In this document: in pieces, positions 1 to 64,000 of the stretch | Layout: each line of letters starts with the position of its first letter | Position numbering within the stretch: the first letter of the stretch is position 1 | Source: Rhodobacter sp. 24-YEA-8 | Lineage (GTDB): Bacteria > Pseudomonadota > Alphaproteobacteria > Rhodobacterales > Rhodobacteraceae | Length of the DNA stretch: 64,000 nt | Reading direction: 5' to 3' | Assembly (NCBI RefSeq): GCF_900105075.1 | Contig: NZ_FNSK01000001.1 | Span: 2,887,001 to 2,951,000 of the forward strand | Translations under genes and position numbers: made by a program | Notes under the pieces: generated by a model | What the model was told of the DNA's origin: nothing | The model's database searches: none | The model's input: the letters and a program-made list of their open reading frames with translations, nothing else

Positions 1-1
1 A

Positions 2-280
2 GATGTCTGGCGCGAGGTCATGATCCGGATCAACGAAGGCGTCCCCCCGATGCCGCTGCCGAAAGAGATCCCCCCGAACACGGTCGAAGCTGGCGGATCC
101 TTCGGCCCCTCCCCGGATATCGGCGGGGTCGACCGCCCGGTCCTGCCCGAGGAAGTGCCCTATTTCGACGGCTCCAACGCGCCGGTCTATCAGGGCGGCT
201 CGAACCAGCAGGGCGCCCCCGCCTCGCAAAACCAGGACGATATCGACCGCGCGGTTCGCGACGCCATGGGATTGAACTGA
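2..280 (+). CDS. C-terminal end of a probable class A penicillin-binding protein (5' partial)
   Basis: The reading frame is open to the left edge of the window (it begins Asp-Val-Trp-Arg-Glu-Val-Met), so only about 92 C-terminal residues are visible. A W-R-E-V-M segment followed by a Pro-rich, Gln/Asn-rich low-complexity tail resembles the end of PBP1A-type peptidoglycan synthases, where the transpeptidase domain is followed by a disordered tail. No catalytic motif lies in the visible part, so the family assignment is inference from the tail only. It ends 127 nt before a convergent aminotransferase gene, with a strong hairpin between them. Confidence 0.4.
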   Translation, partial: DVWREVMIRINEGVPPMPLPKEIPPNTVEAGGSFGPSPDIGGVDRPVLPEEVPYFDGSNAPVYQGGSNQQGAPASQNQDDIDRAVRDAMGLN

Positions 281-360
281 GCCCCGGTCTTCCTCTTGCC
301 GGAAATACTCCACGGGGGGTGAAGGGGGTGAAACCCCCACCGCGGCCCCCGGACAAATGC

Positions 361-390
361 AAAAGGGCGGGACAATGTCCCGCCCTTTCC
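361..390. terminator. Bidirectional intrinsic terminator between convergent genes
   Basis: A perfect inverted repeat (AAAGGGCGGGACA, 362-374, and its complement, 376-388) gives a GC-rich stem with A residues on one flank and T residues on the other. It lies between the partial plus-strand gene and the minus-strand aminotransferase and could terminate both. Confidence 0.75.
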
Positions 391-406
391 ACATCCGTAA
401 AACCGC

Positions 407-1582
407 TCAGAGAACCGAGGCAATCGCCTTTGCCAGCACCGGAACGGTCCCCTTGTTCAGCCCGGCGATATTGATCCGCGAATCCCCGACCATATAGACG
501 CCGAAGTCTTCGCGCAGCTTCACCACCTGTGCTTCGGACAGCCCGAGCCGCGAGAACATGCCCCGATGATCCGCGACAAAGTCGAACCGGTCGGAATTGG
601 TGGCCTTGCGCAGCTCGGATGCCAGCTGCTCACGCAGACCCAGCATGTTCAGACGCACCTCTTCCAGCTCGGCTTTCCAGTCGGCGGTCAGGGCGGCATC
701 TTCCAGGATCGTGGTCACGATCCGGGCGCCGTGATCCGGCGGGAAGCTGAAATTCTGCCGGTTGAGGAAGTTCAGATTGCCCTGCACCACTGCCTTGCGA
801 TCCGCCTGGGTCAGCGCGATCAGTACGCCGGTCCGCTCGCGATAGATGCCGAAATTCTTCGAGCACGAGGCCGCGACCAGCACTTCATCAAAGGCCGCTG
901 CCACTTTGCGGGTGGCTTCGGCATCCGCATCCAGCCCGTCGCCAAAGCCCTGATAGGCCAGATCGACCAGCGGCAGCGCCTTGCGCGCTTTCAGAACCGT
1001 GATCACCTCATCCCACTGCGCAGGCGACAGGTTCGCCCCGGTCGGGTTGTGGCAGCAGCCATGCAGCAGCACGACATCGCCCTCGGCAACCTGGCTCAGA
1101 TCTTCGATCAGACCGGCGAAATCCAGCCCCGAGGTCTTCACGTCGAAATAGCGGTATTCCGCCATCGGCAGGCCAAGGAATTTCACCATAGACGGATGGT
1201 TCGGCCAGGTGGGGGCCGAAAGCCAGACCTTCGCCCCGGGCCGCGCAAGCTTTACCAGCTCGAAGGCCTGGCGCAGCGCGCCGGTGCCGCCGGGGGTCGA
1301 GATCGAGGCAGCACGTTCACCAAACCCATCGCCAAGGATCAGCGCGGTGATCGCGGCATTATAGGCGGGTTCACCGGCAAGCGCGGTGTAGGTCTTGGTG
1401 GTCTCGGCTTCCCAGATCTTCTTTTCGGCGGCCTTGACCGCGCGCATCACCGGGGTGAGCCCGGTCGCGTCCTTGTAAACGCCCACGCCAAGATCAATCT
1501 TGCCGTCCCGCTTGTCCTCACGAAACATCGCGATCAGTTGCAGGATCTTGTCCTGCGGCTGCTGGGTCAAAGCCTCAAGCAT
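407..1582 (-). CDS. tyrB: Aromatic-amino-acid / aspartate aminotransferase (class I, PLP)
   Basis: This 391-residue class I aminotransferase has the length and pattern of the tyrosine/aspartate aminotransferases of Paracoccus and Rhodobacter. The N-terminal LGVGVYKD segment, the HGCCHNPTG substrate-binding motif (mid-protein) and the SCSKNFGIYRERTG motif with the PLP-binding Lys near residue 242 are all present. It transfers amino groups between aspartate or aromatic amino acids and 2-oxoglutarate in the cytoplasm. The ATG at 1582 gives the expected N-terminus, and the C-terminus is complete. Whether aromatic or aspartate activity dominates cannot be read from the sequence, so the symbol is tentative. 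Confidence 0.9.
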   Translation of the reverse strand: MLEALTQQPQDKILQLIAMFREDKRDGKIDLGVGVYKDATGLTPVMRAVKAAEKKIWEAETTKTYTALAGEPAYNAAITALILGDGFGERAASISTPGGTGALRQAFELVKLARPGAKVWLSAPTWPNHPSMVKFLGLPMAEYRYFDVKTSGLDFAGLIEDLSQVAEGDVVLLHGCCHNPTGANLSPAQWDEVITVLKARKALPLVDLAYQGFGDGLDADAEATRKVAAAFDEVLVAASCSKNFGIYRERTGVLIALTQADRKAVVQGNLNFLNRQNFSFPPDHGARIVTTILEDAALTADWKAELEEVRLNMLGLREQLASELRKATNSDRFDFVADHRGMFSRLGLSEAQVVKLREDFGVYMVGDSRINIAGLNKGTVPVLAKAIASVL

Positions 1583-1643
1583 GTCTTCCTCACATCAGCG
1601 GGCCAGTCCCTGGCCCCATTGCGCCCGTTCCGGCGGCCTTGCC

Positions 1644-2519
1644 TTATGCAGCTGGGCCCGTCTCGACCGGCAAATCCTCATACATGCCCCATTCGGCCCA
1701 GGAGCCGTCATAGAGCGACCAGTTGCGATGCCCGATCCGCTCCAGCGCGAGCGCCAGGATCGCCGCCGACACGCCCGAGCCGCAACTGGTGATCACCGGC
1801 TGCGCCAGGTCTATCCCCGCCTCCTGAAAGATCATCCGCAGCACGGCGGGGTCTTTCATGGTGCCATCCTGGTTCAGCAGATTACCCCAGGGCAGATTGC
1901 GCGACCCGGGAATGTGACCTGCGCGCAGACCGGGGCGCGGCTCCGGCGCCTCGCCGGCAAAGCGCGCGGGCGCACGGGCATCAACCACCACGGCCTGTTT
2001 CAGTTTCGCGGCATGGGCGACCTGGGTCACGTCTTTCACCAGGTGGTTCTGACGCTGCGTGGTCATATGACGATCGCGGATCACCGGAGGCAGATCCTCG
2101 GTCTCGCGCCCTTCCGCCTGCCATTTCGGCAGGCCGCCATCCAGCACGGCGACATCGTTTTTGCCCATCAGGCGGAAGGTCCACCAGATCCGCGGCGCCG
2201 AAAAGATACCGGTCGAATCGTAGATCACCACCTGATGCCCGTCGCCGACACCCATTGCCCGCATCCGGGACATGAATTTCTCGACCGGTGGCACCATATG
2301 CGGCAGGTTCGAGCGGTGATCCGAAATTTCCTCAAGGTCGAAGAACCGTGCGCCCGGGATATGGGCCGCCTCATATTCCGCGCGCGCATCGCGCTCAGAC
2401 GGGGGCAGGAACCAGCTTGCATCAAGCAACCGCAGATCCGGGTCTTTCAGATGGCTGGCAAGCCAGTCTGTCGAGACGAGGGTATGTGGGTCATCCTTCG
2501 GGGCGGGGGTCAGCGACAT
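1644..2519 (-). CDS. sseA: 3-mercaptopyruvate / thiosulfate sulfurtransferase (double rhodanese)
   Basis: This 291-residue protein has two tandem rhodanese domains. The C-terminal domain carries the loop SCGSGVSA with the catalytic Cys near residue 246; CGSG(V/T)-type loops are characteristic of mercaptopyruvate sulfurtransferases rather than thiosulfate-specific rhodaneses (CRxGx[RT]). It would transfer sulfur from 3-mercaptopyruvate or thiosulfate to thiol acceptors or cyanide. It is transcribed with, and 61 nt upstream of, the aminotransferase; the pair fits cysteine catabolism, since transamination of cysteine yields 3-mercaptopyruvate. The operon link is inference. Confidence 0.9.
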   Translation of the reverse strand: MSLTPAPKDDPHTLVSTDWLASHLKDPDLRLLDASWFLPPSERDARAEYEAAHIPGARFFDLEEISDHRSNLPHMVPPVEKFMSRMRAMGVGDGHQVVIYDSTGIFSAPRIWWTFRLMGKNDVAVLDGGLPKWQAEGRETEDLPPVIRDRHMTTQRQNHLVKDVTQVAHAAKLKQAVVVDARAPARFAGEAPEPRPGLRAGHIPGSRNLPWGNLLNQDGTMKDPAVLRMIFQEAGIDLAQPVITSCGSGVSAAILALALERIGHRNWSLYDGSWAEWGMYEDLPVETGPAA

Positions 2520-2771
2520 GGCGGCCTCAGGTCAAAGGGAGCGGATCAACAGGCGGACCAAAAGCGGTCAGTTTCCTATAGCCCGCCTGTATGTGCGTGC
2601 AACCCCGCACTGCCCTGTGCCGGGCAGAGCGGGCGATCTTTGCCCCGAAATTTGCCACCGGATTTGCGCTGAAATCGGAAATCCCGCCCGAAGCTGCTTC
2701 GGGCGGGATGATCTGAGACAGGAAGCTTCGCAAGATCAGGCGCTCTGTCAGCGCCGCCCGGCAATTCCGGC

Positions 2772-3074
2772 TTACTTCACCAGTGCTTTTTTGATTGCGC
2801 CGACAATGGCCACGAGGATACCGCCGCCGGCGCCACCGCCGACCACGCTCTGGATGATCGACGAGATGTCGAGCCCGGAAGACGTCGCGGCTGCCGCGGC
2901 CTCGCCTGCACCGCCAAGGCCCAGCAGGGACAGGATCTGCCCGCCGCCGACGCCGCCCAGAAGACCGATCACAGAATTCAGGATCGGACCCATGTTGAGG
3001 TTTTTCAACGCAGATCCGGCCGCGTTGCCGCCGATAAGGCCGGCCACGAGCTGGATGATAAGTGACATATCCAT
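2772..3074 (-). CDS. Small Gly/Ala-rich membrane protein of unknown function
   Basis: About 100 residues starting MDMSLIIQLVAGLIGG. I chose the ATG at 3074 because a purine-rich TGGGGA stretch precedes it, while the upstream extension to 3197 is Cys/Pro-rich and unlike a coding N-terminus. The protein has three hydrophobic stretches rich in Gly (LIGGNAAG, LLGGVGGGQ, VVGGGAGGG) and a basic C-terminal tail (AIKKALVK), which suggests a small inner-membrane or oligomer-forming protein. I recognise no catalytic motif. It lies between sseA and smpB on the same strand. Confidence 0.55.
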   Translation of the reverse strand: MDMSLIIQLVAGLIGGNAAGSALKNLNMGPILNSVIGLLGGVGGGQILSLLGLGGAGEAAAAATSSGLDISSIIQSVVGGGAGGGILVAIVGAIKKALVK

Positions 3075-3233
3075 GATGACTATCCCCACAAAGGGCCGGT
3101 GTGTTCCGGCCTCACACCCGGACCATGGCGTAAACTTGCTCTCCGGGCAGGGGGAAGAGTGCCTGATCCTTCCCATTCTGGCAAATGTTGTGTGCAAGCG
3201 GCAGCCGGCAACAAGATCAGCCGCTCTGCAGGA

Positions 3234-3716
3234 TCAGTTTTGATAACCCTGTTTCATGATCCGCGCCTTCTGGCGGTCCCAGTCGCGTTTGGCACTGGTA
3301 TCGCGCTTGTCGGCATTGTTCTTGCCCTTGGCCACACCGAGCGCGATCTTCACCATGCCACGCTCGTTGAAATACATCCGCAAGGGCACGATGGTCATCC
3401 CCTCGCGCCTGGTCGCATTCCAGAGCCGTGACAGTTCTTTCTTTGACACCAGCAGCTTGCGGCGGCGGCGCTCGTCATGGCTGTCCCAGGCATTGGACTG
3501 TTTGTAAGGCGCAATATAGCCATTGATCAGCCAGAGCTCGCCGCCCTCGACCGAGGCATAGCTGTCGGCGATGTTCGACCCGCCGATCCGCAGGCTTTTG
3601 ACCTCGGAGCCCTGGAGGACGATCCCGGCCTCGAGGTCGCTTTCGATATGATATTCGAACCGCGCCCTGCGGTTGTCAGCGATGAGTTTGGAATTGGGAT
3701 CGTGTTTCTTCTGCAT
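3234..3716 (-). CDS. smpB: SsrA-binding protein SmpB
   Basis: At 160 residues this is the usual SmpB length. Conserved segments include the N-terminal [23 protein letters not shown], the [20 protein letters not shown] core and a basic C-terminal tail ([21 protein letters not shown]) that enters the ribosomal decoding centre and mRNA channel. SmpB binds tmRNA and directs trans-translation of stalled ribosomes. The partner ssrA gene was not found in this window. The start at ATG 3716 matches the family N-terminus. Confidence 0.97.
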
Positions 3717-3783
3717 GATCGGGCAGAGATAGGGGATGGCGGGCCCTGAGTAAAGAAGCGCACCCCTCTCCGGCGCGCGCTTT

Positions 3784-4665
3784 TCATACCGCTGTGGCGC
3801 CTTTGCGTGCGCGGATCAGGGTATATAGCCCGCTCGCAACAATAATGGCACTGCCAAGCAGGGTCAGATGGTCGGGCCGCTCGGCAAGGAAGATCACCGC
3901 AAGAAGCATCGCAAAGACGAGGCGGGTATAGCGGAAGGGCGTTACGGCCGAGACCTCGCCCGTGCGCATGGCGGCGGTCAGCGCGTTATATCCCAGAAGT
4001 CCGAAAAACGTGGCGCCAAAGATCAGGCCGGCTCCGGTCCGGTCGGGCCAATGGGCGCCGCCGGTGTAAGACAGGACGATCAGCCCGGCGATTCCGAGCA
4101 TCGAAAAACCAAGGATCCCGAGCTGCCGGTTCGACATGGTTTTCGGCGCGGCGCGGGTGGCGAGATCGCGCCCGGCAAAGCCCGCCATGCCCGCCACTGC
4201 GAGGAGCGACATCGCCGAGAAGCCGTCCAGCCCGGGCCTGAGCACGATCATCACACCAAGAAATCCGACCGCAACCGCCGACCAGCGCCGCCAGCCAACC
4301 TTTTCACCAAAGATTAGCGCCGCGCCGGCGAGCACCACCAGCGGCGTCGCCTGAAGAATGGCGACCGTGGTGGGCATGGAGGTCAGTGCAATGGCGAGAC
4401 TGTAGAAAAGCCGCCCCGCGATCTCGAATCCTGACCGCACCAGCATTGCGGAAGACAGAAAAACCCGCGGAAAGACGGATTCACGCGCGGCGCGTGCCAT
4501 GAGCGCGAAGACCATGGCGCCGCCAAAGCCCATGACCGCCATGACCTGGCCGACCGGCACATGGGCAGAGGCCTTGCGGATAAAGAGATCCTCGACCGCA
4601 AAGCCCGCCATGGCCAGCGTCATCAGGGCCGCGCCCCGCAGGTTTGGCGTGATGCCCTCGGTCAT
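3784..4665 (-). CDS. EamA/DMT-family transporter
   Basis: This 293-residue protein has about ten predicted transmembrane segments arranged as two EamA repeats; the second repeat begins around residue 160. The first repeat ends with the typical [21 protein letters not shown] and the second with [21 protein letters not shown] carriers export or import small metabolites across the inner membrane, and the substrate here is unknown. It lies 60 nt downstream of dapA, separated by two strong hairpins, so co-transcription with dapA is possible but probably attenuated. Confidence 0.85.
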
Positions 4666-4675
4666 CCCGCGCGCC

Positions 4676-4722
4676 CCCGGAGTTTTTTGAAAACTCCGGG
4701 CCGGTTCCTGTGCAGGAACCGG
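4676..4722. terminator. Two back-to-back perfect hairpins between dapA and the EamA gene
   Basis: Two adjacent inverted repeats: CCCGGAGTTTT with its complement (4676-4700, 3-nt loop), then CCGGTTCCTG with its complement (4701-4722, 2-nt loop). They begin 4 nt after the dapA stop on the minus strand and end 11 nt before the EamA start codon. There is no clear U-tract on the minus strand, so they could be a Rho-linked 3'-end stabiliser or attenuator rather than a classical terminator. Confidence 0.6.
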
Positions 4723-4725
4723 GCG

Positions 4726-5601
4726 CTAGTTGAGAAGGCCGGCATGGGTCATGGCCGCGCGGATCTTTGCTTTCGTATCATCGCTCAGCCCGACCAGCGG
4801 CAACCGGACCTCTTCGCTGCACCGCCCCAGCAGAGAGAGTGCATATTTCGCGCCGACAAGACCCGGCTCGATGAACAGCGCCTCATGCAGCGGGAAAAGC
4901 CGGTCCTGGTAGTCAAGCGCCGTGCGGAAGTCACCGCGCAGCGTGGCCGCCTGGAATTCGGCACAGAGCTTCGGCGCCACATTGGCCGTGACCGAAATCG
5001 CGCCGCAGCCGCCATGGGCGTTGAAGGCCAGCGCGGTATCGTCATTGCCGGACAGCTGGATGAAATCTGCGCCGCAGGTCTCGCGCTGCTGGCTGACCTT
5101 GCCGATATTGCCGGTCGCGTCTTTCACGCCGACGATTCGCGGCAGCTTAGCCAGCTCGCCCATCGTCGCGGGCGACATGTCGATCACCGAACGACCCGGA
5201 ATATTATAGATGATGATCGGCAGAGTGCTGGCCTCATGCAGGGCCTTGTAATGCGCGATCAGACCGGCCTGGTTCGGCTTGTTGTAATAAGGTGTCACGA
5301 CCAGAGCGGCATCGGCACCGACGCGCTCGGCATGGCGGATCAGCCGGATGCCCTCGACCGTGCTGTTCGAGCCCGCGCCCGCGATCACCGGCACCCGGCC
5401 GGCCGCGAATGTCACCACGGCCTCGACCACGGCCTCGTGCTCTTCATGGCTCAGCGTCGGGCTTTCGCCAGTGGTGCCGACGGGAACCAGCCCGGTCGAG
5501 CCCTCGGCGATCTGCCAGTCGACAAGTTTCTTGAGCATGTCCATATCCACGGCGCCGTCCTTGAACGGCGTAACCAAAGCGGGAATCGACCCCTGGATCA
5601 T
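4726..5601 (-). CDS. dapA: 4-hydroxy-tetrahydrodipicolinate synthase
   Basis: This 291-residue (beta/alpha)8 lyase condenses pyruvate with aspartate semialdehyde in lysine and meso-diaminopimelate synthesis. Visible motifs are [14 protein letters not shown] near the N-terminus, YNIPGRS with the catalytic Tyr, and GVKDATG with the Schiff-base Lys near residue 160. The ATG at 5601 is preceded by GAGGAG and gives the normal N-terminus [13 protein letters not shown]; a longer in-frame extension to 5769 has no family support. It is divergent from the lytic transglycosylase gene, which links two cell-wall functions side by side. Confidence 0.96.
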
Positions 5602-5844
5602 GGCACGCGTCTCCTCATCTGGGGGCCCTTTTCGCCCCTGGCTGCAACGGACTTTCCTTACCCTTGCAATTGCGCCTTGCCAAGCACTGCATGAGGGCGC
5701 CGGCAGGACAGGCTCTGCGACAGATCCGGGGCCGGGACGGCGCCCTTTCTGGCAGGTGGTTTCCGACATGCGCCCCTGGTGCCGGGCCGCTGCTGACAGG
5801 AACGTGCCTTGTGGCGATCCGGCCTCTTTGGCAGACTCCGCCCC

Positions 5845-7806
5845 ATGACCTTTCTCATCCGCCGCCTCCGCATCCTGACCCTGGTTCTCCCGGCTCTGCT
5901 CTCTCCGGCCCTGATCATCCCGCCTTTGTTCCTTCCGACAGCGGCGCGCGCCGATCAGGTGCAGGAGATGCGCAGCGCGCTTGAATTGGTGCGCAAGAAA
6001 GACTGGCCCGGGGCTCTCGCGGCCTCTCAGGACGGCCTGGTGCGGGACTTTGTCATCTGGAGCCAGCTGCGCGACGGCGATGGCCGGCTGGGCGATTACG
6101 AGGCCTTCCTAGCGCGGCGCGGCGACTGGCCGGGTCTTGCCCTCCTGCGGCAAAAGGGCGAGGAGGCGGTGGCCAGATCCGAGACGCCATCGCGGGTGGC
6201 CGGGTATTTCCGCGCCGCGCCACCCCGCAGCGGCACCGGCGCCGTGGCCCTTGTGCGCGCGTATAAGGCGCTTGGCCAGATCGGCCTGGCCGAAACCGAA
6301 GCGATGCGGGCCTGGGCAGAGCTTTCGCTCACCGCCGACCAGGAGGCCGAACTGCAGGTCCTGATGCCCGATGCCGTGGCGATGGTGAATGATCTGCGGC
6401 TGGAAAACCTGCTCTGGGAGGGGCGGCGTGCCGAGGCACTCCGGATGCTGCCACGGGTGCCGGAGGCAAAGCGCAAACTCGCCGAGGCGCGGCTTGCCTT
6501 GCGCGCCGGTCAGCCAGGGGTCGACGGGCTGGTTGCGGCGGTGCCCGACGCGCTGAAATCCGACCCTGGCCTCAGCTATGAGCGGTTCTTGTGGCGGATG
6601 AAGCGGGATCTCTATGCGGAATCGGCAGAGCTGATCCTGTCGGTCGCACCGGAAAATCTTGGCCGCCCCGAGGAATGGGCGCCGCGGCGCGCGCTGCTCG
6701 CGCGCTGGCTGATGCGCCAGGGGCGTGCGCAGGATGCTTACCGGGTGGCGGCACGGCATGGGATGACAGCGGGCGGCGCTTACGCCGATCTGGAATTTCT
6801 GGCGGGCTTTATCGCGCTGAGAAAGCTCAATGACCCCGAGACCGCGCTGAAACATTTCGCGCATCTGCGGGCCGGAGTTTCCACCGCGATCTCGGTCTCG
6901 CGTGCCGATTACTGGCAGGGCCGCGCCGATGAGGCCGCCGGGCGGGCCGAAAGCGCAAAGGCGCATTTCCAGCGCGCAGCACAGCATCAGACCGCCTATT
7001 ACGGGCTTTTATCGGCGGAAAAACTCGGGCTGTCGCTGGATCCTCAGCTTTTGAACGATGCTCCGGCATCGGGCTGGCGCCAATCGTCTTTTGCCGGGTC
7101 TTCGGTTCTGGCGATGGGGCGGCTTATGCTCTCGGCCGGAAACCGGGTCGAGGGCAAGCGGTTTCTCCTGCATCTTGCCGAAGGGCAGGACGCAAGGGGC
7201 ATCGCCCAGCTTGCCGAGATGGCGCTGGAGATGGGCCAGCCGCATATCGCGCTGGTGCTGGCGAAACAGGCGGCAGAGCGGGGCGCGATCCTGCCCCGCA
7301 CCTATTACCCGGTGCCGGACCTCGTGCCGGACGGGCTGCATGTCAGCCGCGCGCTGGCCCTCGCCATTGCGCGGCGCGAAAGCGAATTCGAGCCGATGGC
7401 GCGTTCAGGCGCCGATGCGCGCGGGCTGATGCAGGTTCTGCCCGAGACCGCCGCGCGGATGGCCAAGGGGCTGGGCCTGGAATATTCGCTCTCGAGGCTT
7501 TATGACCCGGGGTTCAACACCCAGGTGGGTTCGGCCTATCTGGCGAAGATGGTTGAGGAATTCGGACCTTCGATTGCGCTGATCGCCTCGGGCTATAATG
7601 CCGGGCCCGGGCGGCCGCGCCGCTGGATCGGCGAGCTTGGCGACCCGCGCCTGCCCGAGGTGGATGTGGTCGACTGGGTCGAGATGATCCCGATCGGCGA
7701 GACCAGAACCTATGTGATGCGGGTGGTCGAAGGCGTGGTGATCTACCGCGCGAAACTGCGCGGGACGGTGGGTCCCGTCCGGGTGACGGCAGAGCTGAAG
7801 GGCTGA
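5845..7806 (+). CDS. slt: Soluble lytic murein transglycosylase
   Basis: This protein of about 653 residues starts at ATG 5845, giving a Sec signal peptide (basic MTFLIRRLR, hydrophobic core, cleavage near AARA-DQ). A long alpha-helical superhelical region of TPR-like repeats is followed by a C-terminal SLT domain from about residue 490. The catalytic Glu sits in RRESEFEP near residue 512, followed by [12 protein letters not shown] and [18 protein letters not shown]. It cleaves the MurNAc-GlcNAc bond of peptidoglycan in the periplasm with 1,6-anhydro product formation. It is divergent from dapA. Confidence 0.93.
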
Positions 7807-7943
7807 GGGCGGGTTTCTGGCTGGCGTATTTTGACTAGGAGAAACGGAGCAGCGGCTTTGCTGTCCGTCGCATGATATGCGCGATGGGTTTTCTTCCGGT
7901 CCACAACCTGATTTCTGGGCCGTGAAAGCAGCAGGGGGCAGCG

Positions 7944-8702
7944 ATGGAACTGGTTCTGATCGGCATTGGTACCGGCAATCCGGACCATCTCACCTTGCAG
8001 GCCGTGAAGGCGCTGAATGCGGCTGATCTGATCCTGATCCCCGAGAAGGGTGAAGACAAAGCCGATCTTGCCGATCTGCGCCGCCAGATCTGCGAGGATC
8101 TCGTGACGCGGCCCGGGGTGATCGTCGCGGGCTTTGCCATGCCGGTGCGGGATCCGGCCAATCCCTCTTACCTTGCGCGGGTGAATGACTGGCATGATGC
8201 GATTGCCGGCGCATGGGCGGCGGCGATTGACGCGCATCCTGGCGTAAAGCGGGTGGCGCTGATGGTCTGGGGCGATCCCGCGCTTTACGACAGTACCCTG
8301 CGGATTGCCGCACGGCTGGGCAGGCTGCGCGAAGTCTCGGTCTCGGTGGTGCCGGGGATCATGTCACCGCAGGTGCTGGCCGCTGCGCATCGCATTCCGC
8401 TCAACGGGCTTGGCGCGCCGTTTCTGGTGACGACAGGGCGGCGGCTGCGCGAAGAAGGCTGGCCCGAAGGCGTCAACCGGCTGGTGGTGATGCTGGATGG
8501 CGGCTGTGCCTTTCAGGATCTGGCGCCCGAAGGCATCTCGATCTGGTGGGGCGCCTTTGTCGGCATGGCGAATGAGATCACCGAAGCCGGCCCCCTGGCC
8601 GAGGCGGGGCCGCGTATCCTCGCCCGGCGCGAAGCGGCGCGGACCGAGCACGGCTGGCTCATGGATATCTATATTCTGGACCGGACATCCCCGGCGGCAT
8701 AA
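7944..8702 (+). CDS. cobF: Precorrin-6A synthase (deacetylating), CobF
   Basis: This 252-residue SAM-dependent tetrapyrrole methylase has an N-terminus LIGIGTGNPDHLTLQAVKAL that matches the CobF branch, with a VVPGIMSPQVLAAAH segment mid-protein. It methylates precorrin-5 at C1 with loss of acetate in the aerobic cobalamin pathway. It is a monocistronic plus-strand gene, convergent with cbtA and apart from the minus-strand cob operon. The ATG at 7944 lies in a GGGGGCAGCG context and gives the family N-terminus. CobF marks the oxygen-dependent route. Confidence 0.93.
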   Translation: MELVLIGIGTGNPDHLTLQAVKALNAADLILIPEKGEDKADLADLRRQICEDLVTRPGVIVAGFAMPVRDPANPSYLARVNDWHDAIAGAWAAAIDAHPGVKRVALMVWGDPALYDSTLRIAARLGRLREVSVSVVPGIMSPQVLAAAHRIPLNGLGAPFLVTTGRRLREEGWPEGVNRLVVMLDGGCAFQDLAPEGISIWWGAFVGMANEITEAGPLAEAGPRILARREAARTEHGWLMDIYILDRTSPAA

Positions 8703-8719
8703 GCCGCCGGGAAGCTGGT

Positions 8720-9517
8720 TTATGCCTCGCGGCCACGGCTCCAGAGCGCGGCTGCGAAAAGGCCGAGCAGCGTCCAGACCGCAAGACCGACCCCGATGGC
8801 GCGGCCGGCGAATTGCGCAGCCAGTTCGGGCGGCGTCGGGCCGGTGAACTCATGCGGATGCGGCGCGCCGACGATATGGGGCGCGAGGATCAGCAGGATC
8901 GCCGCCGCCCAGACCACCCAGTTCCGACCGAAGGCGATGAGCCAGAGACCGATGGCGGTCGCAATCACTGTCGCCACCCACCAGATCGCGCGGGCGTTGA
9001 CATCGGCCGCGGCCATGCCCGGAAGCTCGGGCGAGAGGCCGAAAGCCGGCGCCATCTGCACCGCGACAAAGCCCGCGATCCCCCAGAGAAGGCCCTGGCG
9101 TGCGGTGACCCGGTTGCCATTATTCTCAGACAGGGCCATCGCCGCGACCAGCAGCAGCCCGTAGCCGGCATAGACCATAATCGAGAACAGGATCGACAAC
9201 CCGTCACGGGCTGCGTCAAAACCGATACCGGGGATCTCTGCCGCCTCGCCATGGTCATGCGCGGCTTCGGACCCATGATCATGGCCCGCTTCTGCCGCAG
9301 GCGCGGCCTGAGGCTCTGTCTGCGGCTCTGTGGTTTCCGACGCCGGTTCTTCACCGTGATGATGGTCTGAGGCCGCCGCGAAATGAGTGCGCTCGCCGCC
9401 CTCATAAAGCTCGGCATGAAGCAGCACGGGCTGCACGAAAACAAGCTGCAACAGGGCGGCAATCAGCCCCGCTGCAGCGCCAGCGATCAACGCGCTGGTC
9501 AGCAGTCTTTGCAACAT
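8720..9517 (-). CDS. cbtA: Cobalt transporter subunit CbtA
   Basis: About 265 residues from ATG 9517. The first transmembrane segment (MLQRLLTSALIAGAAAG) is followed by a long periplasmic loop rich in His, Glu and Asp (DHHHGEEP, GHDHGSE, HDHGEA) and then four to five more membrane segments. The family CbtAB is predicted to take up cobalt and is commonly under B12 riboswitches, as here. The gene starts 1 nt after the cbtB stop codon, so the two are translationally coupled. The upstream in-frame codons to 9568 overlap cbtB and are not needed. Confidence 0.9.
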   Translation of the reverse strand: MLQRLLTSALIAGAAAGLIAALLQLVFVQPVLLHAELYEGGERTHFAAASDHHHGEEPASETTEPQTEPQAAPAAEAGHDHGSEAAHDHGEAAEIPGIGFDAARDGLSILFSIMVYAGYGLLLVAAMALSENNGNRVTARQGLLWGIAGFVAVQMAPAFGLSPELPGMAAADVNARAIWWVATVIATAIGLWLIAFGRNWVVWAAAILLILAPHIVGAPHPHEFTGPTPPELAAQFAGRAIGVGLAVWTLLGLFAAALWSRGREA

Positions 9518-9518
9518 A

Positions 9519-9689
9519 TCAGTGGCAGGGGAATCCGACCGCGTGACGCACATCATGGGCGGCGTCATGCAGGGTTTCCGACTGGGCGAGGCCAGCGACG
9601 AAGATCAGCGCAGCACCCAAAAGCGCCACGACGAGGATATTCGCCAGTTTGACATCAGCCTTCGCGCCTGAGCGGGCAATGGTGGACAT
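9519..9689 (-). CDS. cbtB: Cobalt transporter subunit CbtB
   Basis: This is a 56-residue, single-span protein beginning MSTIARSGAKADVKL. Its hydrophobic segment (ILVVALLGAALIFVAGLAQ) is followed by the C-terminal signature HDAAHDVRHAVGFPCH, whose His and Cys residues are the diagnostic metal-binding tail of CbtB. It is encoded directly downstream of a cobalamin riboswitch and directly upstream of cbtA. The start at 9689 follows GGAGTAACTCAT. The partnership with CbtA in cobalt uptake is family knowledge, not shown by the sequence. Confidence 0.92.
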   Translation of the reverse strand: MSTIARSGAKADVKLANILVVALLGAALIFVAGLAQSETLHDAAHDVRHAVGFPCH

Positions 9690-9735
9690 ATGAGTTACTC
9701 CTTGCCGTCATCCCCGACGGCGGTTCCATCAGTGC

Positions 9736-9894
9736 GAAGGTCGGTCTCCTGACTTGCAGGTCACAGCCTCTGCCCTCCTTCCCATGGATTGCTCCACAGT
9801 GGTTAACGGGGTCGGCTCGCTGCGCACAGTCGCGGGGGCGGTCGGGTCGGGGAATCCCCCGCCCTGTTCCCATGCCGGTCGCCCGGCACCTTCA
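9736..9894 (-). ncRNA. Cobalamin riboswitch upstream of cbtBA
   Basis: On the minus strand the element runs from AAGGTGCC (9892) through GGGAACAGGGCGGGG, a CCCCCGCGACTGTG segment, GGGAAGG, to the B12 box GTCAGGAGACCGACCTT (ending near 9737). The terminal AAGGT and ACCTT pair as P1. It lies 47 nt upstream of the cbtB start and 60 nt downstream of the cobA stop, so cobalt uptake would be switched off by adenosylcobalamin. Confidence 0.9.
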
Positions 9895-9955
9895 CAATAT
9901 CGAGAGTGACAGGCGCATGACGCCCGGTCAAGTCGCGCGCGCCACTTCGCACCCG

Positions 9956-10675
9956 TCAGGTCGCCAGCGCACCATAAAGGATAAGAGTCGGTGCCGGGTC
10001 GGGGGCCGCCCCCTCCAGACGCGCGGCCAGACCCGCGACGGTATCGCGGCGAAAGGCCTGCGCCGGGGTCGAGACGCCTTGGGCCATCAGCGCGGGCGTC
10101 TCGGGCGGCAACCCGGCAGCGACCAGCTTTGCCGCCAGCTGCGGAAATGTCGCCCGCGCCATGAAGACCGAGGTGACAGCCTGCGGATCGGCCAGTGCTG
10201 CCCAATTAAGACTTTCGGGCAGCGCCCCTGTCACGTCATGGCCGGTGACGAATTGCACCCGGCGCGCATTGACCCGCCGCGTGAGCGGGATCCCCGCCGC
10301 CGCCGCCGCCGCCGAAGGCGCGGTGACGCCGGGCACGATCTCATAGCCGATCCCGGCCTCGCGCAAAGCTGTGATCTCTTCTTCAAGCCGCCCGAACATA
10401 CCGGAATCGCCGGATTTCAGCCGCACCACCTTCAGGCCCGAACGCGCATGATCGACCAGGAGCCGGCTGACATGATCCTGGCGCGGCGAGGCGCGCCCCG
10501 CCCGCTTGCCGACCGAAATCAGATCCGCCTCCGGCGCCGCCAGATCAAGGATCGGCCCGGCAGAGAGGTCGTCATAAAGCACCACATCCGCCGCTTGCAG
10601 CCGTTTGACCGCGCGCAGGGTCAGCAGATCGGGATCGCCCGGGCCAGAGGAGACAAAGCTGACGATCTCGCTCAT
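9956..10675 (-). CDS. cobA: Uroporphyrinogen-III C-methyltransferase
   Basis: This 239-residue SUMT has an N-terminus VSSGPGDPDLLTLRAVKRLQ and a VVRLKSGDSGMFGR glycine loop (SAM site), with VPGVTAPSAAAAAAGIPLT typical of CobA/CysG-A. It methylates uroporphyrinogen III twice to give precorrin-2, the branch point to cobalamin and siroheme. It is the last gene of the minus-strand cob operon; its ATG (10675) overlaps the cobB stop by 4 nt. No fused oxidase/chelatase domain is present. Confidence 0.95.
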   Translation of the reverse strand: MSEIVSFVSSGPGDPDLLTLRAVKRLQAADVVLYDDLSAGPILDLAAPEADLISVGKRAGRASPRQDHVSRLLVDHARSGLKVVRLKSGDSGMFGRLEEEITALREAGIGYEIVPGVTAPSAAAAAAGIPLTRRVNARRVQFVTGHDVTGALPESLNWAALADPQAVTSVFMARATFPQLAAKLVAAGLPPETPALMAQGVSTPAQAFRRDTVAGLAARLEGAAPDPAPTLILYGALAT

Positions 10676-11967
10676 GTGGCGGCTCCGATCAGGTGGAAGA
10701 AGGTGCCGGTGACAAGGCCTTTGCGCGATCCGGTTTCGGGGACCGGCGCGCTTTCGGCATCAGTCACGCGGGCAAGGGGCGCATCGGGCTGGGCGAGAAT
10801 GGTCGAATAATGGAACTCATGCCCGCGCAGCCTCGCACCCGCCACATGGCCCGGGATCGGCGCGGAAAGCGCGGCCAGCCGGTAGCCCAGATGCATCCTG
10901 CGCTTTTCATACGAGGTCACAAGACCGAGGAGCCCGGCCATCTGATGCCGGGTGCCGGATGCATCGACCAGCGCCTCGCCCAGAACCATATAGCCGCCGC
11001 ATTCGCCATGCACCGGCTTTGCCGCCGCGAAATTCCTGAGGCCCGCAAGAAAAGCTGATGCCGCCGCGATCCGGCCCGCATGCAGTTCGGGATAGCCGCC
11101 GGGCAGCCAGCAAAGATCGGCTTCCGGCGGCGCTTCATCGGCCAGGGGCGAAAATGGCAGAATCTCGGCCCCCTGCGCGTGCCAGGCATCCAGCAGATGC
11201 GGATAGGTGAAAGAAAACGCCTCATCCCGCGCCAGCGCAATGCGCTGGCCGGGCGGTTTCGGCAGCTCTCCCGCCGGGGTGCTCACGCCGCCCGCCGCCG
11301 CCGCGCGCAGGGCCGCAAGATCGGTATGTTCGCGCAAAAAACTCGCATAGTCACTGATGGCGCGTTCAAGATCGGGGTGCTCGACCGCCTGAACCAGACC
11401 CAGATGCCGCTCTGGCAGGGTCAGGTCGCCGCGCCTGGGCAGCGCGCCGAAAACCGGCAGCCCGACCGCCTCCATCCCCAGCCGGCAGAGCCGTTCATGC
11501 CGGGGCGAGGCCACACGGTTCAGGATCACGCCCGCGATTTTCACGTCCTTGCGATAGGCCGCCATCCCGGCCGCCATCGCCGCGACCGTCTGCGCCGCCC
11601 CCGAGACATCCAGCACCACCACGACCGGCCAGCCGGTCAGCGCCGCGATATCGGCACTGGCGCCGGTTCCGGTCTCGCCCGCGAATGCCACGCCGTCGAA
11701 GAGCCCCATCGAGCCCTCGGCCAGCGCCAGCGCGCCGCCCCGCGCCAGCTGCGCCCCGATCAGCCCGGGCGCCATCGCCCAGCTGTCGAGATTGAAGCTC
11801 GACCGTCCCGAAGCCGCGAGGTGAAAGGCCGGGTCGATGTAATCGGGCCCGCATTTATAGGGCTGCACCGCCACGCCGTCATCGCGCAATGCGCGCAAAA
11901 GACCCAGCATCACCGTCGTCTTGCCCGCGCCGGAGCGCGGGGCGGATATGATCAGCCCTTTGGTCAC
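10672..11967 (-). CDS. cobB: Hydrogenobyrinic/cobyrinic acid a,c-diamide synthase
   Basis: The 431-residue enzyme has an N-terminal ATP-binding domain with the P-loop-like [20 protein letters not shown] and [13 protein letters not shown], and a C-terminal glutamine amidotransferase domain with the nucleophile Cys in [11 protein letters not shown] (near residue 325). It amidates the a and c side chains using glutamine and ATP. In the aerobic pathway it acts on hydrogenobyrinate before cobalt insertion by CobNST. It overlaps both neighbours (cobM and cobA) by 4 nt. Confidence 0.95.
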
Positions 11968-12737
11968 AGCTTCACCGCATCGGCCCGGCCCGCACGGAAA
12001 CGGCGGTCATAATCGGTGGAATACAGGCTCGATTCGATGAACCCTTCCTGCCCTAAAGACGGGCCAACGAGGATCAGCGCCGTGCGCTCCATCGTGTCGC
12101 CGATCAGTCCGGCGATGGTTGCGAGTGTGCCGCGCACCACCCGCTCATCCGGCCAGGAGGCGCGCCAGACCACGGCCACCGGGCAATCGGCCCCGTAATG
12201 CGGGGTGAGTTCCGCCGTGGTTTCCCCGAGCCGGTGGATCGAGAGGTGAATGGCCAAAGTCGCGCCGGTGGCGGCGAAGGATTCAAGCTTTTCACGTTCG
12301 GGCATAGCGGAGGCGCGGCCAGGGGTGCGGGTCAGAACGAGGCTCTGGGCAAGGCCCGGCAGCGTCAGCTCCATCCCCAAAGTCGCGGCGGCAGCTGCGA
12401 AAGAGGGCACGCCCGGCGTCACATCATAGGGGATGCCCTCGGCCTTCAGGCGGCGGATCTGTTCACCCATCGCCGACCAGACCGAGAGATCGCCGGAATG
12501 CAGCCTTGCGACATCAAGGCCTGCCTCATGTGCGGCACGGATTTCGGCGATGATCGCGTCCAGATCCAGCGGCGCGGTATTGACGATCTTCGCGCCGGGC
12601 GGGCAATGCGACAGCACGGCCTCGGGGATCAGCGAACCGGCATAAAGACAGACAGGCGAGGCCGCGATCAGGTCACGCCCGCGCAGCGTCAGCAGGTCGG
12701 GCGCGCCGGGGCCGGCGCCGATGAAATGGACGGTCAT
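11964..12737 (-). CDS. cobM: Precorrin-4 C11-methyltransferase
   Basis: This 257-residue tetrapyrrole methylase begins [20 protein letters not shown], followed by [14 protein letters not shown] and [15 protein letters not shown], a signature of CobM/CbiF. It methylates precorrin-4 at C11 to precorrin-5. The CYTP-like [16 protein letters not shown] loop is intact. It sits between cobE and cobB, overlapping each by 4 nt, so translation is probably coupled. Confidence 0.95.
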
Positions 12738-13153
12738 GGGGCGGCTCCTTGCTGCGGGTCTTTGGGCTGCGGCAGGTCTTTTTGGGCGATAGCAGCCGTT
12801 GCCCTGCCATCTGCCGAGATCACACGCGGCGCGGTGAGGCAGGCACCGGGGCCAAGGGCGGCCAGTGCGCAGGCCTCTGACACCGACCCAGTACCATGCG
12901 CCGCGCGCGAGGCGGCACTGTCGGTCAGGGTTGCCGGCGCGGTCAATGCGGCAGCGGTGACCGGGTGCAGATGATAGCCCAGCCGCGACAATTGCCGGGC
13001 GGCATGGTGGCGCGCCTTGACTGCCGGCAGCGCGATATGGCGCAGATCAGCGGCGCCGGCACGTTCCAGCGCATCAAGAATCGATTCGACCTGGGCGGTT
13101 TCGCGAAAACCGATGCCGGCGATGCGCGACGGAGGCATTAGGGGCGGGATCAT
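12734..13153 (-). CDS. cobE: CobE / CbiG C-terminal-domain protein
   Basis: About 139 residues. The start at ATG 13153 gives the same ATGA overlap with cobL that all neighbouring genes show; an earlier ATG at 13168 is possible. The opening [19 protein letters not shown] matches the CobE/CbiG C-terminal domain (GIGxR...). CobE is required for aerobic cobalamin synthesis in Pseudomonas, but its exact step remains uncertain; its CbiG counterpart opens the delta-lactone in the anaerobic route. The C-terminus is Pro/Gln-rich. Confidence 0.85.
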
Positions 13154-14331
13154 CGCGTCACGCACCATTGCACCACCGGATAGCTGGATTTCCAGCCGCG
13201 CCGGCGCCCGAGCGGCACGGCCTCGGCCAGCTCAAAGCGCAGAAGCTGGCCGCCTCTGGCGCCATGCCAGGCCGCGAGCAACGCCTCGGTCTCAAGCGTC
13301 ACGCCATGCGCCACGACCCGCACCCCCTGCGGCAGGCAGGCCCAGAGCGCGTTCAGAAGGTTGTCATCGGCCCCACCGCCGATAAACACCGCATCCGGAC
13401 GCGGCAGCGCGGGCAACACATCCAGCGCCCGCCCCTCGCGGATCTCAAGCCGGTCGGTGCCAAGCCGCATGGCATTGCCGCGCGCACGGCCTGCGCGGGA
13501 GGCATCCGCCTCGACGCCGATCGCCCGCATGGCGGGATGCGACAGCAGCCATTCGATCGCGACTGACCCCGACCCGGTGCCAATATCCCAGAGCAGTTCG
13601 CCCGCGCGCGGCGCGAGCGCTGACAAAGCCAGCGCGCGGATCGGGCGTTTGGTGATCTGGCCATCATGTTCAAAAAGATCATCGGCGCGCCCGGTGGCAA
13701 GCGTCGCCGCCCGGCCCACGCCCCGGATCTCCAATGCGGCGACGACAAGATCCTCTGTCACCGCCCCGTCGAAGTCACCGGCAGTGGTGGCGATCACGCG
13801 CTCTTCCGGCCCGCCGAGATGGGTGAAAAACGTCACCAGGCTTGCAGAAAACCCGGTTTCTACAAGGTAAGCCGCCAGCGCAGCCGGGGCCTTGCCATCG
13901 CGAAGCGTCACGATCAGCCGCGCACCAGGCGCCAGACCGGGACGCAGCCGGGATAACGGTGCTGCATGAAGCCCGTGGCAGCTGACCTCTTCCAGCCGCC
14001 AGCCCTTGCGGGCGGCAACCAGCGCAAAGACCGAAGGCGCAGGAAGGGCGCGCCACTCGCCCGGCGCCAGTTCCCGCGCCAGACTGCCGCCGGCGCCGAA
14101 CCAGAACGGATCGCCCGAGGCCAGAACCGCAACCCGCTGCCCGCGCAAAGCCAGAACCGGCGCCAGCGCGAAAGGCACCGGCCAGGGCCGCTTGTCAGGA
14201 TGCTCGATCATCGCCAGATGACGCGGCCCCCCGAACACGACATTCGCGGCCGCCAGCGCCTGACGGCTTGCATCCGGCAGGCCGGACGCGCCATCTTCGC
14301 CAATACCGATGATGGAAAGCCATTCAGCCAT
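13150..14331 (-). CDS. cobL: Precorrin-6Y C5,15-methyltransferase (decarboxylating)
   Basis: This is a 393-residue fusion of two methyltransferases. The N-terminal CbiE-type half starts MAEWLSIIGIGEDG, and the C-terminal CbiT-type half from about residue 205 carries the class I SAM motif ELLWDIGTGSGSVAIEWL and FIGGGADDNLL. It methylates C5 and C15 and decarboxylates the acetate side chain at C12. I chose ATG 14331 because AGAAGG precedes it and the first residues match the family. The start codon overlaps that of divergent cobK in a shared CATG. Confidence 0.95.
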   Translation of the reverse strand: MAEWLSIIGIGEDGASGLPDASRQALAAANVVFGGPRHLAMIEHPDKRPWPVPFALAPVLALRGQRVAVLASGDPFWFGAGGSLARELAPGEWRALPAPSVFALVAARKGWRLEEVSCHGLHAAPLSRLRPGLAPGARLIVTLRDGKAPAALAAYLVETGFSASLVTFFTHLGGPEERVIATTAGDFDGAVTEDLVVAALEIRGVGRAATLATGRADDLFEHDGQITKRPIRALALSALAPRAGELLWDIGTGSGSVAIEWLLSHPAMRAIGVEADASRAGRARGNAMRLGTDRLEIREGRALDVLPALPRPDAVFIGGGADDNLLNALWACLPQGVRVVAHGVTLETEALLAAWHGARGGQLLRFELAEAVPLGRRRGWKSSYPVVQWCVTR

Positions 14332-15076
14332 GACCCCGAACCTTCTCATTCTTGGCGGCACAACCGAGGCGAGCCAGCTCGCCCGCCTGGTCGCGGAACG
14401 CGGGATCAGGGCCACGCTGTCCTATGCTGGCCGGACAGAAACCCCGCGCGCCCAGCCCGTCGCGGTCAGAACCGGCGGGTTCGGCGGTGCCGAAGGGCTT
14501 GCCGCCTGGATGCGCCAGCACCAGGTCACGCATCTGATCGACGCCACGCATCCTTTTGCCGCACAGATGAGCCAGAACGCCCATGCGGCGGCGGCCCTGA
14601 CCGGCACGCCTCTGATCCGGCTGATGCGCCCGGCCTGGACGCCTGCGCCCGGTGACGACTGGACCGGCCTCGCCGATCTCGAAACCGCCGCCATGCGGCT
14701 CGGGGCGGCACCGCGCCGGGTGTTTCTCGCCATCGGCCGGCTGCATCTCGCGGTCTTTGCCGGCCAGCCGCAGCATGACTATCTCCTGCGCCTTGTCGAT
14801 CCGCCCGAGGCACCGCTGCCCTTGCCGCGCGTCACGGTTGAAATCGCGCGCGGCCCCTTTGATCTCGCCAGCGACCTCGCGCTCCTGCGGCGCCACGGCA
14901 GCGATCTGATCATCGCAAAAAACTCCGGTGGCCGGGGCGCGGATGCAAAACTCGAGGCCGCACGCGCGCTTGGCCTGCCGGTCTGGCTGATCGACCGCCC
15001 CGTTTTGCCGCCTGCGCAAACCGTCTCTGATCCTGCGGAAGTCCTCGCCCGGCTTCATGCCGACCTCGGCGTGTAA
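14330..15076 (+). CDS. cobK: Precorrin-6A reductase
   Basis: About 248 residues from ATG 14330, giving MTPNLLILGGTTEASQLARL with the Rossmann-type NADPH motif; IDATHPFAAQMSQNA and a C-terminal VWLIDRP segment are family features. It reduces precorrin-6A to precorrin-6B with NADPH. An alternative ATG at 14309 lies inside cobL. It is the only plus-strand gene in the minus-strand cob operon: its start overlaps that of cobL and its 3' end overlaps cobJ by 22 nt, so the operon transcript is antisense to all of cobK. Confidence 0.93.
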   Translation: MTPNLLILGGTTEASQLARLVAERGIRATLSYAGRTETPRAQPVAVRTGGFGGAEGLAAWMRQHQVTHLIDATHPFAAQMSQNAHAAAALTGTPLIRLMRPAWTPAPGDDWTGLADLETAAMRLGAAPRRVFLAIGRLHLAVFAGQPQHDYLLRLVDPPEAPLPLPRVTVEIARGPFDLASDLALLRRHGSDLIIAKNSGGRGADAKLEAARALGLPVWLIDRPVLPPAQTVSDPAEVLARLHADLGV

Positions 15077-15846
15077 ACAAACCGTCCGACCCGGCGCGTC
15101 AGCGAAGAGCCGACCAGAACCATGGTCCGCATATCGACCATCGCCGGCTGCAGATCGCGCAACTCGACCACGCGCAGTTCTTGTTCCGGGGTCGAAACCG
15201 CGCGGGCCAGCACCACCAGCCGCGACGGCTCACAGCCCTCGCGCAGCACTTCGATCACCCGCTCGAACCGTCCCGGTCGGGATTTCGAGCGCGGGTTGTA
15301 GAACCCCATCGCGAAATCCCCTTCCACCGCCAGACGCAGCCGTTTCTCGACCAGATCAAAGGGCTTGAGGTTATCCGAAAGATTTATCGCGCAGAAATCA
15401 TGCCCCAAAGGCGCACCCGCCGCCGCCGCTGCCGCCAGCATGGCGGTGATCCCCGGCAGAACCCGCAGATCCAGCTCGCGCCATACCTCCGGCCCCGTCT
15501 CCATCGCCTCGAACAGGGCTGACGCCATGGCAAAGACCCCGGGATCACCCGAAGACACCACCACGACCTGCCGCCCCGCCGCCGCCAGCTCAAAGGCATG
15601 GCGCGCGCGCTCCAGTTCCACCCGGTTGTCGGACGGGTGCTTCACCAGACCGTCCCGGTCAGCGACCCGGGCGACATAGGGGATATAGCCAATCACATCC
15701 GTGGCCTCGGCCAGAGCCGCCGCCACTTCCGGCGTCACCATAGCCTCTGCACCAGGCCCCAGCCCTGCTACAACGACCCACCCCTTCTTCCCGGCAGCAA
15801 TACCCCGGGGGAGCGGGGGCGGCGCCCCCGTCTTTGCATCCGTCAT
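15055..15846 (-). CDS. cobJ: Precorrin-3B C17-methyltransferase
   Basis: The 263-residue enzyme has a Pro/Gly-rich leader, then VVVAGLGPGAEAMVTPEVAAAL, DVIGYIPYVARV and VSSGDPGVFAMA, all typical of CobJ/CbiH. It methylates precorrin-3B at C17 with ring contraction to precorrin-4. The start at 15846 overlaps the cobI stop by 4 nt. The first 20 or so residues are longer than in many homologues, so an internal start cannot be excluded. Confidence 0.93.
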   Translation of the reverse strand: MTDAKTGAPPPLPRGIAAGKKGWVVVAGLGPGAEAMVTPEVAAALAEATDVIGYIPYVARVADRDGLVKHPSDNRVELERARHAFELAAAGRQVVVVSSGDPGVFAMASALFEAMETGPEVWRELDLRVLPGITAMLAAAAAAGAPLGHDFCAINLSDNLKPFDLVEKRLRLAVEGDFAMGFYNPRSKSRPGRFERVIEVLREGCEPSRLVVLARAVSTPEQELRVVELRDLQPAMVDMRTMVLVGSSLTRRVGRFVYTPRSA

Positions 15847-16550
15847 GGCCGCCGCCCTTTTCCATGGATGATGGCAATCGAGAAATAGGGCGCTTCTTCG
15901 CCCACATCCTGCAATAGCCGCACCCGCTCGGCGGGCATGGTGCCATGTTCCACGAGCCAGGCCTCCGGCAGGCGCCCCGCCGCCGCCAGTACGCGCCGGA
16001 GCTTGGCGAGGTTCCGCCCGATCTTCATCACCACCAGCGCATCGGTATCCGCCACCCGCCGCGCAAGTTCCGCTTCGGGCAGGGTCGCGGGCAGCACCGT
16101 CAGCACATCATCGCCCCAGGTCACCGGCTGGCCCGTGGCATGCCAGCAGCCGACCATGCCCGGGATCCCCGGCACCACCCCGACCATCCCGGCAGGCAGC
16201 CGCGATTGCAGATGCATGAACGAGCCATAGAGAAACGGGTCCCCCTCACACAGCACCACGACATCCTCTTCAGCCGCCGCGAGGCGCGCGGCCCAATGGT
16301 CGTAAAACGGCGCCAAAGCCGCATTATAGCCGGGATCCTGCACAGGAATCTCGGTCGTGACCGGATATTCCATCGGCCATTCCTCGGCCCCTGGCGGGAT
16401 CAGCCCCTCGACCATCCGCCGCGCCTGGCCTTCACGGCCGGGCTTGCGGAAATAGGCAACGATCCGCGCCGAGGTCAGCAGCCGATGCGCCCTGACGCTC
16501 ATCAGATCCGGATCGCCCGGCCCGAGGCCAATACAGGTGACTTTGGCCAT
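15843..16550 (-). CDS. cobI: Precorrin-2 C20-methyltransferase
   Basis: The 235-residue enzyme starts at ATG 16550 (MAKVTCIGLGPGDPDLMSV), preceded by GGAGTGAGC and 2 nt after the cobH stop; an in-frame extension to 16817 lies inside cobH in another frame and is spurious. The LTSARIVAYFRKPGREGQAR and VVLCEGDPFLYGSF motifs are typical of CobI/CbiL. It methylates precorrin-2 at C20 to precorrin-3A. Confidence 0.95.
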   Translation of the reverse strand: MAKVTCIGLGPGDPDLMSVRAHRLLTSARIVAYFRKPGREGQARRMVEGLIPPGAEEWPMEYPVTTEIPVQDPGYNAALAPFYDHWAARLAAAEEDVVVLCEGDPFLYGSFMHLQSRLPAGMVGVVPGIPGMVGCWHATGQPVTWGDDVLTVLPATLPEAELARRVADTDALVVMKIGRNLAKLRRVLAAAGRLPEAWLVEHGTMPAERVRLLQDVGEEAPYFSIAIIHGKGRRP

Positions 16551-16552
16551 GC

Positions 16553-17182
16553 TCACTCCTTGCGGCTGGCAAGCGCGTTGACCGCCGCCACCGTGATCGC
16601 CGAACCGCCAAGCCGGCCATCCACTACACACCAGGGCAGCGGGTTGTCTTCTGCCAGCGCCGCTTTTGATTCCGCCGCACCGATAAAGCCGACCGGACAG
16701 CCGATGATCGCCGCCGGGCGCGGGAAATCCGGATCCTGCAACAGGTTCAGCAGATGGAACAAAGCAGTCGGCGCATTGCCGATCGCCACCACCGCGCCCG
16801 CAAGATACGGCCGCCACAGTTCCACCGCCGCCGCCGAGCGCGTATTGCCGATCTTTGCCGCCAGACCAGGCACCGATGGGTCCTGGAGGGTGCAGATCAC
16901 CTCATTCCCTGCCGGAAGACGCGCGCGGGTGATACCCTCGCTGACCATTTTCGCGTCACAGAGGATCGGCGCGCCCGCCTCAAGCGCCGCGCGGGCCGCA
17001 ATCGCGAAGCCCGGCGCAAAGCGGATATAAGGCGCCAGTTCAACCATGCCGCTGGCATGGATCATGCGGACCGCGACCACCTCTTCCTCGGGGGTAAAGC
17101 GCGCCAGATCAGCCTCGGCGCGGATGGTGGCAAAGCTTGCGAGATAGATCTTCGCGCCGTCGGTTTCATAATGGTGGGTCAA
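16553..17182 (-). CDS. cobH: Precorrin-8X methylmutase
   Basis: CobH moves the methyl group from C11 to C12 to form hydrogenobyrinic acid. The conserved IYLASFATIRAEADLARF and RMIHASGMVELAP (catalytic His) motifs, and GCPVGFIGAAESK near the C-terminus, are intact. The start is unusual: the only codon giving the family N-terminus and length (209 residues) is TTG at 17182, with GAGG six nt upstream; the nearest in-frame ATG (17212) adds ten residues within cobG. It overlaps the cobG 3' end by 17 nt. Confidence 0.9.
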   Translation of the reverse strand: MTHHYETDGAKIYLASFATIRAEADLARFTPEEEVVAVRMIHASGMVELAPYIRFAPGFAIAARAALEAGAPILCDAKMVSEGITRARLPAGNEVICTLQDPSVPGLAAKIGNTRSAAAVELWRPYLAGAVVAIGNAPTALFHLLNLLQDPDFPRPAAIIGCPVGFIGAAESKAALAEDNPLPWCVVDGRLGGSAITVAAVNALASRKE

Positions 17183-18284
17183 GGCGGCCTCGCAAAATCG
17201 CAGGAAGGTCATCAGGGGAAAGCCCGCGCAGGGCGGGACTGGCACTGGCAGCGCCGTCTTCAATCAGATCGAAGCGGCCTTGTCTTGCTGTAAGGGTCAG
17301 GCGGGCGGGGCCGGGATGGGCGCAGCCCTTGCCACAGCCCGAAACATGCAACAAGGCGCCCGCCGGCACCAAAGGCGCCAGGCTGCGGGCAAGGTCGCGC
17401 ACCGGCGCCTCGGCCGAAAGGCAACCGGGCGCACCGGTGCAGGCCGCCACGCGCAAAAGCGGATCATGCGGGTCTGCGATCAGGCCGGGGGCCGACGCTT
17501 CTGCAATGCCTTCGAGGATAACCGACCGCCAGGGCGTCAGCCGCAGCGGCGCAATCGCCAGCGCCCTGAGCGTTGTCGCCTGCATCTGGCCAAAGGGCAG
17601 CGCGAGGCACAGGCCCGCCGCAGTCATACCCAGACTCAGCGCCGCCCCTGTCAGCGGCAGCTCGGTCGCGTTCAGCGGCGGTCGGGCAGCGAGCCGCGCC
17701 ATCCGGGTCGCGGAGCCTTGCGCGAGAAACCAGTGCAGCACCTCGATCAGACGCGGAATGGCGCTGTCAGCGGTCACCGGCTCGCCCCGCTCCATGCCCT
17801 CGGCGCGCAGGATCAGCCCCTGAGCCGCGCGTTCGATCCTCAGATCCGCCGAAGCCCCCCCGAGGATCGCCGCCGTCCCGGTATCCACCGCGAAGCCGAA
17901 TTTCGCGGGCAACACCGGGGCGTGCCGCAGCGCGTTTTCCAGGCCTGCGACCAAAGCCAGCGTCTCATCACCGTCGCGGTGGAGGGGCGTCGTCAGGATA
18001 TTGCGCCGCGCTTCGGCTTCCGCACTGGCATCAAGCAAATCCAGCGAGATCAGCGCCTGATGCAGCGCTGGCAGCGCGGCCTCGGTGACACCGCGCAATT
18101 GCAGATGCGCCCGCGAACCAAGATCGATCAGACCATTGCCATGGGTTTCTGCGAGATCGGCCAGCGCCAGCACCTGATCGGGCATCAGCCGCCCGGCATG
18201 GGGGCGGATGCGCAGCACAAGGCCGTCGCCGGACATCATCGGCCGCAGCGCACCGGGACACCAACCCTGCACCTGCCCGCTCAT
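17166..18284 (-). CDS. cobG: Precorrin-3B synthase (oxygen-dependent)
   Basis: About 372 residues from ATG 18284, which overlaps the cobN stop by 4 nt. It is a nitrite/sulfite-reductase-type protein: RSRAHLQLRG-like segment GSRAHLQLRGV near the N-terminus and two Cys pairs, CTGAPGC and CGKGC, that would bind a 4Fe-4S cluster. CobG hydroxylates precorrin-3A with O2 and forms the gamma-lactone, the defining aerobic step. Its presence shows that this organism uses the late-cobalt-insertion pathway in air. Confidence 0.93.
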   Translation of the reverse strand: MSGQVQGWCPGALRPMMSGDGLVLRIRPHAGRLMPDQVLALADLAETHGNGLIDLGSRAHLQLRGVTEAALPALHQALISLDLLDASAEAEARRNILTTPLHRDGDETLALVAGLENALRHAPVLPAKFGFAVDTGTAAILGGASADLRIERAAQGLILRAEGMERGEPVTADSAIPRLIEVLHWFLAQGSATRMARLAARPPLNATELPLTGAALSLGMTAAGLCLALPFGQMQATTLRALAIAPLRLTPWRSVILEGIAEASAPGLIADPHDPLLRVAACTGAPGCLSAEAPVRDLARSLAPLVPAGALLHVSGCGKGCAHPGPARLTLTARQGRFDLIEDGAASASPALRGLSPDDLPAILRGRLDPPL

Positions 18285-21200
18285 GCCACCCCCTCTGACG
18301 ACATCCTGGCGGCGCGGGAATTGGAGCGGCTTTGCCAGAGGCCCGCTGCTTCCAGGGCGCGGAAGCAATCCTCCATCGCGGCAAGCGCATCCGGATTGGC
18401 GGCCTCGAGAAAATCGCGGATCGCCGGGTCACCCAGCGTCGCCTCGCGATACAGGTCGAAGAGATGCGACGGCACAACGCGGGCGAGATGGGCAAAAGCC
18501 GCGAGATGTTCCAGCGTCGCAGCGATCTCGGCTGCTCCGCGGAACCCATGCCGCGTCATCGAGGTCAGCCAGACCGGATTGGCGGCGCGGGCGCGGGTGA
18601 CGCGAGCGATTTCTTCGGTCAGCGCCCGGGCGCGGGGCAGGTCGGGGCGGGTGGCGTCCAGGTGGTAAAGCGCCGGTTTTGCCACGCCAAGCCGCTCCAT
18701 CGCGGCGGCGAAACCGCCTTCATGGCTGGCGTAATCCATCGCCAGCAAAAGATCGGTTTCCGGCATGTCCTGGCTGTGGAGGAACGCATCCGAAGCGCGG
18801 AGCCGCGTTTCAAGCAGATCGCGCGCAGGGGCGCCCTGGGCCGTATGATCCGAAGCCGCAAGCCAGGCCTCTCCCGCCGCCTTGCGGGCGCTTTCGGAAT
18901 AATCGCCCTCGCGGATCCCGAGCCCATAGCTGCCAGGCGCCGGCGCGAAGACCCGGGCCCCGCGCGGCGCGGTCGTGTAGGGGTTCATATCGGCAGCTTC
19001 GTCACGCTCGGCCAGCGCCTCGCAGCCCGCGTCAAAAAGCCGGGCGAGATCGGGAAAGACGTCTCTGAACAGGCCGGATGCGCGGATCGAGACCTCGATC
19101 CGGGGGCGGTCCATCAGGGTCAGCGGCACAATCCCAAAACCGGTGACGCGGTCGGAACCTTCGTCCCAGACAGGCTCCAGCCCGGCGAGATGCAGCGCCA
19201 TGGCAAATTCCTCGCCCGCCGTGCGCATTGTGGCCGAGCCCCAGAGGTTGAGGACAAGGCCACGCGGATAGTCGCCATGATCCTGGAGGTGGCGGCGGAC
19301 CAGTTCTTCGGCAAGTCTGATGCCCTGGGCATGGGCCGCGCGCGACGGCACAGCGCGCGGATCGGTGCCAAAGAGGTTGCGTCCCGTGGGCAGCACATCG
19401 GCGCGGCCCCGCCAGGGCGAGCCGGAAGGTCCGGGCGGCACCGGCTGGCCGTTCAAAGCGGCAATCAGGTTGTCGCGTTCGGAGGTCAGGGAGGCCGGAT
19501 CGCCTGTGGTCGCTGGCCAGGGGCGCTGCTCCCCGATGCTCTGAAGGGCCGCCCCCGGCACAGGTTCGGACAGATGAAGGGGTGTGCCGCGCGCCCAGAT
19601 ATGCAGGCCTTCACCGAACTGGCTTTCCTTCAGGTCGCAGACAAAACGGTCGATCCGCGGGATCGCCTCGGCGGGGGAAGCGGTTTCCGGAATATCGAGA
19701 TCCTGTTCGACATTCGCGAGACGCGCCTCGTCGCGGATAGCGGCAATCAGCCGGTCACGGCGGGCAGGGTCGAGACCGTCGGCGGTGGAATATTCATCAA
19801 GCAGGCGTTCGAGCCGGGCCAGCGCCGGGGGCATTGCGGCATCCGCCAGCGGCGGGGTCAGATGGCCGAGCGTGACGGCACCAATGCGGCGGCGGGCCTG
19901 AGCGGCCTCGCCCGGGTCATTGACGATGAACGGATAAATGACGGGAAGCGGCGCGACCAGCGCCTCGGGCCAGCAGGTATCACAGAGGGCAACCGCCTTG
20001 CCCGGCAGCCATTCAAGCGTGCCATGGGCACCGATATGGAGGAGCGCGTCCGTGCCCTGCCGCAGCCAGAGATAGAAGGCGGTATAGGCGTGGCAGGGGA
20101 TGCGGCCGGTATCGTGATATTCGCCGTCGCGATCGGGGCTGCGGCTGCGTTCGGGTTGCAGGGCGATCAGAAGATTGCCGCGCCTGGTTGCCTGGAACCG
20201 GAAGGCACCGGCCTCGATCGCCGGATCTTCTTCGGGGCGGCCATGCGTCTCTGTCAGGGCGGTCCTCAGCGTTTCCGGCAGGGTTGCCAGCGCCTCGCGA
20301 TAGGCCGGGAGCGGCCAGGCGATGACCTCGGATTGCAGCGCCTGGTCAAGCGGGACACCGGGTTGAATGCTGAAACCGGCGGCGCCGAGATCTTCGGCCA
20401 TCGCCTCGGCCGAGGCCAGAACGTCGAGGCCCACGGCATGGGCCATGCGCCAGGATTTGCCCGGATAGGTCGAGAGAACCATCGCGATGCGGCGGCTGGC
20501 CGGGGGCTCGGCCGCGAGGCGGATCCAGGCTCTGACCTTCGCGACCACGGCCCCGATACGCTCGGGGTCCGGCGCGTGGCTGGTGCGGGAAAATTGCAGA
20601 TCCGGGTCGCGCGGCGCCTCGTCCTTGAACGAAATCACCCCGGCCGTGATACGGCCATCGACCTCGGGAAGCGCAACATGCATGGCGAGATCGGCGGGGG
20701 AAAGGCCGCGCCCGGCCCCTTCCCAGGCGGCGCGGGTGGAGGTCGCGTGGATCACCTGGAAGACCGGCACGCCGGCGGCCTCCAGCGGTGAGCCACTGGC
20801 CGCGCGGGCGGAAAAGGCGGTGGCATTGACCAGCGCTTTGGGACCAAGCACCGGGAGGATCTCGCGCAGCCAGCGGGCAGCGGCCTCGTCCTTGAGGCTG
20901 GGAAGGAAAGCGCCGTATGCCCGAAAGCCTTCGGCTTCGAACGCCCGGATCAGGGCGTCGATGGCGGCGGTGTCGCCGGCGGCGGCCCAGGCACGGTAGA
21001 AAGGGATCAGGACAAGCGGCGCCCCCCCCTGCGGCAGGTCACGGAGCACGCCGGCCGACGGGTGCCAGAAGCCAAAGCCCGGCAGCGATTTCGCGCCGGG
21101 CACCGGCCCGGCATAGAGACCCGCCGCAAGCGCGAGCTGCGCAAGCGCGCCCTGGGCCGCGACCGCTCCGCCGGTATCGCACAGCGCGGAGAGGCGCCGC

Positions 21201-21604
21201 AGCGTGGCCACCGGCAAAGTCGAGGCGGCATCCAGCCCAGGGTCGGGGCGACCATCCGCCGGCAGGAGCGCCAGCGCGATCCCGCGTGATCTGGCCATGT
21301 TAGAGACCTGTTCGACGCCGTAGGCCCAGTAATTCACCCCGCCGATCAGCCGGATCAGCACGCCCTTTGCCCCGGTCAGCGTCTGCCCGATCCAGGTATC
21401 GACCGACAGCGGATGCGACAGCCGCGACAGGTTCGCCAGCCTGAGCGAGGGCAGCGTCTCGCGCCCCCGCTTCCACCCTGCCGCGAAAGCCCCGAGATCG
21501 CTGTCGGAAAACGACATCACCACCAGATCCCCGGGCGTCTGCCCGAGATCCTGCGGCGTGTCGGTCTCTTCCAGACCGTGGCTTTCGCGAAAGAGGACGT
21601 GCAT
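18281..21604 (-). CDS. cobN: Aerobic cobaltochelatase subunit CobN
   Basis: This 1107-residue protein is homologous to the large porphyrin-binding subunit of cobalt and magnesium chelatases (CobN/BchH). Typical segments are VLIRLIGGVNYWAYG near the N-terminus, HIGAHGTLEWLPGKAVALCDTCWPE mid-protein split here to HIGAHGTLEWLPGK, and NLWGSATMRTAGEEFAMALH toward the C-terminus. With CobS and CobT it inserts Co(II) into hydrogenobyrinate a,c-diamide using ATP. It is shorter than the roughly 1275-residue Pseudomonas denitrificans enzyme but has both ends. cobS and cobT are not in this window. Confidence 0.94.
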   Translation of the reverse strand: MHVLFRESHGLEETDTPQDLGQTPGDLVVMSFSDSDLGAFAAGWKRGRETLPSLRLANLSRLSHPLSVDTWIGQTLTGAKGVLIRLIGGVNYWAYGVEQVSNMARSRGIALALLPADGRPDPGLDAASTLPVATLRRLSALCDTGGAVAAQGALAQLALAAGLYAGPVPGAKSLPGFGFWHPSAGVLRDLPQGGAPLVLIPFYRAWAAAGDTAAIDALIRAFEAEGFRAYGAFLPSLKDEAAARWLREILPVLGPKALVNATAFSARAASGSPLEAAGVPVFQVIHATSTRAAWEGAGRGLSPADLAMHVALPEVDGRITAGVISFKDEAPRDPDLQFSRTSHAPDPERIGAVVAKVRAWIRLAAEPPASRRIAMVLSTYPGKSWRMAHAVGLDVLASAEAMAEDLGAAGFSIQPGVPLDQALQSEVIAWPLPAYREALATLPETLRTALTETHGRPEEDPAIEAGAFRFQATRRGNLLIALQPERSRSPDRDGEYHDTGRIPCHAYTAFYLWLRQGTDALLHIGAHGTLEWLPGKAVALCDTCWPEALVAPLPVIYPFIVNDPGEAAQARRRIGAVTLGHLTPPLADAAMPPALARLERLLDEYSTADGLDPARRDRLIAAIRDEARLANVEQDLDIPETASPAEAIPRIDRFVCDLKESQFGEGLHIWARGTPLHLSEPVPGAALQSIGEQRPWPATTGDPASLTSERDNLIAALNGQPVPPGPSGSPWRGRADVLPTGRNLFGTDPRAVPSRAAHAQGIRLAEELVRRHLQDHGDYPRGLVLNLWGSATMRTAGEEFAMALHLAGLEPVWDEGSDRVTGFGIVPLTLMDRPRIEVSIRASGLFRDVFPDLARLFDAGCEALAERDEAADMNPYTTAPRGARVFAPAPGSYGLGIREGDYSESARKAAGEAWLAASDHTAQGAPARDLLETRLRASDAFLHSQDMPETDLLLAMDYASHEGGFAAAMERLGVAKPALYHLDATRPDLPRARALTEEIARVTRARAANPVWLTSMTRHGFRGAAEIAATLEHLAAFAHLARVVPSHLFDLYREATLGDPAIRDFLEAANPDALAAMEDCFRALEAAGLWQSRSNSRAARMSSEGVA

Positions 21605-21612
21605 CAGGCCCC

Positions 21613-22641
21613 TTATGCCCCCAGAGCGGCCCGAACGGCGGCCGCGTCGATATTGCCATGTTCCGCGATCACGACAAGCTGCGAGCGGCGGGGCTGGTTG
21701 CCCCAGGGCCGGTCGAACTGATGACGCACACGCGGGCCGACGGCCTGGATCAGAAGGCGCATCGGCTTGCCTTCGACCGCCACATGGCCTTTGACGCGCA
21801 GGATGTTCTGCGAGGCCGCCAGTGCCGAGACTTTCGCCGCAAGCGCCTCCGGGTTGGTGATTTCGGGCAGATCGACCACGATCGTGTCGAAATCGTCATG
21901 ATCATGATCATCATGGCCATCGTGATGCGAGGGGCGCTCATTCAGGCTGTCCTCGGCGGCCGCACCGATCCCCAGCACGACACGCGCATCGATCACGCCT
22001 TCGGTCAAAGGCAGCATCGGCAGCGGGCGCGGCGCTTCGGCCTCGATCACGGCTTTTGCCTTTGCGATGCCGGCATCCCCTGCGAGATCGGCCTTGGACA
22101 AAAGCACGATATCGGCACAGGCGATCTGATCTTCGAAGACCTCGGAAAGCGGGGTCTCGTGATCGGCTTCAGCCGCGCCGGGCCGGGCTGGGTTCGGAGC
22201 GAAAAGACCGGCGGAGACTGCTTCGGCATCGGCCACCGCGACCACACCGTCGATGGTGATTTTCGAGCGCAAAGCCGGCCAGTCAAAGGCCTTCAGCAGC
22301 GGTTTCGGCAGCGCAAGGCCCGAGGTTTCGATCACGATATGATCGGGACGCGGCTCCATCGCCATCAGCTTCTCGATCGAGGGGATGAACTCGTCGGCAA
22401 CGGTGCAGCAGATGCAGCCATTGGTGAGTTCGACAATCGAGCTTTCCGGGCAATTCGCATCGGCGCAGTCGCGGATCAGGTCACCATCGACACCGACATC
22501 GCCAAATTCATTCACCAGCACAGCGAGCCGCCGCCCGCCCGGGTTTTGCAGCAGGTGCCGGATCAGCGTGGTTTTCCCGGCGCCAAGAAAGCCGGTGATC
22601 ACGGTGACGGGGGTTTTTTCCAGGGATTTGTCTGCGGACAT
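21613..22641 (-). CDS. cobW: Cobalamin biosynthesis GTPase CobW (metal chaperone)
   Basis: About 342 residues from ATG 22641, 1 nt after the upstream DUF1636 stop. It contains the G3E-family P-loop ITGFLGAGKTTLIRHLL, a VNEFGDVGVDG switch, the metal-binding ELTNGCICCTVADEF (CxCC) motif, SKADL, and a His/Asp-rich loop SHHDGHDDHDHDD near residue 255. COG0523 proteins bind metal with GTP and deliver it to client enzymes; by position this one would supply cobalt to CobNST. It is directly upstream of cobN. Confidence 0.95.
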   Translation of the reverse strand: MSADKSLEKTPVTVITGFLGAGKTTLIRHLLQNPGGRRLAVLVNEFGDVGVDGDLIRDCADANCPESSIVELTNGCICCTVADEFIPSIEKLMAMEPRPDHIVIETSGLALPKPLLKAFDWPALRSKITIDGVVAVADAEAVSAGLFAPNPARPGAAEADHETPLSEVFEDQIACADIVLLSKADLAGDAGIAKAKAVIEAEAPRPLPMLPLTEGVIDARVVLGIGAAAEDSLNERPSHHDGHDDHDHDDFDTIVVDLPEITNPEALAAKVSALAASQNILRVKGHVAVEGKPMRLLIQAVGPRVRHQFDRPWGNQPRRSQLVVIAEHGNIDAAAVRAALGA

Positions 22642-22642
22642 G

Positions 22643-22993
22643 TCAAAGCTCCATCGGAGGGATACGGGCGATTGTGTTCTTGCGGATGACCTCGGGCCGC
22701 GCACGCCAGGGGACGATGCCATCGGGCGTCGCCGCAAAGGCGTGATACATGGTGACGAGGTCGTTCAGATGCAGATCGGGGTCGAGATGGCCCTGCACAT
22801 AGGTCCAGCGGCCCGGGCCGCGAAACACCACGGCGCAGCCATTGGAACAGGCGGACAGGCATTCCTGGCGACGATGCGCCACGCCTCTGGCGGCCAGCGC
22901 CTCAGAGAGCCGCGCGCCATCGCGTATGGCCTCGGGGCTGCTGCCCGGCAATCTGCATGTGGTACAGACCACAAGCTCGGCTTCTCCGGCCAT
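22643..22993 (-). CDS. DUF1636 metal-binding-like protein
   Basis: About 116 residues. ATG 22993 is preferred because GGAGGGG lies 4 nt upstream; the ATG at 22978+30 (23008) has no ribosome-binding site. An N-terminal CTTC pair and a second cluster CLSACSNGC resemble thioredoxin-like ferredoxins that bind 2Fe-2S or other metals, followed by RGPGRWTYVQGHLDP. DUF1636 genes recur next to cobW/cobN, but their role is not established. It is the first gene after the B12 riboswitch, so it is probably co-regulated with cobalt handling. Confidence 0.8.
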   Translation of the reverse strand: MAGEAELVVCTTCRLPGSSPEAIRDGARLSEALAARGVAHRRQECLSACSNGCAVVFRGPGRWTYVQGHLDPDLHLNDLVTMYHAFAATPDGIVPWRARPEVIRKNTIARIPPMEL

Positions 22994-23112
22994 CTGCCCC
23001 TCCGGCATGGCTTTGGCTGCGCGGGGAACAGGTGGCGGGCGAAAGCACCACCAGACCCGCGGCTCACCCCGGCCGCCCGTTGCGAATGATGCGCGCCCCG
23101 AAGGGCCGCACC

Positions 23113-23295
23113 GACGCTGGCAGGTCTCCCGGCTTGCGGATTTCGGGGGATGCCCCCTGCGGGCGCCCTGCCTTCCCGGCGCGGTGCCAGTGGCGGTTGG
23201 GCGACCTTTCCGGTCACGGTCGCGGGGGCGGCTGCGCTTGGGCTTTCGGCCTGTCGCATTCCCTCTTCGCCTGCTGTATGGCAGGAACCAGCGAT
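23113..23295 (-). ncRNA. Cobalamin riboswitch heading the minus-strand cob operon
   Basis: On the minus strand, CGCTGG (23293-23288) pairs with CCAGCG (23120-23115) as P1. Between them are GGGAATGCGACAGG, GCCGCCCCCGCGACCGTG, GCCACTGG, GGGAAGGCAGGGCG and the B12 box AAGCCGGGAGACCTGCC. It is 120 nt upstream of the DUF1636 gene and would control the DUF1636-cobWNGHIJ...A run. Its 5' end lies about 50 nt from the divergent cobO start. Confidence 0.93.
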
Positions 23296-23343
23296 GGCCA
23301 CAGCCAAGCCATCAGACCCACCGAATGTCAAGCGAGGCCAGGA

Positions 23344-23982
23344 ATGACCGATGCTCCCGATCCCGCCGCAAATCCTGCGGAAGATGCTGCCCGCCACGCC
23401 GCAAAAAAGGCGAAGATCAAGGCCGCGCGCGACCGGATGATGGCGGAAAAGACCGGCGAGAAGGGGCTGATCATTGTCCATACCGGGCCGGGGAAGGGCA
23501 AAAGCTCCTCCGCCTTCGGGATGATCCTGCGCTGCATCGCGCATGAGATGCCCTGCGGCGTGGTGCAGTTCATCAAGGGCGCGATGTCGACCGGCGAACG
23601 CGATCTGATCCTGAAGAATTTCGGAGGTCTCTGCCAGTTCTACACGATGGGCGAAGGCTTTACCTGGGAGACCCAGGACCTGGAGCGGGATAAGGCCGCA
23701 GCGGCGCGCGCCTGGGAAAAGGCGAAAGAGCTGATCCGGGACGAGCGGAACCGCATGGTTCTGCTGGACGAGATCAATATCGCGCTGCGCTATGACTATC
23801 TTGATCTGGCCGAGGTGCTGGAGTTTCTGCGCGATGAGAAACCGCCGATGACCCATGTCGTGCTGACCGGGCGCAATGCAAAGCCGGAACTGGTGGAAAT
23901 GGCCGATCTCGTGACGGAAATGGCGATGGTGAAACACCCGTTCCGCGCCGGAGTTAAGGCCCAGGCCGGGGTAGAGTTCTGA
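23344..23982 (+). CDS. cobO: Cob(I)yrinic acid a,c-diamide adenosyltransferase
   Basis: The 212-residue protein starts at ATG 23344 (upstream in-frame codons run antisense through the riboswitch). An N-terminal Ala/Lys-rich helix is followed by the P-loop [47 protein letters not shown] and [21 protein letters not shown], as in CobO/BtuR. It adenosylates Co(I) corrinoids with ATP. It is divergent from the cob operon and overlaps cobQ by 1 nt (TGATG). It needs a corrin reductase, which is not named in this window. Confidence 0.95.
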
Positions 23983-25442
23983 TGTCGGGCCAGCCCCCTG
24001 GCCGGGCGCTGATGATCCAGGGCACCGGCTCGAATGTCGGCAAGTCGCTGCTGGTCGCCGGGCTTTGCCGGGTGGCGCGGCGGCGGGGGCTTTCGGTCCT
24101 GCCGTTCAAGCCACAAAACATGTCGAACAATGCCGCGGTGACGGTGGACGGGGGCGAGATTGGCCGGGCACAGGCATTGCAGGCCCTGGCCTGCGGGGTC
24201 GCACCACATAGCGATATGAACCCGGTCCTGCTGAAACCCGAGACCGATACCGGAGCCCAGGTCGTGGTGCAGGGGAAGCGCCTGACCTCGGTGCGCGCTA
24301 AGGATTACGCCGCCATGAAGCCGAAGATCGCCGGAGCGGTGCAGGAGAGCTTCCAGCGTCTGAAAGCCAGGGCCGATCTTGTGATTGTCGAGGGTGCAGG
24401 CAGCCCCGCCGAGGTCAATCTGCGCAGGAATGACATCGCCAATATGGGTTTCGCCCTGGCCGCCGATGTGCCGGTGGTCCTGGCAGGCGACATCGATCGC
24501 GGCGGCGTGATCGCGCAGATCGTCGGCACCCAGGCCGTGCTGGATGCGGCCGATAACGCGCAGATCGCGGGTTTTCTGGTCAACCGCTTTCGCGGCGATC
24601 CCTCATTGTTCGATGATGGCTACCGGCTGATCGCGGACCGGACCGGCTGGCGCGGTTTTGGCGTTCTGCCCTGGTTTCGCGATGCCCGGCTTTTGCCGGC
24701 AGAGGACGCGCTCGACCTTGCGGCCTCGGGCACCGGCCGGGTGAAAGTCGCCTGCCTGGCCCTCAGCCGGATCGCGAATTTCGACGATCTTGACCCGCTG
24801 AAACTCGAGCCGGATCTGACAGTTTCGATGATCCTTCCCGGTCAGGCGATCCCCGGTGATACCGATCTTGTGGTGATCCCTGGGTCGAAATCGACACGCG
24901 GAGATCTGGCGTTTCTGCGCGAACAGGGCTGGGATATCGACATTCTCGCGCATCGCCGGCGCGGCGGGCGGATCCTCGGGCTTTGCGGTGGCTATCAGAT
25001 GCTGGGCCGCTCGGTCGCCGATCCCGATGGGATCGAAGGCGCGCCGGGGGTGACGCCGGGGCTTGGCCTTCTTGATGTGGAAACGGTGATGTCGGGCGAC
25101 AAGCGGCTGGCGCGGGTCACGGCCCGCCATGCCGCCACCGGCCTCGATGTGACCGGCTATGAGATCCATATCGGACGGACCGAAGGCGCTGACCGCGCCC
25201 GCCCCTTTGCCTGTCTCGGCGACCAGCCGGAAGGCGCGCGTTCGCCCGATGGCAGGGTCGAGGGCAGCTATCTCCACGGGCTTTTCACCAGTGATGCCTT
25301 CCGCGCCGCCTGGCTGAAGGATTTCGGCATCACCGCGGGCGCAACCCGATACGGCGCCGAAGTGGAGCGCATCCTTGACCGCCTTGCCGATCATATGGAA
25401 ACCCATCTCGATTGTGACGGGCTGCTTGCACTCGCCCGCTGA
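23982..25442 (+). CDS. cobQ: Cobyric acid synthase
   Basis: The 486-residue enzyme has an N-terminal ATP domain ([33 protein letters not shown]) and a C-terminal glutamine amidotransferase domain with the nucleophile Cys in [14 protein letters not shown] (near residue 334) and SYLHGLF. It amidates four carboxylates of adenosylcobyrinic acid a,c-diamide to give cobyric acid. Translation is coupled to cobO. Later genes (cobC, cobD, cobP, cobU, cobV) are not in this window. Confidence 0.95.
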
Positions 25443-25477
25443 TCGGGCAGAGTGACACGCCGCAACAGGAGGCCATC

Positions 25478-26635
25478 ATGGGACCATATCTGCGCCGGAC
25501 GCTGCGCCATGCCGGCCCCGCAATGGGCTTTACCGGCTGGACCGAAACCCTGCGCGCCACGGCAGGCATGTTTGTCGGCATGGTGGCGTTGATCCTGTTC
25601 CTCAGCCCCGACCCTGGCGCCTCGGCCTGGGGGCTGTTCGTCATTGCGCCCTTTGGTGCCAGCGCGGTGCTTTTATTCGCCCTGCCGAACAGCCCGCTGG
25701 CACAGCCCTGGTCGGCGGTGGTGGGGAATGCGGTCTCGGCCCTTATCGGCGTGGCGCTGGTTCTGACCATCGAGACGCCGGAGCTGCGGATCGTGCTGGC
25801 CCCGGCGCTGGCCGTGCTGGCGATGCATCTCTGTCGCGCCCTGCATCCGCCCGGGGGGGCGGTTGCGCTGGCGACAGTGCTGGCCCCGCACGCGGCGGCG
25901 GAGCTCGGCTTTTTCTATGTGCTGGTGCCGGTCGCGCTTGGCACGCTGGCGCTGGTGCCGGTGGCGGCGCTGGCGGCGGCGATGACCGGGCGGCGCTATC
26001 CGTTCCGTCAGCCTGCCACCGCCGCCCCCGGCCAGCCCGAGCCGCGCCCGCTTGACCGGCTCGGCGTTTCGCGCGCTGAACTCGCCGGGCTGCTGCAAGA
26101 GTTTCACCAGAGCGCCAATATCGGCGTTGAAGACCTCGCCCGGCTGATCTCGGCCGCCGAGCTGCTGGCCGCACGGCACCAGACCGAAGGCATCACCTGC
26201 GGCGAGATCATGTCGCGCAACCTTGTGACCGTTGGCCCTGAGACGCCCCTGACCGAGGTTGGCGCGATCTTTCGCGACCGGGGCTTTACCTCACTGCCGG
26301 TGGTGGCGGCGGATGGCAGCTATCTGGGCGTGATCTTCCAGATCCACCTGATCCGGCGCGGCGCCGAAGACGCCCGGCTGAGCGGCACCCGTTTCACTGC
26401 AAATCTTGCGCGGTTGCTGGGCGCTGCGGGCGGGCGTACCGTTCGGGCGCGGGAGGTGATGGATCCCCATGTGCCGACCCGCAGCCCCGGCACGCCGGTC
26501 CATGATCTGCTGCCGCTGCTGGCCGAGGGGCCGAATGACGCCGTGCCGGTGCTTGAAGGCGCACGTATCCTGGGCATCGTCACCCGCACTGATCTGATTG
26601 CTGCGCTGGCACATCAGTGCAAGGAAGAGGGCTGA
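25478..26635 (+). CDS. HPP-family membrane protein with two CBS domains
   Basis: This 385-residue protein has an N-terminal HPP domain of four to five transmembrane helices (residues about 20-170) containing the conserved CRALHPPGGAVAL. A cytosolic part then carries two CBS motifs, CGEIMSRNLVTVGPETPL and AREVMDPHVPTRSP, which usually bind adenine nucleotides. HPP proteins have been linked to nitrite transport in plants and bacteria; the substrate here is unknown. AGGAGG precedes the ATG. It follows cobQ by 35 nt on the same strand, so it may be co-transcribed. Confidence 0.88.
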   Translation: MGPYLRRTLRHAGPAMGFTGWTETLRATAGMFVGMVALILFLSPDPGASAWGLFVIAPFGASAVLLFALPNSPLAQPWSAVVGNAVSALIGVALVLTIETPELRIVLAPALAVLAMHLCRALHPPGGAVALATVLAPHAAAELGFFYVLVPVALGTLALVPVAALAAAMTGRRYPFRQPATAAPGQPEPRPLDRLGVSRAELAGLLQEFHQSANIGVEDLARLISAAELLAARHQTEGITCGEIMSRNLVTVGPETPLTEVGAIFRDRGFTSLPVVAADGSYLGVIFQIHLIRRGAEDARLSGTRFTANLARLLGAAGGRTVRAREVMDPHVPTRSPGTPVHDLLPLLAEGPNDAVPVLEGARILGIVTRTDLIAALAHQCKEEG

Positions 26636-26638
26636 GAT

Positions 26639-27274
26639 TTGCATTTCGATCTGGAAAGTAACGCGGCAGGGATCGCTTATAAGCTGCTCGTCGCCACGGT
26701 CATGCCGCGCCCCATCGCCTGGGTGGTGACGAAATCCGCCGCCGGCGTGGTGAATATCGCGCCGTTCAGTTTTTTCAACGTGATGGGAGATGAGCCGCCC
26801 ACCGTGGTACTGGGGATCAGCCCGGGCCGTGACGGCGGGCTGAAGCATTCGGCGCAGAACATCCTCGACAGCGGTGAATTCGTGGTGAACCTGGTGCCTT
26901 TCGCGCTGGCCGGGGCGATGAACCTGACCTCGATCGACGCGCCCGAAGGCGTGAGCGAGGCAGAGCTGGCCGGGCTGGAAGTGACGCCTTCGGTCAAAGT
27001 CGCACCGCCCCGGATAGCCGCGAGCCCCGTGGCGCTGGAATGCCGCCTCCTGCAGCGGGTAGCGACCGGGCCCCGGCAGACGCTGATTGTCGGCGAGGTG
27101 CTGTCGATCCATATCGAGGACCGTTTCGTGCTGGATGAGGCGCGCGGCCATGTCGACACGCCCGGGCTTGACCTCGTCGGGCGGTCTTTTGGTGCGGATT
27201 ATGTGCGCACGCGCGATGTGTTCCGACTGGAGCGCCCGTTCTGGCAGGACCGCATTGCCAAAGACCCCGGCTGA
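26639..27274 (+). CDS. Flavin-reductase-like (FMN-binding split barrel) protein, TTG start
   Basis: About 211 residues. The reading frame opens with TTG at 26639, 3 nt after the HPP-CBS stop, with GGAAGAGGG upstream; no ATG gives the N-terminus. KLLVATVMPRPIAWVVTKSAAG followed by NIAPFSFFNVMGDEPPTVVLGI is the typical start of the flavin reductase domain family that binds FMN and uses NAD(P)H. Its partner enzyme is unknown. It could reduce corrinoid cobalt or serve an unrelated monooxygenase. Confidence 0.85.
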   Translation: MHFDLESNAAGIAYKLLVATVMPRPIAWVVTKSAAGVVNIAPFSFFNVMGDEPPTVVLGISPGRDGGLKHSAQNILDSGEFVVNLVPFALAGAMNLTSIDAPEGVSEAELAGLEVTPSVKVAPPRIAASPVALECRLLQRVATGPRQTLIVGEVLSIHIEDRFVLDEARGHVDTPGLDLVGRSFGADYVRTRDVFRLERPFWQDRIAKDPG

Positions 27275-27320
27275 GGCACGATTTTCGCTGGCATTTCCTG
27301 CCCGCTCAATGCAATAAATT

Positions 27321-27334
27321 TGTACTAACGTACA
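27321..27334. promoter_or_regulatory. Palindrome TGTAC-N4-GTACA upstream of the second flavin reductase
   Basis: A perfect 5-4-5 inverted repeat lies 13 nt before the start codon and abuts the AGGAG ribosome-binding site in an AT-rich stretch. The position suggests a repressor operator that blocks transcription, or sequestration of the ribosome-binding site. The binding protein is unknown. Confidence 0.5.
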
Positions 27335-27346
27335 GGAGACCCATCA

Positions 27347-27853
27347 ATGGACCCGGAACTGCGCAGATGTTTTGTCGAAGGCATGAGCCGGGCTGCGACC
27401 TTTGTCGCCGTCGCCACCACGGATGGAGAAGGCGGGCGCTTTGGCGTGACGATTTCCTCGCTGACCTCTGTTTCGGCGGATGGCGACCATCCCTCGCTGC
27501 TGGCCTGTATCCATCACCGCAGCTCGACCGCGACAGCGATCCTGAAAAACCGCGCCTTTTGCGCCAATCTGCTGCATGAAGGCCAGCACGAGATCGCCAA
27601 TATCTTTGCCGGCCGCAGCGGTATGGCCGATCATGACGCGCGCTTCGACCAGGTGCCCTGGCAACCGGGCAGCCTTGGCCAGCCGAAAATCGCGGGGGCG
27701 ACGGCGGTGTTTGAATGCCGCCTTGCCACCGCGCTTTACTGGGAAACCCATCATATCTTTGTCGGCCATGTCACCGGTGTGACCCTGTCGGAAGACCCCG
27801 CGACCCTGCTTTACGGCCAGCGCGCCTATCGCCGGGCGGTGGATATCAGCTGA
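27347..27853 (+). CDS. Flavin reductase family protein (candidate corrin reductase)
   Basis: This 168-residue protein shows the flavin reductase domain: MSRAATFVAVATTDGEGGRFGVTISSLTSVS split across the first 45 residues, LLACIHHRSSTATAILKNRAFCANLLHEGQHEIANIF, and the C-terminal HHIFVGHVTGV (His pair). Such proteins reduce FMN with NAD(P)H; Brucella CobR, the co(II)yrinate a,c-diamide reductase, belongs to this fold family. Proximity to cobO-cobQ makes that role possible, but a role with an oxygenase is equally consistent. ATG 27347 is preceded by AGGAGA. Confidence 0.85.
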   Translation: MDPELRRCFVEGMSRAATFVAVATTDGEGGRFGVTISSLTSVSADGDHPSLLACIHHRSSTATAILKNRAFCANLLHEGQHEIANIFAGRSGMADHDARFDQVPWQPGSLGQPKIAGATAVFECRLATALYWETHHIFVGHVTGVTLSEDPATLLYGQRAYRRAVDIS

Positions 27854-27871
27854 TCTGCCGGCCCGGGCCCA

Positions 27872-28360
27872 TCAGCATTCCGGATAGCCGAGGCGGATCA
27901 GCTCTGCCCCGCTCACCCGGAGAGGGTTGTCGAGCCTGTAACGCGCCGTTTCCATGAACCAGCTGCGAAGTGGTTCGCGGTAATGCTGCGCCATGATCTG
28001 CGACCAATGGTCAAATTCCGGCTTTGGCAGCGGCTTGCCGTAAGAGCTCGGGCCATGAAAGCCAAAGCTCGCGCGGCGGTGGACGCAGATATTGTCGAGC
28101 CCGAGATACATCGTGCAGGCCGAATTGCAGGTGCCACGCAGCTCGACGCGGTCGCCGCTGGCCCGCAGGCGCTGAACCTCGCGTTCCCTGGTCGCGATCA
28201 GACCGCCCGGGTCGGCCCGCACCACCCTGATCGTGCCGATATGGGTGGGCCGCATCTGCGCCAGGGCCTTTCCCGGACTGAGCGGTGGTATTGCACCGCT
28301 GGCTATTGAAAAGCACAGGACAGCAAAGCCCGCCCGCACCCGGGTCGAGACACGTTTCAT
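27872..28360 (-). CDS. Secreted ClpP-fold-like protein of unknown function
   Basis: The 162-residue protein begins with a Sec signal peptide (basic MKRVSTRVR, hydrophobic stretch, cleavage near KALAQ). The mature part has the pattern GGLIATREREVQRLRASGDRVELRG followed by TCNSACTMYLGLDNICVHRRASFGFHGPSS, which resembles periplasmic ClpP/crotonase-fold proteins (COG3904-like), where Ser in the C-x-SAC loop could be a nucleophile. I assign no substrate. It is convergent with the flavin reductase gene, separated by 18 nt. Confidence 0.6.
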   Translation of the reverse strand: MKRVSTRVRAGFAVLCFSIASGAIPPLSPGKALAQMRPTHIGTIRVVRADPGGLIATREREVQRLRASGDRVELRGTCNSACTMYLGLDNICVHRRASFGFHGPSSYGKPLPKPEFDHWSQIMAQHYREPLRSWFMETARYRLDNPLRVSGAELIRLGYPEC

Positions 28361-28582
28361 GACAAACCCCTTTCCACCTTAGCGGCGGGGTCATCTGAGT
28401 TTCCGACCCTCACCCATCGCGAAGATGAGCAAAGCAGAAGCGTGCTTAAGACGAGGTTTTCACAGCTGAGGCCGGAGGCATTCGAGTCATTAAAACAGGA
28501 TCTTAATTCCCCGGATTTGCCATATTCCGCGCAGGCTATCGGTCTGGATCTGCCGCCCGCACTGGCCCCGATCAGGCATGGG

Positions 28583-29605
28583 TCAGCGTCGGATCAGGGC
28601 GGCAAGCGCGGCCTCGCCCGGAGCACAGGCCGCGATAAGACGCGCCCTCTCAGCGGGGGCAAGCCGGTCCGCGCGAGACGGGCGGTGCTCCGGCCGGGCT
28701 CCGGCCTCCCTCAGCCAGCCCGCCGGGGCCGATACATCCAGATACAAGGCCAGCGCCGCCAGTTCCGCCTCCGGCGCCGCGACCAGTGCCTCATAAGAAA
28801 GGTGATGCCAGCGCGCATGTGGCAGGGCCGCAAGCGCGTGCGCGCCCCGGATCACCATGGCCGACCAGAACCGCGCCAGCAGCAGCGGATCGGCGGGCTT
28901 ATCCAGCATCGGCGTGACCGGCATCGCGACGCTCAGCGCCTGCAGGACCCGCCAGATCCGCCCGCGCCCGTAATGGCTGTCAGGGTCAAGAAGGTCGATG
29001 CCAAGGCCCAGCATCCGCTGCCACATCCGCGCGGCCAGCCTGGTGGCGGGGTAATCGCTCATCGAGAGCACGGTTTCCGGGCCGCTCCGCGTCAGAAGGA
29101 CAAGGCGCGCCTCGGGAAACAGGCGCGCCAGCGTCCGCGTCGCCACCAGCGAGCCGCCCGAACGTTCAACCCAGAGCCGGCGATTGCGGGCCATGGCCAT
29201 CGCGCCAAACAGCTGGCGGTAGTGATCCGCAACGCTTTGCCGGGGAAATGCAGCAACCTCCGCCGCCAGCTGGTCGAAAAGGTCATCGGGCGCGTCCGTC
29301 AGATGCGGCAGAGCGACCTGGAGGAGCGGCGGGCAGCGAAACGGGTCATGGCGGTTGCGCTCCTGGCACCCATAGAGAAACTCACGCGGCGCCCGCAGCG
29401 GATTGCCGGCCAGCGCGCCGATCCGGGTCGGCTCCGCGAGGCCACGCCAGAAGCGCCGCGCCGAAAGCTGCCCGGGCGGGAAGGCCCGCGCGCCGGCAGT
29501 GGAAAACACCTCCGAGAGGCTGAGCAGTTCGGGATGCAGCCGGATCAGATCCGAAACCAGCGTCGACCCGCAGCGCGCAGAACCAAGGATGAAAGCCCCC
29601 GCCAT
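28583..29605 (-). CDS. Sulfotransferase family protein
   Basis: This 340-residue protein opens with AFILGSARCGSTLVSDLIRLHP, the 5'-phosphosulfate-binding loop of PAPS-dependent sulfotransferases, and has LVLLTRSGPETVLSMSDY mid-protein, resembling the 3'-phosphate-binding region (R..P..S). It would transfer sulfonate from PAPS to a hydroxyl or amine acceptor. Its start lies 3 nt after the TetR stop, so the two form an operon. It faces away from the ketoacyl-synthase operon, which suggests a role in modifying that product, or an unrelated Stf0-like function. Confidence 0.8.
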   Translation of the reverse strand: MAGAFILGSARCGSTLVSDLIRLHPELLSLSEVFSTAGARAFPPGQLSARRFWRGLAEPTRIGALAGNPLRAPREFLYGCQERNRHDPFRCPPLLQVALPHLTDAPDDLFDQLAAEVAAFPRQSVADHYRQLFGAMAMARNRRLWVERSGGSLVATRTLARLFPEARLVLLTRSGPETVLSMSDYPATRLAARMWQRMLGLGIDLLDPDSHYGRGRIWRVLQALSVAMPVTPMLDKPADPLLLARFWSAMVIRGAHALAALPHARWHHLSYEALVAAPEAELAALALYLDVSAPAGWLREAGARPEHRPSRADRLAPAERARLIAACAPGEAALAALIRR

Positions 29606-29608
29606 TTT

Positions 29609-30208
29609 TTAGCCCTTCGGCTTGAGCCGGCTGAGCATCGCATCCAGCACCGAAGCCGCGATCTCGCCGGCGCTTTGTGTGGTCAGGATGTCGAGCCGGC
29701 GATCCACCTCCAGCGCCACCGCGCCATGAACCGATACATAAAGCTGCTCGGTCAGCCGCATGGCACGATTGTCATCCAGATCGGGCGCATGTTCGCGGAG
29801 CAGCTCTGTCAGCCGCCCCATCAGGCCCCGGACCGCCTCGCCATACCAGTCGGGAAAGGTCTCGCGCTGGCGCATACCGCCGAAAAGTGCGCTCCACAGA
29901 GCCGGGTTGCGGCGCATGAAAGAAATATAGCTCTGGCAAATCAGATGCAGCCGCGCTGCAGGGGTGCCTGCCTCGGGGAGTGTGTCAAAGAGCTGTTCAA
30001 GCCGGGCAAAGGTCTCGCGGTTCACCTCCATCAGAATATCCGACATCGAGCCGAAGACATTGTAGATCGAGGCTGCCGTATACCCGACCTCACGCGCGAT
30101 CGCGCGGGCCGAGAGACCCGGGACGCCTTCGCGATCCAGGATCCCGCGTGCAGACTCAAGGATGGCCTGGCGCAGCTCTGCCCGCGGCACACGCTGGGGT
30201 CGGCTCAT
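29609..30208 (-). CDS. TetR/AcrR-family transcriptional regulator
   Basis: About 199 residues from ATG 30208, preceded by GGAGG eight nt upstream. The N-terminal HTH is LRQAILESARGILDREGVPGLSARAIAREVGYTAASIYNVFGS, quoted in parts: ARAIAREVG and ASIYNVFGS are the recognition elements. The C-terminal ligand domain is typical of the TetR_C group. It is divergent from a fatty-acyl-type biosynthetic operon and very probably binds the two TGAACA-type palindromes between them, regulating itself and the operon. An acyl-CoA-like ligand is inference. Confidence 0.9.
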   Translation of the reverse strand: MSRPQRVPRAELRQAILESARGILDREGVPGLSARAIAREVGYTAASIYNVFGSMSDILMEVNRETFARLEQLFDTLPEAGTPAARLHLICQSYISFMRRNPALWSALFGGMRQRETFPDWYGEAVRGLMGRLTELLREHAPDLDDNRAMRLTEQLYVSVHGAVALEVDRRLDILTTQSAGEIAASVLDAMLSRLKPKG

Positions 30209-30234
30209 ATTCGCCTCCGTAAGGTTTTGCATAC

Positions 30235-30247
30235 TGAACATCGTTCA
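30235..30247. promoter_or_regulatory. Operator 1, TGAACATCGTTCA, before tetR
   Basis: A perfect 5-3-5 inverted repeat located 27 nt upstream of the tetR start codon. It matches operator 2 (30289-30301) at 12 of 13 positions, so both are probably bound by the same TetR dimer. Confidence 0.7.
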
Positions 30248-30288
30248 AAAACTTCTTGACGTAAAGCCCGGCCCAGGTCAAGGGTTAA

Positions 30289-30301
30289 TGAACATTGTTC
30301 A
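30289..30301. promoter_or_regulatory. Operator 2, TGAACATTGTTCA, before the ketoacyl-synthase gene
   Basis: A perfect 5-3-5 inverted repeat 12 nt upstream of the plus-strand ATG (30314). Between the two operators lie inward-facing TTGAC boxes (30256-30260 plus strand and 30277-30281 minus strand), which look like the -35 elements of overlapping divergent promoters. Confidence 0.7.
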
Positions 30302-30313
30302 ATAAGGTGCATC

Positions 30314-31327
30314 ATGCAGAGTTCATCCCATCCGGACAGCCCCCAGGCGATGCGGATTCTCGGTACGGGTATGTATCTGCCGGAACAGCGCCTTGCCTCA
30401 TCCGCGATTGACCAGCGGTTCGGCTGGGCTGCGGGCACCACCGAACGTCGCTACGGGCTTGCCGCCCGCCATATTGCCGGACCCGAGGAAAGCACATCGA
30501 TGATGGCGTCCGAAGCGGCGCGCCAGGCGCTTGAGGTGGCCGGGATCCGCGCGGGCGATCTCGATCTGATCCTTGGCGCCTGCGGGGTGATGGAACAGGC
30601 GATCCCGTCGACCGCGACACTGGTGCAGGCACGGCTTGGGCTGGGGAAGTCGGGCATTCCCTCTTATGACGTGAATGCGACCTGTCTGAGTTTCGTGCAG
30701 GCGCTGGATCTGGCCGCGATGCAGATTGCCGCCGGGCGCGCGCGCCGGGTGCTGGTGTTTTCCGCCGACATCGCCTCGGTCGGGCTGGACTGGTCCGAAC
30801 CCGATACGGCAGCGATCTTCGGCGATGGCGCGGCGGCGGTGGTTCTGGGCGCAGATGCGGGCGAAGGCGTGCTGGCAAGCCGTTTTGAAACCTATTCCGA
30901 AGGCCAGGCCGCCTGCGTGCTTGAGGGCGGCGGCACCCGTTACGGCGGCACCCGCGATCCGGAACTGCTCAACCGGACCAATGTGTTTCATATGGATGGG
31001 CAGACCGCCTTTCGCATCGCCGCGCGCTACCTGCCGCGTTTCCTCCGGGCGCTCATGGACGAGGCCGGTGTCGGTTACAGCGATCTGGCCTGTATCGTGC
31101 CGCATCAGGCCTCTGGCCCGGCGCTGGATCATGGTCTGGCGCGGCTGGGAATACCGCCCGAAAAGGTGGTCCGGACCTTCGGGCAGCTGGGCAATCAGAT
31201 CGCGACCTCGATCCCGACCGCATTGCATCACGCGATCACCTCGGGGCGCCTGCAGCGCGGCGAACTTGCCATGCTGATCGGCACCTCGGCGGGGCTGTCG
31301 CTGGGTGGCATGGTGGTGCGCTGCTGA
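30314..31327 (+). CDS. 3-oxoacyl-ACP synthase III / OleA-type condensing enzyme
   Basis: This 337-residue thiolase-fold enzyme keeps the FabH-type Cys-His-Asn triad: Cys in DVNATCLSFVQAL (near residue 125), His in CIVPHQASG, Asn in QLGNQIATSIPTALHH. The TCLSF context differs from housekeeping FabH (usually AACAGF), so it is probably a specialised synthase that condenses acyl-CoA or acyl-ACP units, as in OleA or signalling/secondary-metabolite systems. It is first in a four-gene operon with 1- to 11-nt overlaps. An AAGGTG precedes the ATG. Confidence 0.85.
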   Translation: MQSSSHPDSPQAMRILGTGMYLPEQRLASSAIDQRFGWAAGTTERRYGLAARHIAGPEESTSMMASEAARQALEVAGIRAGDLDLILGACGVMEQAIPSTATLVQARLGLGKSGIPSYDVNATCLSFVQALDLAAMQIAAGRARRVLVFSADIASVGLDWSEPDTAAIFGDGAAAVVLGADAGEGVLASRFETYSEGQAACVLEGGGTRYGGTRDPELLNRTNVFHMDGQTAFRIAARYLPRFLRALMDEAGVGYSDLACIVPHQASGPALDHGLARLGIPPEKVVRTFGQLGNQIATSIPTALHHAITSGRLQRGELAMLIGTSAGLSLGGMVVRC

Positions 31328-32301
31328 TGGCGGTTCTGATCACAGGGGCGACAGGGTGTCTTGGCGGCGGCATCGCGCGCCAGTTGATGGCCGCAGGTGT
31401 CAGAGTCACCGGCCAGGGCCGCGATCTGCGGGCCGGGGCAGAACTGGTGCAGCAGGGCGCGGAATTTCTGCCGCTCGATCTCTGCGATCCGGTGCCGCTT
31501 GCGCCGGTTTTGGCCGGCACAGAGACTGTTTTCCACTGTGCCGCCCTGTCTTCGGCCTGGGGACGCGCCCGTGACTTCCAGGCGCTGAATGTCGACGCAA
31601 CCCGCAGACTGCTGGACGCGGCGCGCGACGCCGGGGTGAAGCGGTTCATCTTTGCCTCCTCCCCCAGCATCTATGCCAATGGCACCGACCGGCTGGATCT
31701 GACCGAGGACGCGCCCCTGCCCGCACGCTTTGCCACGCATTACGCCCGCACCAAGGCGGAATCCGAGGCATTGGTACTGTCTTATGACCAGCCCGGCGCG
31801 ATGCGGGTGGTGGCGTTGCGCCCCCGCGCGATCTATGGGCGCGGCGACCGGGCGCTGATGCCGCGCCTTCTGGCGGCAATGCGGCGCGGGACGCTGCCCC
31901 TGATCTCGGGCGGTGCGGCGCTGATTGATGTCACCCATGTCTCGGATGCCGCGCGCGCGATGGTTCTGGCCGCAGATCACGCCCACAAGGTCGGAGGGCG
32001 GGTATTCAACATCACCTCGGGCGAGAGCTGGCGGTTCGACCGTCTTGCTGATGCAGCGGCGGATCTTTTTGGCCTCACCCCGCGCCGCAGGCACCTGCCC
32101 TATGGGCTTGCCATGGCAATCGCCACCGGGTTCGAGGCCATGCATCACCTGTTTCGCCCCGATATTGAGCCGATACTGACCCGCCAGGCCGTGGCCTCGC
32201 TGGGACGCAGCCTGACACTCGACATCTCTGCCGCACGGGCCGATCTGGGATATCGCCCGCAAGTGACCCTTGCCGAAGGGATGCGTGACTATGCTGCCTG
32301 A
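31327..32301 (+). CDS. NAD(P)-dependent epimerase/reductase, OleD / 3-beta-HSD type
   Basis: This 324-residue extended short-chain dehydrogenase has the Rossmann motif MAVLITGATGCLGGGIA, a VFHCAALSS segment and the catalytic Tyr-x-x-x-Lys as THYARTKAESE (near residue 142). It would reduce a 2-alkyl-3-keto acid or similar product of the upstream synthase to a hydroxy acid, as OleD does. The start codon overlaps the synthase stop by 1 nt (TGATG). The substrate is inference from order and family. Confidence 0.85.
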   Translation: MAVLITGATGCLGGGIARQLMAAGVRVTGQGRDLRAGAELVQQGAEFLPLDLCDPVPLAPVLAGTETVFHCAALSSAWGRARDFQALNVDATRRLLDAARDAGVKRFIFASSPSIYANGTDRLDLTEDAPLPARFATHYARTKAESEALVLSYDQPGAMRVVALRPRAIYGRGDRALMPRLLAAMRRGTLPLISGGAALIDVTHVSDAARAMVLAADHAHKVGGRVFNITSGESWRFDRLADAAADLFGLTPRRRHLPYGLAMAIATGFEAMHHLFRPDIEPILTRQAVASLGRSLTLDISAARADLGYRPQVTLAEGMRDYAA

Positions 32302-33106
32302 GATCATCCCGTTTCGCGTCGGCTATTGCAGCGCGCCCGCACGATTGTCGCGCCGGGATGCGGGCTGGTGGCCGATCCGCTTTCCCGCCGGTGTCGTGCT
32401 GATCCGCCATCCGGGCCTCGGCGATATCCTGTTCGATACCGGCTACGGACCTGCCTTTTTCGAGGCAACCCGCCCCATTCCGGAACGCTTCTACCGCTGG
32501 CTCACGCCGGCGCATCTGGATAGGGACCAGCGCCTGCCCGCGCAGCTCGGCCGCCACGGCGCGCAGATCCGGCACGTGGTGCTCTCGCATCTCCATGCCG
32601 ATCATGTCGCGGGGCTGTTCGGGATGGATCCGATCCCACCCGTCCTCACCTCGCGCAAATCCTGGGCGCATCTGCATCAGGGCAGCCGCCTCGCCACGCT
32701 GAAAGCGGGGTGCCCCGAAGGGCTCCGACGGCGGCTTCAGGCTCTGTCACCGCAGTTTTTCGAAGGTTTCCCGCAGGTCCCGCCCCCGGAGGGCGGCAGC
32801 AGCCTGGGACCGTTTCACGACATTTCCGGCACCGGCAGCCTGCTTGCGGTGGCCCTGCCCGGGCATGGTCATGGTCAGTTCGGCCTTTATCTGCCCCGGA
32901 CCACCGGCGGCCCGGCCTTTCTGATCGCCGATGCCGCATGGAGCCGCCAGGCGCTGCGCGATGGCTGCCCGCCGCCCGATTACACCCTGCGCCGCCTTGG
33001 CGATGCAGCGGCCTATCTCGCCACTTTCTCGGCGCTGGCCGATCTCGCCCGGAACCGGCCCGACATCACCTTCTGGCCGTCCCATTGCCCGGAGGCCTTT
33101 GCGTGA
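32291..33106 (+). CDS. MBL-fold metallo-hydrolase
   Basis: About 271 residues from ATG 32291, overlapping the reductase 3' end by 11 nt. The metal site HLHADHVAG (HxHxDH, near residue 100) and a later HGHGQ and WPSHCP are those of the metallo-beta-lactamase superfamily, in the lactonase/glyoxalase II-like branch. It would hydrolyse a lactone, ester or thioester. Its place in the operon suggests it processes a pathway intermediate, such as releasing product or opening a lactone; this is inference. Confidence 0.85.
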   Translation: MLPEIIPFRVGYCSAPARLSRRDAGWWPIRFPAGVVLIRHPGLGDILFDTGYGPAFFEATRPIPERFYRWLTPAHLDRDQRLPAQLGRHGAQIRHVVLSHLHADHVAGLFGMDPIPPVLTSRKSWAHLHQGSRLATLKAGCPEGLRRRLQALSPQFFEGFPQVPPPEGGSSLGPFHDISGTGSLLAVALPGHGHGQFGLYLPRTTGGPAFLIADAAWSRQALRDGCPPPDYTLRRLGDAAAYLATFSALADLARNRPDITFWPSHCPEAFA

Positions 33107-34383
33107 CCCCCTCGCCCCTCACCGCCTTTCTGGCCGCACGTTACGGACACGGCTTTCGCTCGCGTGCGGAAATCATCGCCTGGCAGGCCGCCGGGCTGCG
33201 CCGCCTGCGCGAGCAGATCATGCCGCGCTCGCCCTTTCACGCGCCCTATGCCGCGAGGCGAATTGCGGAATGGCCGATGATGAACAAGGCCCGGCTGATG
33301 GAGCATTTTACCCTCATCAATACCTGCGGCATTCATCGCGATCAGGCCCTGGATATAGCGCTGAAATCCGAAGAGAGCCGTGATTTTTCCCCGATGATCG
33401 GCGAGGTGGCGGTGGGGCTTTCCACCGGCACCTCGGGGCAGCGCGGGTTGTTTCTCAGCGATAAACGCGAACGCGCGCTCTGGGCGGCGGTGATGTGCGG
33501 CCGGTTCTGGCCCGCGCCACTCCTGTCGCGTCAGCGGATCGCGTTTTTCCTGCGCGCGAATAACGCGCTCTATGAAAGCCTTTCGAACCCGCTGATGCAG
33601 TTCCGTTTCTACGATCTTCTGTCTGAGTTTGAGGTGCATCTGCCCCTGCTGAACCACCAGAACCCGACCGTGCTGATCGCCCCGGCGCAGATCCTCGGCC
33701 TGATCGCAAAGGCGCAGGCGGCGGGGCAGATCCGCATTCGCCCAAAGCGAATCATCTCGGTCGCCGAAGTGCTCTCTCCCGAAGACAGCGCGCTCATCGA
33801 GACCGTTTTCGGCCTGCGTCCCGACCAGGCATACCAATGCACCGAAGGTGTTCTGGGCTATACCTGTCGCCACGGGTCGCTGCATCTGAACGAGCGCTAT
33901 ATCCATTTCGACCGCGATGTGATCGACGACGCGACGGGCGCCTTTTGCCCGGTGATCACCGATTTCACCCGGCAGAGCCTGCCGATCCTGCGCTACCGGC
34001 TGGATGATGTGCTGATCCCCGACCCGGAGCCCTGCCCCTGCGGCTGTGCGAGCCAGCGGCTGAAACGGATTGAAGGGCGCAGCGATGACATCCTGTGGTG
34101 GGCCGGCGCGGATGGCAGGCCGCGCATGGTGCCCTCGGACGCGATCCGCCAGGCAGTGGCGACCCTGCCGGTGCCGGTGCGGGATTACCGGGTGATCGAA
34201 GAGGCCGGGCAACTGACAATCTGGCTCGACACCACGGTCGGGGAAATCGCCGGGCCGGCGATGGAACATGCCGTCACCCGCCTCGCCGCCGGCCTTGGCT
34301 GCATCCCGCCGGTGATGCAGATCCGCACCGGATTGCCCGCCGATCTGGCCGCCAAACGACGCCGCGTGCTGGTGCGGCGCTGA
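33103..34383 (+). CDS. PaaK / F390-synthetase-type adenylate-forming enzyme
   Basis: This 426-residue enzyme starts at GTG 33103, overlapping the MBL stop by 4 nt, with GGAGG upstream. The ATP-binding loop VGLSTGTSGQRGLFLSD, a YQCTEGVLGYTC segment, LRYRLDDVLIP and the hinge IEGRSDDIL place it in the phenylacetate-CoA ligase / coenzyme F390 synthetase group of ANL enzymes. It would adenylate a carboxylic acid, perhaps the hydroxy acid made upstream. A Cys-rich EPCPCGCAS stretch could bind Zn. The end product is unknown. Confidence 0.85.
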   Translation: MTPSPLTAFLAARYGHGFRSRAEIIAWQAAGLRRLREQIMPRSPFHAPYAARRIAEWPMMNKARLMEHFTLINTCGIHRDQALDIALKSEESRDFSPMIGEVAVGLSTGTSGQRGLFLSDKRERALWAAVMCGRFWPAPLLSRQRIAFFLRANNALYESLSNPLMQFRFYDLLSEFEVHLPLLNHQNPTVLIAPAQILGLIAKAQAAGQIRIRPKRIISVAEVLSPEDSALIETVFGLRPDQAYQCTEGVLGYTCRHGSLHLNERYIHFDRDVIDDATGAFCPVITDFTRQSLPILRYRLDDVLIPDPEPCPCGCASQRLKRIEGRSDDILWWAGADGRPRMVPSDAIRQAVATLPVPVRDYRVIEEAGQLTIWLDTTVGEIAGPAMEHAVTRLAAGLGCIPPVMQIRTGLPADLAAKRRRVLVRR

Positions 34384-34440
34384 CAGGGTCAGCCAGGATG
34401 GGGCTTGCCAGCGCGGGGGCGTGACGGGCAGGCTGGCGTG

Positions 34441-35367
34441 ATGGACAAGCTGCAAGATATCCTGAACGAGATCACCGCCACGCTCGCGAGCCGCGAAGAG
34501 CGCGGGCATCCCGCCGATTACATCCCGCCGCTGGCCCATGTCAGCCCGAAGCATTTCGGCATCGCCGTCGCGCTGAATGAGGGCGGGCTTTTCACCGCCG
34601 GCGAGGCGGATCTGCCTTTCTCCATCCAGTCGATTTCCAAGGTTTTCACCCTGACACTGGCGCTTGGGATGTATGGCGATGCGCTCTGGCGTCGTGTCGG
34701 GCGCGAACCTTCGGGAAGCGCCTTCAACTCCATCGTGCTGCTGGAACAGGAAAAGGGCATCCCGCGCAACCCGTTCATCAATCCGGGCGCGCTGGTGGTG
34801 GCGGATGCGCTGCTGGCGCATGCCCGGGCGCCGCGTGAGACGATTGGCGAGATCCTGCGGTTTTTGCGTTTCATCTCGGATGATGACACGATCAGCGCCG
34901 ATCCGGCGGTGGCGCGCGCCGAAAAGGCGACCGGCTTTCGCAACGCGGCGCTTGCGAATTACCTGCATTCCTGGGGCAATCTGACGAACCCGCCCGACCA
35001 TGTGCTGGGCGTCTATTTCCACCATTGCGCCGTCACCATGAGCTGCGCGCAACTGGCCCGCGCCGGGGGCTATCTGGCAAATGGGGGCCGCAATCCGGTC
35101 ACGGGGCGTTCGGTGGTCTCGAACGTGCGCGCGCGGCGGATCAATGCGCTGATGCTGACCTGCGGCCATTATGACGGCTCGGGCGATTTCGCCTACCGCG
35201 TTGGATTACCCGGGAAAAGCGGGGTCGGAGGCGGGATCCTCGCGGTGGTGCCGGGGGTGGCGTCGATTGCCGTCTGGTCGCCCGGGCTGAATGCGAATGG
35301 CAATTCGCTGTTGGGCACCGAGGCGCTGGAAATGCTGTCGCAGCGGATGGGCTGGTCGGTTTTCTGA
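34441..35367 (+). CDS. glsA: Glutaminase
   Basis: This 308-residue protein belongs to the serine-dependent beta-lactamase-fold glutaminases: the SxxK motif is [11 protein letters not shown] (Ser near residue 65), with [11 protein letters not shown] and [22 protein letters not shown] motifs. It hydrolyses glutamine to glutamate and ammonia in the cytoplasm. It begins 57 nt after the adenylating enzyme, so read-through is possible, but the function is unrelated. The ATG at 34441 gives the family N-terminus; the in-frame codons upstream are not supported. Confidence 0.94.
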
Positions 35368-36339
35368 TCAGCGTGTCAGGTAATCACGGATCAGATCGAC
35401 CTCTTCCGCCGCACCAAAGACCAGGGGCGTGTGTTCGTGATGGGCCAGGGGCAGGCGCGTCAGGATCGTGCTGACGCCATCGGTGGCCTTGCCGCCCGCC
35501 TGTTCGATCAGGAAGGCAATTGGAAACGCCTCGTAAAGCGTGCGCAAACGCCCGTTTTCATAGCCTTTGCGGCTGTCGGCAGGATAGAGAAACGCGCCGC
35601 CCTCGATCAGGATACGGTGCAGCTCGCCCGCCGCCGCCGCAAGCCAGCGCATGTTGAAATCACGCCCGCGCGGACCGTCGCGGCCGAGTTCGATATCACA
35701 GACCCAATCCTGCAATCCTTTGGCCCAATGCCGCTGGTTCGAGGCGTTATAGGCAATGGTCGAGGCCTTTGGCTTGAGCATGACATTGGCATGCGTCTGG
35801 CGGAAATCATGATCTTTGGGGTCATACCCGAAGATCTGGACACCATTTCCCAGCGTAAATCCGTAATCCAGCGAATGGCCGATCGAGGCATACCCCGCCG
35901 CGACGATCTCGCTGCCGGGGCGCAGGAAATCCGTGCCTTTGGCCGGGAAGACCGCGAAGAACATCCCCAGCGGCGCCCCGATCCCGATGGAGTTCGAGCC
36001 GTCAATCGGGTCCATCGACACATCCCAGAGCCCGTCGGGATTCAGCGTGACGATTTCTTCGGCCTCTTCCGACAATACAAGCCGGACGCCCGCCTCACGC
36101 AGATATGGCAGCACATAATGATGCGCCGCGTCATCCATCGCCTTTTGCTTGTCGCCGCTTTCATTGATGCCGATCACCGCTGCCGGATCGGAATAAAGCC
36201 GCCCCGCCGCCAGCCGCGCCGCAATCCCGGGAAGCGCCCCGGCAAAGGCGCGGATCACGGAAACCGGGCCGGATTTGCCGGTCAGGTGATCTTCAAGACG
36301 CATCCCGTCAGGCGCGTGATCAGCGGGCAGGATCAGCAT
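35368..36339 (-). CDS. fbp: Fructose-1,6-bisphosphatase class I
   Basis: About 323 residues from ATG 36339 (GGAG upstream; TTG at 36345 is an alternative). The metal-binding and catalytic motif SMDPIDGSNSIGIG, the GYASIGHSLDYGF active-site region and a C-terminal FLIEQAGGKATDG identify class I FBPase. It hydrolyses fructose 1,6-bisphosphate to fructose 6-phosphate. It ends the erythritol operon, 101 nt after rpiB. A role in recycling triose phosphates made from erythrose 4-phosphate is inference from position. Confidence 0.92.
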   Translation of the reverse strand: MLILPADHAPDGMRLEDHLTGKSGPVSVIRAFAGALPGIAARLAAGRLYSDPAAVIGINESGDKQKAMDDAAHHYVLPYLREAGVRLVLSEEAEEIVTLNPDGLWDVSMDPIDGSNSIGIGAPLGMFFAVFPAKGTDFLRPGSEIVAAGYASIGHSLDYGFTLGNGVQIFGYDPKDHDFRQTHANVMLKPKASTIAYNASNQRHWAKGLQDWVCDIELGRDGPRGRDFNMRWLAAAAGELHRILIEGGAFLYPADSRKGYENGRLRTLYEAFPIAFLIEQAGGKATDGVSTILTRLPLAHHEHTPLVFGAAEEVDLIRDYLTR

Positions 36340-36440
36340 CGGCAACTCCGCAAGTAAGGTGGGGCGCGAGAGGAGGAGGAGTTCGCGCCCCGACAGGCCC
36401 CGTCGGGGATAGCCCCAGGGGGCTTGTTGTTCAATGGGGC

Positions 36441-36914
36441 TCAGCCGCCCGAAAGCTTCGCGTTGTATTTCGCGCCGACCGCGTCGATGGCATCGACATT
36501 GCTGGCGGATTTGCCGGCGGCGTCGAAGTTTTCGGTCTCAGACAGCCAGGCGTCGGCAATGGCTTTCGCCAGTTCCGGCCCGATGACGCGCGCGCCCATG
36601 GTGATGATCTGGGCGTTGTTCGACAAAGCCGCGCGGGTGGCGGAATAGGTGTCATGGGTCAGTGCTGCGCGGATGCCCGGCACTTTGTTCGCCGCGATGC
36701 AGACACCGATGCCAGTGCCGCAGACGAGGATCGCGCGGTCATATTTGCCTGCCATGACCTCAGATCCGACGCGATCCGAGAGGTTTGCGTAAAACGCATC
36801 CGGGCCCGCATCGGTGCGCGAGATTTCCGAGACCTCGAATTTGCCTTTCAGGTGATCGGCGAGAACTTTCGCCAGACCTTCACCGGCGCTGTCGCCTGCA
36901 ATTGCCAGTTTCAT
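36441..36914 (-). CDS. rpiB: RpiB/LacAB-type isomerase (erythrose-4-phosphate isomerase, EryI)
   Basis: This 157-residue sugar-phosphate isomerase of the RpiB family starts at ATG 36914. The [16 protein letters not shown]-terminus, [22 protein letters not shown] (active-site Cys) and [12 protein letters not shown] motifs are intact. In Brucella the ery-linked RpiB paralogue (EryI) converts D-erythrulose 4-phosphate to D-erythrose 4-phosphate; the order eryA-B-C-D-tpiB-rpiB here matches that operon. It starts 10 nt after the tpiB stop. Confidence 0.92.
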
Positions 36915-36924
36915 TTCCGTTTCC

Positions 36925-37704
36925 TCACAGTTTAGCGCTGACTTGCGCCATGATAGCCAGATAGCCCTCGACCTCCCAGGCCGAGCGACCGACGAAAAGA
37001 CCGTCAATATGCGGGCACTGGATCAGTTCCTCGCAATTGCCGGGATTGACCGAGCCGCCATAAAGGCAGGCCACGCGACGGCCCAGCGCTTCTTCTGCGA
37101 CCGCGATGATTTCGGCCTGGCGCGCATCAGCATAATCGGCTTTCGCCGGGATGCCGCCGACGCCAATCGCCCAGACCGGCTCGTAAGCCAGCAGGATTTC
37201 TGCCTGTTTCTGTGCGGGGCTGAGGCGCTCCAGCGCAGAACGGGTCTGTTTCGCAAGCACCTCGGGCGCGCGGCCCGAATTGCGGTCTTCCAGCGTTTCT
37301 CCGATGCAGATCAGCGGCACCAGCCCGTGGCGGATCGCGGATTCGGTTTTCAGCCCGACGCCTTCATCGGTTTCGCCAAACATCTCGCGGCGCTCGGAAT
37401 GGCCGAGTTCAACCATGTCGAGACCGGCATCTTTCAGCATCATCGGGGAAATCTCGCCGGTAAAGGCCCCCTCGGATTCCCAATGCATGTTCTGCGCGCC
37501 GACCTTGACCGAAGTGTCCTTCAGCATCTCTTTGATCTCACGCACATAAAGATAGGGCGGAATGATAAAGCGCTGGATGCGCGGGTCGCGATCCGCATCA
37601 GATGCGATCAGGCCCTCTGCAAAGCGCTTTGCTGCGGCCCAGTCTTTATGCATCTTCCAGTTGGTGCCGATCCAGGTTTTCCCGGTCCAGGTCTCTTGTG
37701 CCAT
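36925..37704 (-). CDS. tpiB: Triosephosphate isomerase paralogue (EryH, tetrulose-phosphate isomerase)
   Basis: This 259-residue TIM protein has IGTNWKMHK at the N-terminus (Lys), [13 protein letters not shown] (His-Glu region), [11 protein letters not shown] with the catalytic Glu, and [11 protein letters not shown] at the C-terminus. In ery operons this paralogue (EryH) interconverts L-3-tetrulose 4-phosphate and D-erythrulose 4-phosphate rather than triose phosphates. It lies between eryD and rpiB with 10- to 12-nt gaps. A housekeeping triosephosphate isomerase elsewhere in the genome is expected. Confidence 0.9.
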
Positions 37705-37716
37705 TCTCTTTCCTCT

Positions 37717-38664
37717 TCAGTCCAGCAGCGCGCGCGCTGTCGGCTCATCTGTGATCAGCCCGCTCAGCCGGCCGCTGGCCAGCACGGCCCGGATGGCGTG
37801 ATGTTTGTCGGCACCGCCCGCGATGGCGACGATGCGGTCGCCCCCGGGCCGGAACCCGACCGAAAGCGTGCGGGCGGTCAGGCTGGTTTCCACTTCGCGC
37901 CCGAGCGCGTCAAAGAAATGGCCAAGCATCTCGCCCGCGCCTCCGGTGGCGGTGATCTCCTCGATCTCGCGCGGCTCGATCATGCCCGAGGCCACCAGCC
38001 CCGCCCCGGCATCCGCCGTGCCGATCCCCACGAGCTTCAGCCCGGCCCCGGCCGAGAGGTCGAAAATCTCGCGCACGCCCGGCTGCGACAGCAGAACCTC
38101 GCGATCGGTGACCGAGCGGGCAAAGAACGGCACCGGCAGCACAAAGGCCATTGCGCCGGTCTTTTCCGCAAGGCTGTGCATCACGTCATGCGGATTGGCC
38201 GCGTAATTGCGCGTAAGCCCGCCCAAAAGCGAGACAAAGCTGACGCCGGATGCATTGATCCTGGGCAATTGGCGCACGGTTGCCTGCATGGTGCGGCCAT
38301 GGCCCAGACCGATCACCGGCGTCTCGCCGCGCTCAATCTCGCGCCGCAAGAAACCGGCGCCCGCCATGCCGAGGGCGCGCAGAGGCATCCCCTCTTCGCC
38401 CAGATCCGGCGCCACTTCGCAGTAATCCAGCCCGTAGCGGTGCGACAGCTGGTCTTCGAATTCCACGCATTCGACGATGTCGCCGTCAATCGTGACCTTG
38501 ACCGCGCCCTCAAGCACCGCCCGGGCAATCAGTCGATGGGTCTTGACGGATGCAAGCCCTAGCCGTTTCGCCACCGCAGCCTGGGTCAGTCCGCCTGCGT
38601 AATGCAGCCAGGCCGCACGGATTGCGAGGCTTTCTTCGGGATCAATGTCGCGGCGCGGTGCCAT
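37717..38664 (-). CDS. eryD: SorC-family sugar-binding regulator EryD
   Basis: This 315-residue protein has an N-terminal HTH (LTQAAVAKRLGLASVKTHRLI, residues about 30-50) and a C-terminal sugar-phosphate-binding domain (VIGLGHGRTMQATVRQLP, VGIGTADAGAGLV). SorC regulators sense phosphorylated sugars; EryD represses the Brucella ery operon and is released by erythritol or a product. It is inside the operon it probably controls. The binding site is expected in the 42.7-43.4 kb region. Confidence 0.92.
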   Translation of the reverse strand: MAPRRDIDPEESLAIRAAWLHYAGGLTQAAVAKRLGLASVKTHRLIARAVLEGAVKVTIDGDIVECVEFEDQLSHRYGLDYCEVAPDLGEEGMPLRALGMAGAGFLRREIERGETPVIGLGHGRTMQATVRQLPRINASGVSFVSLLGGLTRNYAANPHDVMHSLAEKTGAMAFVLPVPFFARSVTDREVLLSQPGVREIFDLSAGAGLKLVGIGTADAGAGLVASGMIEPREIEEITATGGAGEMLGHFFDALGREVETSLTARTLSVGFRPGGDRIVAIAGGADKHHAIRAVLASGRLSGLITDEPTARALLD

Positions 38665-38688
38665 ATTCGTCCTGTGGTTGCGGCGGGG

Positions 38689-39621
38689 TCAGATATGCAG
38701 GTCCTGCACACCGGTGTCGATATGCGGCGCCCAGAAAGCGACGCTTTCGGCGATCTGCGCAATCACCTGGCGGTCATTCGGCTCACGCTCCTTGAAACTC
38801 AGCTCAAGGCAGATCTCGTTATCCACCGCCCCGCCTTCGCGGAAAGCGGCGAGCAGCGGCTCGGGCTGGATGCGGCCTTTGGCGTTGAAATCGGCGGTGA
38901 AAGGCTTGTGGCCCGATTTGTCCATCATCGACTGTTTGATATGGATGATCGGCGAGTATTTCGGCACCGCCCGCGCCCAGGCATAGGGGTCGGTGTCGTC
39001 GGGGTTCGGGCTGGTGACATCGCCATGGTCGATATCGGCCATCATCCACATCGGCACCGCCATATTCGCAGCCGTCAGCCGGTCCTGCAACGCGATGGCC
39101 TCGCGGATCGTCTCGCCGAATTCGCGGCCCACCGACATCGGCTCCCAATAGACATATTTCAGGCCCGCGCCTTTGGCATGTTCCGCGACCTCGGCCCAAT
39201 GGTCGATGGCGATCTGCGTCAGCTCTTCGCGCCGCGCCTGGTCGTCGAAATCCTTATAGGTGAAGATCGCGAACTGAGTGCCGACCGAGACCCCGCCCAG
39301 GTCGGCGGTGATATCGGCAAAGGTCTTGAACCAGTCGGTATAATAGCGGCGCACATCCGGGTCCGGGTGGCCAAAGTGATTGAGCCGCCCATAAGGCCCG
39401 GTCATGCCGGAGGTCACCCGGACGCCGGTCCGCGCCTGGGCCGCCTGCATCTCGCGCGTGAGGCGGCGGATCACCGGGGCGGGCCAGGACGGGTTGATGA
39501 ATTCATGCGTCAGCTGCAGATCGCGGATCTTCAGATCGCGCGCCACCGTTTCGATCAGATCGGACGGTTCCGCGAAACGGTTCACCAGCGGGTTGGTGTT
39601 CAGCGAAAGCGTCAGTTTCAT
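38689..39621 (-). CDS. eryC: TIM-barrel tetrulose-phosphate isomerase/epimerase EryC
   Basis: This 310-residue protein is a xylose-isomerase-like TIM barrel (sugar phosphate isomerase/epimerase family) with acidic metal-binding residues in YVYWEPMSVGREFGE, MMADIDHGDVT and ICLELSFKERE. In Brucella, EryC racemises/isomerises D-3-tetrulose 4-phosphate to L-3-tetrulose 4-phosphate. It overlaps the eryB stop by 4 nt. Length and neighbours match the ery operon, so the specific assignment rests on synteny. Confidence 0.92.
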   Translation of the reverse strand: MKLTLSLNTNPLVNRFAEPSDLIETVARDLKIRDLQLTHEFINPSWPAPVIRRLTREMQAAQARTGVRVTSGMTGPYGRLNHFGHPDPDVRRYYTDWFKTFADITADLGGVSVGTQFAIFTYKDFDDQARREELTQIAIDHWAEVAEHAKGAGLKYVYWEPMSVGREFGETIREAIALQDRLTAANMAVPMWMMADIDHGDVTSPNPDDTDPYAWARAVPKYSPIIHIKQSMMDKSGHKPFTADFNAKGRIQPEPLLAAFREGGAVDNEICLELSFKEREPNDRQVIAQIAESVAFWAPHIDTGVQDLHI

Positions 39622-41123
39622 GCCTGCGCTCCCGCTTTCCAGCCGTCAAACCAGGCGGTGAATTCCGCAATCTGATCGTCGGTCAGGTGCAGCTTGTGCT
39701 TGGTGCGGCGCCAGAGGATGTCTTCCGCCTCCATCGCCCATTCCTTCGCCACCAGGTATTTCACCTCGGCCTCGTAAAGATCGCCACCGAAGTGACGGCC
39801 AAGGCCTTCAACCGAGCCAGCCTCCGCGATGAGATCCTTCATCCGGCTGCCATAGCGGCGGGCATAGTAAAGGATCAGCGCGCGCGGCATCCAGGGGAAG
39901 GCCTCCCGCTGGGTCTCGATAAAGCTCTCATAATCGGCGTTCGGCATCTCGCCGCCCGGCAGTTTTGCGGTGGCGGTCCAGTCCGGCCCCATCTGCGGGA
40001 AGATATGTTTCAGCTTGTGCATCCCGCGCTCTGCAAGCTCGCGGAAAGTGGTGATCTTGCCGCCAAAGACATTCAGCATCGGCGCGCCGCCGGTCTCGTC
40101 GAGATCAAAGACGTAGTCGCGCGTCACCGCCGAGGGGTTGCCCTTGCCATCGTCAAACAAAGGCCGCACGCCGGAATAGGCGTGAACGACATCCTCGCGG
40201 CGCAGCTTTTCCTTGAAATAGCGGTTCACGCATTTCAGCAGATAGTCGATCTCACTCTCATTGATCTCGACATCCTCGGCGCGGCCCTCCCAGGGGATAT
40301 CGGTGGTGCCGATCAGCGCCATGTTCCCCTCATAGGGGTTGATGAAGATCACCCGCTTGTCGTGGTTCTGCACCAGGTAGGCATTTTGCCCGGCCCACCA
40401 TTTCGGCACGATGATATGGCTGCCCTTGACCAGCCGCACACCGCGCGTCGATTTGGTATGCGCGACATTCTGGATTACATCGGAAACCCAGGGACCGGCG
40501 CAGTTCACGATACATTTCGCGCGGTAAACCTGCTCTGCGCCCTGATGATTGCGGACCGTCACCGTCCAGCCGCCATTCTCACGCACCGCCGAGGTCACCG
40601 GCGAGCGGGTCAGGATCGTCGCGCCCTTTTCCGCCGCGCCAAGCGCATTCAGCGCCACCAGCCGGGCGTCATCGACCCAGCAATCGGAATATTCAAAGCC
40701 CTTTTTATACTGATCGAGGATTGCAGCCCCTTCCGGGTCACGATGCAGGTTCAGCGTGCGGGTGCCGGGAAGCTTTTTGCGCCCCCCCAGATGGTCGTAA
40801 AGAAAGAGGCCCAGCCGGACGAGCCAGGCCGGCCGGTCGGTCGGTGAATGCGGCAGCACGAAGCGCATCGGCCAGATGATATGCGGCGCGGCGTTCAGCA
40901 GCACCTCACGCTCGATCAGCGCCTCACGCACCAGACGGAATTCGTAATATTCCAGATAGCGCAGCCCGCCATGCACCAGCTTGCCCGAGCGCGAGGATGT
41001 CCCCTGTGCAAGGTCGTCTTTTTCCGCCATCACCACGGAAAGGCCACGCCCGGCTGCATCCCGCGCCATACCGGCGCCATTGATGCCGCCCCCGATCACA
41101 AAGAGGTCAATCATATCGGTCAT
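39618..41123 (-). CDS. eryB: FAD-dependent erythritol-phosphate dehydrogenase EryB (GlpD family)
   Basis: About 501 residues from ATG 41123 (AGGAGA upstream), 1 nt after the eryA stop. The FAD-binding motif DLFVIGGGINGAGMARDAAGRG opens the protein, quoted here as VIGGGINGAG, followed by SSRSGKLVHGGLRYLE and FGGKITTFRELAE, all typical of the glycerol-3-phosphate dehydrogenase (GlpD) family. It oxidises L-erythritol 4-phosphate to D-3-tetrulose 4-phosphate, passing electrons to quinone. A paralogue is encoded at 51.2 kb. Confidence 0.93.
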   Translation of the reverse strand: MTDMIDLFVIGGGINGAGMARDAAGRGLSVVMAEKDDLAQGTSSRSGKLVHGGLRYLEYYEFRLVREALIEREVLLNAAPHIIWPMRFVLPHSPTDRPAWLVRLGLFLYDHLGGRKKLPGTRTLNLHRDPEGAAILDQYKKGFEYSDCWVDDARLVALNALGAAEKGATILTRSPVTSAVRENGGWTVTVRNHQGAEQVYRAKCIVNCAGPWVSDVIQNVAHTKSTRGVRLVKGSHIIVPKWWAGQNAYLVQNHDKRVIFINPYEGNMALIGTTDIPWEGRAEDVEINESEIDYLLKCVNRYFKEKLRREDVVHAYSGVRPLFDDGKGNPSAVTRDYVFDLDETGGAPMLNVFGGKITTFRELAERGMHKLKHIFPQMGPDWTATAKLPGGEMPNADYESFIETQREAFPWMPRALILYYARRYGSRMKDLIAEAGSVEGLGRHFGGDLYEAEVKYLVAKEWAMEAEDILWRRTKHKLHLTDDQIAEFTAWFDGWKAGAQA

Positions 41124-41124
41124 G

Positions 41125-42693
41125 TCATTCTCCTGACGGGCGGCGGGCGCGGGACAGCTGATCCCAGACAGGGACCAGAACCTGCCGCGCCGATTGATAG
41201 GCGGGGAAGATGCGGGAATAGGCGTCAACTAGCCCCGCATCTGGGGCTTCGGGCGCGCCCAGAAGCGGGATCACCCATTCGTTGACGCAATCATCCATGG
41301 ATTTATAGGCACCGATGGCAACGGCGGCCATCATCGCGGCCCCGGCGGCTCCGGCCTCATCGCGGGCAGAGACCCGGACAGGTGCATCAACCGAGGCAGA
41401 AAAGATCTTGCGCAAAGCACCGGAACGCGCCGCACCTCCGGTCAGCCGCAGCTCTCCGGGCAGCTTGCCCATCGCGGTGTAGCAGTCACGCATCGCGTGC
41501 CCGAGGCCCTCGGTCACTGCGCGCAGGAGATCAGGGAAGCCGTGATATTGCGAAAACCCGGTAAACCCCGCACGGGCCTGGGCATTGACGAAAGGCCCCC
41601 GCTCGCCGGCCTCGGAAATATAGGGGTGGTAGACGATCTGGCCGGGCTGGCTTTCGGAAAGCCAGGCATCGATGCGCGAGACCAGTTCTTTATGGCTGAC
41701 CTCATGGCCAAAGGCTTTCAGCGCGTCTCCGGCCAGGCCAAGCGCCCAGTCGACATTCAGGGTCGCCGCCATATTGGTCTGCACCTGGGTCACCACGCCG
41801 GGGACCGGCAGGCAAATCACATAGCCGGTGCCTTCATCGTTCAGATGCACATCCTGCCATCTGACCGCCCGCATATGCACCCCGGTCGATCCCACGGTCG
41901 AACAGGCGACATCCTCGCCGCCGCCGCCATAGACCCCGGCGCCAAGCGCAGTCATCACCATATCGACATAGCCGAGGCTGACCGGCGTTCCCGCCCTGAG
42001 CCCGGTCGCAGCCGCAGCCGCAGCACTCAGCGGATGCGTGACCTCGGTGCCTTCGATGATCGGCGGCAGCAGATGACGCTGCGACTCGAGCCCGAGCGCC
42101 GCGATCACCGTATCATCATATTGCCGGTTGCGGTAATTCCCGAAGGTGAAACTCGCCTCTGACGGATCGGTGGCCCGCACCCCGGTGAGGTTCAGGTAAA
42201 GCCAGTCCTTGCAATGCAGCGCGACCTCTGCCGCCTCAAGCAATTCTGGCCGGAAGCTTTGCATATGGGCGATCTGGCTGCCCATCTGACAGGTGTTAAG
42301 CCCGGTCCCGGTCGCCTCGAACCGCGCGCGGTTTTCACCACAATGGGCGAGCCGTTCGACCGTCGGCGCCGCGCGGGCATCAAGCCAGAGCCAGGCATCA
42401 CCGACCGGCCGGTTCCCCGCCCCGGCAAGCCAGGTGCCGTCGCCCTGTCCGGTCACCGCCAGCGCGGCGGTACGGCCCGCCAGCCCGTCTACCAGATCGC
42501 CAAGCTCACGCAAGGCACGGGCACAATCATCCCAGGTCTGGCCCAGCGGCTGCGTCGCCGATCCGTCAGCGGCGGTCGCGTAGCGATTCGGCACCGCAGC
42601 CGAGGCCAGTTGCCGCCCCGCGAGATCAAAGGCCACCGCCTTGATCACCGAAGTGCCCGCGTCAATTCCGATCAGAATATCAGTGCCGGCCAT
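41125..42693 (-). CDS. eryA: FGGY-family erythritol kinase EryA
   Basis: The 522-residue kinase has the N-terminal phosphate motif LIGIDAGTSVIKAVAFDLAG and the C-terminal LRLTGGAARSGALRKIFS with ATP contacts. ATG 42693 is preceded by GGGAGGG. It phosphorylates erythritol to L-erythritol 4-phosphate and is first in the ery operon. Its 5' side faces the AT-rich divergent control region. Substrate assignment is by synteny with eryBCD-tpiB-rpiB; FGGY kinases for other polyols look alike. Confidence 0.92.
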   Translation of the reverse strand: MAGTDILIGIDAGTSVIKAVAFDLAGRQLASAAVPNRYATAADGSATQPLGQTWDDCARALRELGDLVDGLAGRTAALAVTGQGDGTWLAGAGNRPVGDAWLWLDARAAPTVERLAHCGENRARFEATGTGLNTCQMGSQIAHMQSFRPELLEAAEVALHCKDWLYLNLTGVRATDPSEASFTFGNYRNRQYDDTVIAALGLESQRHLLPPIIEGTEVTHPLSAAAAAATGLRAGTPVSLGYVDMVMTALGAGVYGGGGEDVACSTVGSTGVHMRAVRWQDVHLNDEGTGYVICLPVPGVVTQVQTNMAATLNVDWALGLAGDALKAFGHEVSHKELVSRIDAWLSESQPGQIVYHPYISEAGERGPFVNAQARAGFTGFSQYHGFPDLLRAVTEGLGHAMRDCYTAMGKLPGELRLTGGAARSGALRKIFSASVDAPVRVSARDEAGAAGAAMMAAVAIGAYKSMDDCVNEWVIPLLGAPEAPDAGLVDAYSRIFPAYQSARQVLVPVWDQLSRARRPSGE

Positions 42694-43395
42694 GTCCGGA
42701 CCCTCCCCCAGCCGCCACGACAGCCCTCGCGGCAGTCACGCCAGTGCGGAGCCGGAGGGAGGCCGGAGCGTGATCTCTCTGCCGCCCGATATGAAAACCG
42801 ATATGCAATCCATCCCTCCCGCCGATCCGGTCGCATCCGCGACCTCCCCCGTTTCGGCTGAAAAATCCAGGTCCGCATTTTACCATGCAGCCCTGCGCGA
42901 GGTATATCCCACAATCATACCATAGTGAATGAATTTTTTTACGGACAAAGTAATTTATTTCATATATTCTTGAGGAAAGAAACCAGCATCCGGACAGGTG
43001 TTTTTCCGCCTGCCATCCCGAAAAGGCCGATGACCAGCGCCGGGCCATCATAGCGAATCCAGAGATGGATCTGCGCCAGATCCTGCTATTAAATCACATT
43101 AAATCAATAAATTGCGATTCAATTTCGCTGCTCCTGCAGCACGCCCGGCTGCAACAGCAGCATGTTCGCCGCCAGGGCCCGTACCCACCCCACACCAAAA
43201 GGAATCGGCCGGAGCGTCGCGGCCTTCCCGGAAATTTCAAAGCCTGCACCCACCCCATTTCATATCTTACTTGACGGATTAAATATCACTATAATATCAC
43301 AATGACTGCAAACGAAGGCGAAAGTCCCCTGGCCCAAAGCCAGCGCGTTGAGGAGCGTGACACCCGGGACCGTCGCAAGGTGAGGAGTTAAAGGT
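42694..43395. promoter_or_regulatory. AT-rich divergent control region between eryA and the ABC importer operon
   Basis: About 700 nt with no convincing gene. From about 42905 to 43300 it is markedly A+T-rich compared with the flanks. It contains a tandem repeat ATTAAATCAC/ATTAAATCAA (43088-43107), a spaced direct repeat ATATCAC-TATA-ATATCAC near 43284-43301 next to TTGACG, and, on the minus strand, TTGTCC-N18-TATGGT (about 42953-42924) as a possible eryA promoter. EryD and/or a DeoR protein may bind here. Confidence 0.5.
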
Positions 43396-43512
43396 ATGCA
43401 AACGGACGTTCTGGCCTTCGCCGCCGGCGGCCATGCCCGCTTTGGCACTGGCCCTCTGATGCCGCGCCTGCCGCTTCTCTCAGACATCACTTTCCCGGGA
43501 ACCAAAACATGA
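43396..43512 (+). CDS. Unannotated 38-codon leader ORF at the head of the importer operon
   Basis: ATG 43396 is preceded by GGTGAGGAG with 8-nt spacing, the best ribosome-binding site in the region. The ORF encodes a 38-residue peptide rich in Gly, Ala, Leu and Pro with no recognised domain, and its TGA stop overlaps the ATG of the next gene as ATGA. That next gene has no strong ribosome-binding site of its own, so the leader may deliver ribosomes to it by translational coupling. It may have no function as a peptide. No homology can be judged from the sequence alone. Confidence 0.5.
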   Translation: MQTDVLAFAAGGHARFGTGPLMPRLPLLSDITFPGTKT

Positions 43513-44165
43513 GCCAAAGCCTGGAAACCGCAGCCGCGCCGCGCAGTGAAAGCCGTCGCAGGATCTGGATCGCCGGCGCGATTGTTCTGGCCGTAATCGC
43601 GGCAATCGCGCTCGACACCAGGGTGGTAAGGGTCGGATCCGAATCTGATACCCGCCAGCAGGCTTTCGCACCCGACACTTACGGTCAGGCCGAATTTCCC
43701 CGCATCAAAGATGTCGTGATCGCGAAAGCGGTGGATGTGGTGACGCTGGCCCAGGCCGTCCAGGCCGATAAGGCGGCGGCAGCGAAGGAATATGGCACCC
43801 CGGCGACCACCGGGACAGTGATGATGGTGAAATTCACCGGTGTCGCGGGCGAGGCGAAATCAGGCGTCTATGAAATGGCGATTGACGGGATGCCGGAAGG
43901 GATCAGCGTCCGGCTTCAGACCGGGCCGGCGATCAACGGCACCGACCTGCGCGATGCGCCCGGCGATATCGAATTCGGCGCCTTCAAGAACCAGATCGAA
44001 TATCAGGATGCCGGTTCGGCGATCAACCGCGCCATGAAAGCCGCTGTGCTGGACGGGATCGATACCACGAACCTGACCGGCAAGACGCTTGAGGTCACCG
44101 GCGCCTTCACCCTGATCAATGCCAAAATGTGGCGCATCACCCCCGTCAGCTTGACGGTGCAGTGA
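43509..44165 (+). CDS. DUF2291 periplasmic protein of a sugar ABC importer
   Basis: This 218-residue protein has an N-terminal signal-anchor (RRRIWIAGAIVLAVIAAIAL, residues about 16-35) and a soluble domain with INGTDLRDAPGDIEFGAFKNQIEYQDAGSAIN, a DUF2291 hallmark quoted here as FGAFKNQIEYQDAGSAIN. DUF2291 genes are typically first in operons for erythritol/ribose-type ABC importers; the function is not established and might be an accessory periplasmic factor. It is the first large gene of the operon and overlaps the ATPase gene by 1 nt. Confidence 0.85.
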   Translation: MSQSLETAAAPRSESRRRIWIAGAIVLAVIAAIALDTRVVRVGSESDTRQQAFAPDTYGQAEFPRIKDVVIAKAVDVVTLAQAVQADKAAAAKEYGTPATTGTVMMVKFTGVAGEAKSGVYEMAIDGMPEGISVRLQTGPAINGTDLRDAPGDIEFGAFKNQIEYQDAGSAINRAMKAAVLDGIDTTNLTGKTLEVTGAFTLINAKMWRITPVSLTVQ

Positions 44166-45703
44166 TGAGCACTGAAACAGCCAAATTCGACACCGCCGAA
44201 GTGGTGCTCGCCGCGCGCAATGTGGCGAAATCTTACGGCGCGGTTCATGCGCTGAAAGGCGTGAATTTCGACATTCATCGCGGCCAGGTCACCACGCTTT
44301 TCGGCGAAAACGGCGCCGGCAAATCGACGCTGATGAAGATCCTTTCGGGCGTGATCCAGCCAACCTCGGGCGAGATCATCCTGGATGGCCAGCCGGTCCA
44401 TTTCCAGAATTCGACCCATGCCCGCGATCTGGGCATCTCGATCATCCACCAGGAGCTGAGTCTCGCACCCAATCTTTCCGTGCGCGACAACATCTTCATG
44501 GGCCGTGAGATCAAAGGCCCGATGGGCGTCGATTTCGCCGAGGAAGAACGCCAGGCCCGCAAGCTGATGCAGGATCTGGAGCAGGATATCGACCCGCTCA
44601 CCCCGGTCGAGGATCTGCGCCTTGGTCAGCAACAGATCGTCGAGATCGCCCGCGCGCTTTCCGTCGACAGCCGTATCCTGATCATGGACGAGCCGACTTC
44701 GGCGCTTTCCGCGACCGAGGTCGAGGTTTTGTTCAAGGTGATCAATGACCTGACCTCCAAGGGCGTGTCGATCGTCTATATTTCGCACCACCTGGAAGAG
44801 GCGCTGCTGATCACCGATCACGCCGTGGTTTTGCGCGATGGCGCTATGACCGCCTGGGCGCCGCGCGCTGACATCGATCTGAACTGGATCGTGCGCAATA
44901 TGGTGGGCGAGAATTACAATCTCGGCACGCCGCCGGACGGGTATGAATTCGGCCAGACCGCGCTTGCTGTTAAAAACATGGTCGTCCCCGATCCGGGCGG
45001 CAATGCCTATAATGTGGTCGACAACCTCTCGCTTGAGGTGAAGGCCGGCGAAGTCGTCTGCATTTACGGGCTGATGGGCGCCGGGCGGTCAGAGCTGATG
45101 GAGACACTGGCCGGACGGCTGCATGCGGCCTCGGGCCGGATCGAGCTGAAAGGCGAAGAGATCTCGCATCTTTCCATCGCGCAGCGGATCGGGCGCGGGC
45201 TTGCACTGGTGCCGGAAGACCGGCAGCGCGACGGGCTGGTGCAGACGATGTCGGTGGGGCAGAACCTGTCGCTCGCCTCGATAACCGCCTTTACCCGCGG
45301 GCTTTTCACCTCGCGAAGGGCAGAAAAGGCGCTGATCGCCGATTCGATCAAACGCGTTACCGTCAAGACCTCCGGACCGGACGCCGCGATTGGCTCGCTT
45401 TCGGGCGGTAACCAGCAAAAGGTGGTCATTGGCAAGATGATGGCGACCAATCCGCAGGTTATCTTGCTGGACGAGCCGTCGCGCGGGATCGATATCGGCG
45501 CCAAGGCCGAGGTGTTCCGCCTGCTCGCCGATGGCGCGAAACGGGGCCTCGCCGTGGTCTATACGACATCGGAAGTCAGCGAATGCCTGTCAATCGCGCA
45601 TCGCATCATCGTCATGCACAAGGGCCGGATCACGGCTGAATTCGGCGCAGACGCCACCAAAGAAATGATCATGGCCGCCTCTGGCGAACAGCACGCGGCT
45701 TAA
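44165..45703 (+). CDS. Sugar ABC importer ATP-binding protein (two NBDs, RbsA/EryE type)
   Basis: The 512-residue protein has two nucleotide-binding domains. The first has Walker A GENGAGKSTLMKIL, signature LRLGQQQIVEIARALS and Walker B ILIMDEPTSALS. The second has a degenerate Walker A MGAGRSELMETL (no Lys), signature LSGGNQQKVVIGKMM and ILLDEPSRGIDIG, as usual for CUT2 ATPases, so only the first site is expected to hydrolyse ATP fully. It energises uptake of a sugar or polyol, probably erythritol. The start overlaps the DUF2291 stop (GTGATG). Confidence 0.92.
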   Translation: MSTETAKFDTAEVVLAARNVAKSYGAVHALKGVNFDIHRGQVTTLFGENGAGKSTLMKILSGVIQPTSGEIILDGQPVHFQNSTHARDLGISIIHQELSLAPNLSVRDNIFMGREIKGPMGVDFAEEERQARKLMQDLEQDIDPLTPVEDLRLGQQQIVEIARALSVDSRILIMDEPTSALSATEVEVLFKVINDLTSKGVSIVYISHHLEEALLITDHAVVLRDGAMTAWAPRADIDLNWIVRNMVGENYNLGTPPDGYEFGQTALAVKNMVVPDPGGNAYNVVDNLSLEVKAGEVVCIYGLMGAGRSELMETLAGRLHAASGRIELKGEEISHLSIAQRIGRGLALVPEDRQRDGLVQTMSVGQNLSLASITAFTRGLFTSRRAEKALIADSIKRVTVKTSGPDAAIGSLSGGNQQKVVIGKMMATNPQVILLDEPSRGIDIGAKAEVFRLLADGAKRGLAVVYTTSEVSECLSIAHRIIVMHKGRITAEFGADATKEMIMAASGEQHAA

Positions 45704-45729
45704 GAGCGAAGTTCGGGGAAAACAGAACA

Positions 45730-46770
45730 ATGTCCGACACCACCAAACCCGCCACCGCCACCAGGAGCGAAGGTTTCAGCCTGCTGAAGCTTCTGCTTGA
45801 AGGCCGGGCTTTCTTCGCTCTGATCGTGATTGTCGCGGTCTTTTCATATCTCTCACCGAATTACTTCACGACTTCGAACTTCCTGATCATGGCCAGCCAG
45901 GTCGCGATTTTCGGACTGCTGGCCATCGGCATGCTGCTGGTGATCCTGAACGGCGGCATCGATCTGTCGGTCGGCTCGATCCTCGCGCTGTGCGGCGTAA
46001 TCGGCGGCGCGCTGATGCAGGGCGTTGAGATCGACGCGCTTGGCGTGATCCTCTATCCGCCGGTCTGGGCGGTTGTGGTGATCACCCTGGTCGTGGGCGC
46101 GCTGGTCGGCGCGGTCAATGGCGTGCTGGTTGCTTACCTGAAGGTTCCTGCCTTTGTCGCCACGCTTGGCGTGATGTATGTGGCGCGGGGCGTCGCCCTT
46201 CTGATGACCAATGGCCTGACCTATAACCGCCTCGCAGGCTCGCCCGATCTGGGCAATACCGGCTTCAAATGGCTGGGATCCGAGCGGATCGCCGGCGTGC
46301 CGATCTCGGTTCTGGTGCTGGCTTTCTGCGCGATCATCGCCTGGCTGGTGCTCAGCCGCACCGCTTTTGGCCGCTGGCTCTATGCCTCGGGCGGCAATGA
46401 GCGCGCGGCGGAGCTGTCGGGCGTGCCGGTGAAATTCGTCAAGGTCACCGTTTATACGCTGTCGGGGATGCTTTCGGCGGTGGCGGGTCTGGTCCTGTCG
46501 TCGCAGCTGACCTCGGCCGGCCCGACCGCAGGCACGACTTACGAGCTGACCGCGATTGCCGCGGTGGTGATCGGGGGCGCCGCCCTGACCGGCGGGCGCG
46601 GCACCGTGCTCGGCACCATGCTCGGCGCTTTCGTGATCGGCTTCCTGTCGGCGGGCCTCGTGATCACCGGCGTCTCGTCCTACTGGCAAACCGTTTTCAC
46701 CGGCGGCGTGATCGTGCTCGCCGTGCTGATGAACTCGATCCAGACCGGCAAAGGCGGGAGGAAAGCCTGA
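45730..46770 (+). CDS. Sugar ABC importer permease (CUT2/RbsC family)
   Basis: This 346-residue membrane protein has eight to ten predicted transmembrane helices. The CUT2 signature NGGIDLSVGSILALCGVIGG (residues about 76-95) and the cytoplasmic EAA-like loop ASGGNERAAELSGVPVKFVK are visible. It forms the homodimeric membrane channel of the importer. It lies 26 nt after the ATPase gene and is followed by a stem-loop before the binding-protein gene. Confidence 0.93.
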   Translation: MSDTTKPATATRSEGFSLLKLLLEGRAFFALIVIVAVFSYLSPNYFTTSNFLIMASQVAIFGLLAIGMLLVILNGGIDLSVGSILALCGVIGGALMQGVEIDALGVILYPPVWAVVVITLVVGALVGAVNGVLVAYLKVPAFVATLGVMYVARGVALLMTNGLTYNRLAGSPDLGNTGFKWLGSERIAGVPISVLVLAFCAIIAWLVLSRTAFGRWLYASGGNERAAELSGVPVKFVKVTVYTLSGMLSAVAGLVLSSQLTSAGPTAGTTYELTAIAAVVIGGAALTGGRGTVLGTMLGAFVIGFLSAGLVITGVSSYWQTVFTGGVIVLAVLMNSIQTGKGGRKA

Positions 46771-46784
46771 GCCTGATCTCCTTC

Positions 46785-46819
46785 GCCCCGGGCGCATGGC
46801 ATTTTCCCGCGCCCGGGGC
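46785..46819 (+). promoter_or_regulatory. Intercistronic stem-loop between permease and binding-protein genes
   Basis: A perfect 11-bp inverted repeat, GCCCCGGGCGC (46785-46795) and GCGCCCGGGGC (46809-46819), with a 13-nt loop and no U-tract. It begins 15 nt after the permease stop. Such hairpins can block 5' or 3' decay and set the higher level of binding protein relative to permease. Confidence 0.55.
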
Positions 46820-46860
46820 AAAGACCGCAAGACCGCATGCAACCCCTGGGAGGATTACAC

Positions 46861-47808
46861 ATGCTTAAACTGACCCGCCGCGCGCTGATGGGTGCTGCCG
46901 CCGCTCTGCCGATGATGGCTTTCGCCGCATCGGCCGAAGGCCTGATCACCATCATCGTCAATGACCCGGCGAACCCCTATTGGTTCACCGAGGGCGAAGT
47001 CGCCAAAGCGACCGCAGAAGAGCTTGGCTACACCGCCAATGTCTCCTCGCATAAAGGCGACACCAATACCGAGAGCACCCTCGTCGACACCGCCATCACC
47101 AATAAGTCGGTCGCAATCATCCTCGACCCGGCCAATGCCGATGGCTCGATCGGTGCGGTTCAGAAAGCCGTCGATGCCGGCATTCCGGTCTTCCTCGTGA
47201 ATGCCGAGATCAACCAGGAAGGTCTGGCCAAGGGTCAGCTCGTCTCGAATAACGCTCAGGGCGCAGCTCTGGGTGCCCAGCAATGGGTCGAGGCCGTTGG
47301 CGACGCGGGCAAGTTCGTTGAACTGTTCGGCAACCCGGCTGACAACAATGCCGCGACCCGTTCGAACGGCTATGAAACCGTCATCACCCAATATCCGGAT
47401 CTGGTGAAAGCCGGTCAGGAAGTGGCAAACTGGGACCGCACCCAGGGCTACCAGAAGACCCAGTCGCTCCTGCAGGCGAACCCGGATGTCATCGGCCTGA
47501 TCGCCGGCAATGACGAAATGGCTCTGGGCGCGATTGCCGCGCTGAAAGAGGCCGGCAAGCTGGCTCAGGTCAAGGTCGGTGGCTTCGACGGCTCGCCCGA
47601 CGCGGTCGAGGCAATTAAGGCCGGTGAGCTGCAATATACCGTTCTCCAGCCGGTCGCGATCTTCTCGCGCGAAGCTGTGGTGCAGGCCGACAAGTTCATC
47701 AAAACCGGTGAAACCGGCGCGGCATCGGAAAAGCAACTGTTTGACTGCCTGCTGATCACCGCGGACAATGTCGACAAATACACCGCTCCCTTCGTTCTGT
47801 CGGAGTGA
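46861..47808 (+). CDS. Periplasmic sugar-binding protein of the ABC importer
   Basis: The 315-residue protein starts at ATG 46861 behind GGGAGGATTAC and has a signal peptide (MLKLTRRALMGAAAALPMMA, cleavage near ASA-EG). The mature protein is a type I (RbsB/LacI-like) fold: ITIIVNDPANPYWFTEGE, IGLIAGNDEMALGAIAALKEAG and VGGFDGSPDAVEAIKAGEL are typical. It would deliver its ligand, probably erythritol or a related polyol, to the permease. A terminator-like hairpin follows. Confidence 0.93.
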   Translation: MLKLTRRALMGAAAALPMMAFAASAEGLITIIVNDPANPYWFTEGEVAKATAEELGYTANVSSHKGDTNTESTLVDTAITNKSVAIILDPANADGSIGAVQKAVDAGIPVFLVNAEINQEGLAKGQLVSNNAQGAALGAQQWVEAVGDAGKFVELFGNPADNNAATRSNGYETVITQYPDLVKAGQEVANWDRTQGYQKTQSLLQANPDVIGLIAGNDEMALGAIAALKEAGKLAQVKVGGFDGSPDAVEAIKAGELQYTVLQPVAIFSREAVVQADKFIKTGETGAASEKQLFDCLLITADNVDKYTAPFVLSE

Positions 47809-47813
47809 GCCCC

Positions 47814-47844
47814 GGCGCGGGCCGGTCCCCGGCCCGCCGCTTTT
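47814..47844 (+). terminator. Intrinsic terminator after the importer operon
   Basis: CGGGCCGG (47818-47825) and CCGGCCCG (47829-47836) form a GC-rich stem with a 3-nt loop, followed by CCGC and a short T-run (47841-47844). It starts 10 nt after the binding-protein stop codon. Confidence 0.65.
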
Positions 47845-47950
47845 ACCTTCTGCCGGTGCCGGATTGTTCCGGCCCGGCTTTCCCTCCGCTGAACATCGCC
47901 GTCGTTTGCCTTTCGGGTAAAATGCAGTAACCGGCTGGCGGGAGGCCCAA

Positions 47951-48826
47951 ATGTCCGAGCAAAAATACTGGTCAGATCCGCTGCAGGATTCGCGCCCTGA
48001 TCTTCTGGGCGGAGATGCGATTCCGTCTGACAGCCGCCATGCCCGCCAGATCGCGCGGCGCCAGCTGATCGCGGAGACGGTGATCGCCGAGGGCTCGATG
48101 CGGATCGAAGATCTGACCTCGCGTTTCGGGATCAGCCTGATGACGGCGCATCGCGATCTTGATGACCTCGCCGGGCGCGGGCTTTTGCGCAAGATGCGCG
48201 GCGTGGTCTCGGCTGCGCCGACAAGCCTGATCGAGGCCTCAGATCTGTGGCGGACTTCCCGTCAGGGCGCCGAGAAACGCGCCATCGCCGCCATGGCCGC
48301 AGCGGAGCTGGAGCCGGGTCAGGCCGCGTTTTTCGATGACAGCACCACCGTGTTCGAGATGGTGCCGCATCTGACCACCCGCGTGCCGCTGACCGCGATC
48401 ACCAATTCACTGACGCTGATGAATGCGCTGCGCTCAACGCCGCATATCACCCTGCTCGGCCTGGGCGGGCAGTTGCACAACTGGTGCAACGCCTTTCTCG
48501 GGCCGGTGACCGCGACCAGCATTCGCGCGCTCCGCGCCGATCTCGCCTTCATGTCCACCGCCGCGATCACCGATGGCCAGGCCTTTCACCAAAGCCCCGA
48601 GATGACCGAGATCAAGCGCGCCATGCTCAATTGCGCCGATCGCCGCATCCTGTTGGCCGATCACTCCAAATTTACCCGCCGGGCGCTGCATTCCATGGCC
48701 GCCTTGCGGGATTTCGACCTGGTGATCGTGGATGACGGGCTGGATCCGACGCTTGCCAGCCAGCTCCTGCGCGAGGGGGTGCGGTTGAAACTCGCGCCGC
48801 TCGCGGGGGATGATCCGGCAATGTAA
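47951..48826 (+). CDS. DeoR-family regulator 1 of the second polyol set
   Basis: This 291-residue protein has an N-terminal winged HTH after a 35-residue extension (RQLIAETVIAEGSMRIEDLTSRFGISLMTAHRDLDDLAG, quoted here as MRIEDLTSRFGISLMTAHRD) and a C-terminal DeoR sensor domain with AAFFDDSTTV, the phosphosugar-binding loop, and LADHSKFTRRALH. It probably represses the kinase-dehydrogenase genes that follow; its own TAA stop is the first half of a palindrome. Start context is GGCGGGAGGCCCAA. Confidence 0.9.
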   Translation: MSEQKYWSDPLQDSRPDLLGGDAIPSDSRHARQIARRQLIAETVIAEGSMRIEDLTSRFGISLMTAHRDLDDLAGRGLLRKMRGVVSAAPTSLIEASDLWRTSRQGAEKRAIAAMAAAELEPGQAAFFDDSTTVFEMVPHLTTRVPLTAITNSLTLMNALRSTPHITLLGLGGQLHNWCNAFLGPVTATSIRALRADLAFMSTAAITDGQAFHQSPEMTEIKRAMLNCADRRILLADHSKFTRRALHSMAALRDFDLVIVDDGLDPTLASQLLREGVRLKLAPLAGDDPAM

Positions 48827-48852
48827 CATCACTTGATGTTATATTAACATCA
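48824..48852. promoter_or_regulatory. DeoR operator candidate: TAACATCA palindrome plus a third half-site
   Basis: TAACATCACTTGATGTTA (48824-48841) is a perfect 8-2-8 inverted repeat whose first three bases are the deoR1 stop codon. A third copy of TAACATCA lies at 48845-48852, exactly 21 nt (two helical turns) from the first. The FGGY kinase ATG is 55 nt further on. Confidence 0.65.
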
Positions 48853-48907
48853 TGAGATGGTGCATTCCGTAGGGCCGCCCATGTTGCGCGGTCGGGAGAT
48901 CTGTTTC

Positions 48908-50428
48908 ATGGCTGATCACGGTCCCTGCCTTCTCGGCATCGACAATGGGCTGACAGTGACCAAGGCAGTCGTGTTTGACGCCATGGGCAACCCGCTTGCT
49001 GTGGCGCGGCGGCGTCTGCCGCAACTGATGCCCCGCCCCCGCCATGTCGAACGCGATATGAACCAGCTCTGGGCCGCGACGGCCGAGGCGATTTCCGAGG
49101 CCCTCGCGCTCTCGGGCCGCGCCGGTGATATAGCGGCGGTGGCGGCAACGGCGCATGGCGACGGGCTTTATCTTCTCGACCGCGATGGTGCGGCGCTTGG
49201 GCCCGGGGTCTTGTCCCTCGACAGCCGCGCGGCGGATCAGGTGGCGGAATGGGAGGCGAATGGCATCTCGGCCCGCGCGCTGGAACTGTCGGGCCAGATG
49301 CCGCATGCTTCGGCGCCGACTGCGCTCCTGGCCTGGCTCCAGGCGCATGAGCCGGAACAGTTCGCGAAAATCGGCCATATCCTCGCCTGCAAGGACTGGC
49401 TGCGCTATTGCCTTTCGGGCGAGATCGGCACCGATCTGACCGAGGCGAGCACCTGTTTCACCAATGTTCACAGCCAGGATTATAACCCGGAAATCCTGAG
49501 GCTTTTCGGGCTTGAGGCATTGTCACACGCGCTGCCGCCGGTCTCGCTGCCCGATCAGATCATAGGCCAGGTCACCGCTGCCGCCGCCTGGCTGACGGGG
49601 CTGCGCGAGGGCACGCCTGTTGTTGCCGGGCTGCATGATGTGACCGCCTCGGCGCTTGGAATTGGCGGGCATGGTGCGGGACGCGTCGCGATTGTTGCCG
49701 GCACCTATTCGATCAATGAAACCGTCTCGAATACGGCCAAAACCGATGCGCGCTGGTTCTGTCGCAACGGGCTGCGGAAAGGCGAATGGAACAATATGTC
49801 GATCTCGCCAGCCTCGGCGGCGAATTACGACTGGTTCCTTGATACGCTTTGCGGCGGTGATCGGGCAAAGGCGGAAGCGGCGGGCGAGAGCTTTCACGCG
49901 CTGATCACGCCCGAAATCGAATCCGCGTTCCAGCGCCCTTCGACCCTGATGTTCCATCCCTATCTCTTCGGCAGCCCCCATGGTGCAGGCGCTTCGGCCA
50001 GTTTCCTCGGGCTGCGCGGCTGGCATGACCGCGGCGATATGCTACGTGCGGTGATCGAGGGGATCGCTTTCAACCACCGCATCCATGTCGATGCTTTGCG
50101 CGATGGGTTTCAGCCGGAAACCGCGCTGCTGACCGGGGGCATTTCACGCAATCCGCTTTTCGCCCAGGTCTTCGCGGATGTTCTGGGCCTGCCAGTCACG
50201 GTGACGGCGACCGAGGAACCCGCCGCCTGGGCGGCAGCGCTTTGCGCAGGCTCGGGCGTGGGGCTTTTTGACAGCCCGACCGCCGATCCGCGTGACCTTG
50301 CAGCGCTTGGCAAGACCTGGGCGCCCGATCCGGCCCGCAGCGCCGGGATGGACGCGCGCTACCGGCTGCATTGCGATCTTGCCGCCTCGCTCGCGCCGCT
50401 CTGGCCGCAGCTGGAAGCGCTGGCATGA
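48908..50428 (+). CDS. FGGY-family carbohydrate kinase (second polyol kinase)
   Basis: About 506 residues from ATG 48908 (GGGAG upstream). The N-terminus CLLGIDNGLTVTKAVVFDAMG (quoted as GIDNGLTVTKAVVFD), a HGDGLYLLDRDG segment, the mid-protein LHDVTASALGIGGHG and the C-terminal TALLTGGISRNPLFAQVFAD are typical of FGGY kinases of the xylulose/ribulose type. It phosphorylates a pentulose or polyol, substrate unknown. The sequence differs clearly from EryA in the same locus. It overlaps deoR2 by 4 nt. Confidence 0.88.
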   Translation: MADHGPCLLGIDNGLTVTKAVVFDAMGNPLAVARRRLPQLMPRPRHVERDMNQLWAATAEAISEALALSGRAGDIAAVAATAHGDGLYLLDRDGAALGPGVLSLDSRAADQVAEWEANGISARALELSGQMPHASAPTALLAWLQAHEPEQFAKIGHILACKDWLRYCLSGEIGTDLTEASTCFTNVHSQDYNPEILRLFGLEALSHALPPVSLPDQIIGQVTAAAAWLTGLREGTPVVAGLHDVTASALGIGGHGAGRVAIVAGTYSINETVSNTAKTDARWFCRNGLRKGEWNNMSISPASAANYDWFLDTLCGGDRAKAEAAGESFHALITPEIESAFQRPSTLMFHPYLFGSPHGAGASASFLGLRGWHDRGDMLRAVIEGIAFNHRIHVDALRDGFQPETALLTGGISRNPLFAQVFADVLGLPVTVTATEEPAAWAAALCAGSGVGLFDSPTADPRDLAALGKTWAPDPARSAGMDARYRLHCDLAASLAPLWPQLEALA

Positions 50429-51207
50429 GCAGCGCCGCCGGAAAACCGGGGCGTCGCGACGAGATCGCCGCACTGGTGATCGAGAAAGGCGAGGTCCGGA
50501 TCGACGATCTGGTCCAGGCCTTCGGCGTCTCGCGCATGACGATCCACCGTCATATCGAAGTGCTCGCGCGGCAGGGGGTTCTGCGCAAATTGCATGGCGC
50601 GGTCTCGGCCCAGCCTTCGGGCGTCTATGAAAGCCTGATCGCCTGGCGCGAGACCCATGCCGCCAGCGCCAAGGCCGCGCTGGCCCGCGCGGCTCTGGCG
50701 GAAATCCAGCCGGGCCAGGCGGTGATCCTTGACGACAGCACCACGGTCGCCGCGCTTGGCCCCCATCTGGGCCAGATCGACCCGCTGACGGTGATCACCA
50801 ACAGCCTGGGCATGATGCAGCGCCTTTCTGGCCCCGAGGGGCCGCAGCTGATCGCTTTGGGCGGCGATTATCACCCGACCTATAACGCCTTTATCGGCCA
50901 TCTGTGTGAGACCGCGCTGGCCGGGCTGCATGTCAATCTCGCGATCTGTTCGGCCTCGGGCGTTTCGGGGGCCACGGCGCTGATCCAGGACGCGCGGGCG
51001 GTGCGCGTCAAACAGGCGATGCTGAAAGCGGCGGCGCGGCGCATCCTGCTGCTTGACCATACCAAATTCGGCAAACTGGCGCTGCACCGCTTTGCCGATC
51101 TTACCGAATTCGATGCGGTCTATGTGGATCGCGGCCTTCCCGATGCTACGGAACGCGATTTACGTGCGGCGGGTGTTCCCCTGATCCTGGTGGATGAGAA
51201 TGAGTGA
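50425..51207 (+). CDS. DeoR-family regulator 2 of the second polyol set
   Basis: This 260-residue protein has an HTH in GEVRIDDLVQAFGVSRMTIHRHIEVLARQG (quoted as VSRMTIHRHIEVLARQG) and a sensor domain with AVILDDSTTVAALG and LLDHTKFGKLALHRF. It is 22 nt shorter in its N-terminal extension than DeoR1 relative to the HTH, but otherwise very similar in layout, so the two are paralogues. It overlaps the kinase stop by 4 nt and the downstream dehydrogenase start by 8 nt, giving tight translational coupling. Confidence 0.9.
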   Translation: MSSAAGKPGRRDEIAALVIEKGEVRIDDLVQAFGVSRMTIHRHIEVLARQGVLRKLHGAVSAQPSGVYESLIAWRETHAASAKAALARAALAEIQPGQAVILDDSTTVAALGPHLGQIDPLTVITNSLGMMQRLSGPEGPQLIALGGDYHPTYNAFIGHLCETALAGLHVNLAICSASGVSGATALIQDARAVRVKQAMLKAAARRILLLDHTKFGKLALHRFADLTEFDAVYVDRGLPDATERDLRAAGVPLILVDENE

Positions 51208-52849
51208 TATACAAGATATTGACGTGCTGATCCTCGGCGCCGGGGTCAATGGCGCCGGTACCTTCCGCGACCTCGCGGAACAGGGGCTGAACGTGGTGAT
51301 CGCGGATAAGGGCGATTTCAGTTCGGGCACCTCGGCGGCGCCGTCGCGGCTGATCCATGGCGGTATCAAATACCTTGAGACGGGTGAATTCGGCCTGGTC
51401 GCGCAATCAACGCTGGAGCGCAACCTGCTGCTCAGGAACGCGCCACATGCGGTGCATCCGCTGCATACGGTGATCCCGATCTTTTCATGGTTCAAAGGCA
51501 TTCCGGCGGCGATCCGGACGCTGTTCGGATCGACCACCGCGCCCAGGTCGCGGGGGGCCGTGCTGATGAAGATCGGCCTCAGCCTCTATGATTTCTATGG
51601 CGCGAAACGCCGGGTGATGCCGAAGCACAGCCTCTGGTCGAAAAAGCGCGCGCTGAAGGAGATCCCGCCGCTGACGCCGAAGATCGTTGCGGCCGGCACC
51701 TATTATGACGCGACGGTGCGGATGCCAGAACGCCTGGTGCTGGAACTGCTGATGGATGGCAAGCGCGCCAATCCGAATGCCGAGGTGCTGAACTACACCT
51801 CCGGCCTTGCCGCTGAGGGCGATGTGATCCGCCTGACCGATGCGACCGGCACCGCGCGCGCCTTCCGCCCCAGGATCGTGCTGAATGCAGGCGGGCCCTG
51901 GATCGACCGGGTCAATGCGCAGCTGGGGCTGAGCACAAAACTGATCGGCGGCACCAAAGGCTCGCATATCCTGCTGGATCACCCCGGGGTCATTGCCGCG
52001 CTGAACGGCCGGATGATCTATTTCGAGGCCGATGACGGGCGGATCTGCCTTGTCTTCGACTATCTTGGCCGGGCGCTGGTGGGGTCGACTGATATCCGCG
52101 CGGCGGATCCGGATGATGTGCGCTGCGAAGAGGACGAGATCGACTATTTCATGCAGGCGATTGCTTCGCTGCTGCCAGGGCTGAGTTTCTCGAAGGATCA
52201 GATCGTCTATGCCTATGCCGGGATCCGGCCGCTGCCGGCATCGGATGCAGCGAATCCCGGGTTGATCAGCCGCGATCATTCGGCGCCGGTGATCGAAGCC
52301 GAAGGCGCGCGGACCTGGCCGGTGATTTCGCTGGTGGGCGGCAAATGGACCACTTTCCGGGGTTTTTCGGAAGAAGTGGCCGATGTCGTGCTGAAACGGC
52401 TCGGGCAGACGCGGAAAGTGTCAACGCAGGATCTCGCCATTGGTGGCGGGCGCGACTATCCGGCGGATCAACCGGCCTGGGTGGCACAGGTCGCAAGCGA
52501 GACCGGTGCCGGCCAGGGCAGGGTGAAGGCGCTGTTCGCGCGGTATGGCACAACGGCGCGCGCGGTGGCAAAGGCCGAAGGGCCGCGCCCGATCACGCTT
52601 TCGGATGCGCCGGATTATTCCCTGCAGGAACTGGGCTGGATCATCCGCAACGAACAGGTCGTGCATCTGGATGACCTGGTCAAACGCCGCACGGCGCTGT
52701 CGGTGACCGGTGTGCTGACCGATGCCAGTCTTGAACAGGCGGCGGGCGTGGCTGCCGCCGCGCTCAACTGGGATGAGGCGCGGCGGGCCATGGAAGTTGA
52801 GCGGGCGCGGGAGGATCTTAAATCCCGCAACCGCCTGCGGCTGAAATGA
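51200..52849 (+). CDS. GlpD-family FAD-dependent polyol-phosphate dehydrogenase (EryB paralogue)
   Basis: About 549 residues from ATG 51200 (an ATG at 51194 is also possible; GGTGG spacing favours 51200). The FAD motif VLILGAGVNGAGTFRDL, SSGTSAAPSRLIHGGIKYLE and VGGKWTTFRGF identify a glycerol-3-phosphate dehydrogenase-type flavoprotein distinct from EryB (39.6 kb), with a longer C-terminal domain. It would oxidise the phosphorylated polyol made by the adjacent kinase. It is the last gene of the set and converges on ribH. Confidence 0.9.
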   Translation: MSDIQDIDVLILGAGVNGAGTFRDLAEQGLNVVIADKGDFSSGTSAAPSRLIHGGIKYLETGEFGLVAQSTLERNLLLRNAPHAVHPLHTVIPIFSWFKGIPAAIRTLFGSTTAPRSRGAVLMKIGLSLYDFYGAKRRVMPKHSLWSKKRALKEIPPLTPKIVAAGTYYDATVRMPERLVLELLMDGKRANPNAEVLNYTSGLAAEGDVIRLTDATGTARAFRPRIVLNAGGPWIDRVNAQLGLSTKLIGGTKGSHILLDHPGVIAALNGRMIYFEADDGRICLVFDYLGRALVGSTDIRAADPDDVRCEEDEIDYFMQAIASLLPGLSFSKDQIVYAYAGIRPLPASDAANPGLISRDHSAPVIEAEGARTWPVISLVGGKWTTFRGFSEEVADVVLKRLGQTRKVSTQDLAIGGGRDYPADQPAWVAQVASETGAGQGRVKALFARYGTTARAVAKAEGPRPITLSDAPDYSLQELGWIIRNEQVVHLDDLVKRRTALSVTGVLTDASLEQAAGVAAAALNWDEARRAMEVERAREDLKSRNRLRLK

Positions 52850-53314
52850 TCAGCCGTTGATTTTGGCTTCGAGGTCGCGCATCGCCTTGACGGCTTCTGC
52901 GGCCTCGGCGCCTTTCTTGACGAAATGCGCGTGGTAAAAGCCTTCCAGCACTTCGACCGGCTGGAAGTTATGCGGCGTCAGCGAGACGGAATAGACCGGC
53001 ACTTCGGTCTCAAGCCCGACTTGCACCAGGCCGTCCACCACCGCACCGGCGACGAAGTCATGGCGGTAGATGCCGCCATCGACAACCAGGGCCGCAACGA
53101 CGATTCCTTCATATTTGCCGGTTTTCGCGAGCTTTTTCGCCACCAGCGGCGCCTCGAGCGCGCCGGGCACGTCAAAGACATCGATCCCGGTGCCGGGCAG
53201 CACTTTCTCCGCGCGCTCGGTAAAGCCTTTCAGCGCCTGATCGACGATTTCAGAATGCCAGCGGGCACGGATGAACGCGATGCGCGGAGATTTGGAGGAG
53301 GAGTTATCAGTCAT
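52850..53314 (-). CDS. ribH2: 6,7-dimethyl-8-ribityllumazine synthase, type II
   Basis: The 154-residue protein starts at ATG 53314 (the in-frame region to 53395 lies in the riboswitch leader). It has PRIAFIRARWHSEIVDQALKGF, the FDVPGALEAPLVAKKLAKTGKY segment and VYSVSLTPHNFQP of RibH2-type (decameric) synthases, rather than the icosahedral type I AxH motif. It condenses 5-amino-6-ribitylamino-uracil with 3,4-dihydroxy-2-butanone 4-phosphate in riboflavin synthesis. An FMN riboswitch precedes it, and the ery locus adjoins it, as in Brucella. Confidence 0.93.
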   Translation of the reverse strand: MTDNSSSKSPRIAFIRARWHSEIVDQALKGFTERAEKVLPGTGIDVFDVPGALEAPLVAKKLAKTGKYEGIVVAALVVDGGIYRHDFVAGAVVDGLVQVGLETEVPVYSVSLTPHNFQPVEVLEGFYHAHFVKKGAEAAEAVKAMRDLEAKING

Positions 53315-53399
53315 TTCGGAACCTATCCGTTGAGTTAACGTCTTCGGCCCCAGAGCATTGCCCGCCTGACAGACCGGCGAAGCCGGGTTTCCCATCAGA

Positions 53400-53530
53400 C
53401 AGGTTCTCTTTCATCCGGACTATACCGTCGGCCCCGGAATTTCACCGGATCTGCTGACCCTCTCCCACCGGGAGAAGCGCTCGCGGGCTATAACCGCCGG
53501 TGGGGAATCTCACCCCGCCCTGAGAACTCC
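53400..53530 (-). ncRNA. FMN riboswitch (RFN element) upstream of ribH2
   Basis: On the minus strand the element runs from GTTCTCAGGGCGGGG (53528 downward) through GTGAGATTCCCCACCGGCGG, then AGCCCGCGAGC and GGTCAGCAGATCCGGTG, to ATTCCGGGGCCGACGGT, ATAGTCCGGATG and AGAGAACCT (near 53400). GTTCTC pairs with GAGAAC as P1. It controls ribH2 in response to FMN. The spacer to the start codon holds a CCGGCTTCGCCGG hairpin that could be the expression platform. Confidence 0.95.
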
Positions 53531-53755
53531 TAAGGGCTAACATGAGAGAAAATATGAAATCAAGGCCCGGCCGCGCATTGCCGCTCTTGTGATCCTCACA
53601 AGAACAAATAAGCATTGCCGCCGAAGACCCGGGAAAGCGGTCGGTCCGATACAGCTATGTCAGATTGACCACTCGGACCGGAAAGTTCAGTTAAACACGG
53701 TTCAAGACCGGAATAGTGCCGGCATCCGACAGAACCGCGCCAGCAGGAGTAACCG

Positions 53756-54865
53756 ATGATCAAGCGGCTCATAATTGCAGTCATTCTTTTGGGAATAGTT
53801 GTCGGCGGAATCGTCTGGTTCAAGTTCTTTCGTGACGAGATGATTGCGCAGTTCCTCGGGGGGATGGTGCCGCCGCCGGTCGCGGTCAATGCCGAACCGG
53901 TGCAGCCGGTGACATGGGAGCCGGGCATCGACGCCATCGGCACTTCGCTGTCGCGCCAGGGGGTCGATCTGGCAATTGAGAGCGGTGGTCTGATCCGCGC
54001 GGTGCAATTTGCCGCCAATGACAAGGTCACCGAAGGTCAGATGATGATCCTGATCGACGATGACAGCGAGAAGGCGCAGCTCGGATCTGCCGAGGCGGCG
54101 CTCAAGGTCGCCCGCGCCGAGGAAAGCCGCGCCCGCACCCTGTCGGATCGCGGTGTCGGTGCCGCGACCACGCTGGAAAGCGCCGAGGCCCAGGTCGAAA
54201 GCGCTGCGGCGCAGGTGGCGATTGCGCAGACTGCGCTTGACCGCAAAACCCTGAAAGCGCCCTTTGCCGGGGTGATCGGCATCCCGCGGGTCGAGGTCGG
54301 GCAATATGTCTCGGCCGGCGAAATCTATGCGACGCTGCAGGATCTCAGCCGGATGCGGGTCGATTTCTCGGTTCCTGAACAACAGCTTGCCGTTCTGAAG
54401 ATGGGCGGTGCCGTGACGGTCACTTCAGAGGTCGGCGATTTTTCCGCCACCGGCACCATCACCGGCATCGAGCCGCGCGTTGACCCGAATACCCGGATGG
54501 TTTCGGTCCGGGCCGAGGTTGAAAACCTCTCGGGCGGGCTGGTTCCGGGACAGTTCCTGCGCGTACGCATCACGCTTCCGAAAGAGGAAGGCGTGATCGC
54601 GGTGCCGCAAACGGCGGTCAGCTCTTCGCTTTATGGCGATACGATCTATGTGATCCAGGGCGGCGAGACGGCAGAAGAACAGAAAGTCGAGCAGGTCTTC
54701 GTGAAGCTTGGTCGCCGCGCCGGCGGCCGGATCGAGGTCACCGAAGGGATCAAGGCGGGAGACCTGATCGTGACCTCGGGTCAGAACCGTCTGACCTCGG
54801 GCGCGCGGGTCAGGGTCGACAATTCGGTCGATCTGATGCCCAAAGCCGAAACCCAGGCTGAATAA
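53756..54865 (+). CDS. RND efflux membrane-fusion (periplasmic adaptor) protein
   Basis: This 369-residue protein has an N-terminal signal anchor (MIKRLIIAVILLGIVVGGIV), a lipoyl half (AIESGGLIRAVQF, ~ residue 80), a coiled-coil hairpin (about residues 95-150: EAALKVARAEESRARTLSD and VESAAAQVAIAQTALD) and a second lipoyl part (LKAPFAGVIGI), followed by beta-barrel and membrane-proximal domains. It would bridge the RND transporter to an outer-membrane factor. It is 10 nt upstream of the transporter gene. GCAGGAG precedes the ATG. Confidence 0.93.
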   Translation: MIKRLIIAVILLGIVVGGIVWFKFFRDEMIAQFLGGMVPPPVAVNAEPVQPVTWEPGIDAIGTSLSRQGVDLAIESGGLIRAVQFAANDKVTEGQMMILIDDDSEKAQLGSAEAALKVARAEESRARTLSDRGVGAATTLESAEAQVESAAAQVAIAQTALDRKTLKAPFAGVIGIPRVEVGQYVSAGEIYATLQDLSRMRVDFSVPEQQLAVLKMGGAVTVTSEVGDFSATGTITGIEPRVDPNTRMVSVRAEVENLSGGLVPGQFLRVRITLPKEEGVIAVPQTAVSSSLYGDTIYVIQGGETAEEQKVEQVFVKLGRRAGGRIEVTEGIKAGDLIVTSGQNRLTSGARVRVDNSVDLMPKAETQAE

Positions 54866-54875
54866 GGGGAAACGG

Positions 54876-57800
54876 ATGCATTTTTCTGAGATCTTCATCC
54901 GACGCCCGGTCCTTTCGACGGTCCTTGGCGCCCTGATCCTGTTTATCGGCCTCGCTTCGGTGGTGAACCTGCCGGTGCGCCAATATCCCGAGGTCGAGGA
55001 ATCGGTCATCACCATCAGCACCGTCTATGCCGGTGCCGATGCCGAACTGATCCAGGGCTTTATCACTTCGCCCATCGCCTCGGCGGTCTCGACCACCGAG
55101 AATGTGGATTACATCACCAGCGCCTCGCGGCAGTCGGTCTCCACCGTCACAGTGCAGATGAAACTGGGCGCCGACCCGGATATCGCGCTGACCGAGGTCA
55201 TGTCCAAGGTCAACCAGGTCCGCGGCAATCTTCCTTCCGACGCCGATGATCCGGTGATCCTGAAAGGCACCGGCCAGACCTTCGCGCTGATGTATCTTGC
55301 GGCGCAGAACCCGAATATGTCGCCCGAGCAGCTGAATGAATATCTGGAACGCGTGATCAGCCCCAGGGTGACCAATATCCAGGGCGTGGCTCAGATGGAT
55401 ATTCTGGGCGGCCAGGAATTCACCATGCGGGTCTGGCTTGATCCGCTGAAACTCTCGTCGCGCGGCGTGACGGCGGCGGAGGTGCTGGGGGCGATCAGGT
55501 CATCGAACTTCCTCTCGGCACCGGGCAAGACCGAGAACGAATATTTCGTTTATTCGCTTACGCTTGCCTCGACGCTGCAGGATGCCGAAGCCTTTGGCGA
55601 GCTGCCGCTGGTATCGGGTGAGAATGGCGTTGTGAAGCTGCGCGATGTCGCGCGGATCGAACTGGCCTCGGGCGAGCCGGAAGGGATCGTGACCTTCAAG
55701 GGCCAGCCCGGCACCTTTATCGGCATCATTCCGGCACCGGGCGAGAACCAGCTCGATGTGGCCTCGAACGTGCTCGAGGCGCTGCCAGAGCTGCAGGCCA
55801 CGCTGCCCCGGGGCATGGAAATCACCATGGTCTATGACAGCACCGAGACCATCGCCGCCTCGATTTCCGAAGTGTTCAAGACCATCGCCGAGGCGGTCGC
55901 CATCGTGGTGGTGGTGATCTTGCTGTTCCTCGGGTCGTTCCGCTCGGTGCTGATGCCGATCGTCACCATTCCCCTGTCACTGATCGGGGTCTGCGCGATC
56001 ATGCTGGCGCTTGGCTATTCGATCAACCTGCTGACGCTTCTGGCAATGGTGCTGGCGATCGGCCTTGTGGTGGATGACGCCATCGTCGTGGTGGAAAACA
56101 TCCACCGTCACATCGACGAGGGTCTGTCGCCACCCAAAGCTGCAATTCTGGGGATGAAAGAGATCACCGGCCCGGTGATCGCGATGACGATCACGCTTGC
56201 CGCCGTGCTGGCGCCTCTGGCCTTTACCGGCGGTCTGACCGGGTCGCTGTTCACCGAATTCGCACTGACACTCGCCGGATCGGTGATCATTTCGGGGGTC
56301 ATCGCGCTGACCATCACCCCCGCGATGTCGGCGCGTCTGCTGACCCATGGCGAGCCGGGGCGCTTTCAGAGGATCGTCGACAAGACGCTGAACGGGCTTG
56401 CGAACTGGTATGAGCGGCGCATCTCATCGTCGCTGGATTACCGGCCCGTGACCCTTCTGATGGTGGTCTCATTGCTGGGCGCGACGGGCTTCATGCTGAT
56501 GAACACCTCGTCGGAACTGGCGCCCGAAGAAGACCAGGGCGCGCTGTTCGCGCTGATGAATGCGCCGCGCTATGCGACGCTGGATTACACCCAGGCCTTT
56601 GCCACGGAAATCACCAACCGCACCAAAGACATCGAAGAGGTCGAGACCTATTTCTCGGTCGCCGGGATGGGGACGCCGAATACCGGTTTCTATATCTGGG
56701 CGCTGAAGGACTGGGCCAATCGCGGTCGCAGCCAGGAAGAGATCAAACAGCAGATCCAGGGCGTTCTCGACAATGCGCCGGGGATGCAGAGCTTCGTCTT
56801 CGCACCGCCCTCGCTGCCCGGCGCCGGGGGTGGTCTGCCGATCTCGATGGTGATCCAGTCGATCCACGCCCCCGAACGCGTGGTCGAAGTCGCGGATGAG
56901 ATCTACCAGAAGGCGATGGCCAGCGGCCTTTTCATCGTCGTGCAGAACTCGATGTCGTTTGACGCACCCCAGGTGCGGGTGACGATTGACCGTGACCGCG
57001 CGGCCAATCTTGGCGTTTCGGTCTCGGATATCGGCACCACGCTGGGCCTCCTGGTCGGCGGTGGCGCAGTGGCGCAGTTTGACCGCGATTCGAACAGCTA
57101 TGATATCGTGACCCAGGTCCCGTCTGAATGGCGCGACAACCCCGAGCGGCTGAACGATTTCTTCGTACGGTCTTCTTCGGGCGCGATGCTGCCTTTGTCT
57201 GCGGTGATCAATCTTGCCCCGGGCGTCGCGGCCTCGTCGATCGAGCAGTTCAACCAGCTCAACTCGGCCACGCTGTCGGCTATGGCTATGCCGGGCATTG
57301 CCAGCGGAACGGCCTTGGCAAAGCTTGAGGAGATTGCCGCAGAAGTACTGCCGGATGGCTTTTTCATCGACTATTCCGGCCAGTCGCGGCTGGAAAAGAC
57401 CGAAGGCAACACGATCATGCTGGCGTTCGGAGCGGCAATCATCGTGATCTATCTGGTTCTGGCCGCGCAGTTCGAAAGCTTCCGCGATCCCTTCATCATC
57501 ATGATGTCGGTGCCGCTGTCGATTTTCGGCGCGCTCCTGCCGCTGTATATGGGGGCGAGCACGCTCAACATCTACACCCAGGTGGGTCTGATCACACTGA
57601 TAGGTCTGATCACAAAACACGGGATCCTGATGGTGGAATTCGCCAATCAGCAGCGTGAAGATCACGGGCTGTCGCGGCGCGCGGCGATTGTCGCGGCGGC
57701 GAAAACCCGTCTGCGCCCGATCCTGATGACCACGGCGGCCATGGCTCTGGCCGTGGTGCCGCTGATCATCGCGGAAGGCGCGGGGGCCGCAGCGCGGCAG

Positions 57801-57959
57801 GCGATGGGTCTTGTGATCTTCACCGGCCTTCTGATCGGGACGCTCTTCACCCTCTTCGTGGTGCCGATGTTCTACACGCTGATCTCGCGTTCGGACGCGG
57901 CCTACGCCCTGCACAAACGGCAGGTGGAGCAGCAATTCGGGTCCACCCCGGCACATTGA
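54876..57959 (+). CDS. RND efflux transporter, HAE1/AcrB type
   Basis: The 1027-residue protein has twelve predicted transmembrane helices and two large periplasmic loops. The TM4 proton-relay motif GLVVDDAIVVVENIHRHI (Asp pair) and a C-terminal GLITKHGILMVEFANQQRE segment (Lys/Asp relay) identify the drug/hydrophobe proton antiporters. It exports amphiphilic compounds from the inner membrane or periplasm. There is no outer-membrane factor gene or TetR regulator adjacent, so it may use a TolC encoded elsewhere. A strong terminator follows. Confidence 0.95.
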   Translation: MHFSEIFIRRPVLSTVLGALILFIGLASVVNLPVRQYPEVEESVITISTVYAGADAELIQGFITSPIASAVSTTENVDYITSASRQSVSTVTVQMKLGADPDIALTEVMSKVNQVRGNLPSDADDPVILKGTGQTFALMYLAAQNPNMSPEQLNEYLERVISPRVTNIQGVAQMDILGGQEFTMRVWLDPLKLSSRGVTAAEVLGAIRSSNFLSAPGKTENEYFVYSLTLASTLQDAEAFGELPLVSGENGVVKLRDVARIELASGEPEGIVTFKGQPGTFIGIIPAPGENQLDVASNVLEALPELQATLPRGMEITMVYDSTETIAASISEVFKTIAEAVAIVVVVILLFLGSFRSVLMPIVTIPLSLIGVCAIMLALGYSINLLTLLAMVLAIGLVVDDAIVVVENIHRHIDEGLSPPKAAILGMKEITGPVIAMTITLAAVLAPLAFTGGLTGSLFTEFALTLAGSVIISGVIALTITPAMSARLLTHGEPGRFQRIVDKTLNGLANWYERRISSSLDYRPVTLLMVVSLLGATGFMLMNTSSELAPEEDQGALFALMNAPRYATLDYTQAFATEITNRTKDIEEVETYFSVAGMGTPNTGFYIWALKDWANRGRSQEEIKQQIQGVLDNAPGMQSFVFAPPSLPGAGGGLPISMVIQSIHAPERVVEVADEIYQKAMASGLFIVVQNSMSFDAPQVRVTIDRDRAANLGVSVSDIGTTLGLLVGGGAVAQFDRDSNSYDIVTQVPSEWRDNPERLNDFFVRSSSGAMLPLSAVINLAPGVAASSIEQFNQLNSATLSAMAMPGIASGTALAKLEEIAAEVLPDGFFIDYSGQSRLEKTEGNTIMLAFGAAIIVIYLVLAAQFESFRDPFIIMMSVPLSIFGALLPLYMGASTLNIYTQVGLITLIGLITKHGILMVEFANQQREDHGLSRRAAIVAAAKTRLRPILMTTAAMALAVVPLIIAEGAGAAARQAMGLVIFTGLLIGTLFTLFVVPMFYTLISRSDAAYALHKRQVEQQFGSTPAH

Positions 57960-57975
57960 GCCGGCAAAACACACC

Positions 57976-58008
57976 GGAAAGGAGGGCTCCGGCCCTCCTT
58001 TTTCTTTG
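57976..58008 (+). terminator. Intrinsic terminator of the RND operon
   Basis: AAAGGAGGGC with GCCCTCCTTTTT forms a perfect GC stem (GGAGGGC / GCCCTCC, TCCG loop) followed by a T-run; it lies 20 nt after the transporter stop codon. Confidence 0.9.
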
Positions 58009-58602
58009 CGCGCTCCCATGCCGGTGGCGTGGTTTCTCCGCCCGATGGCTATAAAATCTTCACAGTTTTCATGGAAGCTCGCCGCCAGGATCATGGCCCT
58101 GGCGCCATTCCGCCGGCAAATCCGCCTGTTTCTGGCAGAAGTGCTTGCGGCTGGCGCCGACATGAAGAAAACTTACGCTGCACCGGGGCGTGCGCGACGG
58201 CGGGATAATCGCCCGCTCGCAGCTCCGGACCGGCAATTATGGGAACACGGGTGAAACTCGGTCACGTCACAGCGCGGCAGACGCGCAGGTCAGTCGGCAT
58301 ATCATGCCGCGCCCCCGCCAGATCGCGGGGCACCTGCAACACGGGTGCCACCGGCGCAGGCCGTGGCACCTCTTCTGCCGAACCGGCCGCCGCGCCGGGC
58401 CCCTCGGATGAGGGCTCAGGCAGTATAGGGCGAAGTCTCGACGCCCAGCCCCCCGCGCCCCGACGAAGGGAAACCTTCGCAAGAAGGCCCCTCTTACTGC
58501 TGATCTCCCTGCCCTGCCTTTCTGCGGGCAATCTCATCAATCTTTACCACAACCGCGCCGGGATGATCCCTGCGCGGCTTTCTCACTTCGGAGCCAAGCC
58601 TC
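58009..58602. other. Intergenic stretch without a supported gene
   Basis: About 590 nt between the RND terminator and the TerC-like gene. Open frames exist on both strands (for example plus 58006-58254 and minus 58262-58540) but overlap each other, lack ribosome-binding sites and give Arg/Pro-rich translations typical of shadow frames in GC-rich DNA. I see no tRNA, repeat or riboswitch pattern. Confidence 0.6.
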
Positions 58603-60156
58603 GTGTTATTTGAATGGATGTCTGACCCGGCCGCCTGGGCCGGCCTCGCGACACTGATCGTTCTTGAGATCGTCCTGGGGATCGACAACCTCGTCTTCAT
58701 TGCTGTCCTGGCGGATAAACTGCCGCCGCATCAGCGCGACAAGGCCCGTATCATCGGCCTGTCCCTGGCATTGGGCATGCGTTTTGTGCTGCTGGCCTCG
58801 ATCGCCTGGATCGTGACGCTGCAATCGAACCTGTTCACCATATTCGGACACGGTTTCTCGGGGCGCGATCTCATCCTGATCTTTGGCGGCCTGTTCCTGC
58901 TGTTCAAAGGCACGATGGAGCTGCATGAGCGGCTGGAGGGGCATTCCGGCCGAAAAGAGGGTTCTGTCGTCCAGGTCGCCTTCTGGCAGGTCCTTTTGCA
59001 GATCGTGGTGCTGGATGCGGTGTTTTCGCTGGATTCGGTGATCACCGCCGTCGGCATGGTTCAGCATCTTTCCATCATGTATATCGCCGTGCTCGTCGCG
59101 ATGGCGGTCATGCTTCTGATGTCGAAGACGCTGATGAATTTCGTCTCGAAACACCCGACCGTGGTCATCCTCTGCCTTGGCTTCCTGATGATGATCGGTT
59201 TCTCGCTGATCGTTGAGGGCTTCGGCTTCCACATCCCGAAAGGCTATCTCTACGCCGCCATCGGGTTCTCGGTTGGCATCGAGGCGCTGAACCAGATCGG
59301 CCGCGCCAATCGCGAACGCTATATCACCTCGGGCGACCTGCGTGACCGCACCGCCGAGGCCGTGCTGCGGCTTCTGGGCGGGCGCAAGGGCGAGGATCTG
59401 GGCGGCACTGCGGATGTGATCGCCGACCGCGCAGCCGAGCAGGCGCTGTTCGCGCAGGAAGAGAAAGAGATGATCCAGGGCGTTCTGGGTCTCACCGACC
59501 GGCCTGCAACCTCGGTGATGACACCGAGGAATGAGATCGACTGGATTGATCTTGATTCCGACGAGGCGAAGATCCGCGAACAGATCCTTGATCAGAAGCA
59601 TGCCCGTTTCCTGATCGCGCGTGGCAGCCTGGATGAGTTTTCCGGCGTGGCGCTGGCGCGTGATCTGATGCGCGATCTGCTGACGGATGGTCATATCAGT
59701 GTCGAGCGTTCGGTGCGCGAGCCGCTGGTGCTGCATGAAAGCGTCTCGGTGCTGCGCCTGATGGAACAGCTGCGCCGCGCCCCGGTGCAGCTTGCGGTGA
59801 TCGTTGACGAATTCGGCTCGCTCGAAGGGATCGTCACCCCGACCGATGTGCTGGAGGCGATTGCCGGCGACTTCCCCGACGAGGATGAAGAGCCCCTGAC
59901 CGAGGAACGCGCCGAGGATGGGTCCTGGCTGGTCGATGGCTGGATGGATGTCCGCCGCGCCTCGCAGCTTTTCGAGGCCGATCTTGAGGATGAAACCGAA
60001 CGCTATTCGACCCTCGCCGGCTATATCCTCTGGCGGCATGGAAATATGCCGGTGGAAGGAGAAAAGCTGGAATTCGACGGGCTGGAATTCGAGATCGTCG
60101 CGATGAACGGCCGCGCCATAGACAAGGTCCGCGTCCGCCGGTCTGAAACGGTGTGA
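58603..60156 (+). CDS. TerC-CBS-CorC fusion membrane protein (YoaE/YegH type)
   Basis: The 517-residue protein starts at GTG 58603 (GGAG ten nt upstream). An N-terminal TerC domain has seven transmembrane helices with the metal-site acidic residues in [17 protein letters not shown] and [18 protein letters not shown]. Two CBS domains (about residues 295-420) and a C-terminal CorC_HlyC transporter-associated domain ([16 protein letters not shown]) follow. TerC-family proteins act in Mn/Ca export and metal co-translation; the substrate here is unknown. It follows a long gap, so it is probably monocistronic. Confidence 0.92.
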
Positions 60157-60235
60157 GCATGTCTGTAAGAGTTTAACAAAAACAGAGGCTTAATTTTCTT
60201 GGTGGAAGGAAGAGCTGCGGTCACAGTGAGGGATA

Positions 60236-61963
60236 GTGCACCGATGGCCGCAGCTCTTCCGGACAATGCCACCCGAAATGATCCGTTTTCCACATATTGG
60301 CGCCCTGTATCGCTGGCTTGCCGATACCACCGGCAGCGTGACGATCTCTTTCGTGGTGATCTTTCCGATCCTGATGCTGATCGGTGGCCTGGCAACAGAC
60401 GCCGTGCGGCTCAATGCCCAGAAGCGCTATACCCAGTCTCAGGCTGATCTTGCCGCTCAAAGCGCGGCGCGGTTCCTGCCCGATCCGGTGAAGGTGCGCG
60501 CCACCGCCCGCAAGGTGGTGGCTGCGAATACGCTCTATGGCGAGATCCAGTTGCAGAATTCGGATATCCTGCTCGGCAGCTACAGCGCGCAAGGCGGGTT
60601 TGTGCCACATGCGAACCAGGCCAATCCGACCGGCGCCAGCGCGGTGATGGTAAAGGTGCCCTCGCGTTACCATCCACTGCTTCTTGGCCCGGTCATGCGC
60701 GATGAGAATGTGGTGATCAGGCGCTCGGCCGTGGCGGGGCAACAGACTGTGGTGGTCTTCACGCTGCGCAACCGCCTGCTCGGGGTGGACACCCGCAAAG
60801 CGATCCTCGATCCCGTGCTCTCGGGCCTTGGGATCGGGCTGAACGTGTCGGTTCTCAGCTATGAAGGGCTGGCGAATACCAGGTTCAAAGTCGAGGATCT
60901 TCTGTCACTGGTCTCGCTTGGCCTCGCAACCGAGGTCTTCACCATCAACGATGTGCTGCATCTGCCCCTGAGCGGGCCGCGCCTTTTTACCGGGCTTGTA
61001 AAGACCGGAGGTCTGCCGGCGGGCGCCCTGCCTGCGGCGGCGCGTGGCGGCCAGCTGGTTACCCTGGCCGAGGTGATGAACATGTCGCCGAGCCTGCTGA
61101 ACGCGAGAATCGGGGATGTGCTGCCCGATGTAACGGTGAATGCCTTCGATCTGGTGATGACCTTCCTCGGTCTTGCCGCCGATCCCAAAGAGAGGCTGGA
61201 TATCGGCACCGGGCTCAATCTCGGGCCGCTGGCCAATGTCGGGCTGAAGATCGGCCTGGTGCGCCCGCCGGTGATCGGCATTGGCCGCATCGGCGACACG
61301 CCGCCGCCGCGTGCGTCGGTGTCGCAGGTCGATGTGGCGCTTGGCGCAGATACGATCAATGCAGGGAATACCGCACTCTTGCGGGTCGCTCTGAATGTCG
61401 CCGTGGGAACAGCAGATGCCACCGCGCTCAGCCTCAATTGCGGTGCGAGCCAACCCTCGGATCATCTCGCACTCTTCCGGGCCGAGACCGCGCCGGTCGA
61501 GCTGGCACTGAGGGTCGGTCTTCTCGATTCCCGTGCCAATGTCGCGCCCGCCGATATGAACCGTGTCAGGCTGGCGCGCGGGGTTAAGGATGTACCAATC
61601 CGCCTTGACCAGTTCCGCAAGCCGGTGCCGGTGCGCAACCCGCTGACCCTTTCCCGCCTGGTCGCCGATGTCAGCACTTTCCTCGATTCGGTCCGAAACG
61701 ATCTGCAGGCCCAGGTGAATGCCAGGGCCTGCGAGGGAGGGCTGTTGTCCCTGCTCTCCTGCCCGCTGTTTACGGTGGTGAATGCGGCGGTCGCCGCGCT
61801 GCTATCGGTGCTCAGCGGGCTGATCAGCAGCATTTCCTCGCTCCTCGCCTCGCTGGGGGTGGATGCCATCGTGCAGGCTTTGCTGGATCTGCTGGGGATC
61901 AGCGTGGCCCAGGCAGATCTTATCCTCGACGACTACAGCTGCAGCACATCTGTCCTGCAATAA
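60236..61963 (+). CDS. TadG-like pilus-assembly/secreted protein, no Tad locus nearby
   Basis: About 575 residues from GTG 60236 (GAGGG three nt upstream); ATG 60278 is another possible start. A TadE/TadG-type N-terminus (TTGSVTISFVVIFPILMLIGG) is followed by a large extracytoplasmic part rich in Leu/Val and beta-structure and a hydrophobic C-terminal region (ALLSVLSGLISSISSLLASLGVDAIV, given in parts). TadG proteins support Flp pilus assembly, often with a vWA domain that is not obvious here. No other tad genes are in the window, so function is unassigned. Confidence 0.65.
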   Translation: MHRWPQLFRTMPPEMIRFPHIGALYRWLADTTGSVTISFVVIFPILMLIGGLATDAVRLNAQKRYTQSQADLAAQSAARFLPDPVKVRATARKVVAANTLYGEIQLQNSDILLGSYSAQGGFVPHANQANPTGASAVMVKVPSRYHPLLLGPVMRDENVVIRRSAVAGQQTVVVFTLRNRLLGVDTRKAILDPVLSGLGIGLNVSVLSYEGLANTRFKVEDLLSLVSLGLATEVFTINDVLHLPLSGPRLFTGLVKTGGLPAGALPAAARGGQLVTLAEVMNMSPSLLNARIGDVLPDVTVNAFDLVMTFLGLAADPKERLDIGTGLNLGPLANVGLKIGLVRPPVIGIGRIGDTPPPRASVSQVDVALGADTINAGNTALLRVALNVAVGTADATALSLNCGASQPSDHLALFRAETAPVELALRVGLLDSRANVAPADMNRVRLARGVKDVPIRLDQFRKPVPVRNPLTLSRLVADVSTFLDSVRNDLQAQVNARACEGGLLSLLSCPLFTVVNAAVAALLSVLSGLISSISSLLASLGVDAIVQALLDLLGISVAQADLILDDYSCSTSVLQ

Positions 61964-62081
61964 GCGGGGAACGGCCAGCACCAGGCTGCGGGCCGCCCCC
62001 CTGCCCTCTTCCGCCACGGGCCCCGAAACCCGCCGGCCGGCCGCCTCGCGTTGATTTCCTGCAAAGACCAGGGAATGCCCC

Positions 62082-62110
62082 TTGCAAAACCCCTGCTCTG
62101 GCGCTATCCC
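62082..62110 (+). promoter_or_regulatory. tRNA promoter
   Basis: TTGCAA at 62082-62087, a 17-nt spacer and TATCCC at 62105-62110, giving transcription from about 62117 just ahead of the tRNA gene. The strong -35 and weak -10 fit alphaproteobacterial housekeeping promoters. Confidence 0.65.
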
Positions 62111-62121
62111 GCCCCAATGGT

Positions 62122-62198
62122 CGGAGCGTAGCGCAGCCTGGTAGCGCACCTGCTTCGGGAGCAGGGGGTCGGAGGTTCGAATCCTCTCGCTCCGACCA
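62122..62198 (+). tRNA. tRNA-Pro (anticodon CGG)
   Basis: A 77-nt cloverleaf with 7-bp acceptor stem CGGAGCG/CGCTCCG, D-loop with GCCTGGTAGCG, anticodon stem-loop CTGCTTCGGGAGCAG (anticodon CGG), T-arm GGAGGTTCGAATCCTC and encoded CCA at 62196-62198. It decodes CCG proline codons, which are abundant in this genome. Confidence 0.97.
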
Positions 62199-62515
62199 AT
62201 TTCCCGAATGATAACTGTGCTGCGTCAGGCAGGAGCTCCGTTACACCCCTCATCGCTTCCATTTGTGTCAGTTTCCGGTTCCACTGGCATGAAATCCCGA
62301 ATCCGAACGCACTTCCGCCCCGCAGCTTGCACTTTCTCACCGTGTCCTTCCAGTCGCAGGCACAGGGTTATGACGCATGATCGCTGTCGGAACTGCAGTA
62401 CCAGCTATTTCTCTAGGCCTTGATTGGGCAGTAGATGACTTGAGCATCCTCCTTTTTTCGCACACCGCCGCGATTTTGCGCGGCGCTTTGCTGTGCGTAT
62501 ATGAAAGGAGAGCAC
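62199..62515. other. Intergenic stretch downstream of the tRNA
   Basis: About 315 nt with lower coding potential and no clear gene; a GC hairpin CGCCGCG-ATTTT-GCGCGGCG-like structure sits near 62467-62487. The stretch lies between tRNA-Pro and an IS5-type remnant, so it could be leftover integrated DNA. Confidence 0.5.
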
Positions 62516-62680
62516 ATGCATCCCAATGATTTTCCCCGTATACAGAGACGCCGGTTCGACATCGAGGCGCTTCAGTTCGAGGCTCTGTCCCTTTTCACAC
62601 CGATGGTGCGAACTGCGGTTCACCGTCCAGCTCCAGCTAGTGGCCTAAAGGGCGGAAAGGGGCCAATAGCAGACCGATGA
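62516..62680 (+). CDS. Small ORF with a strong ribosome-binding site (54 codons)
   Basis: ATG 62516 is preceded by AAGGAG at a spacing of 6-7 nt. The first 41 residues are charged (MHPNDFPRIQRRRFDIEALQ), and the tail after about residue 42 coincides with the edge of the transposase remnant, where composition changes. It may be a complete small protein or the 5' remnant of a gene broken by the insertion. I do not recognise a family. Whether it is translated cannot be decided here. Confidence 0.35.
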   Translation: MHPNDFPRIQRRRFDIEALQFEALSLFTPMVRTAVHRPAPASGLKGGKGPIADR

Positions 62681-62892
62681 CGACTTGCCGAACTCTTCGG
62701 CAGGTTGCGCCATGGCGCACCGGTTCTTGTGTCGCGCTGCGCCTCGAACCTGTGGCGGCTTGCGCTCCGCCAGAAAATGCCAGCCAAAACGAGACGATGA
62801 TCCGCAGGCTTCCGCCCATTCGGGTGTCGGACGGCACGAATGAAGCCCTCGAAAAAGGCCCACCCACCGTCGGATATCAGGTTGCGCTCCAA
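62640..62892 (-). pseudogene. IS5-family transposase N-terminal remnant
   Basis: On the minus strand the frame opens MERNLISDGGWAFFEGFIRA, then VRHPNGRKPADHRLVLAGIFW, a typical IS5-group transposase start. The expected [26 protein letters not shown] block is disturbed: an in-frame insertion of about 13 residues precedes RTGAPWRNLP, and EEFGKSSSVCYW continues only in a different frame. The catalytic DDE part is missing. No terminal inverted repeats were found, so this is a decayed fragment, not a mobile copy. Confidence 0.75.
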
Positions 62893-62984
62893 GCCCGTCT
62901 CCCAAGCAGAGATGAGCTTGAATCATAGGACGCCTGCCAACAGAATCCCTTTTGTCAAAACGGCCTGATCCCCGGATCGCGCGC

Positions 62985-64000
62985 CTAGCCGCCGCTGGTC
63001 GCTCGCAGGCCGCGGCGGGTTTCGTCGGTCGACAGTTCACTGTTGAGTTTCTGGAATTGCCGCCGCGCCTCGGCGCGATCCCCGAGGTTCAGCCAGGAAT
63101 AGGCTCGCAGCATAGCAAGGTCGCGGCGCAGACCGCCACCCAGCTGTTCAAGCGCGTCAAAATAGGCGATCGCCTGTTTGTAGCGCTTGTTCTTATAGGC
63201 ATTCACGCCCCGCTGATCGAGGATCTGGCGCTCAATATCAAGCCGCTGTTTATGGGTAAAATCGGTCGATGCCGCGATGCGTGAGGCTTCCTCGGGCATT
63301 TGCATTTTCAGATGGGCCAGCGCCAGGCCATAGCCAGCATCCCGGCGCTGTTCCGCATTAAGCCCGGCCTTCAGCGCCGCTTTGAAGCTCTGCACTGCCT
63401 CCATCGGCTGGTTGAGATTATAGGCGCACCAGCCGCGCTGATAGATCACCGAAGTCACGCGTGAGCCGGAGGAAAGCGCAAGGCAGCGCGGCCAGTCCCC
63501 TGCCGCCACGGCAGCCTGAAAGCCGCTGCCGCCGGACCCGCCCTGAACAGCGGGCGCTTTGGCAACCGGTCGCGCCGGTACCACTTCGCCAGAGGATGCC
63601 GGGGCCGGTGTTGCTTTCGGCGTCTTTCCGGCCGCGGGCGGCTCCACGGGTGCGGTCACCACGCCGGCGGGCGCGGCTATGTCATGGCCACGCCCGGCAA
63701 GCAACCGGCTGCGCAATGTCTGCAATTCCGGATCTATCGCGGGCAGGCGCTGGCCCACCTGCGACAGGAGGGCGAGGATCTCGGCCTCGCTTGCAACCGC
63801 ATCGGCCTTTTCCAGCGTTGCGATCAGATCCGCCGTCACGACGCAGGTTCCCGCCACAGAGCGATAGGTGCCAAACGCATCCGCCGCCCGCCCTGCCGCC
63901 GCCTGGGCCTCGGCAATGCGCCAGGCGTTGTTGATCCGGTTACAGCGCAAAAGTCCCGGTACCGACGAAGCCACCGAAATCGCCTGGCTGAGATTTCCCG
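62985..64000 (-). CDS. TPR-repeat protein (5' partial at the window end)
   Basis: At least 337 residues; the frame is open to the right edge, so the N-terminus is missing. The visible part has TPR-like helices (AEAQAAAGRAADAFGTYRSVAGT at the left end of the protein), a Pro/Ala/Lys-rich linker (TPAPASSGEVVPARPVAK) and several further TPR units (YQRGWCAYNLNQPMEAVQSFKAALKAG, GVNAYKNKRYKQAIAYFDAL). The architecture suggests a periplasmic or membrane-associated scaffold protein, possibly BcsC-like or from an exopolysaccharide system. Function is unassigned; it converges on the IS remnant. Confidence 0.65.
   Translation of the reverse strand, partial: GNLSQAISVASSVPGLLRCNRINNAWRIAEAQAAAGRAADAFGTYRSVAGTCVVTADLIATLEKADAVASEAEILALLSQVGQRLPAIDPELQTLRSRLLAGRGHDIAAPAGVVTAPVEPPAAGKTPKATPAPASSGEVVPARPVAKAPAVQGGSGGSGFQAAVAAGDWPRCLALSSGSRVTSVIYQRGWCAYNLNQPMEAVQSFKAALKAGLNAEQRRDAGYGLALAHLKMQMPEEASRIAASTDFTHKQRLDIERQILDQRGVNAYKNKRYKQAIAYFDALEQLGGGLRRDLAMLRAYSWLNLGDRAEARRQFQKLNSELSTDETRRGLRATSGG

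Follow-up and report, generated by a model that had tools for sequence, protein, structure and literature searches.

The segment of the Rhodobacter sp. 24-YEA-8 genome between positions 28583 and 34383 of the window (the whole stretch of 64,000 nucleotides that was analyzed) carries six genes, all of them open in an ORF check, in which a sulfotransferase-tetR pair diverges from four genes that encode a KAS III ketosynthase, an SDR reductase, a metallo-beta-lactamase-type (MBL) hydrolase, and an adenylating ligase (Table 1). Neighboring genes on the plus strand overlap by 1, 11, and 4 nt (KAS III/SDR, SDR/MBL, and MBL/ligase, respectively), while 3 nt separate tetR from the sulfotransferase gene, and the description of the locus as a six-gene divergon with short plus-strand overlaps, given in an earlier note on this DNA, is thus correct. 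Domains were assigned with Pfam and NCBIfam models, and bit scores were compared to curated or gathering cut-offs; for the ligase, whose longest possible frame begins at 32710, a GTG at 33103 was taken as the start, and that of TetR is probably an internal ATG. A sigma-70 scan of positions 28200-34600, of a kind that is uninformative for the host organism, detected no promoter-like site.

Table 1. Features of the divergon and its surroundings, in window coordinates.
Feature	Position	Strand	Evidence
Sulfotransferase (PF13469), decorating gene in the source lineage	28583..29605	-	Sulfotransfer_3, 54 bits (cut-off 27)
TetR regulator	29609..30241	-	TetR_N, 32.4 bits (cut-off 24); TetR_C_33 also above cut-off
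Operator-like palindrome 1, TGAAC-ATC-GTTCA	30235..30247		Motif count; TetR binding inferred
Operator-like palindrome 2, TGAAC-ATT-GTTCA	30289..30301		Motif count; TetR binding inferred
KAS III ketosynthase, clade joined by CorB/MxnB	30314..31327	+	ACP_syn_III_C, 89.2 bits (cut-off 26.6)
Extended SDR reductase, related to OleD but not part of its trusted group	31327..32301	+	Epimerase, 143.8 bits (cut-off 20.9)
MBL hydrolase, AHL-lactonase fold	32291..33106	+	Lactamase_B, 43.3 bits (cut-off 22.7)
PaaK-like adenylating enzyme, TIGR02304 (F390 synthetase-related)	33103..34383	+	407.2 bits (cut-off 251.9)
Stretch missing as a whole from G005, a genome of this genus	28361..34440		tblastn map of flanks on L168

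TetR is likely to be an autoregulator of the divergon. Two TGAACNNNGTTCA palindromes, to both of which it would bind, lie 54 bp apart between the divergent genes; they are the 2 matches observed within the window, where 0.02 are expected, and they recur in relatives. Genome-wide, the palindrome is found in 8 places (control, 0), 6 of which are outside the divergon. Three of these 6 cluster at a second tetR-type gene, whose product scores above the cut-off for TetR_C_33 and slightly below that for TetR_N, while inspection by eye revealed no evidently connected gene around the other three, a distribution on which a palindrome regulon is not claimed.

The KAS III-SDR-MBL-ligase core is a real conserved unit. 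In a set of 80 loci retrieved through the ligase alone (with L003-L006, identical in sequence to L015-L018, counted once, and ligase matches L139-L147 left out of the gene-context survey), all four core genes occur together in 74, and 65 keep the gene order of the window, in several phyla; one scan for relatives covered the 80 best of its 581 matches. Such a search for the same order in other genomes, proposed in the earlier note, confirms its view of the four genes as a conserved unit and rules out a chance neighborhood. Loci with a complete core span at least seven phyla, although several phyla are represented by a single MAG or record each, and among the complete genomes of E. coli in the RefSeq set used, 672 of 5,426 (approximately 1 in 8) have a seven-gene version. 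Presence is patchy, since within the genus 6 of 13 genomes carry a cassette of the window's type, 3 a distant type, and 4 neither; in one of the genus genomes, G005, the site is empty, with the flanking genes approximately 0.28 kb apart, as mapped by tblastn of the flanks on L168. The idea that the locus is a chance or housekeeping arrangement, namely a second FabH with catabolic neighbors, can point to the fact that the single domains are common, but is rendered extremely improbable by the conserved sets, by this patchy presence, and by a presumed housekeeping FabH that is encoded elsewhere in the source genome and is 37% identical to the cassette synthase.

The identity of the synthase was addressed through an alignment of 79 cassette sequences, of which the first tree and the residue check employed 55, plus L134 (56 rows); a second tree included 35 cassette rows, and omitted L089, L119, L066, and 18 thinned rows, as well as a single OleA row and three further KS sequences. 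Cys124, His264, and Asn294 are present in 56 of 56 aligned cassette synthases, as the earlier note had read for the window. Eleven rows of presumed housekeeping FabH group on their own (99, starred), by which identity with this enzyme is rejected; thus neither the grouping with housekeeping FabH nor the unconserved neighbors on which that note would have given up the pathway were found. Its proposal of an OleA-like synthase, in turn, does not hold. The closest solved relatives are CorB (217.6 bits) and MxnB (214.6 bits), whereas solved entries that we take to be OleA score 78 bits or less; identity to a putative OleA is 27%, and two OleA rows, assigned by context, occupy a branch of their own (100, starred). 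In addition, Glu117, followed by Pro, defines OleA, and the Glu is essential for OleA condensation, according to an excerpt of PMC7064751. At this position the window synthase has Ile, and the 79 cassette sequences have Ile (53), Leu (24), or Met (2), with Glu in 0 of 79 versus 2 of 2 OleA rows; membership in OleA is therefore rejected by both residue and tree.

CorB and MxnB also lack the OleA-type Glu (excerpt of PMC4578411), both rows carrying Val at this position, and in two trees they join the cassette synthases to the exclusion of FabH, with support of 88 and 93, not starred. This kinship evokes alpha-pyrone synthesis, where the synthase would join two chains in the manner of CorB/MxnB, with the pyrone being later reduced or opened. 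Such a route is very unlikely, however, as the SDR, the lactonase, and the ligase would be superfluous for a pyrone and inspection by eye of the ORFs listed for 25-38 kb turned up no PKS; moreover, the placement of CorB/MxnB inside or beside the cassette rows depends on a branch of the thinned tree, with the cassette rows on one side, whose support is a low 45.

The reductase, described in the earlier note as OleD-type, displays the YxxxK motif when read by eye and has OleD (NF042422) as its best NCBIfam model, which upholds the kinship; at 201.7 bits it nevertheless remains under the curated cut-off of 580 and outside the trusted OleD group, and its identity to the OleD candidate of L113 is 33% from end to end. 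The ligase is a TIGR02304 member by the curated cut-off, and its solved relatives are phenylacetate-CoA ligases (profile match to 4r1l, E 9.4e-18) and other PaaK-like ligases; BLASTP detected no similarity to the one putative OleC compared, that of L113 (best E 0.70), and the suggestion that a different ligase takes the place of OleC is thus borne out. The name of TIGR02304 (F390 synthetase-related) carries no tested function, and the open-access PMC literature searched held no paper under its name or accession; genes that go by the name F390 synthetase are mentioned in excerpts of PMC9823363 (a table entry for a transposon mutant in such a Pseudomonas syringae gene), PMC5467263 (a COG table), PMC5501837 (an Acinetobacter expression study), and PMC2649909. 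An Ole-type reading of the cassette, for which enzyme roles match four for four, the reductase is best matched by OleD, and the hydrolase has a lactonase fold, is consequently unlikely: the essential Glu is missing, the synthase is off the OleA branch, the reductase is not in the trusted OleD group, and the ligase shows no BLAST similarity to a putative OleC.

The hydrolase is indeed an MBL enzyme, and not an alpha/beta hydrolase, standing in for OleB as had been suggested. Its seven metal-ligand positions are invariant (32 of 32 rows), and it matches AHL lactonases over the full length in fold at approximately 20% identity, with all ligands of the dinuclear metal site kept. In AHL lactonases the bridging Asp is followed, at a distance of three residues, by a Tyr that presumably has a role in those enzymes; GcL, its Alicyclobacillus relative, and AhlX have it, whereas the cassette hydrolases have Trp217 (at least 90% of 32 rows), so that lactone hydrolysis is not assured. 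The fold, shared with signal lactonases, also bears on a PQS-like small-molecule pathway, in which the ligase would activate an aromatic or short starter, the KAS III extend it with malonyl, the SDR reduce it, and the MBL release or quench a lactone or thioester, so that the product would be an antibiotic or a signal that diffuses, and not a lipid of the membrane. The PQS operon presumably likewise consists of a ligase, FabH-type synthases, and an MBL thioesterase, the ligase of the cassette has phenylacetate-CoA ligases and other PaaK-like enzymes as its solved relatives, and PqsE is a weak profile match of the MBL family (approximately 25 bits); nevertheless, the MBL is much nearer to lactonases (best E 1.6e-27) than to PqsE (approximately 7e-5).

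A further element is provided by the genes that accompany the core. In the 80 loci, these correspond to four mutually exclusive decorating modules: ATP-grasp (28), PAP2/hydroxylase (21), sulfotransferase (11), and glycosyltransferase (4), with none in 16, three of which are stretches under 11 kb because of contig ends. The sulfotransferase, for which no solved homologue was found at E<=0.01, is accompanied by a TetR match in 10 of its 11 loci, while L017 (the L005 locus of G006) has TetR and no sulfotransferase; together with the module-less loci, this indicates that decoration is not essential. A fatty acid desaturase, a fatty acid hydroxylase, and PAP2 are found among the modules and fit a membrane lipid better than a diffusible molecule, leaving the PQS-like pathway unlikely.

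The most likely role of the core is to yield a hydroxylated fatty-acyl scaffold that is given different head groups, and the lipid product with a sulfatable group put forward in the earlier note is reasonable. For the divergon itself, it is about an even call that it is a TetR-controlled unit which makes a hydroxylated fatty-acyl product with its four-enzyme core and sulfates it with the fifth enzyme. Judging from its residues, the KAS III would load an acyl chain on Cys124 and condense it with a thioester (malonyl or beta-ketoacyl), a partner proposed to be already activated because there is no OleA-type Glu base. The SDR, as an OleD relative, would reduce the new ketone to an alcohol; the MBL, whose fold is predicted with high confidence, could open a lactone or thioester to release a free hydroxy acid; and the ligase, in keeping with its family, may adenylate a carboxylate (the starter's or the product's) for CoA, a carrier, or an acceptor. 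In the source lineage the sulfotransferase would then add sulfate, probably on the hydroxyl, a step in whose place other lineages pair the core with modules of amino-acyl type, of hydroxylase/desaturase type, or of glycosyl type.

Some observations count against this hydroxy-acyl scaffold. The synthase is missing from the stretch read in 6 of the 80 loci; two of these (L031 and L043) stop at contig ends and a third (L028) is damaged, but the gene seems genuinely absent from L060, L079, and L087, and the core may thus work with a distant synthase. Streptococcal SDR-first loci have no fatty-acid-synthesis genes downstream, as judged from ORFs, and the 4 kb examined around each of three distant ligase relatives from the same bacterial class (L012-L014, 92-108 bits) revealed none of the core genes. 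Of 89 loci passed through a crude motif filter lacking a positive control, one (L063) showed an ACP close to the core, so that absence of an ACP elsewhere says little.

In a broader and tentative proposal, which we hold with less belief than doubt, the cassette could be the core of an unrecognized, horizontally spread family of head-group-diversified lipids, in which a CorB/MxnB-type ketosynthase operates without the Ole mechanism and lineages swap modules (sulfate, sugar, amino acid, hydroxylation/desaturation) on a hydroxy-acyl or lactone scaffold; if so, CorB and MxnB would be later recruits into antibiotic assembly lines. The open-access PMC literature searched yielded no paper describing the cassette, a conserved enzyme set to which it assigns no product. 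Being small, the four-gene cassette could reveal its product through expression in a laboratory host and comparison of extracts. With its interchangeable modules, nature supplies a series of derivatives, and from the synthase one could learn how enzymes of the FabH type acquired the chain joining of CorB/MxnB.

Among known systems, OleABCD (olefin) and OleACD (beta-lactone) resemble the cassette in clustering a KAS III and an OleD-related SDR with an adenylating enzyme and a hydrolase of lactone type; the cassette differs in that its synthase has no catalytic Glu and belongs to a different branch, its ligase is PaaK-like instead of OleC, and its hydrolase is an MBL rather than the alpha/beta hydrolase of Ole. 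The pqsABCDE quinolone operon presumably brings together an adenylating ligase, FabH-like synthases, and an MBL hydrolase, as the cassette does, and to our knowledge has no SDR, while the MBL and ligase of the cassette come from other subfamilies. The stand-alone ketosynthases CorB (corallopyronin) and MxnB (myxopyronin) share residues with the synthase, including a hydrophobic one at the OleA Glu position, but are pyrone-forming enzymes of PKS assembly lines that condense two carrier-bound chains, whereas the cassette has SDR, MBL, and ligase and no PKS that was noticed. Finally, the AHL lactonases GcL, AiiA, AiiB, and AhlX, as well as 4-pyridoxolactonase, have in common with the MBL their full-length fold and all metal ligands, and the cassette enzyme differs from AHL lactonases in its low identity, in the Trp that replaces a conserved Tyr, and in being operonic with biosynthetic genes.

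The earlier note's boundaries, 28583-34383, are correct: six open genes lie between them, and their proteins exceed the curated cut-offs of Sulfotransfer_3, TetR_N, ACP_syn_III and its C-terminal domain, Epimerase, Lactamase_B and TIGR02304. The source genome measures 5.0 Mb, and the nearest named relatives of the ligase, among the matches listed, belong to Paracoccus sp. IB05 (94%) and Pseudogemmobacter species.

Genes and palindromes of the divergon in the window
Feature	Position	Strand	Arrangement
Sulfotransferase and TetR regulator	within 28583-34383	-	spacing 3 nt
KAS III synthase (KAS), extended SDR, metallo-beta-lactamase-fold enzyme (MBL), adenylating ligase (LIG)	within 28583-34383	+	overlaps 1, 11, 4 nt
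Palindrome TGAACNNNGTTCA, copy 1	30235-30247		between divergent genes
Palindrome TGAACNNNGTTCA, copy 2	30289-30301		54 bp from copy 1

The six genes of the divergon form a single unit. A map of the flanks in G005, another genome of the genus, places the neighboring genes in the window's order on both sides: by Pfam family, one flank has genes for triosephosphate isomerase, ribose/galactose isomerase, fructose-bisphosphatase and glutaminase, and the opposite flank has the 27872 gene, two genes for flavin reductases, one HPP-CBS gene and one of cobQ type. The distance from the glutaminase gene to the 27872 gene is ~0.28 kb there, versus ~6.1 kb in the window. Because these flanks are collinear and the gap so short, the six genes were gained or lost jointly. 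The genus holds two cassette types, that of the window, carried by 6 of 13 genomes (synthase identity 68-100%), and a distant one, carried by three (41-48%); in the other four, the synthase search returned only the FabH-like match. At L118, a locus of G007, the distant core stands with ATP-grasp, Rieske-like and c6 (FemX/MprF-fold) matches in place of the sulfotransferase. In G012, the cassette-adjacent glutaminase gene matches as two partial pieces (G012:C1:589323-590245), which suggests a frameshift or an assembly error.

The presence of two palindromes between divergent genes, with a TetR gene alongside, leads to the divergon being best read as autoregulated. The motif is expected 0.02 times per window, and two copies arose in none of 100 shuffles. 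Among 22 loci checked, 18 of them distinct, the exact pair occurs with a spacing of 54 bp in L001 (the window), L002, L015, L016, L017, L025 and L026, and of 55 bp in L030, while L018, L023 and L027 have a single exact copy by the synthase start. No exact copy was found near the synthase start in L022, L024, L028, L029, L136, L120 and L035 among the distinct loci; by eye, L022, L024, L029 and L136 do show degenerate copies, and L120 and L035 are without the sulfotransferase. A second tetR-type gene of the source genome has three more copies at its start (L156, G000:C1:2105078-2105147), and L022 has a second TetR match carrying four (13851-14561).

The distribution of the four-gene core is widespread but patchy. 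A ligase profile was scanned against one genome per species, and the best 80 of 581 confirmed relatives were re-searched in six frames with profiles of the four families, revealing all four genes in 74 of the 80 loci. The window's order, KAS-SDR-MBL-LIG, which the earlier note had proposed seeking elsewhere, was recovered in 65, SDR-MBL-LIG-KAS in 8, and KAS-MBL-LIG-SDR in 1. The six-frame search detected no synthase across the whole stretch in 6 of these 80: L031 and L043 are cut off by contig ends, L028 combines a split ligase with TetR and SDR matches that have no synthase between them, and L060, L079 and L087, with SDR-MBL-ligase, seem truly to lack it in the sequence covered. Upstream in L087, a desaturase gene stands in the synthase's stead. 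Complete cores occur in Pseudomonadota, Campylobacterota, Bdellovibrionota, Bacillota, Acidobacteriota, Bacteroidota and Saccharimonadota (one MAG), as well as in a Fusobacterium record outside the 80 (L137); two cyanobacterial loci hold the set minus KAS. Counting the source genome, 8 of 348 Pseudomonadota genomes pass the TIGR02304 cut-off, and 6 of 385 genomes of the class have a ligase match at E 1e-20, the source genome alone among these six passing TIGR02304. Among the remaining five, L119 and L120 possess the complete core, and L012-L014 (92-108 bits) show the ligase alone in the 4 kb fetched. A seven-gene version, in which PAP2, a sterol-desaturase-family protein and an acyl-CoA desaturase join the core, is present in 672 of 5,426 complete E. 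coli genomes, and in strain ABU 83972 (L135, 7001-13882) has narI on one side and a tyrosine tRNA pair on the other. Ketogulonicigenium vulgare (L136) bears the six-gene divergon on plasmid pKvSKV1, typed as conjugative, next to repA/repB. In the Shewanella loci L044 and L057, c6 is in triplicate per cluster.

The modules beside the core are lipid-modifying or hydroxyl-capping genes that substitute for each other. The core itself pairs a lipid-related synthase and a ketoreductase with a hydrolase of lactonase fold and a ligase that activates acids. Its combination with such mutually replacing modules is best explained by a predicted hydroxylated acyl scaffold, common to all and decorated in different ways. 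In L063 and L072, from Lachnospiraceae/Erysipelotrichaceae MAGs, the core is tied to fatty-acid synthesis by the genes that follow it, for ACP in L063 (10217-10441) and for acetyl-CoA carboxylase, acyltransferase and KAS II in L072 (10448-15889); adjacent genes of these types were not found at the streptococcal loci that share this gene order. NCBIfam lists the ligase family, which annotators have thus seen; searches of open-access PMC full text found no publication on either the cassette or its product.

The earlier note took the synthase as OleA/FabH-type; neither its residues nor its tree support an assignment to OleA. Its closest solved relatives are CorB and MxnB, which, in a 74-row tree, join the 56 cassette rows with a support of 88 (93 once long rows are removed, the cassette rows then excluding them weakly, at 45), and two OleA rows, assigned by their Ole-type cluster context, fall apart from both. 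Nor do the cassette rows group with housekeeping FabH, which, together with neighbors not conserved elsewhere, would by the earlier note undo the pathway idea: the 11 presumed FabH rows form a separate branch (99*). The catalytic triad is intact in all 56 cassette synthases aligned, and the column of OleA Glu117 holds I, L or M (53, 24 and 2) in 79 of 79 cassette rows, F in 11/11 FabH rows, V in CorB/MxnB and E in OleA. As the Glu of OleA and PpyS is absent, the nucleophile is probably a malonyl or beta-ketoacyl group rather than a plain acyl chain.

These residues agree with three studies, in which MxnB and CorB have V94 at the site of the essential Glu105 of PpyS and are placed inside the FabH clade (PMC4578411), Glu117 followed by Pro marks all but two of the OleA proteins studied (PMC7064751), and MxnB, with residues C121, H264 and N292, binds two carrier-bound chains and condenses them (PMC5724707). 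The cassette synthases differ from OleA, which has Glu117 where they have I, L or M, whereas a hydrophobic residue at this position is common to CorB, MxnB and the window synthase.
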